NCBI GenBank assembly: GCA_946535225.1 | Contig: CAMNDJ010000004.1 | Coordinates: 1 to 62,750 of the forward strand | DNA from: an uncultured Lachnospiraceae bacterium | GTDB lineage: Bacteria > Bacillota > Clostridia > Lachnospirales > Lachnospiraceae | Direction: 5' to 3' | Length of the DNA stretch: 62,750 nucleotides | Part shown: positions 1-62,750 of the stretch, piece after piece | Layout of the letters: each line of letters opens with the position of its first letter | How positions within the stretch are numbered: the stretch's first letter is position 1 | Notes under the pieces: generated by a model | Database searches by the model: none | Seen by the model: the letters and a program-made list of their open reading frames with translations, nothing else | Told to the model about the DNA's origin: nothing | Position numbers and translations under genes: made by a program

Positions 1-42
1 CAAATCGCAAAAATGTAAGCAACAAATCGCAAAAATATAAGC
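1..42. repeat. Two tandem 20-22 nt repeats (caaatcgcaaaaatRtaagc) directly upstream of the ABC-F gene
   Basis: caaatcgcaaaaatgtaagc at 1-20 and caaatcgcaaaaatataagc at 23-42; one mismatch; may extend left of the window. Confidence 0.8.
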
Positions 43-43
43 T

Positions 44-2095
44 ATGCAACTATTATCAGTAAATAACATCAATAAATCATATAATGACGAGCACATACTT
101 AGGGATGTGAGCTTCCATCTTAATGAACATGATAAGTGTGCGCTGATCGGCATCAACGGATGCGGCAAGACAACGCTTATCAATATCATCGTGGATAAGC
201 TGATCCGTGTATCGGGAGATGCTTCGTTTGCGGCCAATTTCGCATCCTACGGAGTCAGTGCGGACGACGGAGTCGTAACGATAGCAAAGGACAAGACCGT
301 AGGATATCTTCCGCAGAATGCGGTTATCGACTCTGATAATACCGTTTACGAAGAAGTCCTGGCTGTTAAGAAGCCGTTGCTTGATATGCAGGAGACGTTA
401 CGCACCATGGAAGAGAGTCTTGGTGATCTTGACGGCGACGAACTGACAAAGACTCTTGATAAGTATCACAGACTTAATGATGAATTCGAGCGCCTCGGCG
501 GAAGTATGATCGACAGTGAGGTAAGCGGAACTCTCAAGGGACTGGGATTTACCGAGGGTGATGTTGATACAAAAGTGTCCGTTCTCTCCGGCGGCCAGAA
601 AACCAGGGTTGCACTTGCCAAGCTCCTTGTCGGTTCGCCCGATCTGATCATCCTTGATGAGCCGACCAACCACCTTGATATCGGCTCGATCGAATGGCTT
701 GAAGGATACCTTAGATCATATAAAGGTACGGTACTCATCGTATCTCACGATCGCTATTTCCTTGACAGGATCGTGGATAAGGTGATCGAGATAGAGAACG
801 GTAAAGCAACTGTATATAACGGCAATTACAGCGACTTCTCGGTGCAGAAGGAAGTTAAGCGCATAGCGGCTTTAAATGCCTATATGAACCAGCAGCGTGA
901 TATCGCGCATCAACAGGCCGTCATCGATAAGCTTAGATCGTTCAACAGGGAGAAATCCGTCAAACGTGCAGATTCCAGACAGAAGATGCTTGATAAGATC
1001 GATGTCCTTGATAAGCCGACTGAGCTTAATGACAGGATGCAGATCGTGCTCTCGCCGCGCACGGAGAGCGGTAAGGATGTCCTTAAGACAGAGGGTCTTG
1101 CAAAAAAATATGACGACTTGCTGTTCAGTAACACCGACATCCTCTTAAGACGGGGCGAACACGTAGCGGTGATCGGAGATAACGGTACGGGCAAAACGAC
1201 ACTTCTTAAGATAATAACGGGGAATGTGTTGCCCGACAGCGGTAATGTGATAATGGGAGCCAACGTGACGGTCGGATATTATGATCAGGAACACCATGTG
1301 CTCGATGATGACAAGACGATATTTGATGAGATATCGGATGCATATCCGACGCTTAAAGAGACGGAGATAAGGAATACTTTGGCGGCGTTTCTTTTTACCG
1401 GAGATGACGTATATAAGAAAATAGGCTCTTTGTCGGGAGGTGAGAAGGGCAGAGTTTCCCTTGCTAAACTCATGCTTTCGGAAGCCAATCTGCTCATTTT
1501 GGATGAGCCGACCAACCATCTTGACATGACTTCCAAAGAGATACTTGAGAGTGCGATAAATAATTACACGGGAACTGTTCTCTATGTTAGCCATGACAGG
1601 TATTTCATAAACAGGACGGCGGAGAGGATACTTGAACTTAAAAACTGCAGATTCACCGAGTATTTAGGAGACTATGACTATTATCTGGAAAAATCGCTTG
1701 CTACTGGGGTAAATGCAACGCGCGATGATCATGCGGCGTCAGAGAGCATCAGAACCCGTATGTCCGGAAACGGACATATAAACGATAGATCCGGATCGGC
1801 GGGTAACTATCCTTCGGATAACGGTTATTTAAGCAATAACTCAGGAGCCGAAGATTATAAGGCACAAAAGGCCGCAGCCGCTGAGCTTAGAAAGAAACAG
1901 AAACTGATAGATGAACTGGAGATAAAGATAGCAAGCCTTGAAGATAAACTGTCGGATATCGACAGACAGATTAACGATCCGAAAAACGGTACCGATACGG
2001 AACTGCTCATCAAGCTTCAAAAAGAGAAGGATGAAACAGAGGAGAGCCTACTTGAGACTATGGATGAATGGGAGCGGATCAGCAGCGCGCTTTAG
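44..2095 (+). CDS. ABC-F family ATP-binding protein (two ATPase domains)
   Basis: Two Walker A (GINGCGKTT, GDNGTGKTT) and two signature motifs (LSGGQKTRVALAKLL, LSGGEKGRVSLAKLM), ILDEPTNHLD twice, no TM segments. Confidence 0.95.
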   Translation: MQLLSVNNINKSYNDEHILRDVSFHLNEHDKCALIGINGCGKTTLINIIVDKLIRVSGDASFAANFASYGVSADDGVVTIAKDKTVGYLPQNAVIDSDNTVYEEVLAVKKPLLDMQETLRTMEESLGDLDGDELTKTLDKYHRLNDEFERLGGSMIDSEVSGTLKGLGFTEGDVDTKVSVLSGGQKTRVALAKLLVGSPDLIILDEPTNHLDIGSIEWLEGYLRSYKGTVLIVSHDRYFLDRIVDKVIEIENGKATVYNGNYSDFSVQKEVKRIAALNAYMNQQRDIAHQQAVIDKLRSFNREKSVKRADSRQKMLDKIDVLDKPTELNDRMQIVLSPRTESGKDVLKTEGLAKKYDDLLFSNTDILLRRGEHVAVIGDNGTGKTTLLKIITGNVLPDSGNVIMGANVTVGYYDQEHHVLDDDKTIFDEISDAYPTLKETEIRNTLAAFLFTGDDVYKKIGSLSGGEKGRVSLAKLMLSEANLLILDEPTNHLDMTSKEILESAINNYTGTVLYVSHDRYFINRTAERILELKNCRFTEYLGDYDYYLEKSLATGVNATRDDHAASESIRTRMSGNGHINDRSGSAGNYPSDNGYLSNNSGAEDYKAQKAAAAELRKKQKLIDELEIKIASLEDKLSDIDRQINDPKNGTDTELLIKLQKEKDETEESLLETMDEWERISSAL

Positions 2096-2119
2096 CGCTT
2101 AAAAGCGTTAAAATTTTCT

Positions 2120-2148
2120 TTGACAAATGCCCTGTTTTGGGCTAAGAT
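2120..2148 (+). promoter_or_regulatory. Sigma-A type promoter upstream of aroC
   Basis: TTGACA (2120-2125), 17-bp spacer, TAAGAT (2143-2148). Confidence 0.8.
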
Positions 2149-2156
2149 AGAACAGT

Positions 2157-3245
2157 ATGAAGAACACGTTCGGAAATAATATCACAATCACATTATTCGG
2201 AGAGAGTCACGGCGAAGCGATCGGCTGCGTGTTAGACGGTATGGCGCCGGGGGTTAAGCTTGACTATGAATTCATAGACAGGATGACGGAACTTCGTAAG
2301 CCCAAGGGGAAGATATCGACTTCAAGACATGAAGGTGACAGATACCGCATAGTCAGCGGAGTTTTTAATGACATCACTACCGGTACTCCGATATGTATCA
2401 TGATCGAGAATGAGAATACGAGATCGGGTGATTATGCCGATCTTAAGAAGATACCGCGTCCCGGTCATGCTGATTATACTGCCGGCCTTAAATACCACGG
2501 TTTTCAGGATCACAGAGGTGGCGGGCATTTCAGCGGACGCATAACAGCCCCCGTAGTAGTCGCCGGTGCTATAGCTCTGCAGGCTCTGAATGCAAAGGGA
2601 ATATATATAGGAACTCATATTTCTTCACTTGGCGGTATTAAGGACCGGGATTTTGCCGATTATATTACGGATATAGAGAGTATCTTTGACAGAGAGTTTC
2701 CCGTGCTTGATGATGAGATCGAAGATAAGATGAGGAAGCATATAGAAACTGCGGCATCGGAAGGTGACAGTGTCGGCGGCATATTAAAGACTGCAGTCAC
2801 AGGCTGCCCCGGTGGAGTGGGAGAACCATGGTTTGATACGGTTGAGAGTATGATATCTCATGCCATTTTCTCGATCCCTGCGGTAAAAGGCATTGACTTC
2901 GGTGCGGGATTCGGATTTGCGGATATGAAGGGCAGTGAGGCGAACGATCCGCTTAGGATGAGCGGGAATAACGTTGTAACGTCCACAAATAATAACGGCG
3001 GTATCAACGGCGGTATAACCAACGGAATGCCGATAGAATTCTCGACAGTGATCAAACCCACACCTTCGATATACAAAGAACAGGATACAGTTGACCTTTC
3101 TAAAGGAGAGAATTCAAAGCTTAAGATCCAAGGCCGGCATGACCCTGCGATAATACACAGGGCAGCGATAGTCGTGACCGCGATGACGGCTCTGACCGTA
3201 GCGGATATCCTTGTCACTCATTTCGGTACCGATCATCTGAGATAA
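2157..3245 (+). CDS. aroC: Chorismate synthase
   Basis: GESHGEAIGCVLDGMAPG N-terminus, GGGHFSGRITAPVVVAGA, RHDPAIIHRAAIVVTAMTAL. Confidence 0.97.
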   Translation: MKNTFGNNITITLFGESHGEAIGCVLDGMAPGVKLDYEFIDRMTELRKPKGKISTSRHEGDRYRIVSGVFNDITTGTPICIMIENENTRSGDYADLKKIPRPGHADYTAGLKYHGFQDHRGGGHFSGRITAPVVVAGAIALQALNAKGIYIGTHISSLGGIKDRDFADYITDIESIFDREFPVLDDEIEDKMRKHIETAASEGDSVGGILKTAVTGCPGGVGEPWFDTVESMISHAIFSIPAVKGIDFGAGFGFADMKGSEANDPLRMSGNNVVTSTNNNGGINGGITNGMPIEFSTVIKPTPSIYKEQDTVDLSKGENSKLKIQGRHDPAIIHRAAIVVTAMTALTVADILVTHFGTDHLR

Positions 3246-3248
3246 TTT

Positions 3249-4667
3249 ATGAACTACGGACTGATAGGTGAACATCTGCCGCACAGTTTCTCAGCAGAGA
3301 TACATGGAGAGATAGGCAGATTCACCTCTAATGAATATGAATACGAGATAAAAGAACTGAAGCCTTCTGAAGTAGACGGATTTATGCTAAAGAAGGATTT
3401 CAAAGGGATAAATGTCACTATCCCTTATAAGGAGACCGTGATCCCTTATCTTGATCATATTGATGATGCGGCAAAGGAGATCGGCGCGGTCAATACGATA
3501 GTAGGCAGAGACGGTAAGCTTTTCGGATACAATACGGATTTCTATGGGCTTAAAGATCTGATCCTTCATGCGGGTATCGACCTTAAGGGCAAAAAGGTAC
3601 TGATATTAGGTACCGGCGGCACATCCAAGACAGCAAGATATGTATGTAAGGACTTAGGCGCCGGTAAGATCATAGTTGTGAGCAGAAGCCATAAGAACGC
3701 AAAGGCGACCGGATCGGGCAATGGTTTAATAAATACAGGTGATAAGGGAATTGCCGGGGATCATTTGCCGGATTTGGCGATCTATACCGATTACGACGAA
3801 GTATATCTTAAGCATACTGACGCAGATGTCATCATCAACACGACTCCTGTAGGGATGTATCCTAATGACGGTAAGACGGCTATAGATCCTGACAGATTTG
3901 ACAGACTGACAGGCGTCATAGATGTTATATACAATCCGCTCAAAACCGCGTTCATAAGGCGTGCCGAAAAAAGAAACATCAAATGTGCCGGCGGACTGAG
4001 GATGCTCGTTACACAGGCTGTTTATGCATACTGCCTGTTTATGGATATTCCCCTGTCGGATAAGGAAAATGTAACCGGCTTTACCGGAATATATGACGGA
4101 GACAGTAAGTCTGTCTTATCGGCAAGGTCTGATGAGTCAATAGAAAAGATAGTAGAAAACGTATATGCTAAGATCCGTGCAAACAAGCAGAATATCGTGC
4201 TTATCGGTATGCCGGGCTGCGGCAAGACAACAGTCGGAAGAAGGCTTGCTGATAAATACGGCAAAGAGTTCATCGACACGGATGAGATGATCGTAAATAA
4301 CGAAGGAAGACAGATAACCGATATATTCGCATCTGACGGAGAGGAGTATTTTCGCGACTTAGAGAGCGAAGCGATAGCCTTAGCCTCATCAAAGGGAGGA
4401 CGAGTCATCGCGACCGGCGGCGGTGCGATACTTAGAAACAAAAATGTTGATGCGTTAAGATCAAACGGCTTGCTCATATTCCTTGACAGACCGCTAAACG
4501 ATCTGCTTCCTACTGCAGACAGACCGCTTGCAAGCGACAGGGAAATGATAAAGAAGCGTTATGAAGAACGCTATGATATATACAGATCTGTATGTGACAT
4601 ACGTGTCACCGATACGGATGAGACTGAAGGCAGATATGAACAATATATGGCGAATGCAGTCGGGTAA
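3249..4667 (+). CDS. aroE/aroK: Shikimate dehydrogenase - shikimate kinase fusion
   Basis: N-terminal AroE (GEHLPHSFSAEIH, GAVNTIV, LGTGGTSKTARY); C-terminal AroK (IVLIGMPGCGKTTVGRRLA, DTDEMI, GGGAILR). Confidence 0.95.
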   Translation: MNYGLIGEHLPHSFSAEIHGEIGRFTSNEYEYEIKELKPSEVDGFMLKKDFKGINVTIPYKETVIPYLDHIDDAAKEIGAVNTIVGRDGKLFGYNTDFYGLKDLILHAGIDLKGKKVLILGTGGTSKTARYVCKDLGAGKIIVVSRSHKNAKATGSGNGLINTGDKGIAGDHLPDLAIYTDYDEVYLKHTDADVIINTTPVGMYPNDGKTAIDPDRFDRLTGVIDVIYNPLKTAFIRRAEKRNIKCAGGLRMLVTQAVYAYCLFMDIPLSDKENVTGFTGIYDGDSKSVLSARSDESIEKIVENVYAKIRANKQNIVLIGMPGCGKTTVGRRLADKYGKEFIDTDEMIVNNEGRQITDIFASDGEEYFRDLESEAIALASSKGGRVIATGGGAILRNKNVDALRSNGLLIFLDRPLNDLLPTADRPLASDREMIKKRYEERYDIYRSVCDIRVTDTDETEGRYEQYMANAVG

Positions 4668-4708
4668 GATGATCTGCCTGCATAAGCTGCAGGACATAGG
4701 TGAATAAT

Positions 4709-5143
4709 ATGAATCTTCTAGTGATAAACGGATGCAATATCAATATGATAGGCATAAGGGAACCGGAACTCTACGGTACGGATACATATGATGATCTTGT
4801 GAATATGATAAGAAAGCATGCATCAAAGATCGGTGCAAATATAGAGATCTATCAGTCAAATCACGAAGGCGATCTTGTCGATAAGATCCAGGCGGCATAC
4901 GGTAAATGTGACGGTATAGTCATTAACGCCGGAGCGTATACACATACGTCTCTTGCCATAATGGACGCACTCAAAGCCGTGAGTATACCTGCCATAGAAG
5001 TTCATGTGACAGATCCTGACAGTAGGGAAGAATTCAGAAAGGTCAACTTTATAAGACCCGCCTGTATCCATACGATCAAGGGACATGGATTCAAAGGATA
5101 TATAGAGGCGATAGATTATTTAAAGGATCGTATTTTATCGTAA
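4709..5143 (+). CDS. aroQ: Type II 3-dehydroquinate dehydratase (alternative GTG start at 4700)
   Basis: VINGCNINMIGIREPELYG, YQSNHEGDLVDKIQ, INAGAYTHTSLAIMDAL, IEVHVTDP. Confidence 0.95.
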   Translation: MNLLVINGCNINMIGIREPELYGTDTYDDLVNMIRKHASKIGANIEIYQSNHEGDLVDKIQAAYGKCDGIVINAGAYTHTSLAIMDALKAVSIPAIEVHVTDPDSREEFRKVNFIRPACIHTIKGHGFKGYIEAIDYLKDRILS

Positions 5144-5200
5144 AAGGGATCCGAATGTGCGCGTTGAGGCAGACATGATACATGAGAAAGAACTGAGTAA

Positions 5201-6526
5201 ATGAAAGTAAAGATAATCCCTACACAGTTAAATGATACAGAGCCTGTATTGATACAGGCGCCGCCGTCTAAGAGCATTGCGCACAGGATGCTCATATGTG
5301 CGGCAATAGCAGACGGTGAAAGCAGTATATCGGGACTTGAACTGTCCGAGGATATCAAAGCGACGATCAACTGCCTTAAGGCACTCGGAGCAACGATCGA
5401 ACTTACTGCACAGGAACAGGATGATGCACCCTATGAATTATTCCGCGCGAAAGTCACAGGCATTCGAGGGCTGCATGATAAGGACGATATAACGGATGAA
5501 GAAGACGGGCTTTTAAACAGTGAGATCATAAGGCTTAACTGCAACGAGAGCGGAAGTACTCTTCGCTTCATGATCCCCGTATGCACACTTTTATTCTACA
5601 GGCAGATGCTTAAGGACAATCAGATAGTAAGATTTGAAGGGGCAGGGCGGCTCCTTTCAAGACCACTTGACGTATATGATGAACTCTTTAAGTATACATT
5701 CGTTAATTTCACGCACAATCCTGACTGTGTGGATGTTTCGGGACACCTGCAGGCAGGAGATTACAGGATAGCGGGCAATGTCAGCAGTCAGTTCATAACG
5801 GGCCTTCTGTTAACACTTCCTTCTGTGCCCGGAAGCAGCCGTATCCATATAATCCCTCCGGTTGAGAGCAGACCCTATATAGATATCACGATAGATGTGT
5901 TAAGGCAATTCGGCGTTGAGCTACAGTGGGAGAATGACAATACGATCTTTATCCCCGGAGGTCAGGTCTTAAAACCCGTGAATATGAATATCGAGGGTGA
6001 CTGGTCAAACGGCGCGATCTTATATACTCTGGCGGTATTACAGCGTGACAGGGGCAGGAATGTTATCCTTACAGGCCTGCGAGAAGAGAGCGTTCAGGGT
6101 GATAAGGAATTCCTTAACATGATGGAGAAGATAGATAACGGTGATAAGACGGTAGATATATCAGATTGCCCCGATCTCGGACCGATCCTAATGGCCTATC
6201 TTGCCATGAAGGGCGGCGGAAGGCTTACGGGGACTTCCAGACTCTCGATCAAGGAATCCGACAGGGGCAATGCGATGAAGCAGGAGCTTGAAAAAATGGG
6301 AGCGACTGTGACTGTGGAAGGAAATGACATTTATGTCATATCCGATGACGGGCTCCATGCGCCGAATGCTGTGATAGACAGTCATAACGATCACAGGATC
6401 GCGATGTCGATGGCTGTTCTGTGTTCGGTATACGGTGGCGAGATAGACGGAGCTGAGGCAGTGAATAAGAGCTTTCCGTCATTTTATGAAACACTTAAAA
6501 AGGCAGGTGCTGATATAGTATGTTAG
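5201..6526 (+). CDS. aroA: 3-phosphoshikimate 1-carboxyvinyltransferase (EPSP synthase)
   Basis: PPSKSIAHRMLICAAIA, NESGSTLRFMIP, SSQFITGLLLTLP, DSHNDHRIAMSMAV. Confidence 0.96.
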   Translation: MKVKIIPTQLNDTEPVLIQAPPSKSIAHRMLICAAIADGESSISGLELSEDIKATINCLKALGATIELTAQEQDDAPYELFRAKVTGIRGLHDKDDITDEEDGLLNSEIIRLNCNESGSTLRFMIPVCTLLFYRQMLKDNQIVRFEGAGRLLSRPLDVYDELFKYTFVNFTHNPDCVDVSGHLQAGDYRIAGNVSSQFITGLLLTLPSVPGSSRIHIIPPVESRPYIDITIDVLRQFGVELQWENDNTIFIPGGQVLKPVNMNIEGDWSNGAILYTLAVLQRDRGRNVILTGLREESVQGDKEFLNMMEKIDNGDKTVDISDCPDLGPILMAYLAMKGGGRLTGTSRLSIKESDRGNAMKQELEKMGATVTVEGNDIYVISDDGLHAPNAVIDSHNDHRIAMSMAVLCSVYGGEIDGAEAVNKSFPSFYETLKKAGADIVC

Positions 6527-7389
6527 TCAACAGAGATTGTAATATCCTGATAGTGGGATTGGGACTTATAGGAGGCAGCTACGCCAAGGGCCTTAAAAAG
6601 CTCGGATTTAATGTGTCTGCTCTTGCAAGACGCAGCGAGACTATTGATTATGCCGTTAAGCATGATATCATCGATGAGGGAAGCGCAGACATCGATCCGG
6701 AAATGATAGGCAAAGCCGATATAGTTGTGTTCGCCCTGTACCCCCACGTGTTTAAAGAGTGGATAAGCAAGTACCAGCAGTTTTTTAAGTCCGGCGCCAT
6801 AATAACCGATGTGACGGGTGTCAAGAGCTGTGTCGTATATGACATTCAGGAAATGCTTCGCGATGATGTGGAATTTATTGCGGCTCATCCGATGGCCGGT
6901 AAGGAAGTATACGGTGTGGAAAACGCCGATGAGACCATATTCTACGGCGCCAATTATATCATCGTACCTACCGACAGGAATACTGCCGAGGCTATAGAGA
7001 TATGCAGAGAGATCGCTCTGCTTTTGCAGTTTGGCAGGATCTCGCAGCTAAGTCCCGAAGAACACGATGAGATGATCGGGTTTGTTTCACAGTTGACTCA
7101 CTGTATCGCGATCACGCTCATGAACTGCTCGGATAATGAGAATCTCGTGGATTATGTCGGGGATTCTTTCAGGGATCTTACAAGGATAGCCAGGATCAAC
7201 GAGAATATGTGGAGTGAGCTGTTTCTCCTTAACAAAGGCAGCCTCTTAAATGAAATGGACAGATTCTTAGAGGAGTTTAAGTCGTTAAGAGATGAACTCG
7301 CCATGGAAGATACCGAAGGAATGAAAGAGAAGATGCGCATCTCCACACAAAGAAGAGCGCTGTTTGATAAACCCAAGAAAAAAGTTTGA
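6520..7389 (+). CDS. tyrA: Prephenate dehydrogenase
   Basis: GLGLIGGSYAKGLKKLG Rossmann motif, HPMAGKEVYG, SQLTHCIA. Confidence 0.93.
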   Translation: MLVNRDCNILIVGLGLIGGSYAKGLKKLGFNVSALARRSETIDYAVKHDIIDEGSADIDPEMIGKADIVVFALYPHVFKEWISKYQQFFKSGAIITDVTGVKSCVVYDIQEMLRDDVEFIAAHPMAGKEVYGVENADETIFYGANYIIVPTDRNTAEAIEICREIALLLQFGRISQLSPEEHDEMIGFVSQLTHCIAITLMNCSDNENLVDYVGDSFRDLTRIARINENMWSELFLLNKGSLLNEMDRFLEEFKSLRDELAMEDTEGMKEKMRISTQRRALFDKPKKKV

Positions 7390-7420
7390 TTTGGCCCGTA
7401 AGGGCGGTTCGGAGGAAGTT

Positions 7421-8449
7421 ATGGGAATGTTATTCGAGCGTAAGCTTGCGATACCCAAAGAAGTAAAGGAAATGTATCCGCTCACACCCGAGATGTCGGA
7501 TGTTGTAAAAAAAAGAGCGGAAGAGATAAGAAAGATATTTACGGGTGAAGATGACAGGTTCTTACTGATCATCGGGCCTTGTTCGGCAGACAGGGAAGAC
7601 AGTGTCATAGACTATATCACGAGACTTAAGGGTGTTGCCGATAAGGTTAAGGACAAGATATTTATCATACCCAGAATATATACCAACAAACCGCGTACAA
7701 CGGGTGAGGGCTACAAGGGAATGCTCCATCAGCCGAATCCTGAAGAGAAGCCCGATATGTTCAAGGGAATCGTCGCTATCAGGGAACTGCACATGAGAGC
7801 ACTGGCCGAGACCGGATTCTCCTGTGCGGATGAGATGCTGTATCCGGAGAATCACAGATATCTGGATGATGTTCTGGCCTATGTTGCGGTAGGAGCCAGA
7901 AGTGTAGAGGATCAGCAGCACAGACTGACTGCCAGCGGTGTGGATATACCTGTCGGTATGAAGAATCCCACAAGCGGCGGTTACAGTGTTATGATCAATG
8001 CGATCAAAGCGGCTCAACACGGCCACACATTTATATACAGAGGATGGGAAGTTCATTCTGACGGCAATCCGCTTGCACATGCGATATTAAGAGGTTATGC
8101 GAATAAACACGATCAGGCAATGCCTAATTATCACTACGAGGACCTTATGCTGTTAGAACAGTTCTATTCAGAAGCCGGACTTGTCAATCCGGCTGTCATC
8201 ATAGACTGCAATCATGCAAATTCAGGTAAGAATCCTTTTGAACAGCAGCGTATCGCGATGGAGGTCTTAAACAGCAGATCGTATAACGAGGGACTTCGCA
8301 AGATCGTCAAGGGCCTCATGATAGAGAGCTATATTGAGGACGGCAATCAGAAGATCGGAGAAGGGATATACGGAAAATCCATCACTGATGCATGTCTTGG
8401 CTGGGAAAAATCAGAGCGACTTATACTTGAACTTGCGGACAGATTGTGA
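7421..8449 (+). CDS. aroF: 3-deoxy-7-phosphoheptulonate synthase (class I AroFGH type)
   Basis: LIIGPCSADRED, RIYTNKPRTTGEGYKG, IIDCNHANSGK; ATG at 7421 preceded by ggagg. Confidence 0.95.
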   Translation: MGMLFERKLAIPKEVKEMYPLTPEMSDVVKKRAEEIRKIFTGEDDRFLLIIGPCSADREDSVIDYITRLKGVADKVKDKIFIIPRIYTNKPRTTGEGYKGMLHQPNPEEKPDMFKGIVAIRELHMRALAETGFSCADEMLYPENHRYLDDVLAYVAVGARSVEDQQHRLTASGVDIPVGMKNPTSGGYSVMINAIKAAQHGHTFIYRGWEVHSDGNPLAHAILRGYANKHDQAMPNYHYEDLMLLEQFYSEAGLVNPAVIIDCNHANSGKNPFEQQRIAMEVLNSRSYNEGLRKIVKGLMIESYIEDGNQKIGEGIYGKSITDACLGWEKSERLILELADRL

Positions 8450-8505
8450 TCTTTATATGCGGTTTGGCATATATTGATAAAAAAAACGGATAAAACACAA
8501 CATTT

Positions 8506-8534
8506 TGTGCAATACTTCTTTGTAGTATTGCACA
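8506..8534. repeat. Perfect 11-bp inverted repeat (tgtgcaatact / agtattgcaca), 7-nt loop, upstream of rex
   Basis: Arms 8506-8516 and 8524-8534; followed by tttta, so possible weak terminator of the aro operon or an operator. Confidence 0.7.
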
Positions 8535-8555
8535 TTTTATGTTAAAATATTAACA
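8520..8555 (+). promoter_or_regulatory. rex promoter overlapped by candidate Rex operator TGTTAAAATATTAACA (8540-8555)
   Basis: TTGTAG-N17-TAAAAT (8520-8525, 8543-8548); palindrome TGTTAAnnnnTTAACA matches the Rex-box shape. Confidence 0.75.
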
Positions 8556-8562
8556 GTATGCG

Positions 8563-9210
8563 ATGATAAAGGAGTTACCTTTAAGAATGGATACAAAGAA
8601 TATTTCCCAGGCCGTAATAAGCAGGCTTCCGAGATATTACAGATATCTGGGCGACCTTAAGGATGAAGGTACGGAACGTATATCGAGCGGTGAGCTTTCG
8701 GACATCATGAAAGTAACGGCCAGCCAGATCAGACAGGATTTCAATAATTTCGGCGGTTTCGGTCAACAGGGATACGGCTATAATGTAGAATATCTGTATG
8801 ATGAGATCGGTAAGATACTCGGGCTTAATGAAGCGCATCATCTGATCATAGTGGGTGCGGGCAACTTGGGACGTGCGCTTACCAACTACAGTAATTACGA
8901 GAACAGAGGCTTTATCTTCGAAGGGATATTCGATCACGATCCGTCACTCATCGGCAAGAAGATCGGTGAACTTACCGTCATGCCGATGGATGAACTGGAG
9001 GATTTCATCATAAGCCGTAACATAGACATCGTTGTGATAGCGATACCTAAGACGGGAGCAGTCAGTGTTGCGGACAGAGTGGTGAGATGCGGTATAAAGG
9101 CTATATGGAATTTTGCACATACCGATCTTAATGTTCCTGAAGGAGTCGTGGTGGAGAATGTTCATTTAAGCGACAGCCTGATGAAATTAAGTTATATGTT
9201 AACACAGTGA
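8563..9210 (+). CDS. rex: Redox-sensing transcriptional repressor Rex (start could be ATG 8587)
   Basis: ISQAVISRLPRYYRYLGDL, SQIRQDFNNFGGFGQQGYGYNV, GAGNLGRALTNY. Confidence 0.96.
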   Translation: MIKELPLRMDTKNISQAVISRLPRYYRYLGDLKDEGTERISSGELSDIMKVTASQIRQDFNNFGGFGQQGYGYNVEYLYDEIGKILGLNEAHHLIIVGAGNLGRALTNYSNYENRGFIFEGIFDHDPSLIGKKIGELTVMPMDELEDFIISRNIDIVVIAIPKTGAVSVADRVVRCGIKAIWNFAHTDLNVPEGVVVENVHLSDSLMKLSYMLTQ

Positions 9211-9234
9211 TATACAGTAAAACGGAGATCGCAA

Positions 9235-9966
9235 ATGGCTGATGATAATGAAAAACTCAAAAGAGCGGTAGCCCGAGGGAACATACCTGTCGTCACACTG
9301 GATAATAAATGGCATAAGATATGGACCATGATAGAGAAACCCGCAGATGTCAAGAAACAGGAGAATGCGCTCAATGACCTTCTGCGCAAGCAGGGCAAAT
9401 ATGGGACCGATTCCAAGGACATCAAGAAACTCAAAAAGAAGATGATGGATGAGATCCTGACCTTAAGCGACAGTAATGATCCGGAAGATATTAAGAAGGT
9501 TGAAGAGAACAAGCGACTCATTGAGGAGTGCAATGACAAGCTTAACAAGATAGATGAGGATATGGGCGATCTTCCTTCGCAGATCGATGAGATAAACAGA
9601 GATATCATGGATGTCACCGCCAGACTCATATATGATGTGATGCATCAGAATGAAAAGGAGATCGACAAGCTCTCCGACTGGATCGCAGGAATAAGAGTCG
9701 AACTTAAGAAGAATGTGGTCCGCAAGCAGGAAATGGAGATTCAGAACGGTGTGATGTATTCATACATGCACGATGTGTTCGGATCCGACGTGGCTGACAT
9801 GATGGACATGAAATACAATCCGATGGAGAAGATCCTCAAACTCAAAGCCATCAAAGACGAGAAGAAAGCAGCTGACGCCAAGAAACTTGCAGACAAAGAA
9901 GCCGCCATTGCTGAAGCGGCAGCCAGAGAAGAAAAAGCAAAGAATGCTGAGGAAACGGCAGAATGA
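9235..9966 (+). CDS. Hypothetical charged coiled-coil protein
   Basis: Long ORF with SD, K/E/A-rich heptad-like sequence, in an operon-like position between rex and alr. Confidence 0.75.
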   Translation: MADDNEKLKRAVARGNIPVVTLDNKWHKIWTMIEKPADVKKQENALNDLLRKQGKYGTDSKDIKKLKKKMMDEILTLSDSNDPEDIKKVEENKRLIEECNDKLNKIDEDMGDLPSQIDEINRDIMDVTARLIYDVMHQNEKEIDKLSDWIAGIRVELKKNVVRKQEMEIQNGVMYSYMHDVFGSDVADMMDMKYNPMEKILKLKAIKDEKKAADAKKLADKEAAIAEAAAREEKAKNAEETAE

Positions 9967-9982
9967 TGACTGCCGATATCAT

Positions 9983-11179
9983 ATGAACGTTAATTTTGAC
10001 AGAGTATGTGCCAAGATAGAACTGAATAATATCCGGTACAATATAGAACAGATAGATGCGATACTTCCGGATGACGTACGCATCATCGGAGTCATCAAGA
10101 CTGACGGATACGGTCACGGGGCGCTCCCTGTTGCCAAGGAGCTTGAGAACTATGACTGTGTTGCGGGGTACGGTGTCGCTACTGCCGAAGAGGCTCTTTC
10201 TCTTAAGACAGGCGGGATACGTAAGCCGGTCATAATCATCGGATATTCATTTCCGAGTTGTTATGAAGAGATGTTAGTCAGAGATGTCAGACTGACGGTC
10301 TTCAGAGAAGACATGTTAAGTGAGATCGATGCCACGGCTGCAAGACTCGGGCTTATAGCCAAGGTACATATCAAGGTCGATACCGGGATGAGCAGGATAG
10401 GTATCCCGGCAGATGATGAAGGGATAGAATTTGTTAAGAAGGCTCTGTCATATGAGCATATCAAGGTCGAAGGAATATTCTCTCATTTTGCGAGGGCAGA
10501 TGAGGCGGATAAGACGAGTGCGAATAAGCAGCTTAAGAGATTTGACGATTTCGTGGATCGCGTAAAACACGAATTGTCTTATGATTTTGAGATGGTCCAT
10601 ATAGCCAATTCCGCAGCGATAATAGAGATGCCTGAGGCTTATCACCATTATGTGAGGGCAGGTGTTATACTGTACGGATTGTGGCCGAGTGATGAAGTCA
10701 ACAGATCGATCATTTCGCTGCGCCCGCTTCTGACACTGGTGTCACATATAACCTTTATAAAAGAAGTCCCGGAGGGTACTGAAGTGAGTTACGGAGGGAC
10801 ATATGTGACAAAGGCTCCGACTAAGATCGCGACGGTTCCGGTGGGATACGGCGACGGTTATCCCAGGAGACTTTCGGGCAAGGGTAATGTGATCATACAC
10901 GGCATCAAGGCTCCGATCATCGGACGCATCTGCATGGATCAGTTCATGGTGGATGTGACAGATATACCGGATGTTAAAGAGGGCGATGAGGTTACTCTCA
11001 TAGGCTCCGAGGGAAATGAGACCATTACGATCGAAGATATTGCCGATCAGTCCGGAATGCTCAACTATGAACTTGCCTGCATCATAGGCAAGCGCGTACC
11101 GAGGGCATATACATATAACGGTGAAGTCGCTTATACAAGAGACTTTTTTGAAGATACGCCTCTTCATGCGTATGAATAG
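9983..11179 (+). CDS. alr: Alanine racemase
   Basis: RVCAKIELNNIRYNI, GVIKTDGYGHGALPVAKEL, VKVDTGMSRIGI-like, GRICMDQFMVDVTD; start corrected to ATG 9983. Confidence 0.95.
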   Translation: MNVNFDRVCAKIELNNIRYNIEQIDAILPDDVRIIGVIKTDGYGHGALPVAKELENYDCVAGYGVATAEEALSLKTGGIRKPVIIIGYSFPSCYEEMLVRDVRLTVFREDMLSEIDATAARLGLIAKVHIKVDTGMSRIGIPADDEGIEFVKKALSYEHIKVEGIFSHFARADEADKTSANKQLKRFDDFVDRVKHELSYDFEMVHIANSAAIIEMPEAYHHYVRAGVILYGLWPSDEVNRSIISLRPLLTLVSHITFIKEVPEGTEVSYGGTYVTKAPTKIATVPVGYGDGYPRRLSGKGNVIIHGIKAPIIGRICMDQFMVDVTDIPDVKEGDEVTLIGSEGNETITIEDIADQSGMLNYELACIIGKRVPRAYTYNGEVAYTRDFFEDTPLHAYE

Positions 11180-11197
11180 GGATCTGAGATTTAAGGT

Positions 11198-12169
11198 ATG
11201 AATGAAGCAATAATGATCATAACAGCATTGGCGATCAACGATCTTGCGATCATCGCGATATGGCTGGCATGCAAGTTCATAAAGAAAAAGCGCGCTGCAT
11301 CAGGGGATGCAGCAGAGCAGGAGATAATGTCCATAGTCAATGAGAGTGCCGCAGGCGGTTACATTGAGGACAATGAGGCCGAGATGATCGGCAATATCTT
11401 TGAATTCGGGGACAAATCCGCCAAGGATATAATGACCGACAGAGGCAATATTATTGCTGTCGACGCGTCGTCTAAGCTAAAGGATGCTCTGGACTATATG
11501 CTTGATACGAGCAACAGCAGATTTCCGGTCTATATGGATGATCTGGACAGGATAATCGGCATACTCCATCTTAAGGATGCGATGAGGCTGTCTCGCATCA
11601 AGGGGAATATGAGTAAGACCGTGGGAGATATCGAAGGGCTCATCAGGGAAGCACGATTTATACCCGAGACGCGCAAAGTCGACGTACTGTTTAGGAACAT
11701 GCAGGCAGGCGGTCTTCAGATGGTCATAGTCATTGATGAATACGGTCAGACGTCGGGATTAGTTGCGATGGAAGATATCCTCGAAGAGATCGTCGGTAAC
11801 CTAAGCGATGAATATGACGAAGATGATGATCATATAGTCGAACGCGGAGAAGATAAATATATCATCGAAGGAGTGACCGAGCTTGAAGTCTTGGAGAAAC
11901 GCTTCGGGATAAGTTTTGATACGGAGGATTTTGAGACGATCAACGGATTTCTGATATCCAAGATGGACAAGATCCCTGACAAAAAAGAAAGATTTGACAT
12001 CACTGTCGGTGATTACAATTTCAAGGTACTTGAAGTTGATCATAATATGATACAGCAGGTACTGGTCACGAAGGTCGAGAAGACGACCGAAAATGCGGAA
12101 CAGGATGCTGATGCAACACAAAAAGAAGACGCGGATCGGGAGGAGATCCGGGAAAAGGAGAGAACGTAG
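11198..12169 (+). CDS. CBS-domain CorC/HlyC-type protein with a single N-terminal TM segment
   Basis: EIMSIVNES, DIMTDRGNIIAVD, SRFPVYMDDLDRIIGILHLKD, VIDEYGQTSGLVAMEDILEEIVG. Confidence 0.9.
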   Translation: MNEAIMIITALAINDLAIIAIWLACKFIKKKRAASGDAAEQEIMSIVNESAAGGYIEDNEAEMIGNIFEFGDKSAKDIMTDRGNIIAVDASSKLKDALDYMLDTSNSRFPVYMDDLDRIIGILHLKDAMRLSRIKGNMSKTVGDIEGLIREARFIPETRKVDVLFRNMQAGGLQMVIVIDEYGQTSGLVAMEDILEEIVGNLSDEYDEDDDHIVERGEDKYIIEGVTELEVLEKRFGISFDTEDFETINGFLISKMDKIPDKKERFDITVGDYNFKVLEVDHNMIQQVLVTKVEKTTENAEQDADATQKEDADREEIREKERT

Positions 12170-12171
12170 AA

Positions 12172-12903
12172 ATGTCAGGACATTCGAAATTTGCGAACAT
12201 TAAGCATAAGAAAGAGAAGAACGATGCTGCCAAGGGCAAGATATTCACCATGATCGGACGTGAGATCGCAGTAGCCGTAAAGGAAGGCGGCCCGGATCCC
12301 GCAAATAACTTCAAACTCGCTCAGGTGATACAGAAAGCCAAGGCCAATAATATGCCCAATGATACGATCGACAGAGGTATCAAGAAGGCGGCCGGTGAAG
12401 GCGGAAACGTCAATTATGAGCATATAACCTATGAAGGTTACGGCCCCAGCGGAACGGCCATCATCGTCAAGACCCTTACGGATAACAAGAACAGGACTGC
12501 AGCCAATGTGCGCAACTGCTTCTCAAAAGGCGGCGGTAATATAGGAACTCCGGGATGCGTGAGTTTCATGTTCGATGAGAAGGGACAGATAATAATAGAC
12601 AAAGAAGAATGTGATATGAGTGCCGATGATGTGATGATGATAGCACTCGATGCAGGAGCCGAGGATTTCAGTGAAGAGGACGACAGCTTCGAGATAGTGA
12701 CCGCCCCTGATGATCTTCAGCCTGTTTTGGATGCACTTTCTGAGAATAAGATCAATGTTCTGTCCGGTGAAGTAACGATGCTCCCGCAGACTTATGTGGA
12801 TGTGACGGATGAAGAAACCGTCAAGCAGATACAGCGTATACTTGATCTTCTTGATGAAGACGATGACGTCCAGGATGTATATACCAACTGGAGTGATTCA
12901 TAA
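12172..12903 (+). CDS. yebC: YebC/PmpR family protein
   Basis: MSGHSKFANIKHKKEKNDAAKGKIFTMIGREI, YEGYGPSGTAIIV, DNKNRTAANVR. Confidence 0.97.
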   Translation: MSGHSKFANIKHKKEKNDAAKGKIFTMIGREIAVAVKEGGPDPANNFKLAQVIQKAKANNMPNDTIDRGIKKAAGEGGNVNYEHITYEGYGPSGTAIIVKTLTDNKNRTAANVRNCFSKGGGNIGTPGCVSFMFDEKGQIIIDKEECDMSADDVMMIALDAGAEDFSEEDDSFEIVTAPDDLQPVLDALSENKINVLSGEVTMLPQTYVDVTDEETVKQIQRILDLLDEDDDVQDVYTNWSDS

Positions 12904-12920
12904 GCGAAAAGAGGAAATAA

Positions 12921-14051
12921 ATGTCTGATAATCTGGCGGAAACTGAAGTAAAACTCGTTTCACAAGAAACGGGCGAGGAATTAAGACCAAAGAGAAACAG
13001 AAAGAAGCTTTTTACGGTGCTGACCGTTTTGGGCTTTCTTGCCGTTGTCGGAACTCAGCTCTTTATACGTATGATATATTTAAGCGATATATTGTATGAG
13101 ATCAAGGTGTCCGATCTTGTGGATCATTATTTTGATGTCGCATATATCAAAGAGAACGGTCTTATATATACCGATTATTTCTCGGTAAGCGGCCTGTATC
13201 TTGTTATCTTATCCTGTCTGTTCAAGCTGTTCGGAAATGTATATCAGGTCATAATCTATTATGATGCTTTTCTTGAACTTTTGGCCCTGATATTCATCTT
13301 TGCCGGATTAAGAAAGATATTCGGAAGAGCATTTGCTGTCATTGTCTCTCTTATAATAGCTGCTTATCCCGCGATAATGATCGAATACAGTCTTTACTGC
13401 AATACGATGTATATTCTTTTATGGCGAGATGACAGGATACTGTATCTTGCCGGAGCTATCGCGTTCATGTTCCTTGGCCTGATCATATGGGCGATCAAGA
13501 AGAGCATAAAGAGCAGGAAAGAAGACGGGGCAACAGATGACCCCACGGATAATGCGGATGCTTCTACGCAGCCGGGATCTGCAACAGTTAAGAAACAGGC
13601 TTCAGAAAGCGTAAAGAAAACCCCCGAAGATTATTATGAAGATCCTTATCCGTACGGTTCACAGCTTAAAGTGGTTCTGTCTGAGGACGGAATGCTCGTT
13701 GAGGAATATAAGGTTGTCGATCCGGACGGACTGATACCTCCCGAGGTAGCGGCCAAGCTCGATGCAGAGGAAAACGCACAGAATGCCATAATAGACGTTA
13801 CGGATGAAAACGCAGAGCCATCATTGCAAGAAAGCGCTGCATCGGATCTGAATGAGAGCGATACTGCAGAGACGATCGATAATGATGATGAAGATACATC
13901 CGGTGACGGAGAGGTAGAGCTTTTGATCAATCCTCTTCCCGGCCCTAAGAAGCATGAGCACAAGGACATAGATTATGATTATGATATCCCGGAATCGGAA
14001 ATGAGATTCGACCTGGATATTGACGAAAACGCACAATACGATCATGAGTAA
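12921..14051 (+). CDS. Hypothetical membrane protein with long acidic cytosolic tail, overlaps ftsK start
   Basis: Several TM segments in N-terminal 190 aa, then acidic tail ending NPLPGPKKHEHKDIDYDYDIPESEMRFDLDI. Confidence 0.8.
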   Translation: MSDNLAETEVKLVSQETGEELRPKRNRKKLFTVLTVLGFLAVVGTQLFIRMIYLSDILYEIKVSDLVDHYFDVAYIKENGLIYTDYFSVSGLYLVILSCLFKLFGNVYQVIIYYDAFLELLALIFIFAGLRKIFGRAFAVIVSLIIAAYPAIMIEYSLYCNTMYILLWRDDRILYLAGAIAFMFLGLIIWAIKKSIKSRKEDGATDDPTDNADASTQPGSATVKKQASESVKKTPEDYYEDPYPYGSQLKVVLSEDGMLVEEYKVVDPDGLIPPEVAAKLDAEENAQNAIIDVTDENAEPSLQESAASDLNESDTAETIDNDDEDTSGDGEVELLINPLPGPKKHEHKDIDYDYDIPESEMRFDLDIDENAQYDHE

Positions 14052-16794
14052 TACAAATAACCGTAGAAAAAGGAATAACGGCAGATCAGCCTCACAGTCA
14101 CGTAACAATAAGGGACGAGGCTCTTCTTCGAATAGCAGAAACAGAAATCCGCGCACCGGGCAGCCGGCTGTTGTGGATGAACAGGTATTAAGCCCGCTTG
14201 TTTCCATTATAACGACTCTTATTATCAGCATTGTAATATTCTTAAGTAATATTGGAGTGTTTGGTACAGTCGGTGACAATATAAGCAGGGTCGTGTTCGG
14301 CCTGTTCGGTATGCCTGCCTATATACTGCCGATACTCGCAGTCGTACTCGTTTTTACACTGTACAGTGTAGCTGAGGGTTCCCCGGTACTGAGAAGAGTT
14401 ATATGCTCATGCGGTATATATATCGCGGCGAGCATACTCATAGAGCTGTTAAACGGTGTGGTCCTGAATGATCCCGTAAATTTTCTTCCGAAAGCCATAT
14501 GGGAGAACAGTTCTTCAGAGCGTACAGGCGGCGGGATAATATTCGGCTCGATCGCTTTTGCCATGAACAAATATCTGTCCAAGACAGGAACGGTCGCACT
14601 GCTCATAATGATAATACTGATCCTTATAGCTGTCTTTCTCGGGCGTGATGTATTAAGCAGCATGGGTGACGGAAGCAAGAGAGCGATAAAGGAAGCGGGC
14701 AGGAATGCTTCGGCCTTATCTCAGGCAGCTGTCGAGAGAAGGCGCAGAGCTGAGGAACAGGAAGAAGGAGTATACGATGACGATCTTCCGAGATATGCCA
14801 GGAAAAAGAACGGTATCGGTTTCGGTATAGGGAGTGATAACGGCGAAGAAACAAAGCAGGCCGAGGATAATGCACCCCGTATCAACGGAGAGGAGCTTCC
14901 GAAGATAGATAAGACTCCGCGCATCAATAAGAAGGTATCAGGCGTGATGACAGATGCAAGAGTCGGAGACACTTCATCTGCGATAAACAAGGCCGCTCAT
15001 GAGAGCGATGAGATCCATGAGATATTCTATCCCAGGGACGATGATAAAGATGTCACCGTAGAGAAGGCTTATGCGGTCTCGCGTTCGCCATATGATGAAC
15101 AGGCGGATATTTCTTTCGGAAGAGGCGGAGTAGAGATCACGGAAGAGGATAAGTCCGAGGATAACGAGGCTAAAGGTCCTTCTGTAATAGGGCAGAAACT
15201 TACAGCTCCTGCTCCTCGTAATGATAAACCGGTTTCTTCGGCTACTCTGTCCAATTCGGATCTTGATATGAAGAAGAAGATCACAAAGGCCAGATCTTCG
15301 TCCAAGGCATATAAGATGCCTCCTTTAAGCCTTTTAAACGGAAGTCCGTCTTCGGGTAAGAAGGGCAGCAACAGGGATGAACTTTTAGATATCGCCAAGA
15401 CCCTTCAGACTACACTTGAGACATTCGGCGTAAAAGCCAAGGTCACTGATATAAGTCAGGGGCCGAGTGTGACGAGATTCGAGCTCCAGCCCGAAGTGGG
15501 AGTGCGTGTGAATAAGATCGTGTCGTTGGCGGATGATATCAAGCTTTCGCTTGCGGCCACCGACATAAGGATCGAAGCGCCGATACCCGGCAAATCGGCC
15601 GTAGGTATAGAGGTTCCCAACAAGGTCAGCACGGGAGTCGGATTAAGAGAGCTTCTTGAGGACAAGGCATTTAAGGACTTTGATTCAAAGATTGCTTTTG
15701 CGGTTGGTAAGGATATAGCCGGTAAGACGATAGTATCCGACATTGCCAAGATGCCACATGCGCTTATCGCAGGTGCCACCGGTTCCGGTAAATCCGTTTG
15801 TATCAATACTATCATCATGAGTATCTTATATAAAGCTCATCCGGATGAAGTTAAGATGATCATGATAGATCCCAAGGTCGTGGAACTGTCAGTTTATAAC
15901 GGGATCCCTCATCTGATGGTCCCTGTCGTTACCGATCCCAAGAAAGCCGCTGCTGCGCTTAACTGGGGAGTGGCCGAGATGACTGAGAGGTACAAGAGAT
16001 TTGCGGATCTTAATGTCCGAGATCTTAAGGGTTACAACGAAAAGATAGACGGCCTTATAGCCAAAGGACAGAATACCGACGAAGAAGGTAATGAACTTCA
16101 CAGACTTCCTCAGATAGTGATAATCGTGGATGAGCTTGCAGACCTTATGATGGTCGCTGCCAAGGAAGTTGAGGAGAGCATCTGCAGAATAGCACAGCTT
16201 GCACGTGCCTGCGGCATTCATCTGATAATCGCGACTCAGAGACCGTCCGTTGATGTCATTACGGGACTTATCAAGGCAAATATGCCTAGCAGGATCGCTT
16301 TTGCAGTATCGAGCGGTGTTGATTCAAGAACGATACTTGATATGAACGGGGCGGAAAAACTCCTCGGTAAGGGTGATATGCTTTTCTTCCCTTCGGGTTA
16401 TCCCAAACCTGCACGTATACAGGGAGCTTTCGTATCCGATGCAGAGGTCGGCAGGGTTGTTGAATTCCTTAAGGATCAGGATTATGTCGGTGTAAATGTT
16501 GCCGATATCGAGAATAAGATAACCAATATGGTATCCGGCGCAGGATCCGGCGAATCCGGCGGGGGAGATGATATAGATGATCTCTTTGCCGATGCCGGAA
16601 GATTTATAATAGCACAGGACAAGGCATCCATAGGCAGCCTGCAGAGAAAGTTTAAGATCGGTTTTAACAGAGCGGCACGTATCATGGATCAGCTTGCCGA
16701 GGCAGGTGTAGTCAGCGAAGAAAACGGCACAAAACCAAGGGATATCATGATGAGCCCCGAACAATTCGAGCAATACGTAGAAGAATACATTTAA
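14044..16794 (+). CDS. ftsK: DNA translocase FtsK/SpoIIIE family
   Basis: TM N-terminus, HALIAGATGSGKSVCINTIIMS, IVDELADLMMVA, C-terminal gamma domain SIGSLQRKFKIGFNRAARIMDQL. Confidence 0.96.
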   Translation: MSNTNNRRKRNNGRSASQSRNNKGRGSSSNSRNRNPRTGQPAVVDEQVLSPLVSIITTLIISIVIFLSNIGVFGTVGDNISRVVFGLFGMPAYILPILAVVLVFTLYSVAEGSPVLRRVICSCGIYIAASILIELLNGVVLNDPVNFLPKAIWENSSSERTGGGIIFGSIAFAMNKYLSKTGTVALLIMIILILIAVFLGRDVLSSMGDGSKRAIKEAGRNASALSQAAVERRRRAEEQEEGVYDDDLPRYARKKNGIGFGIGSDNGEETKQAEDNAPRINGEELPKIDKTPRINKKVSGVMTDARVGDTSSAINKAAHESDEIHEIFYPRDDDKDVTVEKAYAVSRSPYDEQADISFGRGGVEITEEDKSEDNEAKGPSVIGQKLTAPAPRNDKPVSSATLSNSDLDMKKKITKARSSSKAYKMPPLSLLNGSPSSGKKGSNRDELLDIAKTLQTTLETFGVKAKVTDISQGPSVTRFELQPEVGVRVNKIVSLADDIKLSLAATDIRIEAPIPGKSAVGIEVPNKVSTGVGLRELLEDKAFKDFDSKIAFAVGKDIAGKTIVSDIAKMPHALIAGATGSGKSVCINTIIMSILYKAHPDEVKMIMIDPKVVELSVYNGIPHLMVPVVTDPKKAAAALNWGVAEMTERYKRFADLNVRDLKGYNEKIDGLIAKGQNTDEEGNELHRLPQIVIIVDELADLMMVAAKEVEESICRIAQLARACGIHLIIATQRPSVDVITGLIKANMPSRIAFAVSSGVDSRTILDMNGAEKLLGKGDMLFFPSGYPKPARIQGAFVSDAEVGRVVEFLKDQDYVGVNVADIENKITNMVSGAGSGESGGGDDIDDLFADAGRFIIAQDKASIGSLQRKFKIGFNRAARIMDQLAEAGVVSEENGTKPRDIMMSPEQFEQYVEEYI

Positions 16795-16796
16795 TG

Positions 16797-16963
16797 CAAG
16801 GAGGAATAGTGTGAAAATATGATCGATATCATATTTTCACACCTGCGATTTGAGACGAGCCCAAATCGCTTTTATCGCATCGGCGAATACGGTTGTAAGA
16901 CCAACCTTATATTCGCCTCGCGAACTCGCACACAGTGCTCGTCAAGGAGGAATAGTGTGAAAA
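16797..16963 (+). promoter_or_regulatory. Structured 5' element upstream of fhs flanked by 21-nt direct repeats (caaggaggaatagtgtgaaaa at 16797-16817 and 16943-16963)
   Basis: Perfect repeat carrying SD+GTG; hairpin 16809-16842 (15-bp arms); hairpin 16845-16869 (8-bp arms); hairpin 16882-16917; loop gacgagc 16854-16860 complementary to gctcgtc 16937-16943. Confidence 0.7.
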
Positions 16964-18627
16964 GTGATATAGAGATAGCTCGTGAAGCAACTCTTGAACC
17001 CATAGTAAACATAGCTGCCGGATTGGGTGCAGGGCAAGATGATATTGAACTGTACGGCAAATATAAATGCAAGCTTACGAGTGAGTTCATAGATAAACTC
17101 AAAGATAAGCCGGACGGTAAGCTCATCCTTGTGACTGCCATCAATCCGACTCCTGCGGGAGAAGGCAAGACGACGACGACTGTAGGCTTGGGTCAGGCAA
17201 TGTCTAAGATCGGCAAAAAAGCCGTGATCGCACTTAGGGAACCATCCTTAGGTCCCTGCTTCGGCATCAAAGGAGGGGCTGCAGGCGGAGGGATGGCTCA
17301 GGTCGTTCCGATGGACGAACTCAATCTGCATTTTACCGGAGATTTTCATGCGATAACATCGGCAAATAATCTTTTGGCCGCGATAATAGATAACCATATC
17401 CATCAGGGTAATGAGCTTAGGATCGATACCAGACAGATAATCTGGAAACGATGCCTTGATATGAACGACAGAGCACTTCGCAATGTTGTTGTCGGTATGG
17501 GGAGTAAGGCAGACGGATTCGTAAGAGAAGACCATTTTGTGATCACGGTTGCAAGTGAGATAATGGCCATACTCTGTCTTGCATCAGACTTAAAGGACCT
17601 GAAGGTCAGACTCTCAAGGATAATAGTAGCCTATGATCTGGACGGTGATCCTGTCACTGCGGGGATGTTAAATGCTGTCGGAGCCATGGCTGCATTGCTT
17701 AAAGATGCCATAAAACCGAATCTCATTCAGACTCTTGAGCATACTCCGGCCATCGTTCACGGCGGACCTTTTGCCAATATCGCACACGGATGTAATTCCG
17801 TCATTGCGACCAAGACGGCCCTTAAACTTGCCGATTACTGTATAACGGAAGCCGGATTCGGTGCTGATCTCGGTGCCGAGAAGTTCCTTGATATCAAGTG
17901 CAGACAGGCCGGGCTTAAGCCGGACGCCATAGTGCTCGTTGCTACGATAAGAGCTCTTAAATATAACGGCGGTATTCCCAAGGACAAAACTTCCGAGCCT
18001 GACATGGATGCGCTTAAGAGAGGTATAGTGAACCTTGAGGCTCATATGGAGAATCTCATGAAATACGGTGTTCCTGTTGTAGTGGCACTTAATGCTTTTG
18101 TGACCGATACGGATGAAGAAATCGGATTTGTCAGGGATTTTTGTAAAGCAAAAGGTGCTGAATTTGCTCTTTCCAACGTATGGGAAAAGGGCGGAGACGG
18201 CGGCATCGAACTTGCTAAAACTGTTGTTGATACAATAGAGAATAAAAAGGCTGATTTTGCTCCTGTATATTCGCTGGATCTTTCCATCAAAGATAAGATA
18301 AATGCGATCGCGACCAAGATCTACGGTGCAGGCAGCGTTTCTTACGCGCCCGCTGCGATAAAGAGCATGGAAAAACTTGAAAGCCTCGGTTTTAATGATC
18401 TTCCGATATGTATGGCCAAGACTCAGTATTCGCTTTCGGATGATCCGGCTGCACTGGGAAGACCGGAAGGATTTGATTTAAGAGTCAGAGACATGTATGT
18501 TTCCGCCGGAGCGGGATTTATCGTTGCTCTGACCGGAGATATAATGACTATGCCGGGACTACCCAAGAAACCTGCGGCATATTCTATTGATGTTGATGAT
18601 AACGGCGCCATTACCGGGCTTTTCTGA
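16957..18627 (+). CDS. fhs: Formate--tetrahydrofolate ligase
   Basis: [16 protein letters not shown]-terminus, [36 protein letters not shown]; native GTG start 16957 rather than ORF-track ATG 16819. Confidence 0.95.
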
Positions 18628-18665
18628 CCGGATGTTACAGATATAACCTACGGACGGCATGACTT

Positions 18666-20150
18666 ATGAAATGTGAAAACTGCGGATTCGAATTGGATGA
18701 AAATGCGATCTTCTGTTCCAGATGCGGAACAGAAGTTAAATTCGTGCCCGAATTTGTTCCGGAGGTTGAGATCAGTATTGAAGAATCCATTCAGGGTATC
18801 GTTTCCGAGATAACCGAGGATGAAGATGACTATATGAGTGGTGAAGCCGCCAATTTCAGGGGAGAATCATCACAGGTAGGCGATCTTATGACAGATCCCG
18901 GAGATTATTCATCCGATGATCGTGATGATAAGGCTATGATCCCGCCGATCTTTAAATTGATCTATGCGATCGCGATGGGGCTTGTGCTGACGGGACTTCT
19001 GGTATTCTTAGGCGTGATGATCTACAGGGATAATTCCGACAGATATCAGTGTAAAAAGGGTGACGAAGCGTTTGATGCAAACAATTTCAAACAGGCTGTA
19101 AGTTACTATGAGAAGGCTGTTGATATCGAACCGGAGAATATCAATTACAGAGTCAAACTTGCCGATTGTTATGTTGCGATGGGCAATCAGGATATGGCTG
19201 TGGAATGCTATAAAGACATGATAATCTACGATCCGAATTCTACGCTTGCCTATTCGCAGGTGATCGCGCTGTATGAAAGTAACGGCTCTTATGATGAGAT
19301 AGACGATTTCCTTGAGCATTACGGCAATGACAAGATCAGAGAAGCTTTTGTGGACTATCTTGCCTATCCTCCCGTCTTCAGCGAAGAAAGCGGAAGCTTT
19401 GACGAAGCTGTCATACTCACGCTTACCAGTGAGACCAAGGGTACGATATACTATACCGAAGACGGGTCGACTCCGAGTGAATCCAGTCCCGTATACACTG
19501 AGCCTTTGTATCTTAAGAAGGGCAAGCATGTGATACAGGCCTTTTTCAAGAACGAATACGGAGTATGTTCTTCGGTCAAGAGATGTGACTATGATGTTTT
19601 GGCAGAAGCGCCTTCCGAACCCATGATATCCTTGGAATCGGGTGATTATGATACTCCGCAGTTAATAAGGATAACCGTTCCCGAAGACTGCCGTGTGTAC
19701 TACACTCTTGATGAGAGTACGCCGGATCAAAACAGCAGGATATACGGCGAGCCGATACCTGTATCGGACGGGGTTACGAGGCTTAAATGTGTGGCCTATA
19801 ACAGCAATAACATTGCCAGTGACATTGTAGAGAGAGAATACAAGGTCAGCGTGGTGACGGCTTTTACTCCCGAGATCGGGCTTGAGCATTTAAGTCAGCA
19901 CCTGGCGGATATCGGATATATAAAGGACAATACCGGAGCTACTGAGATCTATCCCGGAAATTTCATATATATGTACAGCGATATGCGGTATATAGGAGGA
20001 AGATCCCTGTATTGCTATAATGAGTACTATATCCTCGGAACGGGAGTCAAGTCCATGACAAGTAACATTTTCGGCGTGGACTGTATCACGGGGGAAGTGT
20101 TCTTAGTCAGAAAAGGTTCGGGTGATACTTATTCTATCAGTCCCTTCTGA
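18666..20150 (+). CDS. Zinc-ribbon, single-TM, TPR protein with two chitobiase/beta-hexosaminidase C-terminal-like repeats
   Basis: CENCGFELDENAIFCSRCGTE; TM VLTGLLVFLGVMI; TPR-like YYEKAVDIEPENINYRVKLADCYVAMGN; YYTEDGSTPSESSPVYTEP and YYTLDESTPDQNSRIYGEP. Confidence 0.85.
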   Translation: MKCENCGFELDENAIFCSRCGTEVKFVPEFVPEVEISIEESIQGIVSEITEDEDDYMSGEAANFRGESSQVGDLMTDPGDYSSDDRDDKAMIPPIFKLIYAIAMGLVLTGLLVFLGVMIYRDNSDRYQCKKGDEAFDANNFKQAVSYYEKAVDIEPENINYRVKLADCYVAMGNQDMAVECYKDMIIYDPNSTLAYSQVIALYESNGSYDEIDDFLEHYGNDKIREAFVDYLAYPPVFSEESGSFDEAVILTLTSETKGTIYYTEDGSTPSESSPVYTEPLYLKKGKHVIQAFFKNEYGVCSSVKRCDYDVLAEAPSEPMISLESGDYDTPQLIRITVPEDCRVYYTLDESTPDQNSRIYGEPIPVSDGVTRLKCVAYNSNNIASDIVEREYKVSVVTAFTPEIGLEHLSQHLADIGYIKDNTGATEIYPGNFIYMYSDMRYIGGRSLYCYNEYYILGTGVKSMTSNIFGVDCITGEVFLVRKGSGDTYSISPF

Positions 20151-20154
20151 TCTG

Positions 20155-20183
20155 TTGATTTTTTGAACGTTTAATATTATCAT
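20155..20183 (+). promoter_or_regulatory. Putative promoter for the NfnAB-like pair
   Basis: TTGATT, 17-bp spacer, TATCAT. Confidence 0.5.
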
Positions 20184-20213
20184 TATACGGATATTTATTA
20201 TATGGAGGATGGA

Positions 20214-21092
20214 ATGTACAAGATAATCGAAGCCAAAAAACTAGCTTCCAACATCTGCCAGATGATAGTGGAAGCACCCAGAGTTGCACGTAAATGTATG
20301 CCCGGACAGTTCCTTATAGTAAGGACGGGCCCGGACAGTGAGAGAATAGCTCTTACGATATGTGATTACGACAGAGATAAGGGTACGATAACCATCGTAT
20401 TCCAGACGGTGGGAGCAAGTACTGAGGTCATGAGCAGACTTAAGACCGGTGACAGTTTCCACGATGTCGTAGGTCCTTTGGGAAGAGCATCGGAGCTTAC
20501 TGAGGAGTCTGTCGAAGAACTCAGAAACAAAAAGATATTATTCGTTGCGGGAGGCGTAGGAACAGCGCCTGTATATCCCCAGGTCAAATGGTTAAATGAG
20601 CAGGGAGTCAAGGCCGATGTCATCGTAGGAGCCAAGACCAAGGATATTCTTATACTTGAAGATGAGATGAAGGCTGTTGCGGGTAACCTGTACATAACCA
20701 CCGACGACGGTTCATACGGACGCAGCGGTATGGTGACCAAGGTCATAGAAGATCTTGTGGCTGAGGGCAATCATTATGATGTCTGCATCGCCATCGGACC
20801 TATGATCATGATGAAGTTCGTATGTAAACTGACCAGGGAACTCGGACTTAAGACCATAGTCAGTATGAATCCCATAATGGTCGACGGAACCGGTATGTGC
20901 GGTGCATGCCGTATCATCGTTGGAGATGAAGTTAAGTTTGCCTGTGTTGACGGACCTGAGTTTGACGGTCATCTTGTTGATTTCGACGGCGCCATGAAAC
21001 GTTCCCAGATGTACAAGGACGAGGAAGGCCGTAAGATGTTGGCTCTGCAGGAAGGTGATACACATCACGGCGGATGTGGTAATTGCGATTAA
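20214..21092 (+). CDS. Sulfide/dihydroorotate dehydrogenase-like FAD/NAD-binding protein (NfnA-like)
   Basis: FAD/NAD reductase fold (PGQFLIVRTG, FVAGGVGTAPVYPQVKWL), C-terminal Cys cluster MCGACRI...HHGGCGNC; SD ggagg before ATG 20214. Confidence 0.88.
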   Translation: MYKIIEAKKLASNICQMIVEAPRVARKCMPGQFLIVRTGPDSERIALTICDYDRDKGTITIVFQTVGASTEVMSRLKTGDSFHDVVGPLGRASELTEESVEELRNKKILFVAGGVGTAPVYPQVKWLNEQGVKADVIVGAKTKDILILEDEMKAVAGNLYITTDDGSYGRSGMVTKVIEDLVAEGNHYDVCIAIGPMIMMKFVCKLTRELGLKTIVSMNPIMVDGTGMCGACRIIVGDEVKFACVDGPEFDGHLVDFDGAMKRSQMYKDEEGRKMLALQEGDTHHGGCGNCD

Positions 21093-21110
21093 GGAACAGG
21101 AGGAAGATAA

Positions 21111-22499
21111 ATGGAAACAGATGTACTTAAGAGAGTTCCTGTTCGTGAGCAGGATCCCCAGGTCAGAGCGAAGAATTTTGAAGAGGTTTGTCTGGGATAT
21201 AATGAAGAAGAAGCCAAATGTGAGGCAACACGCTGCATTAACTGTAAGAATGCACAGTGCATAAAGGGCTGTCCCGTAGCCATCAACATCCCGGGGTTCA
21301 TTGAACAGGTCAAGAACGGGGATTTTAAGAAAGCATATGAGATAATAGCCGAGTCGAGTGCACTTCCTGCCGTATGCGGAAGAGTCTGCCCTCAGGAGAC
21401 ACAGTGCGAAGGCAAGTGTATCCGCGGTATCAAAGGCGATCCGATATCTATAGGTAAACTGGAGAGATTTGTTGCCGATTGGGCTGCCGAGAACGGTATC
21501 AAACCGGTATCCGATGCAGCTAAGAAGGGTAAGAAGGTTGCTGTGATCGGTTCGGGTCCTGCAGGTCTTACCTGTGCAGGCGATCTTGCCAGAATGGGAT
21601 ATGACGTTACGATATTTGAGGCCCTTCATGAAGCGGGCGGAGTGCTCGTATACGGTATTCCGGAATTCAGGTTACCTAAAGACAAGGTAGTTAAGCATGA
21701 GATAGAGAATGTTAAGGCATTAGGCGTCAAGATCGAGACCAATGTTATCATAGGCAAGTCGGTAACCATTGATGAACTCATAGAAGAAGAGGGCTTTGAT
21801 GCTATATTCATCGGTTCCGGCGCAGGGCTTCCCAAGTTTATGGGCATTCCGGGCGAGACGGCAAGCGGAGTATTCTCTGCAAATGAATACCTGACCAGAA
21901 GTAACCTCATGAAAGCTTATGATCCGAAGAGTCCTACTCCCATCAAGATCGGACGTAAGGTTGCGGTAGTCGGTGGCGGTAACGTTGCGATGGATGCGGC
22001 AAGGACCGCATTGAGACTTGGCAGCGAAGTGCACATAGTATACAGACGTTCCGAAGAAGAACTTCCTGCGAGAATAGAAGAAGTACATCATGCCAAGGAA
22101 GAAGGCGTGGTATTCGATCTTCTGACCAATCCCGTTGAGATACTCACTGATGAAAACGGCTGGGTAAACGGCATCAAATGTATCAGAATGGAGCTCGGCG
22201 AGCCTGATGAATCAGGAAGAAGACGTCCGGTTGAGGTAGCGGGAAGTGAATTTGTGATCGACGTTGATACAGTCATCATGTCGCTCGGAACAAGTCCTAA
22301 TCCGTTGATATCTTCGACTACGGCCGGTCTTGATGTTAATAAGAAAGGATGTATCATAGCAGCAGAAGACACCGGTGCTACTTCAAAAGACGGTGTATAT
22401 GCCGGAGGCGATGCCGTAACGGGTGCAGCAACTGTTATCCTGGCGATGGGTGCCGGCAAGTCTGCAGCGGCAGGTATTGATGAGTATTTGAGCAAATGA
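21111..22499 (+). CDS. gltA: NADPH-dependent glutamate synthase small-subunit-like oxidoreductase (NfnB-like)
   Basis: ATRCINCKNAQCIKGCPVAINIPGFI, CPQETQCEGKCIRG, IGSGPAGLTCAGDLARMGYDVTIFEA. Confidence 0.9.
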   Translation: METDVLKRVPVREQDPQVRAKNFEEVCLGYNEEEAKCEATRCINCKNAQCIKGCPVAINIPGFIEQVKNGDFKKAYEIIAESSALPAVCGRVCPQETQCEGKCIRGIKGDPISIGKLERFVADWAAENGIKPVSDAAKKGKKVAVIGSGPAGLTCAGDLARMGYDVTIFEALHEAGGVLVYGIPEFRLPKDKVVKHEIENVKALGVKIETNVIIGKSVTIDELIEEEGFDAIFIGSGAGLPKFMGIPGETASGVFSANEYLTRSNLMKAYDPKSPTPIKIGRKVAVVGGGNVAMDAARTALRLGSEVHIVYRRSEEELPARIEEVHHAKEEGVVFDLLTNPVEILTDENGWVNGIKCIRMELGEPDESGRRRPVEVAGSEFVIDVDTVIMSLGTSPNPLISSTTAGLDVNKKGCIIAAEDTGATSKDGVYAGGDAVTGAATVILAMGAGKSAAAGIDEYLSK

Positions 22500-22978
22500 T
22501 GAACATTACCGTATTGTGTGTAGGTAAGAATAAAGAATCTTTTTACAGAGAGGCGCTTGCAGAGTATGTCAAGCGTCTCTCTAAGTATTGTAAGACAAAG
22601 ATCATCGAGGTAAAGGATGAGCCTACTCCGGATGGAGCCTCAGCTTCGGTATGCGAGGATATCTTAAGGACAGAAGGCGAAAGACTGCTTGGCAAGATGC
22701 CCTCCGGCGCTTACATCATAGCTACGGCCGTTGAGGGAAAGTCTTATACGTCCGAAGAGATGGCTGATATGATAAATGATCTCAGTATAAAGGGCGTTTC
22801 TCATATCTGTTTTGTGATAGGCGGAAGCCTGGGATTGTCGGATGAGATCAAAAAGAGAGCGGATCTTTTGCTTAGCTTCTCTAAGATGACTTTCCCACAC
22901 GGACTGATGAGAGTGATACTGGCCGAACAGATATATCGTTCGTTTAGGATCATCAAAAATGAGCCTTATCATAAGTAG
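22496..22978 (+). CDS. rlmH: 23S rRNA (pseudouridine(1915)-N(3))-methyltransferase RlmH
   Basis: EYVKRLSKYCK, VIGGSLGLSDEIKKRADLLLSFSKMTFPHGLMRVILAEQIYRSFRIIKNEPYHK. Confidence 0.97.
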   Translation: MMNITVLCVGKNKESFYREALAEYVKRLSKYCKTKIIEVKDEPTPDGASASVCEDILRTEGERLLGKMPSGAYIIATAVEGKSYTSEEMADMINDLSIKGVSHICFVIGGSLGLSDEIKKRADLLLSFSKMTFPHGLMRVILAEQIYRSFRIIKNEPYHK

Positions 22979-23021
22979 TAAAAACATATACGTTATGCGT
23001 ATACCAAATGCTTCAAAAGGC

Positions 23022-23050
23022 TTGTATTTGAATGTTTCTGATGTTAAAAT
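23022..23050 (+). promoter_or_regulatory. Putative promoter upstream of phoH
   Basis: TTGTAT, 17-bp spacer, TAAAAT. Confidence 0.6.
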
Positions 23051-23058
23051 AAGTAAGA

Positions 23059-24033
23059 TTGGGTACAGTGCGCGATATGGAAGATTCTTTGGATTTGATA
23101 ACAAAAGATGCCGCCAATGTCTTCGGGCAGTTTGATGTCTTCTTAAAGAAGATAGAACGAAGTCTTGGCGTTAATATCGTTTTCAGAAATGACAAGGTGA
23201 TACTGTCGGGAAATGACAGTGCTGTAAGACGCGCCGGCTCCGTCATAAGGACTCTGGCTGAACTCTCATCCAGAGGTCATGAGATCAACGAACAACAGGT
23301 GGATTACGCGATCGCTATGAGTTATGAGAATACCGAGGGTGAATTACTGACAATAGATAAGGATCTGATCTGTCATACGGTTTCGGGCAGACCGATAAAG
23401 CCCAAGACTGTCGGTCAGAAGAAGTATATTGATTCCATAAGGAACAATATGATCGTTTTCTCCATGGGTCCGGCAGGTACGGGCAAGACCTATCTTGCAA
23501 TGGCTATGGCGATAACCGCATTCAAGAACGGTGAAGTGGAGAGGCTCATTCTCACACGTCCGGCCATTGAAGCAGGCGAGAAACTCGGTTTTCTTCCGGG
23601 CGACCTTCAGAGCAAGGTAGATCCGTATTTAAGACCCTTGTATGATGCGCTGTATCAGATAATGGGAGCGGACAGTTTCCTTAAGAATATGGAGAAGGGA
23701 CTTATCGAGGTCGCGCCTTTGGCTTATATGAGAGGACGTACTCTGGATAATGCCTATATCATTTTAGATGAGGCTCAGAATACAACACCTGCTCAGATGA
23801 AGATGTTCTTAACGAGGATCGGATTCGGCTCCAAGGTCGTGATCACGGGAGACAGGACACAGAAAGATCTTCCGGCAGGAACCACATCGGGGCTTGATGT
23901 TGCGCTTAAAGTGCTCAAAGACGTCGAAGGCATAGGCTTTGCTGAGCTTGACAGCAGAGATGTCGTAAGACACCCGCTCGTACAGCGTATCGTTCAGGCT
24001 TATGACAGATACGAGAATAAGAAAAAGAAATGA
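23059..24033 (+). CDS. phoH: PhoH family protein (TTG 23059 or ATG 23077 start)
   Basis: GPAGTGKTYLAMAMAITAFKNGEVERLILTRPAIEAGEKLGFLPGDLQ, YIILDEAQNTTPAQMKMFLTRIGFGSKVVITGD. Confidence 0.95.
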   Translation: MGTVRDMEDSLDLITKDAANVFGQFDVFLKKIERSLGVNIVFRNDKVILSGNDSAVRRAGSVIRTLAELSSRGHEINEQQVDYAIAMSYENTEGELLTIDKDLICHTVSGRPIKPKTVGQKKYIDSIRNNMIVFSMGPAGTGKTYLAMAMAITAFKNGEVERLILTRPAIEAGEKLGFLPGDLQSKVDPYLRPLYDALYQIMGADSFLKNMEKGLIEVAPLAYMRGRTLDNAYIILDEAQNTTPAQMKMFLTRIGFGSKVVITGDRTQKDLPAGTTSGLDVALKVLKDVEGIGFAELDSRDVVRHPLVQRIVQAYDRYENKKKK

Positions 24034-24536
24034 GATTGTTTCTGGATAATGACACAGATGTCATTATGAATTTTGATTATGAAGACACGGCCCGGGCAGT
24101 CATTGAAGAAGCACTTAAGATGCTTGATTGTCCGCTTGATTTAGAGGTCAGTATTCTGCTTACGGATAATGAGACCATACGCATATATAACCGTGATACG
24201 AGAGATATTGATTCGCCCACGGACGTGTTGTCTTATCCGGGGCTTGAATATGACAGACCGGGTGCTTTTTCAACAGAAGGAGTACTGGCGGATTGCACCG
24301 ATCCGGAGACCGGTCTTATCAACCTCGGAGAAATGATAATATCTCTTGACAAGGTTGTCAGTCAGGCTGCGCAGTACGGTCATTCAAAAAAGAGGGAGTT
24401 TGCATTCCTTGTAGCTCACAGTATTCTGCATCTTTGCGGATTTGATCATGAGACAGATGAGGAAGCAAAAGAAATGTTCGGTCTGCAGGATGAGATCCTG
24501 GATCATCTGGGGATAACGAGAGATATATCAGACTGA
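24030..24536 (+). CDS. ybeY: Endoribonuclease YbeY
   Basis: RDIDSPTDVLSYP, HSILHLCGFDHETDEEAKEM (HxxxHxxGxDH). Confidence 0.95.
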   Translation: MRLFLDNDTDVIMNFDYEDTARAVIEEALKMLDCPLDLEVSILLTDNETIRIYNRDTRDIDSPTDVLSYPGLEYDRPGAFSTEGVLADCTDPETGLINLGEMIISLDKVVSQAAQYGHSKKREFAFLVAHSILHLCGFDHETDEEAKEMFGLQDEILDHLGITRDISD

Positions 24537-24556
24537 AACGGATTTGGAGTTAACAA

Positions 24557-26158
24557 ATGAACATCAAAGATCATGTTCGTCTTTTGACTAGATTATTGCA
24601 TATCATATTCTGGATGATACTTGCCTATCTGGCAGGTGATGTCGGCATGGGATTCTATTATATCGGATTCATCATCACAGAGACTCTGTTCGTTATATTC
24701 GAAGGGGGGCTTGTTCAGGCTGTCGCCAGAATGGTGACCATCAGAAGATCCAAGGGACTGCATTATAATTCGGGACTTGTATTCAGATACGGGGTTTTGT
24801 ACAGCCTGCTTATCGGCATCGCATTCGGATTTATCATCTGGTCTTTTTCATCCCGGATATACGGCAAGGCAATCGGATATCTGCTTCCTGAGAGCGTGTT
24901 CGCTGTCATGGGCATATATTTTGCTATCCATATGTTAAAAGGATGCCTCAGAGGATACTACTACGGCAAGAACAATGTGATGATATGCCTTATCGCTGAA
25001 GTCGTGCAGTGTGTTGTGATGCTGGCTCTTTGCCCCGTACTGGTGATAAGACTTTACAGATACGGAATGAATATCTCGGGATTGCTCAAGAATCCTCTTT
25101 ATGCAAATATAGGCGGAGCCATCGGAGCGGTGACGGCACAGTGCATCGGCGTTGTTGCAGCCATACTCGTACTCATTATCGGTGACAGGATAGCGGGGAA
25201 TGTGTTCAGGAATGAATATAACTCCGTTAAAGGCGTTGATAACGGCAGAAACATCACGCTGACGTTCTTAAAAGTCAGCCTTACATATATCGGAGAGCAT
25301 TTGCTTCCTGTATTGACGATAGTATCTATTCTTATCATGTACGTTAAGAAGGGTTCTCAGAGCGGAACGGATATTAAGGAGATATTTGTGCGCATCGGTG
25401 TTTTTGCGGGTAAATATCTTCTTATACTTGGCGCGATACTTGCTGTATTTATGGAGTTTGCCGACAGGGAGATCAAGAAGATCAGAACCGATGTAGGTCG
25501 TGAAGAGCATAAAAACGCGAGAACACGTTCCGTATATCTTCTGAGGAACACGATCATGCTGCTTTTGCCGGTAATGCTTTTGTTGATCATTACAGCAGAT
25601 CCGTTGATCAAAATTTTCTTTGCAGGCAGAACAAGTCTCGGTATCAAACTTATAAGGCAGGGCGGTATAGCGATCCTGCTTCTCGGGATCATATATATGA
25701 GCAAGGGAGTATTAAATGCGATCAAATTCGGCAGATATTCGTTAGTGGCGGCCGTAAGCGGATATGTCGTAACGATGATAGCTGCCGCTGCGATGATCGG
25801 TTCGGATTCCGATATAAGTGCGATCGTGATCGCATATGTCATAGGACTCATAGTGGAAACAGCAGTGAGTCTGTTTGCTTTCTACAGACTGATCGGCTTC
25901 GACCCGATAGATATGGCGATAAGGATAGGCAAGATAGCCGTGTCGGGAGCTGTGTTCGCGGGAATGATCGCTATACTCGATCATTTCATCGTGATGAACG
26001 TGATCTTTTTTGCCATTGCTCTGATTATTTCCTATGCGGCATATATAGTCACTCTTATAGTGGTCAAAGGCGTGACTGTTCGAGATATCAATTCGTTAAA
26101 CGGAACACTGATATATTATCCGTTGGCTTTCTTGGGCAATATGTTTATGAACAGATGA
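24557..26158 (+). CDS. Polytopic membrane protein, MOP-superfamily/SpoVB-like flippase (divergent)
   Basis: About 12-14 hydrophobic segments, MATE/MOP-like layout; weak family motifs. Confidence 0.65.
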   Translation: MNIKDHVRLLTRLLHIIFWMILAYLAGDVGMGFYYIGFIITETLFVIFEGGLVQAVARMVTIRRSKGLHYNSGLVFRYGVLYSLLIGIAFGFIIWSFSSRIYGKAIGYLLPESVFAVMGIYFAIHMLKGCLRGYYYGKNNVMICLIAEVVQCVVMLALCPVLVIRLYRYGMNISGLLKNPLYANIGGAIGAVTAQCIGVVAAILVLIIGDRIAGNVFRNEYNSVKGVDNGRNITLTFLKVSLTYIGEHLLPVLTIVSILIMYVKKGSQSGTDIKEIFVRIGVFAGKYLLILGAILAVFMEFADREIKKIRTDVGREEHKNARTRSVYLLRNTIMLLLPVMLLLIITADPLIKIFFAGRTSLGIKLIRQGGIAILLLGIIYMSKGVLNAIKFGRYSLVAAVSGYVVTMIAAAAMIGSDSDISAIVIAYVIGLIVETAVSLFAFYRLIGFDPIDMAIRIGKIAVSGAVFAGMIAILDHFIVMNVIFFAIALIISYAAYIVTLIVVKGVTVRDINSLNGTLIYYPLAFLGNMFMNR

Positions 26159-26192
26159 TCTTATGATCAGGGCCTTAACCCGGAGGAAGAGT

Positions 26193-27416
26193 ATGGAAGT
26201 ACTGGTGATAGGCGGCGGAGCATCCGGCATGATGGCTGCGATAAGTGCAGCATCAATGGGCGCATACGTGACAATATACGAAAAAGAGAACATACTCGGC
26301 AAAAAGCTTCTGCGTACCGGAAACGGAAGATGCAATCTCGGAAACAGGGAACTGAGGACTGACTGCTATCATTCGCGCGACAATGAGCTCTTAGACGGTT
26401 ACTTTTATAAATTTGATGAAGATGACACGATAAGGACGTTCAGGAGTCTCGGACTTATAGTCAAGGAATCTCACGGACTGTTTTATCCGTTCTGTGAGCA
26501 GGCTTCAGTCGTCAGGGATGTTTTGGAGAGTAATATCAGAGGATATGACATCACCGTCAGGACGGACACGACAGTAGAATCCGTCGTAAAGAAAGACCCT
26601 GACAGCTTTGTTGTTACGGCAGGAGGGGTATCCAAAGAGTTTGACAGAGTGATTCTTTCCTGCGGAAGTTATGCAGGTATCGAGAAAAAAGACAGGATAC
26701 CGAGCGACCATGACGGTTATGCCATAGCGTACAGTTTGGGACATACGATAATCCCTGTAAAGCCTTCCCTGTGTGCGCTGACTGTCAGGGAAGATATACT
26801 TAAAGATGTTGCCGGCGTAAGATGTGAAGCCATGGTCAATCTTGTTAAGGACGGAGCTTACATCGGCAGCGAATACGGCGAACTCCAGATCACGGATCAC
26901 GGATTGAGCGGTATCCCCGTATTTCAGTTAAGTCATTATGTCGGAGTCGATCCGGACGGAGAATATAAACTTACGATAGATCTTATGCCGGGCATGAATG
27001 AAGATGAATATATAAGCCTTATGCAGGGCAGGATGCTTCAATTCCAGGGAGCTTCCGTCCGTGATTTCATGCTGGGCACCATAAATTCAAAACTTGCTGC
27101 ACTTTTGATAGCGCAGGCCGGGCTAAAAGAAGATGATACCGTATCTGATGAGACGGAAGATGCGATCATAACCTTAGTCGGACTTATCAGGTGTTTTACC
27201 TTAAGCGTAAAGGGTACGAGAGATCACGCTCATGCGCAGTGCTGCAGCGGCGGGGTTCCGCTAAGGGAAGTGGATGATGATCTTTGCTCCGTCAAAACTC
27301 CGGGCCTTTATATTTGCGGTGAGATGCTTGATGTAGACGGCGCCTGCGGCGGATATAATCTGCAGTGGGCATGGACGAGCGGATATATCGCCGGCAGAGC
27401 TGCAGGAACTTATTGA
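26193..27416 (+). CDS. BaiN/HI0933-type NAD(P)/FAD-dependent oxidoreductase
   Basis: VIGGGASGMMAAISAASMGAYVTIYEKENILGKKLLRTGNGRCNLGN, CGEMLDVDGACGGYNLQWAWTSGYIAG. Confidence 0.93.
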   Translation: MEVLVIGGGASGMMAAISAASMGAYVTIYEKENILGKKLLRTGNGRCNLGNRELRTDCYHSRDNELLDGYFYKFDEDDTIRTFRSLGLIVKESHGLFYPFCEQASVVRDVLESNIRGYDITVRTDTTVESVVKKDPDSFVVTAGGVSKEFDRVILSCGSYAGIEKKDRIPSDHDGYAIAYSLGHTIIPVKPSLCALTVREDILKDVAGVRCEAMVNLVKDGAYIGSEYGELQITDHGLSGIPVFQLSHYVGVDPDGEYKLTIDLMPGMNEDEYISLMQGRMLQFQGASVRDFMLGTINSKLAALLIAQAGLKEDDTVSDETEDAIITLVGLIRCFTLSVKGTRDHAHAQCCSGGVPLREVDDDLCSVKTPGLYICGEMLDVDGACGGYNLQWAWTSGYIAGRAAGTY

Positions 27417-27420
27417 TGAT

Positions 27421-29013
27421 ATGAATGATTTGGTCATCCGCATAAACGGATTAAAGATCGGAATTGAAGATAAGGACTGTTTGGGGACATTGGATAAGCT
27501 TGTACGTAAGAAGCTTCGGACCGACAGTATCGATTCTGTAAAGATAGTAAAAGAGAGCATAGATGCCAGGCACAAGCCTGAGATCTTCAGAGTATATACA
27601 GTAGATGTATCGGTACATAACCCCGAAAAAACGCTGGCAAAGAGCAAATGCCGTAATGCGGTCATATATAAGAGACCGGAATATGTCTGGCCCGAAGGCG
27701 GACCTTCAGAATACAGGCCCGTGATCATAGGAATGGGCCCTGCGGGGCTTTTCTGTGGTTATATGCTCGCCATGGCCGGTTGCAGACCCATCATCTGCGA
27801 CAGGGGAAAATGCATAGAAGACAGAAGGAAGGATGTCAGCCGTTTCTGGGAGACGGGCGCTCTTGATACAGAAAGTAATGTTCAATTCGGTGAAGGCGGT
27901 GCCGGAACGTTCTCGGACGGCAAGCTTAATACACTTGTTAACGACAAGAACGGACGAAACGGTAAAGTCCTTGAGATATTTGTACAAAACGGCGCGCCTG
28001 AAGAGATCCTGTATAAGAGCAAGCCTCATATAGGTACGGATGTATTAGCCGATGTAGTTGTATCAATGCGTGAGCATATCATCCAAAAAGGCGGAGAGTT
28101 TAAGTACGGATGCAAACTTGTATCGGTTGAGAATTCAGGGCAACTGTCCAAAGCGGTATTTGAAGACGGAAGTAAGATCATCACGGATTCACTTGTGCTT
28201 GCGATAGGCCACAGTGCCAGGGATACGTTCAGGGTCCTGCATGAATCGGGCGTTCCGATGTCAAATAAAGCTTTTGCGGTAGGACTCAGAGTCATCCATC
28301 CTCAGAAGATGATAAATGAGGCCATGTACGGACTTAATACGGCGGCAGAAATTATCGGTGCGGCTCCTTATAAGCTGACATACAAGGCATCGTCGGGAAG
28401 AGGTGTTTACAGCTTCTGTAACTGTCCCGGCGGATATGTTGTCAATGCATCGTCAGAGGAAGGCAGGACTGCCGTTAACGGAATGAGCTACAGCAAAAGA
28501 GACGGCGATTACGCAAACAGCGGTATCATCGTGACTGTTACTCCCGATGATTACGGAAGTGACGATGTACTTGCCGGCATGGAATTCCAAAGAGGATTGG
28601 AAGCGAAAGCATACAGGCTCGGACAGGGTGACATTCCCGTACAGAGTTATCCTGCATACAGAGACAGATATATTGATGAGACAGACCCTGAATATGATGC
28701 ATTTAAGGGCAGGATCAGGTTTACGGATATGTCGGATCTTTTGCCGGGTGAACTCAGAGATGCGTTCATAGAGGGAATGGAAGGCTTTGACAAAGTCATT
28801 CCGGGATTTGCTTCAAATAAGGCTTTACTCGCAGGCATTGAGAGCAGAACATCTTCGCCTGTCAGGATAGAACGGGGCAATGACGGAAGATCGACATACG
28901 GAGCGGTATATCCGTGCGGTGAAGGAGCCGGTTACGCGGGCGGCATAACATCCGCGGCGATGGACGGCATATATATAGCGGAGGAGATATGGAAGAAGCA
29001 TTTGACAAGATAA
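27421..29013 (+). CDS. FAD-dependent dehydrogenase (COG2509-like)
   Basis: IGMGPAGLFCGYMLAMAGCRPIICDRGK, NVQFGEGGAGTFSDGKLNTLV, AGGITSAAMDGI. Confidence 0.9.
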   Translation: MNDLVIRINGLKIGIEDKDCLGTLDKLVRKKLRTDSIDSVKIVKESIDARHKPEIFRVYTVDVSVHNPEKTLAKSKCRNAVIYKRPEYVWPEGGPSEYRPVIIGMGPAGLFCGYMLAMAGCRPIICDRGKCIEDRRKDVSRFWETGALDTESNVQFGEGGAGTFSDGKLNTLVNDKNGRNGKVLEIFVQNGAPEEILYKSKPHIGTDVLADVVVSMREHIIQKGGEFKYGCKLVSVENSGQLSKAVFEDGSKIITDSLVLAIGHSARDTFRVLHESGVPMSNKAFAVGLRVIHPQKMINEAMYGLNTAAEIIGAAPYKLTYKASSGRGVYSFCNCPGGYVVNASSEEGRTAVNGMSYSKRDGDYANSGIIVTVTPDDYGSDDVLAGMEFQRGLEAKAYRLGQGDIPVQSYPAYRDRYIDETDPEYDAFKGRIRFTDMSDLLPGELRDAFIEGMEGFDKVIPGFASNKALLAGIESRTSSPVRIERGNDGRSTYGAVYPCGEGAGYAGGITSAAMDGIYIAEEIWKKHLTR

Positions 29014-29885
29014 CAAGACCGGGGATCAAGGACAAGAAGAGGATAGTCGTAAAAGTCGGCTCGTCTTCTATAGTTCACAGTGAGACCGGAGGTGCGGACT
29101 ATACTAAACTCGAAGTACTCGTAAGAGAACTGTGCAATATCAGTAACCAGGGTAAGGATGTGATATTGGTCAGTTCCGGAGCCATCGCCGTCGGCAAGAG
29201 AGTTATAGGTCAGACGGCTGTGAACAGTCAGAAGGGGAACATGGGATTTAAGCAGGCCTGTGCCGCGATAGGACAGGCAAGGCTCATGATGACATACCAG
29301 AAGCTGTTCAGCGAATACAATCATATTGCGGCTCAGATCCTTATGACAAAGAATACCGTGACTGATGATGTGAACAGAGCAAACGCATATAACACCTTCA
29401 GCGAACTGTTGAACATGGGTATCGTCCCCATCGTGAATGAGAATGATACGGTTTCGACATATGAGATCGTTGTCGGCGATGATGATGTCCTTATCGGAGA
29501 TAATGATACATTGAGCGCTATCGTAGCGTCACTTGTAAATGCGGATCTGCTGATCCTTCTGTCGGACATAGACGGACTCTATACCGACGATCCGCACAAG
29601 GATCCGAATGCGAAGTTCATATCGCAGGTTGATGATCTTAATGATGAGATGCTTTCGATGGCTAAGTCAAGTACCGGTAGCAGTGTAGGAACCGGCGGAA
29701 TGAACACCAAGATGAATGCGGCGAGGATCGCCACATCATCCGGCGCCGACATGATAATAGCAAACGGCGCGGATATGCGTATCCTTCACCGTATCATGGA
29801 TGGAAGGGATATAGGAACATTGTTTACGGCTAACAAAGATGAAAGTTTCGATATGATTGATTTCATCAATAATATCAATTCCTGA
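28989..29885 (+). CDS. proB: Glutamate 5-kinase (short form, no PUA domain)
   Basis: RIVVKVGSSSI, ILVSSGAIAVG, NENDTVS, GDNDTLSAIVASLVNADLLILLSDIDGLY, GTGGMNTKMNAARIA. Confidence 0.95.
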   Translation: MEEAFDKITRPGIKDKKRIVVKVGSSSIVHSETGGADYTKLEVLVRELCNISNQGKDVILVSSGAIAVGKRVIGQTAVNSQKGNMGFKQACAAIGQARLMMTYQKLFSEYNHIAAQILMTKNTVTDDVNRANAYNTFSELLNMGIVPIVNENDTVSTYEIVVGDDDVLIGDNDTLSAIVASLVNADLLILLSDIDGLYTDDPHKDPNAKFISQVDDLNDEMLSMAKSSTGSSVGTGGMNTKMNAARIATSSGADMIIANGADMRILHRIMDGRDIGTLFTANKDESFDMIDFINNINS

Positions 29886-29911
29886 TGACTGATATATGGC
29901 AGGCATGACAG

Positions 29912-30481
29912 ATGACGTTAAGAAGCGAGATAATAAATAAACGCAAAGAACTCAGTACTGAAGAACGTATAAGACTTAGTGATATCATCACGGAAAAGGT
30001 GAGAGGTCTGAACGAATATAAGAAAGCCGACAAGGTCTTAGTCTATGCCGATAACAACGGAGAAGTCGCAACGGATAAACTCATTAACATATCGCTTCTT
30101 GAGGGTAAGAAGGTATATGCTCCGGTAAGTCTGCAAAACTTTGAACTTGATTTCTACAGAGTGTTTGCTTTAGATGAGATGGAGCCCGCTGCTTATGGTA
30201 TCCGCGAGCCTCTTAAGATCGAATATCTAAAGCTTAATGACAATGATGTCACACCGGATACGATATGCATCACGCCGGGCACGGTGTTCGACAGGAAATG
30301 CAACAGGATGGGCTACGGTAAAGGATATTATGACCGCTTTTTTGCCCGTATGAAAATAGAGAACAGGATAGGACTTGCGTTCGAACTGCAGATGACTGAC
30401 AGGATCGATAAGAAAGAATCTGATATCCCCATGACGGCAGTGGTCACCGAAGAGAACATATGGAAAATACCGAAGAACTGA
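29912..30481 (+). CDS. 5-formyltetrahydrofolate cyclo-ligase
   Basis: TPDTICITPGTVFDRKCNRMGYGKGYYDRFFA. Confidence 0.93.
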   Translation: MTLRSEIINKRKELSTEERIRLSDIITEKVRGLNEYKKADKVLVYADNNGEVATDKLINISLLEGKKVYAPVSLQNFELDFYRVFALDEMEPAAYGIREPLKIEYLKLNDNDVTPDTICITPGTVFDRKCNRMGYGKGYYDRFFARMKIENRIGLAFELQMTDRIDKKESDIPMTAVVTEENIWKIPKN

Positions 30482-31869
30482 AAAGACAAAGAGAATATAT
30501 AGAGAGATTAAAGGGCACGGTAATAAGGCTTAAGGATTCTCTTTCAAGGACACCCAAATGTGCCGTTGTGACTTTCGGATGTCAGATGAATGCCAGGGAT
30601 TCCGAGAAACTTGCCGGCATCTTAAAAGAAGCAGGATTTGCACTTGACGGTACGGAATCGGATGCCGATCTGGTGATCTATAATACATGTTCTGTAAGAG
30701 ATAATGCCAATCAGAAGGTTTACGGGCATTTGGGCAGCCTTAAACCTCTTAAGAAAAAGAATCCCGGTCTTAAGATCGCCATGTGCGGATGTATGATGCA
30801 GGAACAGAGCGTTATTGACAATATCTCGCGCAATTACGGTTTTGTGGATCTTGTGTTCGGTACGCATAATATATTTAAGTTTGCAGAACTTTTGTATCGC
30901 ATGTATGAGGAAAGTGCCGGACAGATAATCGATATCTGGGAGAGTACCGATGATCAGGTTGAGGATCTGCCGGTAGAGCGTAAATACAGCTACAAATCCG
31001 GAGTCAATATAATGTACGGCTGCAACAATTTCTGTACATACTGTATAGTGCCGTATGTAAGGGGAAGAGAACGGAGCAGAGATGCAAAAGAGATCGTACG
31101 TGAGATAGAAAAATTGTCTGAAGACGGCGTGATAGAAGTCATGCTTCTCGGTCAGAATGTCAACAGTTACGGCAAGGGGCTTGATGAGGATATCGATTTT
31201 TCGGATCTTCTTAAGGAAGTTGAGAAGATTGACGGTATCAAAAGGATCAGATTTATGACATCGCATCCGAAGGACCTGTCCGATAAACTGATAGATACGA
31301 TAGCATCATCCGAAAAGATATGTCGTCATATACATCTTCCTCTCCAGTCGGGATCCGATCGTATACTTAAGGCCATGAACAGGCATTATACCAAGGAATC
31401 CTATTTGGGGCTCGTGCGTAAGATAAGGGAAGCCATACCGGATATCGCTATAACCACGGATATAATAATCGGCTTTCCGGGTGAGACCAAAGAAGATGTT
31501 GATGATACGATCGATGTGATAAATAAAGTCGAATACGACAATGCTTTTACCTTTATATATTCAAAGAGGACCGGAACACCTGCTGCTTCAATGGCAGATC
31601 AGGTGAGTGAAGAGTTTGCCTCTGAGCAGTTTAACAGAGTGCTTGATGCCGTCAGGGAATGTGCGTCCAAACGTAACGGAATGCTTATAGGACGCGTTGA
31701 AGAAGCGCTTGTTGAGAGTATCTCGGATAACGATCCTTCAATGGTGACCGGCAGACTGTCAAATAACAGTATGGTACATTTTAAGGGAGATAAACAACTG
31801 ATCGGAAGTATAGTACAGGTCAGATTACATACCGCCGGAGGATTCTATTATATCGGCGATATGGTATAG
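30460..31869 (+). CDS. miaB: tRNA-2-methylthio-N6-dimethylallyladenosine synthase MiaB
   Basis: FGCQMNARDSEKLAGIL, MYGCNNFCTYCIVPYVRGRERSR, LPLQSGSDRILKAMNRHY. Confidence 0.97.
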   Translation: MENTEELKRQREYIERLKGTVIRLKDSLSRTPKCAVVTFGCQMNARDSEKLAGILKEAGFALDGTESDADLVIYNTCSVRDNANQKVYGHLGSLKPLKKKNPGLKIAMCGCMMQEQSVIDNISRNYGFVDLVFGTHNIFKFAELLYRMYEESAGQIIDIWESTDDQVEDLPVERKYSYKSGVNIMYGCNNFCTYCIVPYVRGRERSRDAKEIVREIEKLSEDGVIEVMLLGQNVNSYGKGLDEDIDFSDLLKEVEKIDGIKRIRFMTSHPKDLSDKLIDTIASSEKICRHIHLPLQSGSDRILKAMNRHYTKESYLGLVRKIREAIPDIAITTDIIIGFPGETKEDVDDTIDVINKVEYDNAFTFIYSKRTGTPAASMADQVSEEFASEQFNRVLDAVRECASKRNGMLIGRVEEALVESISDNDPSMVTGRLSNNSMVHFKGDKQLIGSIVQVRLHTAGGFYYIGDMV

Positions 31870-31882
31870 ATATCATTAGATT

Positions 31883-34549
31883 ATGCAGATAGATTACGAC
31901 AAACTGTCGCCAATGATGAAACTCTATATGGACACCAAGGAAGAATACAAGGATTGTATCCTTTTCTACAGACTCGGTGACTTCTATGAGATGTTTTTTG
32001 ATGATGCATTGACGGCTTCAAAAGAACTCGATATAACACTGACCGGCAAACAGTGCGGCCTTATTGAACGCGCTCCTATGTGTGGCGTTCCGTTTCATGC
32101 GGTAGATGCCTACCTTGACAAGCTTGTCGGCAAAGGCTATAAAGTCGCTATCTGTGAGCAGGTGGAAGATCCCAAGCTTGCAAAAGGACTGGTAAAGAGA
32201 GAGGTCGTAAGGATCGTCACTCCCGGTACCAATACGAGCAGTGCTGTCCTGGATGATAAGAGTAACAATTACATAATGAGCGTCTCCTATACTCCCGGCA
32301 ATATAGGTATATCCGTAGCCGATATCACTACGGGCGATTATTACTTAAGTGAGATAGAAGACATAAGAGCGTTCTATGATGAGATGATGAAATACTCTCC
32401 GTCAGAGATCGTGTGCAATGAAGCTTTTCTTATGAGCGGTATGGATATCTCAAGGATAAGGGACGGGCTCGGGATAGCATTGACTTCACTTCCGCCTCAT
32501 TACTATGATGAGGACAGATGCAGGAATAAGATCGCATCGCATTTCGGTGTCAACGGAATAGCAGGACTCGGTATATCGGATTTTCCGAACGGGATCGTAG
32601 CCGCGGGAGCCTTGCTTCAGTATCTGTATGAGACGCAGAAGCATGATCTGAAACATATCACGCATATCTATCCGTATGTCGCAAGCAGATATATGCTCAT
32701 AGACAGTGCTACGAGGCGTAATCTTGAACTGCTCGAGACTTTAAGAGAAAAGCAGAAGAGGGGCTCGCTGCTCTGGGTGCTTGATAAGACAAAGACTGCC
32801 ATGGGAAGCAGGACGCTTTCATCTTATATAAGACAGCCTCTGATAGAAGCCGAAGCGATCGAATCAAGGCTTGAAGCTGTCTCGGCACTTAAGAATAATC
32901 CTATAGAAAGAGACGAACTCAGAGAGTATCTGGGTACGGTCTACGATCTGGAGCGGATCGTCGGCAAGATCGCCATGCAGACAGTCAATCCGAGAGATAT
33001 GCTGGCTCTTAAATCATCTCTTTCGATGCTTCCGGCCATCAAACTGATAACTTCGGAACTCGACAGCGTATTGCTTAAGAAGATAAGCGAAGACATAGAC
33101 GGTTTGGAAGATATATATACGCTCATAGAAGAAGCCATTGAAGAAGAACCGCCTCTTACGATAAGAGAAGGCGGTATCATCAAAAGCGGATATAACAAAG
33201 ATATAGATGAGCTCAGAAGAGCGGGCAGCGAAGGCAAACAGTGGTTAAATGATTTTGAGGCCATGGAACAGGAAAGACTCGGGATCAAGAGCCTTCATGT
33301 CAAATACAACAAGGTTTTCGGATACTGTATCGAGATAAGCAACGGAGCCAAGGATAAGGCCCCGGATGAATATATACGTAAGCAGACTCTGGTCAATGCC
33401 GAGAGATACACCTGTCCCAGGCTTAAAGAGCTTGAAGACATGATACTCGGGGCGACTGACAAGGTATGTAATCTTGAATATGACGAATTCGTCAGGATAA
33501 GAGAGATCATAAGAGACAGGATCGAAGTCATACAGAAGACTGCCAAGGCTCTGGCTGCACTTGATGTATTTGCTTCACTTGCACTTGTTGCCGAACAGAA
33601 CGGTTATGTCAGACCCAAGTTAAATTCAAAGGGCAATATAAATATCAAGGACGGCAGACATCCTGTTGTAGAGAAGATGATCCCGGCCGATATGTTTGTG
33701 TCAAATGATACCAGACTTGATAAACATAAGAGGATGATATCCATAATAACCGGACCGAATATGGCGGGTAAATCTACATATATGCGGCAGGTGGCCCTCA
33801 TATGTCTCATGACGCAGATAGGTTCTTTTGTACCCGCATCGTCAGCTGATATATGTATCAGCGACAGGATATTCACAAGAGTCGGTGCGAGCGATGATCT
33901 GGCCAGCGGACAGTCCACTTTCATGGTAGAGATGAATGAAGTGGCCAATATACTGAGAAATGCCACATCAGACAGTCTCATAATCTTAGATGAGATCGGA
34001 AGAGGCACATCCACCTTCGACGGCCTCTCTATAGCGTGGGCTGTTGTTGAACACATAGCCAATCCCAGGCTCATTGGGGCTAAAACACTGTTTGCTACGC
34101 ATTATCACGAACTGACCGAACTTGAGAGTAAGATGGACAATGTGCGCAATTACTCCATAGCGGTCAAGGAAAACGGTGATGACATCGTGTTCTTGCGTAA
34201 GATCGTGAGCGGAGGTGCGGACAAGAGCTACGGTATTCAGGTAGCCAAGCTTGCGGGAGTCCCGGAGATCGTTATCAACAGGGCCAAGGAGATCGTAGGT
34301 CAGCTGGTAGACAATGATATCATAGATAAGATCCAGAATATAGCCGTTGGCAGAACTTCAGACAGCGGTAAGAGTGTTGAACATTATGATCAGGTCGATC
34401 TGACACAGATGTCACTTTTTGCGACCACAACAGATGAAGACGTCTTAAGAGAATTAAAGGAATTGGATGTGAGTAATCTGACACCTTTAGATGCGCTCAA
34501 TACACTGTATAAATTGCAGAATTCACTAAACAACAGATGGAACGGATAG
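31883..34549 (+). CDS. mutS: DNA mismatch repair protein MutS
   Basis: LSPMMKLYMDTKEEYKDCILFYRLGDFYEMFFDDA, ITGPNMAGKSTYMRQVALI, LDEIGRGTSTFDGLSIAWAVVEHI. Confidence 0.98.
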   Translation: MQIDYDKLSPMMKLYMDTKEEYKDCILFYRLGDFYEMFFDDALTASKELDITLTGKQCGLIERAPMCGVPFHAVDAYLDKLVGKGYKVAICEQVEDPKLAKGLVKREVVRIVTPGTNTSSAVLDDKSNNYIMSVSYTPGNIGISVADITTGDYYLSEIEDIRAFYDEMMKYSPSEIVCNEAFLMSGMDISRIRDGLGIALTSLPPHYYDEDRCRNKIASHFGVNGIAGLGISDFPNGIVAAGALLQYLYETQKHDLKHITHIYPYVASRYMLIDSATRRNLELLETLREKQKRGSLLWVLDKTKTAMGSRTLSSYIRQPLIEAEAIESRLEAVSALKNNPIERDELREYLGTVYDLERIVGKIAMQTVNPRDMLALKSSLSMLPAIKLITSELDSVLLKKISEDIDGLEDIYTLIEEAIEEEPPLTIREGGIIKSGYNKDIDELRRAGSEGKQWLNDFEAMEQERLGIKSLHVKYNKVFGYCIEISNGAKDKAPDEYIRKQTLVNAERYTCPRLKELEDMILGATDKVCNLEYDEFVRIREIIRDRIEVIQKTAKALAALDVFASLALVAEQNGYVRPKLNSKGNINIKDGRHPVVEKMIPADMFVSNDTRLDKHKRMISIITGPNMAGKSTYMRQVALICLMTQIGSFVPASSADICISDRIFTRVGASDDLASGQSTFMVEMNEVANILRNATSDSLIILDEIGRGTSTFDGLSIAWAVVEHIANPRLIGAKTLFATHYHELTELESKMDNVRNYSIAVKENGDDIVFLRKIVSGGADKSYGIQVAKLAGVPEIVINRAKEIVGQLVDNDIIDKIQNIAVGRTSDSGKSVEHYDQVDLTQMSLFATTTDEDVLRELKELDVSNLTPLDALNTLYKLQNSLNNRWNG

Positions 34550-34563
34550 ATCAAAGATAAGGA

Positions 34564-36453
34564 TTGGAATCGGACATGAGCCTTATACACCTGCTAAACA
34601 ATGAGACCATCAATAAGATAGCCGCCGGAGAGGTCGTTGAACGTCCGGCCAATATAGTCAAGGAACTTGTTGAGAATTCCCTTGATTCGGGTGCTGATGC
34701 CGTAACCGTCGAGATCAAGGACGGAGGTATTTCATTTATAAGGATAACCGACAACGGTTCGGGCATTCCGGGAAATGAGGTCAGGGAAGCGTTCAAAAGA
34801 CATGCCACGAGCAAGATAAATGATGCTTCGGATCTTAACATGTTGGGTACGCTGGGCTTCAGAGGAGAAGCTTTGAGTTCGATCGCAGCCGTTGCCCAGG
34901 TCGAGATGATCACCAAGACCAAAGAAGATATGATCGGGACACAGTACGTCATTGAAGGCGGAAAAGAGGTGTCCGTCAAGGAGATAGGAGTACCCGGAGG
35001 TACGACAGTCATAGTACGCAACATTTTTTATAATACTCCGGCAAGAAAGAAGTTCCTTAAAAGTCCGATAACCGAAGGAGGATATATCTCTGATATATTG
35101 GAGCATCTTGCGCTTGCCAATCCGGACGTGTCGATCAAGTTTATCGCAGGCGGACAGATCAAGTTTCATACGTCGGGTAACGGAAGCGTTAAAGAACTCA
35201 TATACAGGCTGTTCGGAAGAGAGAGTGCCGATGCGCTCGTTCCCATCGAGAATGTAACGGAGAACATATCGATAAAAGGATATCTCGGGAAACCTGAATT
35301 TAACAGGAGCACGCGCAATTACGAGAACTATTTCATTAACAAAAGATTCGTCAAAAGCGATATCATAAGCAAGGCGATAGAGGAAGGATACAGAGAATAC
35401 CTGATGCAGCATCGATTCCCCTTCTGCGTGCTGTTTATTGACGTAGATCCGGGATCTGTCGATGTCAACGTACATCCTAGCAAGATGGAAGTCAGGTTCA
35501 AAGACAGCTTAAGGATCGCGGATCTTGTTTCCTCCGCGATCTCAAGTGTATTAAAAGTCCATGAGATGATACCGGATTCTGTGTTAAACGAAAGACCGGA
35601 ACCGGCAGAAAAAGTACCTAAGCAGGCAGCTGAGCCTTTTGAAGAAAAACGCAGGAGCGAAGATATATCTATCGCTTTAGATGAGAAACTGTTAAGTGAG
35701 AGCAATATAGACATAAGGCGTGTGCTCGGCAAAAGTGTGCCCGGACTGCAACCCTATCCCGAAACACCGGAAGAGGAAAAGGAGAAGAACATCATCAAGG
35801 CTAATGAAGCCGTTATAGTAAATACGGCAGTTCAGATGGAGATGTTCGATGACAAACTGTTAAGCTATGATGCAGTCAACGATTACGAGATCGTAGGACA
35901 GATCTTCGGAACATACTGGCTGTTCACATATAAGGACAAACTAATTCTCATGGATCAGCATGCGGCGCATGAGAAGGTCAAATATGAAAGGCTCGTTAAG
36001 CAGATGAAAGAGGGAGCGGTGGCAACACAGATGATAAGCCCTGCGATAGTCATAACCCTTTCGGCATCTGAACTTGCCATACTTGGTGAATACAGGGACA
36101 ATCTTAAGGCGATCGGTTATGAGATCGAAGAATTCGGCGGATATGATATAAGCTTAAGAAGCGTACCTATGGAATTGTACGGTAATGATCCTAAAGGTCT
36201 GTTCCTTGATCTGATCGATGAGATAAGCGAAGGTCGAATAAAGGGCATTCCGGAGGTCATTAATTCGAAGCTGGCTTCAATGGCTTGCAAATCCGCCGTG
36301 AAGGGTAATACCGATATGACAGCGACCGAAGTAAAAGCACTGTTAGCCGATATGCTCAAACTGGAAAATCCGTATAATTGTCCTCACGGAAGACCTACGA
36401 TGATCACGATGACGAGGAGCGAACTCGACAAGAGATTTAAGAGGATAGTGTAG
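34564..36453 (+). CDS. mutL: DNA mismatch repair endonuclease MutL
   Basis: NKIAAGEVVERPANIVKELVENSLDSGA, TLGFRGEALSSIAAVA, DQHAAHEKVKYE. Confidence 0.97.
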   Translation: MESDMSLIHLLNNETINKIAAGEVVERPANIVKELVENSLDSGADAVTVEIKDGGISFIRITDNGSGIPGNEVREAFKRHATSKINDASDLNMLGTLGFRGEALSSIAAVAQVEMITKTKEDMIGTQYVIEGGKEVSVKEIGVPGGTTVIVRNIFYNTPARKKFLKSPITEGGYISDILEHLALANPDVSIKFIAGGQIKFHTSGNGSVKELIYRLFGRESADALVPIENVTENISIKGYLGKPEFNRSTRNYENYFINKRFVKSDIISKAIEEGYREYLMQHRFPFCVLFIDVDPGSVDVNVHPSKMEVRFKDSLRIADLVSSAISSVLKVHEMIPDSVLNERPEPAEKVPKQAAEPFEEKRRSEDISIALDEKLLSESNIDIRRVLGKSVPGLQPYPETPEEEKEKNIIKANEAVIVNTAVQMEMFDDKLLSYDAVNDYEIVGQIFGTYWLFTYKDKLILMDQHAAHEKVKYERLVKQMKEGAVATQMISPAIVITLSASELAILGEYRDNLKAIGYEIEEFGGYDISLRSVPMELYGNDPKGLFLDLIDEISEGRIKGIPEVINSKLASMACKSAVKGNTDMTATEVKALLADMLKLENPYNCPHGRPTMITMTRSELDKRFKRIV

Positions 36454-36456
36454 AAA

Positions 36457-37437
36457 ATGGGCAGCTTAGAACTCATAAGAAAGCAAAGGCCTGTTCTCAT
36501 AATCGCAGGGCCAACCGGCGTCGGTAAATCGGATATAGCGGTCAAACTGGCACATATACTAAACGGTGAGGTGATCAGCGCAGATTCCGTTGCCGTGTAC
36601 AGGGGCTTAGACATCGGCTCGGCCAAACCATCCTTAAATGATATGGACGGCATACCGCATCATCTCATAGACGTGCTTGATCCGGACGAATACTTCGGAG
36701 TTGATGAATTCGTAAAACTTGCTCGTGAGGCGATGAACGGGATATGGAGCAGAGGCCGGCTTCCGATCATTACGGGTGGTACGGGGTTTTATATACAGGC
36801 CCTGTTATATGATATAGATTTTGATGACGAAAGTGCGAAGGATGAAGGATACAGGGAAAGCCTGTATGAGATCGCTGATTCGAAGGACGGAAAACAAAAG
36901 CTCTATGAGATGTTAACCGATATCGACCCTGAATATGCAAACAGTGTACATCCGAATAATGTAAAGCGTGTTATCAGGGCGCTTGAATACAATAAAAATA
37001 CAGGAAGACTTTTCTCTGAGATGAACAAGGAGCAAAGAAACAGGGTATCTCCTTACGATCACTGCTATGTGGCACTGGATCTTGACAGGGACAGACTCTA
37101 TGAGAGGATAGATAAACGCGTCGACATCATGTTAAAAAACGGTTTGATCGACGAAGTCAAAGGCCTGATGGAATCCGGATACGGGGCGGATCTTAATTCC
37201 ATGTCATCAATAGGCTACAAAGAGATGGTCGCATATCTTGAAGGCAGATGTTCGTATGATGATGCCGTGGAAGATATCAAGAAAAACAGCAGACATTATG
37301 CCAAAAGACAGTTTACATGGCTTAAAAGAGAAAAAGATGTGACATATATAAAAAGAGATCCGGATGACCCTGAGGATGAAGAAATGATAATAAAAAAGAT
37401 CATTGATCTTATGACCGATAAGGGAATATTAGCTTAA
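36457..37437 (+). CDS. miaA: tRNA dimethylallyltransferase MiaA
   Basis: IIAGPTGVGKSDIAVKLA, EVISADSVAVYRGLDIGSAKPS, GGTGFYIQALL. Confidence 0.96.
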   Translation: MGSLELIRKQRPVLIIAGPTGVGKSDIAVKLAHILNGEVISADSVAVYRGLDIGSAKPSLNDMDGIPHHLIDVLDPDEYFGVDEFVKLAREAMNGIWSRGRLPIITGGTGFYIQALLYDIDFDDESAKDEGYRESLYEIADSKDGKQKLYEMLTDIDPEYANSVHPNNVKRVIRALEYNKNTGRLFSEMNKEQRNRVSPYDHCYVALDLDRDRLYERIDKRVDIMLKNGLIDEVKGLMESGYGADLNSMSSIGYKEMVAYLEGRCSYDDAVEDIKKNSRHYAKRQFTWLKREKDVTYIKRDPDDPEDEEMIIKKIIDLMTDKGILA

Positions 37438-37473
37438 GATCGTACGGGACCTTCATAAATATGATACGGTAGC

Positions 37474-38745
37474 ATGATGGAATACAAAGAGATATACAAC
37501 AAACTGGGAATAACTGATGAAACGCTTGATAAGAGCGAAAAGATGATATCAGACCTTAAAGACAGATTTGATAAGATCGACAGACTCTGCGAAGTCAATC
37601 AGCTCAAGGTGATACAGGCCATGCAGGACTCAAGGGTCAGCGAAGCCTGCCTGTCGGGCACGACAGGATACGGTTATAATGATATCGGCAGAGATACACT
37701 TGAGGATGTTTATGCCGCAGTCTTTAAGACCGAAGCTGCCCTGGTAAGACCACAGATAACATGCGGGACGCATGCTTTGGCGATCGCCCTTATGGGTAAT
37801 CTAAGGCCGGGAGATGAACTTCTTTCACCCGTGGGCAAACCCTATGATACACTTGAAGAAGTCATAGGGATAAGACCCGGCCGCGGTAGCCTTTCGGAGT
37901 ACGGGATCACATATTCACAGGTCGATCTTAAAAGCGACGGAAGTTTTGACTATGACGGGATAAGAAAAGCCGTAAATGAGAGAACAAAGCTTGTAACTAT
38001 ACAGCGTTCCAAAGGATATCAGACAAGAAAGACTCTGTCAGTGGATGAGATCGGAGAGCTGATCGCCTTTATCAAGGGGATAAGATCCGATATCATCTGC
38101 ATGGTTGATAATTGTTACGGTGAGTTTACCGAATATAAGGAACCTTCCGAAGCAGGTGCGGATATGTGCGTCGGATCGCTTATAAAGAATCCGGGCGGAG
38201 GACTGGCCCCCATAGGCGGATATATCGTCGGAACAAAAGAGTGTATCGAAAATGCGGCAGTAAGGCTGACCACTCCGGGGCTCGGTAAGGAAGTGGGAGC
38301 CAGCCTTGATGTATTAAGAAGCCTGTATCAGGGACTTTTTCTTGCACCGTCAGTTACCGCCTCAGCTCTTAAAAATGCGATATTTGCCGCGAAAATGTTT
38401 GAGGATGCAGGATATGCGGTCGTTCCGGATGCATCGGAGCAAAGGCATGATATCATACAGGCCGTGACTTTAGGAAGCCCCGAGAAAGTCATAGCTTTCT
38501 GCAGGGGAATACAGTCAGCTGCGCCTGTTGACGGACATGTAACACCCGAACCCTGGGATATGCCGGGATATGACGCGCCTGTCATTATGGCTGCGGGCGC
38601 ATTCATTTCGGGATCGAGCATCGAACTGTCGGCCGACGGTCCCATTAAAGAGCCCTATGCCGTGTATTTTCAGGGCGGACTGACATGGGCGCACGGCAAA
38701 TTCGGAATAATGAAAGCCTACCAGATGGTTAAGGATACAGAATAA
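37474..38745 (+). CDS. Methionine gamma-lyase family / 'aluminium resistance' PLP enzyme (COG4100-like)
   Basis: GTTGYGYNDIGRDTLEDVYA, ICMVDNCYGEFTE, GSLIKNPGGGLAPIGGYIVG. Confidence 0.9.
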   Translation: MMEYKEIYNKLGITDETLDKSEKMISDLKDRFDKIDRLCEVNQLKVIQAMQDSRVSEACLSGTTGYGYNDIGRDTLEDVYAAVFKTEAALVRPQITCGTHALAIALMGNLRPGDELLSPVGKPYDTLEEVIGIRPGRGSLSEYGITYSQVDLKSDGSFDYDGIRKAVNERTKLVTIQRSKGYQTRKTLSVDEIGELIAFIKGIRSDIICMVDNCYGEFTEYKEPSEAGADMCVGSLIKNPGGGLAPIGGYIVGTKECIENAAVRLTTPGLGKEVGASLDVLRSLYQGLFLAPSVTASALKNAIFAAKMFEDAGYAVVPDASEQRHDIIQAVTLGSPEKVIAFCRGIQSAAPVDGHVTPEPWDMPGYDAPVIMAAGAFISGSSIELSADGPIKEPYAVYFQGGLTWAHGKFGIMKAYQMVKDTE

Positions 38746-38765
38746 TATGAGAGGAGCCACATAAC

Positions 38766-39779
38766 ATGGCAAATAATTTCTTTGGTATTGATATAGGTAC
38801 CAGTAACATCAGGATCTACAATCAATTGGACAACAGCATATTCATGGAGAAGAACATGATAGCCATCGAGAACGGCAATGTGCTGCTTGCATACGGTGAT
38901 TCCGCTTTTGATATGTATGAAAAAGCTCCGAGTTCGATCGTATCGAGCTTTCCGGTGATAAACGGAGTCATAGCAGACATAAGCAATATGGAGACATTGC
39001 TTAAGCTGTTTATAACCGATCTGTCCAAAGGCAGTTTAAAACCTGCGGATTACGTTATAGCGGTCCCAACTGATGTTACCGATGTGGAGAAGAGAGCGTT
39101 TTATGATCTTGTCGAAGATGCGGGCATAAAGGCACATAAGATACATGTCGTCGAAAAAGCTATAGCAGACGGACTCGGATGCGATATAGACGTCAAGAAT
39201 TCACAGGGTGTGATGATAGTCAATGTCGGTTATTCAACGACTGAGATCTCGATACTTTCACTCGGAGGCATAGTGCTCAGCAGGATCGTGAAGATCGCCG
39301 GCAAACAGTTCGATGAAGATATCCGTAATGCCGTTCGTAAAGAATTCAATCTCTTTATCGGAGAAAAGACAGCGGAGAGGATCAAGATAAGTATGAAGTC
39401 GCTTATAGAATCCGGAGAGAACATTGTATGCTACGGTCGAGATATTGTAAGCGGACTTCCGATGGAAAGAGAGATCCCGCCCGAGATACTCGATACCAAT
39501 CTGCGCGATTCGTATGCACAGATAATAGACTGTGTCAAGATGGTCCTTGAGAGGACTCCTCCGGAGCTTGGCGCCGATATATACCGTCACGGACTTTATC
39601 TGACAGGAGGCTCTTCGCAGATATATAATCTGGCGAATCTGATCTCGGATGCGACCGGCCTTAAGGTAAATATGAGTGAAGACCCAATAGACAGTGTCAT
39701 CATGGGTATCGCCAAGGTCATCAACGAGGATAAATACCGTAAACTTGCTTACTACATAGAGGGAATGAGCGGCCGATGA
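38766..39779 (+). CDS. mreB: MreB/Mbl-like rod-shape protein, divergent nucleotide site
   Basis: FFGIDIGTSNIRIY, NVGYSTTEISILSLGGIVLSR, FNLFIGEKTAERIKI; followed by mreC, mreD. Confidence 0.9.
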   Translation: MANNFFGIDIGTSNIRIYNQLDNSIFMEKNMIAIENGNVLLAYGDSAFDMYEKAPSSIVSSFPVINGVIADISNMETLLKLFITDLSKGSLKPADYVIAVPTDVTDVEKRAFYDLVEDAGIKAHKIHVVEKAIADGLGCDIDVKNSQGVMIVNVGYSTTEISILSLGGIVLSRIVKIAGKQFDEDIRNAVRKEFNLFIGEKTAERIKISMKSLIESGENIVCYGRDIVSGLPMEREIPPEILDTNLRDSYAQIIDCVKMVLERTPPELGADIYRHGLYLTGGSSQIYNLANLISDATGLKVNMSEDPIDSVIMGIAKVINEDKYRKLAYYIEGMSGR

Positions 39780-40663
39780 GTCCTTTGATCAAGAAGAAAA
39801 GGGAAAAGTACACACTTCCTAATCGATATATACTGCTGATCCTTACGATCGTCTGTGTGATATTGATGATCCTTTCGTTTTCAACAAACATTCTGTCCAT
39901 TCCGTTAAACACGATAAGCGGTTATACGCTTGTTCCGTTTCAGAAGGGATTGAATGCCGTGGGTACTGCGCTCATAGACAGGGCTCAGAATCTGAAGACA
40001 CTTGAGCAGGTGACTAACGAGAATACTGAGCTTAAGCGACAGATAGCGGAACTGACCAAGGATAATACACTGTTGCAACAGGACAAGTATGAACTCACCA
40101 AGTTAAGGGAACTGTATGATCTTGATGCGGAATACGAAGAATACGACAAGATCGGTGCAAGGATAATCGCCAGAGATTCCGGCAACTGGTATTCGGGTTT
40201 CATCATCGATAAAGGAGCGGATGACGGAGTTATGGTCGACTGCAATGTCATAGCGGGAAGCGGCCTGGTAGGAAGAGTGACAGAGGTCGGACCGAATTAT
40301 GCAAAAGTCGTCTCCATCATATCCGACAATGCCAATACGAGCGGAATGATACTGTCTACGGGCGATCTTCTGATAGTTACCGGTTCGTTAAGACTTATGG
40401 ATATGGGAGTGATAGAATACAGCCAGCTTGTGGATCCCGAATCAACTGTCGGTGTGGGAGATAAAGTCGTAACATCGAACATCAGCGACAAGTATCTTGA
40501 GGGAATACTCATAGGTTATATCGATACTGTCAATTCTGATTCGAATAACCTCACTAAGTCAGGCACCCTGATACCGGCAGTCGATTTCAGACATCTTGAG
40601 GATGTTCTGGTCATAACGGATCTTAAGAATATTCCGGATATTTCCGGAGACAGAGAGTATTGA
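39776..40663 (+). CDS. mreC: Rod shape-determining protein MreC
   Basis: N-terminal TM, coiled coil, KIGARIIARDSGNWYSGFIIDKGADDGV, position. Confidence 0.93.
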   Translation: MSPLIKKKREKYTLPNRYILLILTIVCVILMILSFSTNILSIPLNTISGYTLVPFQKGLNAVGTALIDRAQNLKTLEQVTNENTELKRQIAELTKDNTLLQQDKYELTKLRELYDLDAEYEEYDKIGARIIARDSGNWYSGFIIDKGADDGVMVDCNVIAGSGLVGRVTEVGPNYAKVVSIISDNANTSGMILSTGDLLIVTGSLRLMDMGVIEYSQLVDPESTVGVGDKVVTSNISDKYLEGILIGYIDTVNSDSNNLTKSGTLIPAVDFRHLEDVLVITDLKNIPDISGDREY

Positions 40664-40670
40664 TACGGTT

Positions 40671-41186
40671 ATGAATTTTATTGCTGCATTTTTATTCATG
40701 TTCATAAGTTTTTTGCTGCAGTCGACATTGCTGTCACAGTTTACCATCGGCGGGATCACACCGAATCTCCTGGTCATCGTGACGGCTTCTTTGGGTCTTA
40801 TACTGGGCAGGAGATACGGGATGATATCAGGGTTTGTGGGCGGACTGTTCGTTGATATATTCTTCGGACGCATTCTCGGCGTTTATGCGCTTTTGTACAT
40901 GCTCATCGGATATCTGAACGGCTTCTTTAGAAAGATACTGTTTTCGGGTGATTTCAAACTGCCGATCACCCTCATAATCGGCAGCGATATCGCCTTCGGA
41001 CACGGATGCTATCTTTTGATGTTCTTTTTTAAAGGGGACTTCAATTATCCGTTTTATCTTACGGGCATAATACTGCCGGAGGTCATATATACGACTATAA
41101 TAGCCATATTCTATTTTCCGTTCATCAAATTTGTATTTGATAAGATCCGGCACTTCGAGGAAAAGGACATAGAGACCATTGTATAG
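40671..41186 (+). CDS. mreD: Rod shape-determining protein MreD
   Basis: Small polytopic protein, GLILGRRYGMISGFVGGLFVDIFFGRILGVYALLYMLIGYLNG, position. Confidence 0.9.
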   Translation: MNFIAAFLFMFISFLLQSTLLSQFTIGGITPNLLVIVTASLGLILGRRYGMISGFVGGLFVDIFFGRILGVYALLYMLIGYLNGFFRKILFSGDFKLPITLIIGSDIAFGHGCYLLMFFFKGDFNYPFYLTGIILPEVIYTTIIAIFYFPFIKFVFDKIRHFEEKDIETIV

Positions 41187-44085
41187 AAGGATACAGGATA
41201 ATTTCATAAATTCAACGACCGGTCGAACTCTGGTGCTCGGTATATTCTTCGTGATCATCACCGTGGTCCTCTGCGCAAGGATATTCATTCTTCAGATAGT
41301 CAGAGGCCAGGATGCGCTTGATAATTTTACATTGAGCATTCAGAAGGAAAGAGTCATAGGATCGACACGCGGCAATATATATGACAGGAACGGCAATGTG
41401 CTCGCATACAACGAGCTTGCTTACAATGTCACGATGGAGGATGTATATGAGTCGGGTCGAAACAGAAACAAGAACTTAAATGACACACTTATGAAGACTA
41501 TTGCCATCGTTGAGAGTAACGGTGATCATACTATCGGTGACTTTAACATCATCCTAAATGAAGATGATGAGTATGAATTCACTCTTTCCGATACGAGACT
41601 GAAAAGATTCATTGCCGATGTTTACGGGCGCAAAGCCATAAGTGATCTCAAATATGAAGAAGAGACATCGACGCCTGATGATATCATTGATTATCTGTGC
41701 GGATACGGCAAATTCGGCATAGGTGAATCAACCGATCCCGAGAATCCCAGAGACAGTTTTGTCATAGGTAAAGGTTATACCAAGAGGGAGATCCTTAAAC
41801 TGGTAAACATCCGATACGCCATGAACCTCAATTCTTATCAGAAGTACATCCCCACGGTCATAGCGACGGATGTCAATGAAAGAACCGTAGCCACCATAAT
41901 GGAGAACAGCGATATCCTCATGGGTGTGGCCATAGAAGAGGACAACATCCGCAAATACAATGACAGCATATATTTCTCGCAGATAATAGGTTATACGGGT
42001 AAGATCTCGGAAGAAGAGATCTCAACATACAACAATCTTAACAGCGGAAGTGAACTTTCAGATACGGTCAAGCCCAGAAATGACTATATACTGACGGACA
42101 TGGTGGGCAAGGCCGGTATCGAGCAGGCGATGGAGACTTATCTTCAGGGTGTCAAAGGCAGCGAGACGGTATACGTTAATAACTTGGGTAAGGTGATAGA
42201 GAGCAAAAAACTTGTCGATCCTCAGGCCGGAGATGATGTATACCTTACGATCGACAGGGACCTTCAGATGGCGGTATACAATATATTAGAGCAGAAACTT
42301 GCAGGCATCCTGGTATCCAAGATCCAGAATGTCAAGGAGTATGATCCGCCGGAGGGAACTGCGGCCAGCAAATACATAATCCCCATAACTGATGTATATT
42401 TTGCGCTGTTTAATAACAGCATAATAGATATCGATCATCTGGGCGATAAGAAGGCAAAAGAGAACGAGACTAAGATATATGAGGCCTTTTTGGACAAGCA
42501 GGAAAGGGTGTTTGGCAAACTGCGAAGTGAGCTTGAAGATGTCAGGACTCCGTATAATGAACTCAGTGAGGAGTATCAGATATATGAGAGCTTCATCGTA
42601 TCAATGTTAGTCGAAAACGGTGTCATCAAGGATTCAGAGATCGATAAAGATGACGAGACCTTCATCGCATGGCGAGAAGAAGAGACCATAAGTCTTGCGC
42701 AGTATCTGGATTTTCTTATAGCGCATAACTGGATCGATGCGACTAAGATAGATCTTGACAGTCAGTATTCGTCATCTACCGAAGAATATGCAAGGCTTAT
42801 AGATTATATCATCGAGCATTTATCGGACAGCCGCTCCTTCTCAAAGAGGATGTATAAATACATGATCCGTAATGACGAGATCACGGGATATCAGATCATC
42901 GCCACATTGCTTGAACAGGATGCCATATCGATAACGGATGAAGAGCAGAAGAAATTCTACGGAAATGTTCTTTCGTCGTACAATTTCATGCTGTATCTGA
43001 TAGAGAACCTGTATATAACTCCGGCACAGTTAGCTTTAGATCCTTACTCAGCTTCTTCCGTGATAACCGATATGAACGGCGACGTACTCGCGCTGGTCAC
43101 TTATCCCAGTTATGACAATAACAGACTGGCCAACAGTATTGATTCTGAGTACTATGCCAAGCTTCAGAACGATCTGTCCAAGCCTCTGTGGAATTATGCA
43201 ACGCAGCAGCGTACTGCACCCGGATCAACGTTTAAGATGGTTTCAGCCACGGCCGGACTTGAAGAAGGTATAATCAATACTGCATCGACCATATCCTGCA
43301 AGGGCTATTTCGACAGATTCGAAAACGAAATGTATAAATGCTGGATATATCCCGGTTCTCACGGTTCCTTAAACGTGACCGGAGGAATAGAGAATTCCTG
43401 CAACTCTTTCTTCTACGAGATAGGTTACAGACTCTCTCTTAATGAGGCCGGTAATTATGATGATGAACTCGGACTTGAGAAACTCGCCAAATATGCGGAT
43501 CTGTACGGTCTGACCGACAAGTCCGGTATTGAGATCGAAGAATCCGAACCCGGAGTTTCCGATGAATATCCCGTTCTTTCGGCGATCGGTCAGGGTACCA
43601 ACAACTATACCACGGTCGGACTTGCCAGATATGTCATGACGGTGGCAAATAACGGTACATGCTACGACCTTACCCTGCTTGATAAAGTGACCGATCTAAA
43701 CGGCAATCTTATCATGGATTATGAGCCTTCGGTCCGTAATATTATCGATATGCCCAGTGCGTATTGGAATGCCATTCATACGGGTATGAGAAGGGTGGTA
43801 TTAAAGAAGGCATATTACAACGATCTGGGTGTTAATGTAGCAGGCAAGACAGGTACGGCACAGGAGAATAAGAAGAGGGCCAATCATGCGCTTTTCGTAA
43901 GTTATGCGCCATATGAGAATCCGGAGATCGCCGTGGCTACCAGAATAGCTTTCGGCTATTCATCGGATTTTGCCGCCAATACCACTCGTGACATATACAA
44001 GTATTACTTCAAGCTTGAAAATGAAGATGAGATAGTAACGGGAACGGCCGAGATCCCTGATGCGGAAATGTCTGCCGGAGACTGA
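41179..44085 (+). CDS. mrdA: Penicillin-binding protein 2-like transpeptidase (TTG start)
   Basis: N-terminal TM, RGNIYDRNGNVLAYNE, PGSTFKM (SxxK), NSCNSFFYEIG (SxN), GKTGTAQE (KTG). Confidence 0.93.
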   Translation: MYRRIQDNFINSTTGRTLVLGIFFVIITVVLCARIFILQIVRGQDALDNFTLSIQKERVIGSTRGNIYDRNGNVLAYNELAYNVTMEDVYESGRNRNKNLNDTLMKTIAIVESNGDHTIGDFNIILNEDDEYEFTLSDTRLKRFIADVYGRKAISDLKYEEETSTPDDIIDYLCGYGKFGIGESTDPENPRDSFVIGKGYTKREILKLVNIRYAMNLNSYQKYIPTVIATDVNERTVATIMENSDILMGVAIEEDNIRKYNDSIYFSQIIGYTGKISEEEISTYNNLNSGSELSDTVKPRNDYILTDMVGKAGIEQAMETYLQGVKGSETVYVNNLGKVIESKKLVDPQAGDDVYLTIDRDLQMAVYNILEQKLAGILVSKIQNVKEYDPPEGTAASKYIIPITDVYFALFNNSIIDIDHLGDKKAKENETKIYEAFLDKQERVFGKLRSELEDVRTPYNELSEEYQIYESFIVSMLVENGVIKDSEIDKDDETFIAWREEETISLAQYLDFLIAHNWIDATKIDLDSQYSSSTEEYARLIDYIIEHLSDSRSFSKRMYKYMIRNDEITGYQIIATLLEQDAISITDEEQKKFYGNVLSSYNFMLYLIENLYITPAQLALDPYSASSVITDMNGDVLALVTYPSYDNNRLANSIDSEYYAKLQNDLSKPLWNYATQQRTAPGSTFKMVSATAGLEEGIINTASTISCKGYFDRFENEMYKCWIYPGSHGSLNVTGGIENSCNSFFYEIGYRLSLNEAGNYDDELGLEKLAKYADLYGLTDKSGIEIEESEPGVSDEYPVLSAIGQGTNNYTTVGLARYVMTVANNGTCYDLTLLDKVTDLNGNLIMDYEPSVRNIIDMPSAYWNAIHTGMRRVVLKKAYYNDLGVNVAGKTGTAQENKKRANHALFVSYAPYENPEIAVATRIAFGYSSDFAANTTRDIYKYYFKLENEDEIVTGTAEIPDAEMSAGD

Positions 44086-44190
44086 TGCTGTGCACAGATC
44101 GCCGTTATCGGACAGCACATATCGGGGTGTCGATCAAAGCCTGCATTTAAGAGGCGGATCTTCACGGAGTGTTCATCATGGAGGAACAGT

Positions 44191-44865
44191 ATGATAGTTA
44201 TCAAGAGTTACAAGGGCGGAATAGCTCTCCATCTTAACGAAGAAGACAGTTTTGAGGATATCCTTGCTGAGATCTCGGAGAAGTTCGAAGAATCAAGGAA
44301 GTTTTTCAGGAACGCTTCTCTTGCTCTGTCTGTAGAAGGAAGGCACTTAAGTGTGGAAGAAGAAAAAGCCGTTATACAGACGATAGATGAGCATTCCGAT
44401 GTAAACATCCTTTGCCTTGTCGGTAAGAATGAGGAGACCGATCGCAATTTCGTCAAGGCTCTTAAACGTATAGAGATGCAGCGTGAAGAGAATAACGGAA
44501 GATTTTACCACGGCGATGTATGTGACGGTGAAGTTGTTGAGAGTGAAGGGTCGCTTGTGATCATCGGCAACGTGAAGGCGGGCGGAACAGTCGCTGCCGT
44601 CAAGGATGTGATAGTTTTGGGCGATCTGTCCGGAGATGCTTATGCAGGACTGGGTAATGAAGATGAACACTTCATTTTTGCTTCCAGAATGAACCCGCAT
44701 CTGTGTAAGATCGGATCTTTAAGCTATAACCATACATCGGGCAAGGGACTTTTCGATAAGAAAAAGAATATTCCGTGTATTGTATATCTTAAGGACGGCG
44801 AGATCTTTAGCGATGCAGTCGGACCGGAGGTTATTGAGAGTATAGAGAATGCTTCGACAATATAA
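44191..44865 (+). CDS. minC: Septum site-determining protein MinC (RSGQ motif absent)
   Basis: C-terminal beta-helix GSLVIIGNVKAGGTVAAVKDVIVLGDLSGDAYAGLGN; position before rodA. Confidence 0.9.
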   Translation: MIVIKSYKGGIALHLNEEDSFEDILAEISEKFEESRKFFRNASLALSVEGRHLSVEEEKAVIQTIDEHSDVNILCLVGKNEETDRNFVKALKRIEMQREENNGRFYHGDVCDGEVVESEGSLVIIGNVKAGGTVAAVKDVIVLGDLSGDAYAGLGNEDEHFIFASRMNPHLCKIGSLSYNHTSGKGLFDKKKNIPCIVYLKDGEIFSDAVGPEVIESIENASTI

Positions 44866-45973
44866 ACTTAAGAATTACAATTTCAAATTGATAGCCTTTG
44901 TGATAGCCCTGTCGTTTATCGGTTATTTCGCCATAGGCAGTGCCAAAGAGTCCGTGCAGTCAAGGCAATTGTACGGAATACTCATAGGCATAATCGCGAT
45001 GGTCATAGTCTCGCTGATCGATTACAATCTCTACGCGAAGGTCAAATGGATATTGTATGGAATAAGTGTCGTCGGTCTGACGCTTGTTCTCATATTCGGT
45101 GTCGAGGTCAATCACTCCAAAAGATGGATCAATATCGGCTTCCAGTTTCAGCCTTCTGAGCTGGCCAAGATACTGTTGATTTTGTTCTTTTCACAGTTTA
45201 TTATGAAATACAGGGAGAGGCTGAACACCTTTAAGATCATTGCATTTATGATAATACTGGTTGCCTTTCCGATGTTTCTGGTTTACAAGGAACCCGATCT
45301 TTCAACGACTATCGTGATCGGATTATCCTTCTGTATAATGCTCTTTGTCGGAGGCTTGGAATACAGAACGGTATTCATTGTTTTGGGGACGATCATTCCT
45401 TTGGGTATCGCCTTTTTCAGCATCATCATGCAGGAGGGCCAGACGCTGCTTAAGGAATATCAGGTCATAAGAATACTTGCGTGGTTATATCCGGACAAAT
45501 ACGCTGATTCCGCCGCGTGGCAGCAACGTAATTCCGTTACGGCGATATCGTCGGGAATGCTTCACGGCAAAGGACTGAATAATAACGTTATAGCATCCGT
45601 TAAGAACGGTGATTTCATATCCGAACCGCAGACCGACTTCATTTATGCCGTCATAGGCGAAGAAATGGGATTCATAGGAGCTGTGGCTGTGATCCTTCTG
45701 CTTTTCCTTATATGTTATGAGTGCATGAGGATCGCACATTATTCGGTTGATCTTTCCGGAGCCGTAATAGCTGACGGACTCGGCGGAATGATAGTCGCAC
45801 AGGGTTTTATGAACATAGCGGTTACAACGGGACTGCTTCCCAATACGGGTATCCCGCTTCCTTTTGTGAGCTATGGATTGACTTCGTTAGTCAGTCTGTA
45901 TATCGGCATAGGGGTTGTGCTGAATATAGGGCTACAGGGTGATAAACGCAAAAAGATGACTACAGATGTATGA
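44849..45973 (+). CDS. rodA: RodA/FtsW SEDS-family glycosyltransferase
   Basis: GFQFQPSELAKILLILFFSQFI, PDFIYAVIGEEMGFIGA-like, TGIPLPFVSYGLTSLVSLYIGIG. Confidence 0.95.
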   Translation: MLRQYKLKNYNFKLIAFVIALSFIGYFAIGSAKESVQSRQLYGILIGIIAMVIVSLIDYNLYAKVKWILYGISVVGLTLVLIFGVEVNHSKRWINIGFQFQPSELAKILLILFFSQFIMKYRERLNTFKIIAFMIILVAFPMFLVYKEPDLSTTIVIGLSFCIMLFVGGLEYRTVFIVLGTIIPLGIAFFSIIMQEGQTLLKEYQVIRILAWLYPDKYADSAAWQQRNSVTAISSGMLHGKGLNNNVIASVKNGDFISEPQTDFIYAVIGEEMGFIGAVAVILLLFLICYECMRIAHYSVDLSGAVIADGLGGMIVAQGFMNIAVTTGLLPNTGIPLPFVSYGLTSLVSLYIGIGVVLNIGLQGDKRKKMTTDV

Positions 45974-45985
45974 CGGAGGAATAAG

Positions 45986-46381
45986 ATGAACATTGCGTTG
46001 ATAGCGCACGATAACAAAAAGAAACTGATGCAGAATTTCTGTATCGCTTACAGAGGAATACTCAGCAAAAATGATCTTTATGCCACCGGAACGACCGGAA
46101 GGCTCATAGAGGAAGTGACGAATCTGACTGTCCATAAGTTTTTGGCCGGCCATTTGGGCGGAGAACAGCAGATAGGTGCTCAGATCGAGCATAATCAGAT
46201 CGATCTGGTGATATTCTTAAGGGATCCTCTGACGCCAAAGTCACATGAACCTGATGTGGGTAACATATTCAAGCTCTGTGATGTGCATAATATCCCTCTT
46301 GCCACGAATCTGGCAAGCGCTGAGCTTCTGATCAAATCTCTCGACAGAGGCGATATGGAATGGAGAGAAATGTATAAATGA
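45986..46381 (+). CDS. mgsA: Methylglyoxal synthase
   Basis: [35 protein letters not shown]-like [28 protein letters not shown]. Confidence 0.95.
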
Positions 46382-47337
46382 AAAAACCTTTTGTTTTTTT
46401 CATATCGATCATATATTGTTCGGTCATAGTCTCGGGTTGCGGTAAGAGCGGCCTCCCCATGGATTATAAGGAAACACATACCATCGTATCTACGGACAGG
46501 ATGGATAATTTTGCTACCGGTTTTGCCGCGGATCTTGCCGTAACCGACAGCAATGTGGATGGAGTCACGGGAGCGACGGTAGAAGATACATCTGCAGCGG
46601 GGATATTTGATATAAATCGCAGGAAAGTCCTCTATGCCAAGGATGTGCATGAGAGAATGGCACCGGCTTCGTTGACCAAGGTGATGACGGCTTTAGTTGC
46701 GATCAAGTACGGCAATGCCGAGGACCTTATCACTTGCAGCGAGAATGTTACCGATATCGATTATGATGCGACAAGGATCGGGCTTAAGGCCGGGGATCAG
46801 CTTACGATGAACCAGGCCCTTCATGCGCTTTTAATAGATTCCGCCAATGACGTGGCTATCGCGATAGCAGAACACGTGGCAGGAGATGTCCCCTCATTTG
46901 TTGATCTGATGAACGAGGAGGCTTTGGCCATAGGTGCGACCAATACTCATTTTGTCAATCCTCACGGCCTGACCGATGATGATCATTACACTACGGCATA
47001 TGATTTGTATCTTATCACCAATGAAGCCATAAATTATGAATTGTTTAATGAGATCATCCAGATGCCGGAGTATGAGAGTGTATATAATGACGCTGCGGGC
47101 AATGAAAAGAGCATGAAGTTTAAGACTACCAATCTCTTTTTGCGCGGAGATTACTCGGCACCGAGCAATATGACCGTTATCGGAGGCAAGACCGGTACGA
47201 CGAGCGTGGCAGGCAACTGCCTCATTCTCGTTGTGAGAGATACGCAGGGCAATCCGTACATAGCCGTTATACTCCGTGCGAGTACAAGGGCACTGGTCAA
47301 CGAAGAGATGGCTGATATACTCAGAGAAATATCTTAA
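46378..47337 (+). CDS. D-alanyl-D-alanine carboxypeptidase (PBP5/DacF-like), probable lipoprotein
   Basis: IVSGCGKS lipobox-like; [15 protein letters not shown] (SxxK), [13 protein letters not shown] (SxN), GGKTGTT (KTG). Confidence 0.93.
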
Positions 47338-47353
47338 AGGTTTGTTAAACCTT
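47337..47353 (+). terminator. Weak intrinsic terminator-like hairpin after the DacF-like gene
   Basis: aaggttt-gtt-aaacctt followed by gtttt. Confidence 0.5.
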
Positions 47354-47362
47354 GTTTTCCTA

Positions 47363-47391
47363 TTGTATTTTCTCAGTTTTTTATGTATAAT
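47363..47391 (+). promoter_or_regulatory. Sigma-A type promoter upstream of the P-loop hypothetical gene
   Basis: TTGTAT, 17-bp spacer, TATAAT. Confidence 0.75.
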
Positions 47392-47437
47392 CTGATTATT
47401 AAGAGCGCTTCGGCTGCTCATTAAGGAGGACACCCCA

Positions 47438-47857
47438 ATGATTCAATTAATCGTAGGCTCTGAAGGCAAGGGCAAGACTAAACATCTGTTAGATAAGGTA
47501 AATGAAGAGATTAAGGAAGCATCAGGTAATATAGTTTTCCTCGACAGAAGTACCAAGCACATGTTTGAACTCAATAACAGAGTTCGTCTCATCAATGTAT
47601 CTGAATACGATTTCGAAAACAGATCCGAGTTTATCGGTTTTATATACGGTATCATCTCACAAGACCACGATATTGAACAAATGTATATTGACGGAATAAT
47701 GAAGATAGCCAAGCTTGATGTTCAGGGCTTTACTGATGTTGTGACCAAGCTTAAGGATGTAAGTGAGAAGTTTAATATCAATATTGTGATAAGCGCATCG
47801 ATCGACCCTTCCGAGGTGGACGCAAGTCTCAAGGAATACGTGATCGTAGCCCTGTAA
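47438..47857 (+). CDS. Small P-loop protein of unknown function
   Basis: Walker A-like GSEGKGKT, strong SD aaggagg, own promoter and downstream hairpin. Confidence 0.85.
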   Translation: MIQLIVGSEGKGKTKHLLDKVNEEIKEASGNIVFLDRSTKHMFELNNRVRLINVSEYDFENRSEFIGFIYGIISQDHDIEQMYIDGIMKIAKLDVQGFTDVVTKLKDVSEKFNINIVISASIDPSEVDASLKEYVIVAL

Positions 47858-47874
47858 GAATCATTGTTATCACC

Positions 47875-47902
47875 AAGCCTCGGAGTATTTATTCCGGGGC
47901 TT
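47875..47902 (+). terminator. Terminator-like hairpin after the P-loop gene
   Basis: aagcctcgga / tccggggctt, 10-bp stem with one G-U pair, 8-nt loop; only short U-rich tail. Confidence 0.55.
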
Positions 47903-47926
47903 GTATCTTTATGTACGTAGTGATCT

Positions 47927-49318
47927 ATGGCTGAGAATAATATAAGGCCCTACAGAAAGCCTCTTAATATCAATATAGGTATCGTTTGTTTCCTGGTGAT
48001 CATGGTATATATCGTGATCTGTTCTTTTATGTATTTCACATCCAAGCATATAGTGGGATATGAAGTCAAAGCGGGTTCCCTTTCAATAACCAATGTGTAT
48101 GAAGGGATAGCCTTGAGGGATGAGATCGTAGTAACGTCTGATCATTCCGGCTATGTCAATTACTATGCCAGAGAAGGCGAGAAAGTGGGTTGCGGAGGCA
48201 TTGTCTGCTCGGTTGATGAGACCGGACAACTCCAGGATCTTATGAACAAAGAAGCTACCGGTGGTGTTGCCATTCTTAAGGATTCCGACCTTTCCGAGAT
48301 CAAAAATGAGATCGTTGATTTTTCTTCGTCGTTTGATAACAGGAATTTCCAGAGTGCATATGATTTCAAATATGCGATAGAAGGCTCTGTCATGAAATTC
48401 ATGAACAATAACCTTTTATCCAATATGGAGACGTTAAACAGCGAGAATTCAGCCGGCCTTATCAATCTGTGTTATTCGCCGGAGTCCGGTATAGTCGTAT
48501 ATTCCGTCGACGGGTTTGAAGAAGCGACTCCGTCAGAGGTAAATAAAGACTGGTTTAAGAAAGATGCATATGACAAGAAACAGCTCTTAAATAACGAACT
48601 TGTGAGTTCCGGTGATGTATTATATAAACTTTCGGATAACGAAGAATGGTCCGTGATCATTCCGGTTGAGAGGGAAAGAGCCGAAGAATTACTTGCGGAA
48701 GAATATGTCAGGGTGAGATTTCTTAAGAACAGATATGAATCGTGGGGAAAAGTCGAGATCTTGGAAGGAACTGACGGTGAGACTTATGTTCAGCTTCATT
48801 TCAATAATTCCATGGTCACTTTTGCAAAGGACCGTTTCGTTGACGTAGAGCTCATAACCGATGTTGAGACCGGCCTTAAGGTACCCAATTCGTCCATAGT
48901 GACCAAGCAGTTCTATCTGATCCCCAAGGATTATGTGACTAAGAGCGGAAACAACAATTCCGATTCTGTCCTTAGAGAGACATATGCCGAGGACGGAAGC
49001 AAGTCGGCTGAACCGATCTCTGTCACGATATACAGTGAGAACGAAGACGAGTATTACATAGATGATGACGAATTAAGGATAGGAGACCGTATAATACGTC
49101 CTGATTCGATGCAGGATTATACGATATCGAAGGTTGCGGAGCTTACCGGCGTATATAATATCAACAAGGGTTATGCTGATTTCAAACAGATTCAGATACT
49201 CAATCAGAACGATGAGTATTCGATCATCAAGTCCAATACGGACTATGGTCTGGTGGCTTATGATTATATAGTACTGGATGCTGACAGTGTGGAAACGGAT
49301 GAGTTCATTTATGATTAA
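47927..49318 (+). CDS. HlyD-family-like membrane-anchored protein
   Basis: N-terminal TM, biotinyl-lipoyl/beta-barrel-like SGYVNYYAREGEKVGCGGIVCSVDETGQL; no adjacent ABC transporter. Confidence 0.75.
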   Translation: MAENNIRPYRKPLNINIGIVCFLVIMVYIVICSFMYFTSKHIVGYEVKAGSLSITNVYEGIALRDEIVVTSDHSGYVNYYAREGEKVGCGGIVCSVDETGQLQDLMNKEATGGVAILKDSDLSEIKNEIVDFSSSFDNRNFQSAYDFKYAIEGSVMKFMNNNLLSNMETLNSENSAGLINLCYSPESGIVVYSVDGFEEATPSEVNKDWFKKDAYDKKQLLNNELVSSGDVLYKLSDNEEWSVIIPVERERAEELLAEEYVRVRFLKNRYESWGKVEILEGTDGETYVQLHFNNSMVTFAKDRFVDVELITDVETGLKVPNSSIVTKQFYLIPKDYVTKSGNNNSDSVLRETYAEDGSKSAEPISVTIYSENEDEYYIDDDELRIGDRIIRPDSMQDYTISKVAELTGVYNINKGYADFKQIQILNQNDEYSIIKSNTDYGLVAYDYIVLDADSVETDEFIYD

Positions 49319-50003
49319 GGATAATATAGCGGAAGTAAAAGAGAATATTGAACGGGCTGCCGGCAAGGCAAAAAGAGATGTTTGCGATGTGACTCTCATA
49401 GCGGTCAGCAAGACCAAACCCGTAGAAATGATAAGAGAAGCTTATGATACGGGTATCAGAGATTTCGGAGAGAATAAGGTCCAGGAGATAATGGACAAAT
49501 ACGACAAACTTCCGGGCGATATAAGATGGCATATGATAGGTCATCTTCAGACAAATAAAGTCAAATACATCGTCGATAAAGTGTGTATGATCCACAGTGT
49601 GGACTCGCTTAAACTTGCCGCAGAGATAAGTAAACAGGCCGTAAAGGTATCGCGGGAGATCCCTATATTGATAGAAGTCAATGTGGGAGATGAGGAAAGC
49701 AAGTTCGGCGTGACATTTGATGAGGCGGAGGATCTTATAAGACAGATCGCACCGCTTTCCGGCATTAAGATAAACGGCCTTATGGCAGTTGCGCCTTACA
49801 CTGAAGACCCGGAACAAAACCGCGGTTATTTTGCCCGTTTGAGGCAATTATCTGTTGACATAACGAGTAAAAACATTGATAATGTTTCTATGAGTGTTTT
49901 GTCTATGGGAATGACCGGAGATTACGGTGTAGCCATAGAAGAAGGCTCGACCTGCGTGAGAGTGGGTACAGGTATTTTCGGTGAACGAGATTACTCTATT
50001 TGA
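49311..50003 (+). CDS. ylmE: YggS/YlmE family PLP-binding protein
   Basis: VTLIAVSKTKPVEMIREAYDTGIRDFGENKVQEI, WHMIGHLQTNKVK, SMGMTGDYGVAIEEGSTCVRVGTGIFG. Confidence 0.95.
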   Translation: MIKDNIAEVKENIERAAGKAKRDVCDVTLIAVSKTKPVEMIREAYDTGIRDFGENKVQEIMDKYDKLPGDIRWHMIGHLQTNKVKYIVDKVCMIHSVDSLKLAAEISKQAVKVSREIPILIEVNVGDEESKFGVTFDEAEDLIRQIAPLSGIKINGLMAVAPYTEDPEQNRGYFARLRQLSVDITSKNIDNVSMSVLSMGMTGDYGVAIEEGSTCVRVGTGIFGERDYSI

Positions 50004-50027
50004 GGGTAGAACAGGAGATTTTACAAT

Positions 50028-50510
50028 ATGAGTTTTATGGATTCTTTGTTAGGCGGACTTAAGCTTACGGAAGATGACGGTTATGATGATGACGGTTATT
50101 TGGATAACGAAGATGATCTGAATGAGCCTGCACCTGCCAGACAGTCACAGGGCAAGAGCGATGGCGGCAATGACGAACCTCCGGCACGTAAGCCTGTAAA
50201 CAGACCGGGAGCCGGCAGAAATAAGAGACTTGGCAACGGAATGGAAGTCTGTGTCATCAAGCCTACGAGCGTCGATGATTCAAGAGAGATCGCAGATACG
50301 CTTTTATCAAACAGGACTGTCGTTCTCAATATGGAAGGCCTTGACGGCGATATAGCACAAAGAGTCATAGATTTTACATCAGGTGCGACATATGCGATTA
50401 ACGGTAACCTGCAGAAGATCTCGCATTACATCTTCATCATCACGCCTCCGAGCGTTGATATTTCAGGAGATTTCCCGACTCTGCTAAACGGTTCCTTTGA
50501 TGCACCGTAA
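50028..50510 (+). CDS. sepF: Cell division protein SepF
   Basis: Acidic linker then EVCVIKPTSVDDSREIADTLLSNRTVVLNMEGLDGDIAQRVIDFTSGATYAINGNLQKIS. Confidence 0.95.
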   Translation: MSFMDSLLGGLKLTEDDGYDDDGYLDNEDDLNEPAPARQSQGKSDGGNDEPPARKPVNRPGAGRNKRLGNGMEVCVIKPTSVDDSREIADTLLSNRTVVLNMEGLDGDIAQRVIDFTSGATYAINGNLQKISHYIFIITPPSVDISGDFPTLLNGSFDAP

Positions 50511-50526
50511 GTTACGGATGATGAAC

Positions 50527-50560
50527 AACCTGCCCGGCAGTTTGCCGGGTAGGTTTTTTT
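50527..50560 (+). terminator. Intrinsic terminator after sepF
   Basis: aacctgcccggca-gtt-tgccgggtaggtt followed by T-run. Confidence 0.92.
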
Positions 50561-50580
50561 AGAGGTTATACAGATAATAT

Positions 50581-51684
50581 ATGAATGAAAGACTGACCAT
50601 CAAAACACCGAATTCCAAGAATTATGACATAGCGATAACAACAGGCTTCGATGCGCTTAAGGATGAGCTGACAGCCCTGGGATTTAAGTCAAGAAGAGCT
50701 CTTATTATTTCGGATTCCAAGGTTGCTCCTTTATACCTTGAGACTGTTAAGCAAAAGCTTAATGAGATCGGCATTACCTGTGAAGATCACATCCTGAATG
50801 AGGGTGAATCATCAAAGACTAAGGCTAACAGTGATTTTATACTTTATAAGCTTGCTGATCTTAAGTTTAAGCGATCTGATCTTGTGATAGCTTTAGGCGG
50901 CGGAGTGGTCGGTGATATATCGGGATATGTCGCAAGCCAGTATCACAGAGGACTTCCTTTTATACAGATACCCACAACGTTATTGGCTATGTCCGATTCG
51001 AGCATAGGCGGTAAAAACGGTGTGGATCATAATGACATCAAGAATGTATTTGGAACCTTTTATTTTCCGAGCTTTGTATATATGAACACAGACGTACTGA
51101 ATACTCTTGAAGAGAGGCAGTTTTATAACGGATTTGCAGAGGTGATGAAGAATGCCATCATCAAGGATGAGAAATTCTATGTCTGGCTCATCGATTCCAT
51201 GTACGAGATATGTGACAGGGATCCCGCGACTCTGGCGGAAATGATCTATAAGTCGCTTACGGTCAAAAAGATCGTGGTTGAGAAGGATCCGTATGAAGAG
51301 GGGGACAGGGCGCTGCTTAATTTCGGACATACATTGGGGCATGCTATCGAATCATGTAAAATGGGAACGTTACTTCACGGAGAATGTGTTGCGCTTGGCA
51401 TGGTGGCAGCATCGCACATCTCTTACAAAAAAGAGATGATAAGCTTGGAAGAATATCTTGAGATCCGTGATATGCTCGTTCCGTTCAATCTTCCGATAAC
51501 TGTCGAAGACATAGATATAGATGAGATCATTAAGCGCGTCGGAAGAGACAAGAAACAGGATGATGCGGGACTAAAATTCATTTTGCTTAAGAAGATCGGT
51601 AAGGCAGTGATAGACCGAAGTGTTACCGAAGAAGAAATGCGTGCAGCTCTAAAGGAGATCGAATATACAGATGACTTCGAATAA
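50581..51684 (+). CDS. aroB: 3-dehydroquinate synthase
   Basis: ALGGGVVGDISGYVASQYHRGLPFIQIPTTLLAMSDSSIGGKNGVDH, LLNFGHTLGHAIE. Confidence 0.96.
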   Translation: MNERLTIKTPNSKNYDIAITTGFDALKDELTALGFKSRRALIISDSKVAPLYLETVKQKLNEIGITCEDHILNEGESSKTKANSDFILYKLADLKFKRSDLVIALGGGVVGDISGYVASQYHRGLPFIQIPTTLLAMSDSSIGGKNGVDHNDIKNVFGTFYFPSFVYMNTDVLNTLEERQFYNGFAEVMKNAIIKDEKFYVWLIDSMYEICDRDPATLAEMIYKSLTVKKIVVEKDPYEEGDRALLNFGHTLGHAIESCKMGTLLHGECVALGMVAASHISYKKEMISLEEYLEIRDMLVPFNLPITVEDIDIDEIIKRVGRDKKQDDAGLKFILLKKIGKAVIDRSVTEEEMRAALKEIEYTDDFE

Positions 51685-52219
51685 TGATAATGAAATACAA
51701 AAAGACGGATCCAAACATAAAATGATACATGTGATCGTAGATGTGGTCATCATGGGGCTGCTCATAGCGCTCGATCAGTTCACTAAGTATCTTGCAGTAC
51801 TTAACCTTAAGGATAAACCCGATTTTATACTTATCGACCGGGTATTTGTGCTGCAGTATCTTGAGAACAGAGGCGCAGCATTCGGCATAATGCAGAACAT
51901 GAAATACTTCTTTTTGGTCGTTGCCCTGATAATGACAGCATTTGTTCTGTATGCGCTTATCAAGCTTCCGGAGAATAAGAAATATATCCTTATGGAGATA
52001 TGTCTTCTGCTGATAGGAGCCGGTGCCGTAGGTAATATGATAGACAGAGTCCTTAACGAATACGTGGTGGATTTTTTCTATTTTGTGCTCATTAATTTCC
52101 CCATATTCAATGTTGCCGATATTTATGTTACGGTAGCATGTGTTGTCCTGATCATCGGGATCCTGTTCGTATATAAAGAAGAGGATCTTAAGTTCTTAAG
52201 AACAGCTAAAGGATCTTAA
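51671..52219 (+). CDS. lspA: Signal peptidase II (lipoprotein)
   Basis: LIALDQFTKYLAV, LENRGAAFGIMQ, GAVGNMIDRVLNEYVVDFF, FNVADIYVTVA. Confidence 0.95.
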   Translation: MTSNNDNEIQKDGSKHKMIHVIVDVVIMGLLIALDQFTKYLAVLNLKDKPDFILIDRVFVLQYLENRGAAFGIMQNMKYFFLVVALIMTAFVLYALIKLPENKKYILMEICLLLIGAGAVGNMIDRVLNEYVVDFFYFVLINFPIFNVADIYVTVACVVLIIGILFVYKEEDLKFLRTAKGS

Positions 52220-52255
52220 GCGGGGCGAACTGTCTTATACAGGTATATTGAGATC

Positions 52256-53191
52256 ATGGAATATAATATCATCATAGATGACGAATATGACGGAATAAGA
52301 CTTGATAAAGCTCTTACAGGGCTTATTGAGCCTGTTATCTCAAGAAACAGGATCATCAAACTGATTGATGAGGGAAATGTATCCGTAGACGGCAGGATAA
52401 GAAAGAAAAGCTTTCAGGTAAGCGACGGAGACAGGATCTCGATCACTGTTCCCGAGACTGTAGAATGTAATATAGAGCCGGAGAATATACCGCTTGACAT
52501 ACTCTACGAAGACGATGACGTGATCGTGGTCAACAAGCCCAAGGGTATGGTCGTTCATCCGGCAGCCGGACATATGAGCGGAACACTTGTTAATGCGCTT
52601 ATGTATCATTGCGGCGATTCCTTATCGGGAATCAACGGTGTATTAAGACCGGGGATCGTTCACAGGATAGACAAGGATACATCCGGCTCCATTATAGCCT
52701 GCAAAAACGATGCAGCTCATGCCGCTATAGCAGCTCAGCTTAAAGAACACAGTCTTAACCGGACTTATCTGGCGCTATGTATAGGTAATCTCAAGGAAGA
52801 ATCGTTAACAATAGATGCTCCGATCGGAAGACATCCCGTCGATCGCAAGAGAATGGCGATTGGTGTAAACGGTGCCAAAGAAGCGATAACCGATATAACG
52901 GTTATTAAACATTTAAACGGCTGTGACCATATAGAATGCAGACTTCATACGGGGAGGACACATCAGATAAGAGTACATATGGAGTCGATAGGCCATCCGT
53001 TACTCGGTGATGAAACCTATAATAAAGGACCTAAGGCGACAGGGATGCTGTCAGGGATCCGGACTGACGGGCAGGCTCTGCATGCATATAAACTCGGATT
53101 CATACATCCTAAGAGCGGGGAATATATAGAGACCATTGCACCGATACCGGAATATATGAGCGCTGCTGTGGAAAAACTGGGTAAAATCTGA
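52256..53191 (+). CDS. rluD: RluA/RluD family pseudouridine synthase
   Basis: S4 domain; VNKPKGMVVHPAAGH, GIVHRIDKDTSGSIIACKND, LHTGRTHQIRVHM. Confidence 0.94.
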   Translation: MEYNIIIDDEYDGIRLDKALTGLIEPVISRNRIIKLIDEGNVSVDGRIRKKSFQVSDGDRISITVPETVECNIEPENIPLDILYEDDDVIVVNKPKGMVVHPAAGHMSGTLVNALMYHCGDSLSGINGVLRPGIVHRIDKDTSGSIIACKNDAAHAAIAAQLKEHSLNRTYLALCIGNLKEESLTIDAPIGRHPVDRKRMAIGVNGAKEAITDITVIKHLNGCDHIECRLHTGRTHQIRVHMESIGHPLLGDETYNKGPKATGMLSGIRTDGQALHAYKLGFIHPKSGEYIETIAPIPEYMSAAVEKLGKI

Positions 53192-53212
53192 TAAAATCAG
53201 ATCATAGGAGGG

Positions 53213-53836
53213 TTGATCATGAATACCATAATCACCATAGGAAGACAATTCGGTTCGGCAGGCCGAGAGATCGGTAAACTTGTAGCCGAGCATTACTCCA
53301 TTCCTTTTTATGATAAAGATCTTCTTACAAGAGCGGCCAAAGAGAGCGGATTCTGCGAGGAGATGATCGAGGTGCACGATGAGCGCCCCACCAATTCCTT
53401 CCTCTACAACCTGGTCATGGACACATATTCTTTCGGCTACAATGCATCATCATTTGTTGACATGCCGATAAGCCACAAGATATTCCTTGCTCAGTTTGAT
53501 ACGATCAAGAAGATAGCTGACGAAGGCCCCTGCGTGATCGTCGGAAGATGTGCTGATTACGCACTTCTTGACAGAGATAATGTCATCAATCTTTTCATAT
53601 ATGCGGACATAAAGAGCCGTACAGACAGGATAATGAAGAGATTTGATCTAAACGAGCAGAAGGCCAAGGATATGATAAGTAAGAAGGATAAGCAGCGACA
53701 GAGCTATTACAATTATTATTCTTCAAAGAAATGGGGTCACGCGGACAGTTATGATCTTTGCATCAACAGTTCGCTATTAGGCATCGAAGGAACTAAGGAT
53801 CTGATAATCCAGACCATCGATGATTTTGAAAAATAA
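53213..53836 (+). CDS. Cytidylate kinase-like family protein
   Basis: ITIGRQFGSAGREIGKLVAEHYSIPFYDKDLL, CVIVGRCADYALLD. Confidence 0.92.
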   Translation: MIMNTIITIGRQFGSAGREIGKLVAEHYSIPFYDKDLLTRAAKESGFCEEMIEVHDERPTNSFLYNLVMDTYSFGYNASSFVDMPISHKIFLAQFDTIKKIADEGPCVIVGRCADYALLDRDNVINLFIYADIKSRTDRIMKRFDLNEQKAKDMISKKDKQRQSYYNYYSSKKWGHADSYDLCINSSLLGIEGTKDLIIQTIDDFEK

Positions 53837-53859
53837 CGTTTGGAACATATGTAACTGAT

Positions 53860-53900
53860 ATATTGCGGTGTCTCCACTTACTTAAGGGGCGCCGCAATAT
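53860..53900. repeat. Long inverted repeat/hairpin between the cytidylate kinase-like gene and a pseudouridine synthase gene
   Basis: atattgcggtgtctc / ggggcgccgcaatat, 15-bp stem with three G-U pairs, no downstream T-run. Confidence 0.7.
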
Positions 53901-53930
53901 GTATGTAGAAAGACAGGAACCGTACAGAAA

Positions 53931-54980
53931 ATGCAAGAGATCATCATAGATGATTCGTTTCCCATAGGACGGGTAGATAAGTGCATACTAAGGCTTCTTC
54001 CGGGTATTCCCAAGAATCTTATGTATAAGCAGATGCGCAATAAGAACATCACGCTAAACGATACAAAGATCAAAGGCGCTGAGACTGCCGGCCCCGGAGA
54101 TAAGCTTAAGTTTTATTTCTCTGATGAGACATTTGCAAAGTTTAAGGAAGGAGGTCATACCGATCTTAAGGATCCGGCTGATATCTCTTTGTATATCGAA
54201 GCATATGAACATAATGAAGATAAAGTGAGCATCGTATATGAAAATGAACATATCATCATTATGGATAAACCATCAGGTATGCTGTCGCAGAAGAGCAGGC
54301 AGGATGATGACAGCTTAAACGAATGGATGCTTGGGTATCTGCTTAAGAATGAGCGGATAAATCCGCAGGATCTTGCTATATACAAGCCGTCAGTACTTAA
54401 CCGCTTAGATATGAACACTACAGGACTTGTTATAGGAGGGAAGAGTTTAAAGGGCGCAAATGTTGTGAGCAAAGCGCTTAAGGATCGCACCATACACAAG
54501 TATTACAAAACATTGGTATGGGGAGATTTTGATCTTTCTGACGGCATATACGAGGCATATCATGAGAAAGATTCGCTGACCAATACAGTCAAAATATCGA
54601 CCGATAAGGTCAATATGACCGCAAATGTCGATAATAACCATCCTAAGGATGAAGATGACAGAAAAACGATAAAGACAGGCATAAAAAAACTAAGATCTTA
54701 TAAGATGAATATTGACAGAGGCAAATGTCATACGGTAAGCGAGCTTGAGATAGAGCTTTTTACCGGAAAGAGCCATCAGATAAGGGCACATCTGGCATCA
54801 TTGGGTTATCCGATAGTCGGTGATCCCAAATACGGAGATCCTAAGTTAAATAAGCTCATTCCCGGACGATATAAGAAGCAGATGCTCTGTTCATATAAGA
54901 TCGTATTTGACAGGGATATCTGCGCAGAACTTATGATCAACGATGACACTATAGTACTTGAGGAAGAACTCAAGATCTGA
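53931..54980 (+). CDS. RluA family pseudouridine synthase
   Basis: S4-like N-terminus; IIMDKPSGMLSQ, SVLNRLDMNTTGLVIGGK, LFTGKSHQIRAHLASLGYPIVGDPKYG. Confidence 0.93.
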   Translation: MQEIIIDDSFPIGRVDKCILRLLPGIPKNLMYKQMRNKNITLNDTKIKGAETAGPGDKLKFYFSDETFAKFKEGGHTDLKDPADISLYIEAYEHNEDKVSIVYENEHIIIMDKPSGMLSQKSRQDDDSLNEWMLGYLLKNERINPQDLAIYKPSVLNRLDMNTTGLVIGGKSLKGANVVSKALKDRTIHKYYKTLVWGDFDLSDGIYEAYHEKDSLTNTVKISTDKVNMTANVDNNHPKDEDDRKTIKTGIKKLRSYKMNIDRGKCHTVSELEIELFTGKSHQIRAHLASLGYPIVGDPKYGDPKLNKLIPGRYKKQMLCSYKIVFDRDICAELMINDDTIVLEEELKI

Positions 54981-54989
54981 GGGATATTA

Positions 54990-55526
54990 ATGGCTACATG
55001 GAAAAGCAGGGGCCTTAGAGGTTCTGTTTTAGAGGAAATGATCAATCAGACCAACAGCATATATACGGATGAGCATCTTGCGCTCGTTCAGAAGATCCCT
55101 ACGCCCATTACGCCCATTGATATGGATCACAAGACCAAGCAGATCAAGCTGGCATACTTTGACAAGAAGAGTACCGTGGATTATATAGGCGTTGTTCAGG
55201 GGGTCCCTATTGCTTTTGATGCAAAAGAGTGTGCGACTGACAGATTCTCTCTTCAGAACATACATCCTCATCAGGTGCGTTTCATGAAGGAGTTCGAAGT
55301 CCAGGACGGTATAGCGTTCTTTATCATACATTTTACGAATAAGGACCTGTTTTATTATATGCGTCTGTCGGAGATGATCATATATGTTGAAAGAGCAGAT
55401 AACGGCGGAAGAAAGAGCTTTAATATAAGCGAACTGGATGAAAGATTCTTTATAGACGGAGTTAACGGACCTCTCATCCCTTATCTTGACTATATACAGA
55501 AGGATATCGATTTCAGAACAACGTAA
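54990..55526 (+). CDS. recU: Holliday junction resolvase RecU
   Basis: RGLRGSVLEEMINQTN, VDYIGVVQGVPIAFDAKECATDRFSLQNIHPHQVRFM. Confidence 0.92.
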   Translation: MATWKSRGLRGSVLEEMINQTNSIYTDEHLALVQKIPTPITPIDMDHKTKQIKLAYFDKKSTVDYIGVVQGVPIAFDAKECATDRFSLQNIHPHQVRFMKEFEVQDGIAFFIIHFTNKDLFYYMRLSEMIIYVERADNGGRKSFNISELDERFFIDGVNGPLIPYLDYIQKDIDFRTT

Positions 55527-55560
55527 AGGGCCATTTCATCAGATGGCGGGATAAATCCTG

Positions 55561-55589
55561 TTGACAACATGCGTGACCATCAGTATAAT
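55561..55589 (+). promoter_or_regulatory. Perfect-consensus sigma-A promoter of the his genes
   Basis: TTGACA (55561-55566), 17-bp spacer, TATAAT (55584-55589). Confidence 0.92.
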
Positions 55590-55621
55590 TTATCATATTA
55601 GCATGTTATCACATTAGCACG
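55590..55621 (+). repeat. Contiguous 16-nt tandem repeat spanning the predicted his transcription start (candidate operator)
   Basis: ttatcatattagcatg / ttatcacattagcacg, 14/16 identical. Confidence 0.75.
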
Positions 55622-55641
55622 ATAAAGCAAGGAGAAGCAAA

Positions 55642-57288
55642 ATGACAGATCTTTTGCATACACCGGAAGGCGTAAGAGACATATATAACGGAGAATACAG
55701 GCAGAAGCTTAAGATAGAGGATGCTATCCACGATGTGTTCACAAAGGCCGGTTATATGGATATACAGACGCCGACATTTGAATACTATGATCTGTTCGGA
55801 TCCAATATCGGGACCACTCCCGGCAAGGATCTGTACAGATTCACGGACAGAGACGGTGAGACCGTGGTCTTGAGGTCGGATTTCACTCCATCCATAGCCA
55901 GATGCGCAGCCAAGTATTTTATGGAAGAGAACGGTACGCTCAAATTCACGTACAAGGGAAATACTTTCTCACAGACCTCTGAGCTTCAGGGCAAGCTTAA
56001 AGAGACGACTCAGATGGGTGTTGAACTTATCGGCGACGGAAGCATAGAGGCCGATGCAGAGATGATAAAACTAAGTTTTAAAGCCATCAAGTCGGTCAGT
56101 GACAGGCGCTTTGTTATTTCGGTATCTCACATAGATTACTTTAAGGGACTTTGCGAGGAACTTGGGATTACAGGCGAATACGAACTTAGGCTTCGTGATT
56201 ACATCACGAATAAGAATTTTGTGGCTGCAAGACAGTTCCTTGAGAGCAGACCTTCAACGGCTCTTTGCTTAAGCGACGATGCCATAGATCAGATCCTAAA
56301 GATCGAGAATCTTGCCGGCGGTCGCGATATACTTGATAAGGCACTTACGCTTGTTCATAATGAGCGTTCGATAAGTGCTATTGAGAGACTGAAGAGCATT
56401 CACGACAGCTTAAGAGCACTCGGACTTGAGGACTGCATCACATATGATCTTTCAATGCTGAATAAATATACATATTATACGGGAGTAGTATTTAAGGCAT
56501 ATATGCCCGGAGTGGGTGATTGTATAGTCAAAGGCGGAAGATACGATAATCTCTTACGTGAATTCGGCAAAGAAGCCTGCGCGATCGGGTTTGTGACTGT
56601 CATTGACGATCTTTTACAGGCGGTGCGGACATCTGTAAGTGATGAGCAGGACGATTACCTCACATTTGCTCTGACCAAAGGAAGACTTGCGGATAAGACC
56701 CTTGAACTGCTTGAGAAGATAGGTATATCCTGCGAAGAGGTCAAGGATAAGGATACAAGGAAACTTATATTTGTCAATGACGAGCATAAGTTAAGATTCT
56801 TCCTTGCCAAGGGGCCTGATGTTCCCACATATGTCGAAAGCGGTGTCGCTGACATAGGAGTTGTGGGTAAGGACACCATAATCGAAGAAGACAGGCGTGT
56901 ATATGAGGTGTTGGACTTGGGATTCGGCAAGTGCAGGATGTGCGTGTGCGGGCCTCATGACGCAGGTGAACTGTTAAAGCACCATGAGAAGATAAGGGTC
57001 TGCACCAAATACCCTACGATAGCCAAAGACTATTTCTATAATAAGAAACATCAGACCGTTGAACTCATCAAACTCAACGGATCCGTAGAACTCGGACCCC
57101 TGGTCGGATTGGGAGATGTTATAGTAGATATCGTCGAGACGGGTTCGACCTTAAAAGAGAACGGGCTTGAGATACTCGAAGAGATCTGCCCTTTGTCGGC
57201 CCGTATGATAGTCAATCAGGTCTCAATGCAGATCAAATCTGACAGGATAAGGAAAATGACAGAAAAGATAAAGGAGATATTGGCGTGA
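55642..57288 (+). CDS. hisZ/hisG: HisZ-HisG fusion: ATP phosphoribosyltransferase regulatory and catalytic subunits
   Basis: HisZ: LHTPEGVRDIYNGEY, VVLRSDFTPSIARCAA; HisG from about aa 338: YLTFALTKGRLADKTLELLEKIGI, GVADIGVVGKDTI, DIVETGSTLKENGL. Confidence 0.93.
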   Translation: MTDLLHTPEGVRDIYNGEYRQKLKIEDAIHDVFTKAGYMDIQTPTFEYYDLFGSNIGTTPGKDLYRFTDRDGETVVLRSDFTPSIARCAAKYFMEENGTLKFTYKGNTFSQTSELQGKLKETTQMGVELIGDGSIEADAEMIKLSFKAIKSVSDRRFVISVSHIDYFKGLCEELGITGEYELRLRDYITNKNFVAARQFLESRPSTALCLSDDAIDQILKIENLAGGRDILDKALTLVHNERSISAIERLKSIHDSLRALGLEDCITYDLSMLNKYTYYTGVVFKAYMPGVGDCIVKGGRYDNLLREFGKEACAIGFVTVIDDLLQAVRTSVSDEQDDYLTFALTKGRLADKTLELLEKIGISCEEVKDKDTRKLIFVNDEHKLRFFLAKGPDVPTYVESGVADIGVVGKDTIIEEDRRVYEVLDLGFGKCRMCVCGPHDAGELLKHHEKIRVCTKYPTIAKDYFYNKKHQTVELIKLNGSVELGPLVGLGDVIVDIVETGSTLKENGLEILEEICPLSARMIVNQVSMQIKSDRIRKMTEKIKEILA

Positions 57289-57327
57289 GATAAGATGCGG
57301 ATGCACCACTTACACTAACACCCCGGA

Positions 57328-58632
57328 ATGGAGAATAAAATGAGAATACTCAAACTGGATAATGAGACGAAAAAAAACATATTAAACGATCTGCTCAAAA
57401 GAAGCCCGTCTCAGTACGCTGAATATGAAGAAACGGTCAAAAAGATCGTTAATGACGTCGCTTTAAGGGGCGATGAGGCTGTGTGCGAATACACATCTAA
57501 ATTTGACGGCTGGGATGCGACACCCGATAAGCTTAAGGTCCCAAGCAAAGAGATAGATGATGCTTATAAGGCAGTCGATGAAAAGTTTGTTAATATATTG
57601 CGCGAAGCCGCAGCCAATATAGTGGATTACCATGTCAAGCAGAAGAAACAGACATGGATATCGACCAAAGACAACGGCTCGATCTTAGGCCAGCGTTATA
57701 CACCCATAGACAGTGTGGGATGCTATGCCCCCGGTGGTAAGGCGTATTATCCTTCATCGGTTCTCATGAACATAATACCTGCCAAAGTTGCCGGTGTTAA
57801 GAGGATCGTACTTGCCACTCCCGCAATGAAAGGAACGGATAAAGTCAATCCGATCACACTGGTCGCTGCGGATATCGCAGGGGCAACGGAGATCATCAAG
57901 GTCGGCGGAGCTCAGGCGGTTGCAGCTATGGCATACGGTACCGATACTGTTGATAAGGTCTGTAAGATAACGGGACCCGGGAATATATTTGTCGCTCTTG
58001 CCAAGAAAGCGGTATTCGGAATGGTAGGCATTGATTCGATAGCGGGTCCGAGTGAGATACTCGTCATTGCTGATGATACGGCAGATCCGCGCTTTGTTGC
58101 ATCAGATCTGTTAAGCCAGGCTGAACATGACGAACTGGCGAGTGCGATACTGCTAACCGACAGCGAAGATCTGGCAAAGAAGGTAGCGTCTGAGATAGAT
58201 TCGTTCTTAAATAAGCTTGATAGACGTGATATCATAGAGAGATCTCTTGAAAATTACGGATATATACTTGTAGGCGAGACACTGGATGATCTTATCGATG
58301 CGGCGAATGATATCGCGAGTGAGCACTTGGAGATACAGACGGCAGCCCCGTTTGAAGTCATGACAAAGATAAGGAATGCAGGTGCCATATTCTTAGGACC
58401 GTATTCGAGTGAACCGCTTGGAGATTATTTTGCAGGACCCAATCATATACTTCCCACCAACGGTACGGCAAAGTTCTTCTCGCCGTTAAGTATTGATGAA
58501 TTTATGAAAAAGACCAGTATCATCGCTTTTTCCGAAGAAGGACTTAAGGAAGTGCATGAGAAGATCGAATATTTTGCGACCGAAGAGCAGCTTACGGCAC
58601 ATGCCAATTCGATCAGAGTCAGGTTTGAATAG
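57328..58632 (+). CDS. hisD: Histidinol dehydrogenase
   Basis: SVGCYAPGGKAYYPSSVLMNIIPAKVAGV, IDSIAGPSEILVIAD, DLLSQAEHDELASAILLT. Confidence 0.97.
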   Translation: MENKMRILKLDNETKKNILNDLLKRSPSQYAEYEETVKKIVNDVALRGDEAVCEYTSKFDGWDATPDKLKVPSKEIDDAYKAVDEKFVNILREAAANIVDYHVKQKKQTWISTKDNGSILGQRYTPIDSVGCYAPGGKAYYPSSVLMNIIPAKVAGVKRIVLATPAMKGTDKVNPITLVAADIAGATEIIKVGGAQAVAAMAYGTDTVDKVCKITGPGNIFVALAKKAVFGMVGIDSIAGPSEILVIADDTADPRFVASDLLSQAEHDELASAILLTDSEDLAKKVASEIDSFLNKLDRRDIIERSLENYGYILVGETLDDLIDAANDIASEHLEIQTAAPFEVMTKIRNAGAIFLGPYSSEPLGDYFAGPNHILPTNGTAKFFSPLSIDEFMKKTSIIAFSEEGLKEVHEKIEYFATEEQLTAHANSIRVRFE

Positions 58633-58685
58633 GACAGGCTAAGGATATATAATAGTACTGTATTTTTTGAAAGGAGTTTGATCAA

Positions 58686-59273
58686 ATGGAAAGACTGGCC
58701 AATATAACGAGAGATACCAAGGAAACACAGATCTCACTTGAACTTAACATAGACGGAGAAGGCAATGCTTCGATAGATACGGGCATCGGATTCTTTAACC
58801 ACATGCTTGAAGCTTTTACCAAGCACGGACTTTTCGATATGAACTGCAAATGTGACGGCGATATCGAGGTGGACGGACATCACTCCGTGGAAGATACCGG
58901 TATAGTACTCGGAGAAGCTATACGTAAGGCTGTCGGAGATAAGACCGGCATCAAGAGGTTCGGCAATTTCATCCTTCCGATGGACGATGCTCTGGTTCTG
59001 TGCGCGGTAGATCTGTGCAACAGACCTTATCTTGGCTTTGATTATAAGTTTGAGAGTGAGAGGATAGGCGAACTTGATACGGAACTCATTAAGGAATTCT
59101 TCCAGGCTGTTGCATACAGTGCGATGATGAACATACATTTAAAGGTTCTGTCGGGCGGTAATTCACATCATGTTGCCGAGGCTATGTTCAAGTCATTTGC
59201 TAAGGCGCTTGATGAAGCTACGACGATAGATGAGCGTATAAACGGCGTTCAGTCGACCAAGGGAATGCTTTGA
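58686..59273 (+). CDS. hisB: Imidazoleglycerol-phosphate dehydratase
   Basis: TGIGFFNHMLEAFTKHGLFDM, DGHHSVEDTGIVLGEAI, HHVAEAMFKSFAKAL. Confidence 0.97.
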   Translation: MERLANITRDTKETQISLELNIDGEGNASIDTGIGFFNHMLEAFTKHGLFDMNCKCDGDIEVDGHHSVEDTGIVLGEAIRKAVGDKTGIKRFGNFILPMDDALVLCAVDLCNRPYLGFDYKFESERIGELDTELIKEFFQAVAYSAMMNIHLKVLSGGNSHHVAEAMFKSFAKALDEATTIDERINGVQSTKGML

Positions 59274-59312
59274 GATCAACGAATCAAATTATATAACTGA
59301 TTGGAGAACACA

Positions 59313-60647
59313 GTGAAGAACAAGAGATTAATACCATGCATTTATCTGTATAACAAGATCGCTATCCGTTCCATAGACGATACCAAAGTCTTTAGTACGG
59401 ATCCGGCAGCTCTGGCAAAGGATTATGAGAAGGCCGGTGCCGATGCGATAATCGTCATGGATCTGTCCGAGTCCGATGATGAACATGATGCCGCTATAGA
59501 CATGATCAAGGCCATATGCGAGGGCGTGAGTATTCCGGTATACGGAGAAGGCAATGTCAAGCGTGCCGAGGACATCAAGAAACTTCTCTATGCAGGATGT
59601 TCCAAAGCAGGTCTTAATTTCAGCAAGGCTGAAGATATTGAGATGTGTGCGGATGTTTCCAAACGTTTCGGCAAAAGCAAGATATTTGCATCGGTACTTA
59701 ATCTCGTTGAATTAAATGAGAATAAGGATGTCCTTAAGGAATATGTATCTGAGATAGTATTCATAACTTATACATCCGTTCCGGATGCATGTAAGGCTGT
59801 TGATATACCTATCATCGCTCTTGTTCCTGATGATGATGCTCTGGATAATAACGGAATGCCGGATGATGAACTCAAAAAGCTTGTTAAATTATGCAAAAAC
59901 GAGAATCTGACCGGCATAGGCGGAGAATGCATAGGGCATGATATGGAGAATATCGCGCTCATTAAGAACAAGCTGATCGAAAAAGGCCTTATCACACCTG
60001 AAGCAGAATCGGCCAAAGATAAGCTCACATGGGATGATCTTAAGACGATAAGCGATTCGGACGGTCTGATTCCTGTTGTAGTACAGGATTACAGGAATAA
60101 TGAGGTCTTAATGGTCGCATATATGAATGAAGAAGCTTTTGAGCAGACTCTTAATACCGGCAATATGACATATTACAGCAGAAGCCGTCAGAAACTATGG
60201 GTAAAGGGCGAAGAAAGCGGACACCACCAGTATCTTAAATCCATGTATGTGGACTGTGATTCGGATACATTGTTGGCCAAGGTCGAGCAGATAGGTGCGG
60301 CATGCCATACAGGCAATCGCACATGCTTTTACACTAATATATATGAAAAAGAGACCGCTTCAGGCATGAATCCGCTCACGGTATTTACCAGTGTCATGGA
60401 CGTTATCTTAGATCGCAAGGCTAATCCCAAGGAAGGCTCTTATACGAATTATCTGTTTGATAAGGGGCTTGATAAGATACTTAAAAAGCTCGGTGAGGAA
60501 GCAACGGAGATCGTGATAGCAGCCAAGAATCCCAATCCCAATGAGGTCAAATATGAGATCAGTGACTTCCTGTATCATATGATGGTCCTTATGGCGGAAC
60601 GCGGTATTACATGGGAAGAGATAACGGAAGAATTGTCGAAGCGTTAG
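59313..60647 (+). CDS. hisIE: HisIE (PR-AMP cyclohydrolase/PR-ATP pyrophosphatase) with degenerate N-terminal HisA/HisF-like domain
   Basis: N-terminal [16 protein letters not shown]...; His[38 protein letters not shown]-like [12 protein letters not shown]; His[26 protein letters not shown] 59313 or TTG 59301 start. Confidence 0.92.
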
Positions 60648-60690
60648 ATATGCTGTGTGTGTGGTTTAACATAATTTGAGGAGGAGAAAA

Positions 60691-61701
60691 TTGAAAGGTT
60701 TTAAAAGTGCAAATCTCGGTGGAGGTAACGGTAAGGTCGTTGACGATCTTAAGAAGATGCCGAATTTTACAAAATATATCAAGTATATCGTGATATTAGT
60801 CGTGCTCATCGTCGTTGTGGGAGGAAGCTTCTATAACGTATCCGAGCAGGAGAATGCTGTCGTTACAATGTTTGGCAAGGTCATACGTACCGATACCGCC
60901 GGACTGTATTTCAAGATACCGATCATTCAGAAGGTATATTACGTTGATATAACCACTCACGGAACAGGTGTCGGATATACCATAGACAATAACGGCCAGA
61001 ATATCACCGATGCCACTAACGGTATTATGATCACATCTGATTTCAATCTGCTTGATATTGATTTCTATCTCGAGTACAGGGTGTCAGATCCGGTGGCGTA
61101 TCTTTATTCTTCTGATAATCCCGAAGAGATACTTAAGAACATAGCTTTGTCCAGCATAAGATCCATAGTTGCCGATTATACCGTGGACGAGGCAATGACG
61201 ACTGCCAAAGGACAGATCCAGGCCGATGTCAAAGAAGATATGGCAAGAGAACTCAATGAGCATCAGATAGGATTGTCTGTTGTCAATATAACCGTTCAGG
61301 ATTCAGAGCCTCCGACAGACGAGATCAAACAGGCATTTAAGGCTGTTGAGACAGCCAAGCAGGGAGCTGATACCGCAAGGAATAATGCCCTTGCTTATCA
61401 GAACGAGCAGATACCTGCAGCAGAGGCTAATGCGGATAAGATCATCCAGGGAGCCGAAGCAGACAAGGCCGCCAGGATAGCGGAAGCCGAGGGTCAGGTA
61501 GTCAGATTCAATGAGATGTATGAACAGTATAAGCTCTATCCTTATATAACCAAGAAGAGAATGTTCTATGAGACGATGGAAGACGTTCTTCCTTCTCTTA
61601 AGGTCATAATTACGGACGGCGGTACCCAGACATTGTTGCCGCTTGACAGTTTCAGTTCCGTGGAAGGTTCTGAGGCAAATACCGAAACGGAGGGCGAATA
61701 A
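60691..61701 (+). CDS. hflK: SPFH-domain protease modulator HflK (TTG start)
   Basis: N-terminal TM; VSEQENAVVTMFGKVIRTDTAGLYFKIPIIQKVYYVDI; SD gaggagg before TTG 60691. Confidence 0.92.
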   Translation: MKGFKSANLGGGNGKVVDDLKKMPNFTKYIKYIVILVVLIVVVGGSFYNVSEQENAVVTMFGKVIRTDTAGLYFKIPIIQKVYYVDITTHGTGVGYTIDNNGQNITDATNGIMITSDFNLLDIDFYLEYRVSDPVAYLYSSDNPEEILKNIALSSIRSIVADYTVDEAMTTAKGQIQADVKEDMARELNEHQIGLSVVNITVQDSEPPTDEIKQAFKAVETAKQGADTARNNALAYQNEQIPAAEANADKIIQGAEADKAARIAEAEGQVVRFNEMYEQYKLYPYITKKRMFYETMEDVLPSLKVIITDGGTQTLLPLDSFSSVEGSEANTETEGE

Positions 61702-61702
61702 A

Positions 61703-62569
61703 ATGAAGAAGATAATCGGAATAATCATAGGATTAGCTGCGATCATCACCGTATTCTCATCTCTGTATACGGTTGACTATATGGATGTAGTACTCATTCA
61801 ACAGTTCGGAAGAGTAGTAGGCATACAGAGAGAGCCCGGTATCCATGTCAAGACACCTTTTATACAATCTACATTTGCCATATATGACGGAAGCCGTATA
61901 TATGACATCCCGCAGTCCGATGTCATCACAAGGGACAAGAAATCAATGATAGCCGATGACTATGTCATCTGGACCGTTAATGATGTCATGAAGTACTATC
62001 AGACGCTGGGCGGCGTGAGTGCGAGAGCAGAAGAGCGTATAGATGCTGCAGTGTACAATGCCACCAAGAACATCATTTCATCGATGTCACAGGATGAAGT
62101 CATCGCGGCGAGAGGTATTGAACTCACCAATATGATAACGAATGAGTCCAATTCAGATATATCCGGATACGGTATACAGATCCTCACCGCAGAGATCAAA
62201 GCGCTCGATCTGCCTGATGATAATAAGGCGGCCGTATATGAACGTATGATATCGGAGCGCGGCAATATAGCTGCAGGCTACAAAGCCAAGGGTGAAGCAG
62301 AAGCTCAGAAGATACGTAATGAGACGGATAAGAATGTCAGGATCACGCTCGCCAATGCCGATAAACAGGCAGAGACCCTTACCGCAGAGGGTGAAGCCGA
62401 ATACATGAAGATATTATCTGATGCATATAATGATGAAGACAAATCGGATTTCTATAATTATATAAGAAGTCTGGATGCGATCAAGTCATCTTTAAAGAAT
62501 AAGAACGATAACACACTGATCTTGGATAAGGATTCGGAACTTGCACGTATACTATACGGTGCTCAATAA
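61703..62569 (+). CDS. hflC: SPFH-domain protease modulator HflC
   Basis: VLIQQFGRVVGIQREPGIHVKTPFIQST, RGIELTNMITNESNSDISGYGIQILTAEIKALDLP. Confidence 0.93.
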   Translation: MKKIIGIIIGLAAIITVFSSLYTVDYMDVVLIQQFGRVVGIQREPGIHVKTPFIQSTFAIYDGSRIYDIPQSDVITRDKKSMIADDYVIWTVNDVMKYYQTLGGVSARAEERIDAAVYNATKNIISSMSQDEVIAARGIELTNMITNESNSDISGYGIQILTAEIKALDLPDDNKAAVYERMISERGNIAAGYKAKGEAEAQKIRNETDKNVRITLANADKQAETLTAEGEAEYMKILSDAYNDEDKSDFYNYIRSLDAIKSSLKNKNDNTLILDKDSELARILYGAQ

Positions 62570-62616
62570 ATAATCCGTGGGTACCGGACATAACTATATA
62601 TATTATATATTTTTCC

Positions 62617-62703
62617 CATAGTTTAACGAATCAGTTGTAAGCGCCGATAACTAAATCTTTAGCCATAAAGCTTTATACGCTTACAACTATTCGTTAAACT
62701 ATG
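62617..62703. repeat. 26-bp inverted repeat with one bulged base and 34-nt centre
   Basis: catagtttaacgaat(c)agttgtaagcg at 62617-62643 and cgcttacaactattcgttaaactatg at 62678-62703. Confidence 0.85.
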
Positions 62704-62750
62704 ATTTTGCGAATAGTTAGATCCCTCCATCAACCCTCACCCCGACTTCT

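Follow-up and report, generated by a model that had tools for sequence, protein, structure and literature searches.

A minC gene kept under selection without minD and minE in an uncultured Lachnospiraceae bacterium and its genus

In cells, MinC is said to work through its partner MinD. Here, we report that a rumen-type bacterium of the Lachnospiraceae, and with it a whole genus, keeps a selected minC without the usual partners MinD and MinE. The gene lies in a stretch of 62,750 nucleotides (hereafter the window), and it is a real, selected orphan minC. The reading that we favour, with somewhat better than even confidence and from comparisons of sequences, is that minC was kept after the loss of minDE and of the basic MinD-contact motif, and that its product is most likely a MinD-independent antagonist of FtsZ linked to the elongasome operon.

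The minC homologue is an open reading frame of 224 amino acids (P0001) at 44191..44865 on the forward strand, preceded by a GGAGG ribosome-binding site (44180..44184, +) read from the sequence. An earlier note on this DNA had called the frame MinC and described its C-terminal beta-helix as recognisable. We recovered both. The protein exceeds the Pfam gathering scores of MinC_N (50.0 bits vs 27.3) and MinC_C (67.2 bits vs 33.2). The N-terminal, predicted FtsZ-inhibiting domain covers residues 2-78 (44194..44424, +; Pfam MinC_N at residues 2-69), and the C-terminal beta-helix domain residues 105-205 (44503..44805, +; Pfam MinC_C at residues 106-205). An AlphaFold model built on the alignment of the genus MinCs is moderate (mean pLDDT 76, pTM 0.50), i.e. 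usable for the fold of each domain but not for domain orientation. Its top Foldseek matches are all MinC, its best PDB matches are MinC structures, and its C-domain matches those of E. coli and P. aeruginosa MinC with a TM of 0.87 and an rmsd of 1.8 Å. The closest full-length solved relative, by sequence (E 4.6e-10) and also by fold search, is T. maritima MinC (1hf2). The NCBIfam MinC equivalog TIGR01222 matches at 68.5 bits, under its cut-off of 95.25, and the remaining NCBIfam MinC models match likewise under their cut-offs. Hence, we call the protein a homologue of MinC rather than an established functional equivalent.

The gene is part of a forward-strand series that reads mreB-mreC-mreD-PBP2-minC-rodA-mgsA-carboxypeptidase. 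Pfam matches identify mreB (38766-39779), mreC (39776-40663), mreD (40671-41186) and, directly 5' of minC, a PBP2-type penicillin-binding protein (41179..44085; Transpeptidase and PBP_dimer). Downstream of rodA (44849..45973), profile matches identify mgsA (45986-46381) and a D-alanyl-D-alanine carboxypeptidase (46378-47337), two conserved genes whose order is shared with related loci. Where a family member has all three min genes, minC is followed by minD and minE. In the window, the ATG of rodA lies within the 3' end of minC, which closes this slot and leaves no room for minD or minE. The overlap is 17 nt and is also found in nearly all genus members whose sequence spans the junction. This start of rodA inside minC goes beyond the earlier note, as do the absence of minDE from locus and genome and the degeneracy of RSGQ in about half of the MinCs of the family. 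The conserved (S/T)I ending of MinC was discounted as a functional motif, because the minC-rodA overlap would yield the same ending. Further downstream, 47438-47857 encodes a conserved protein of 139 amino acids with a P-loop-like start and no Pfam match; in most related loci its neighbours are likewise the carboxypeptidase and genes of the HlyD-like kind.

The search of the genome for minD that the earlier note had proposed returned no clear minD elsewhere. The best MinD match in the window genome, a metagenome-assembled genome (MAG) that is 85.5% complete, scores 94.7 bits against a cut-off of 212.9 and is FlhG; MinE gave no match. This FlhG lies between FlhF and a PilZ-type gene (assignments that are our reading of the sequences), and carries Tyr instead of the D154 of MinD (PEPTSITDSYS vs PEVSAIRDADR in the helix-7 stretch). 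None of the 20 genomes of the genus has a MinD over the cut-off, and none has a MinE. In five of these genomes, completeness reaches 90% or more with contamination of 5% or less, and the set includes an isolate genome that is 99% complete (G160). The genus contains Candidatus Colinaster equi (G150) and the isolate An861, deposited as Lacrimispora saccharolytica (G160), both matched to these named members by locus coordinates and identity. FlhG-like matches occur in 19/20 genus genomes, and one MinC-only genome, G137, which is 81% complete, lacks any MinD-family match at E ≤ 1e-20. Weak MinD matches on C72 and C67 were rejected as MinD, since by eye their sequences look like ArsA-type ATPases.

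At the RSGQ MinD-contact motif, the window MinC reads CDGE (residues 111-114; 44521..44532, +), as the earlier note had claimed. These residues align on the RSGQ of T. maritima MinC (1hf2), alignments of 105 family MinCs and of 18 genus MinCs place CDGE in the same column, and a search of the 224 amino acids found RSGQ at no other place. To put this in context, we sampled 151 Lachnospiraceae genomes, one per genus, and aligned their MinCs. The exact motif is present in 39/88 MinCs from MinD-bearing genomes and in 0/13 from MinC-only genomes (Fisher test, p = 0.0014, a plain test that ignores kinship). In a phylogenetic comparison of pairs, which set RSGQ against the presence of MinD, too few pairs were informative. 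Since the remaining 49 of the 88 MinCs with MinD have a degenerate RSGQ, we rejected the rule that loss of RSGQ means loss of MinD. Helix 7 of MinD (PEVSAIRDADR), which contacts MinC, is readable and conserved in 85/87 MinD-type rows, with or without RSGQ in MinC. The motif is thus often degenerate despite MinD and MinE while helix 7 is nearly invariant, which makes it a weak sign when taken alone; the MinC of A. aeolicus, crystallised in complex with MinD, carries AGQ in place of the SGQ of RSGQ. The earlier note had argued for MinD independence from the loss of the motif. Independence is well supported, because minD and minE are absent; the motif does not prove it.

The charge of the motif separates the groups further. 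A basic residue at the position of the motif Arg is found in 0/18 genus MinCs vs 71/88 from MinD-bearing genomes, and the contact motif is net-negative in 17/18 vs 13/88. In the clade of 33 rows that surrounds the genus in the PBP2 tree, all 11 MinD-bearing relatives already lack the exact RSGQ, and nine of them keep a Lys or Arg in first place. On this approximate tree, the pattern suggests that erosion of the motif in the window lineage began before the loss of minDE.

The gene has been maintained by purifying selection. It is kept in 18/20 genus genomes, the two MAGs without a match being incomplete (74% and 85%), and the clade that carries it has 100% support. Between close pairs dN/dS is 0.02-0.08, and it is at most 0.13 wherever dS is unsaturated. 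Identities between genus MinCs go down to 43%, and part of the N-domain residues are still invariant. With divergence timed by PBP2 distance (0.3-0.45), the identity of the N-domain is 0.54 both in the genus and in MinD-bearing relatives, whereas C-domain identity is 0.40 in the genus vs 0.60 in these relatives. In path-independent pairs, the difference between N and C identity is +0.07 in the genus vs -0.105 with MinD (p = 4e-4), and the comparison with only the MinD-bearing pairs under a distance of 0.45 gives p = 0.02. Hence, constraint in the genus has moved from the MinD-binding C-domain toward the N-domain, and has not been lifted from MinC as a whole.

The MinC-only state has arisen repeatedly in the Lachnospiraceae: on the PBP2 tree, this and the MinD-bearing state require at least eight changes, about four of them forced by strongly supported branches. 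All MinC-only loci have PBP2-minC-rodA without minDE (for G034, a profile search located minC). The converse also occurs, with MinD and MinE but no minC in 16 genomes of the family (G002, G025, G028, G032, G057, G067, G090, G093, G098, G102, G113, G118, G126, G130, G133 and G136, within L197-L212 plus L055). In these loci PBP2 is directly followed by minD, without a MinC profile match, in 15/15 genomes with a contig across the junction; the contig of G113 stops before PBP2. Another genome, G026 (L198), has MinD only.

Some loci have an intermediate content. G091 (L045) encodes a 500-amino-acid open reading frame in which MinC runs on in frame into a MinD-like portion with a disrupted P-loop (GVGRNVGNTS where MinD has GKGGVGKTT). 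We reclassed this candidate orphan as ambiguous owing to the fusion. The counts 0/13 and 39/88 and the p = 0.02 come from the rerun after this change, while the first family alignment, the first counts on the tree, the pairs with p = 4e-4, the phylogenetic pairs and the motif-charge counts still include G091. G066 (L051), G044 (L052) and G073 (L054) have, in the usual slot and without MinE, divergent MinD-like proteins with about 40% identity to the MinD of the family. These three loci may be stages in the decay of Min. Among 293 genomes sampled across the class, a by-eye comparison found MinC without MinD outside the Lachnospiraceae in one genus only (G266, G301 and G317), where MinC_C lies in unusually long open reading frames (360-453 amino acids) and no MinD was found at E ≤ 1e-45.

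How could MinC work alone? We propose that the window MinC antagonises FtsZ via its N-terminal domain without being recruited by MinD, and that it acts as a soluble homodimer for which the C-terminal beta-helix would be retained as the dimerisation element. The mreBCD-PBP2-minC-rodA operon may link its synthesis to the elongation machinery, as may translational coupling through the 17-nt rodA overlap. The constraint on the N-domain, the lost MinD face and the presence in 20/20 genus genomes of an FtsZ with a conserved C-terminal peptide fit such a MinD-independent antagonist. MinC-N interacts with helix 10 of FtsZ and, when overexpressed alone, inhibits division in the presence or absence of wild-type MinCDE, while MinC-C dimerises and requires MinD for its activity (PMC6803595). 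Two observations count against this reading. In the absence of MinD, E. coli MinC must be overexpressed 25-50-fold to block division (PMC6803595), and a MinC on its own may therefore have little effect. In addition, the minC of one genus MAG (G159, L124) has an in-frame nonsense codon near residue 56 that is absent from close relatives; this may reflect either a fault in the assembly of this MAG, which is 66% complete, or a real pseudogene. A broader scenario, which we find rather doubtful, is that MinC in the genus was rewired from the MinDE gradient to an elongation-coupled regulator of FtsZ that is produced in concert with RodA and whose acidic C-domain face serves a new partner, and that across the family MinC and MinDE would be separable modules, each kept or lost without the other.

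The main rival to the lone antagonist is a real but minority possibility: a new partner may have replaced MinD, with FlhG or an elongasome protein encoded nearby recruiting or activating MinC via the altered C-terminal face. There are precedents, since DicB, which is not a MinD, activates E. coli MinC (PMC4967827), and in C. jejuni, which has no MinD, the control of division involves FlhG (PMC12826062). The near-ubiquity of FlhG-like proteins in the genus, the conserved minC-rodA overlap and a motif that is consistently acidic rather than randomly altered would also fit a new contact. However, constraint on the C-domain is relaxed, not raised, and we found no candidate partner gene. FlhG in particular is not favoured, given its Tyr at the D154 position and a MinC-only genome (G137) without even an FlhG-level match.

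If minC were a relic drifting to loss once minDE had gone, the lower C-domain identity relative to MinD-bearing relatives, the premature stop in G159 and the two incomplete MAGs without a match would be expected. The earlier note had offered drift as one outcome, and we consider it improbable: dN/dS is far below 1, N-domain constraint equals that of MinD-bearing relatives, and minC persists throughout a fully supported clade despite its divergence. It is even less probable that minD and minE are present and were missed. The window genome is incomplete, and relatives do have degenerate MinD-like proteins (G066, G044 and, fused to MinC, G091), so divergence could in principle hide them. Yet the nearly complete isolate genome lacks them as do the other members of the genus, and the conserved slot is shut by the minC-rodA overlap.

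These results suggest that MinC in this genus has a job of its own. Among the open-licence papers searched, we found no description of an orphan MinC kept after the loss of MinDE. A lineage with purifying selection on a MinC that has outlived MinD and MinE offers a natural test of MinD-independent MinC function, and the genus has a cultured isolate, An861. The separation of MinC and MinDE in both directions is relevant to the way in which evolution builds and takes apart division-site systems, and the orphan state bears on the placement of the septum without a Min gradient in bacteria that keep rod-shape genes.

Compared with known systems, the window MinC is closest to the MinC of MinCDE (E. 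coli, and Clostridia such as C. difficile), with which it shares the MinC_N and MinC_C architecture. In the MinCDE loci of the Lachnospiraceae, minC lies between PBP2 and minD/minE/rodA, and the PBP2 side is the same as in the window. The window MinC differs in having no MinD or MinE, CDGE instead of RSGQ, a net-negative motif and scores under the NCBIfam equivalog cut-offs. Of the marks of a MinCDE division-site system, the window genome thus has neither MinD nor MinE nor RSGQ, the last being a weak mark in this family. The absence of MinD also sets it apart from the MinCD-MinJ-DivIVA system of the B. subtilis type. T. maritima MinC differs in having RSGQ, and its genome gives a minD-family match in a control search. 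E. coli MinC with the prophage protein DicB likewise inhibits division without MinD, but DicB is a separate activator that acts on the C-domain of E. coli MinC, and no such gene was found for the window MinC. C. jejuni, where division control is based on FlhG, is likewise a bacterium without MinD; there the regulator is FlhG, whose role in the window genus is only hypothetical, whereas the window genus instead retains MinC.
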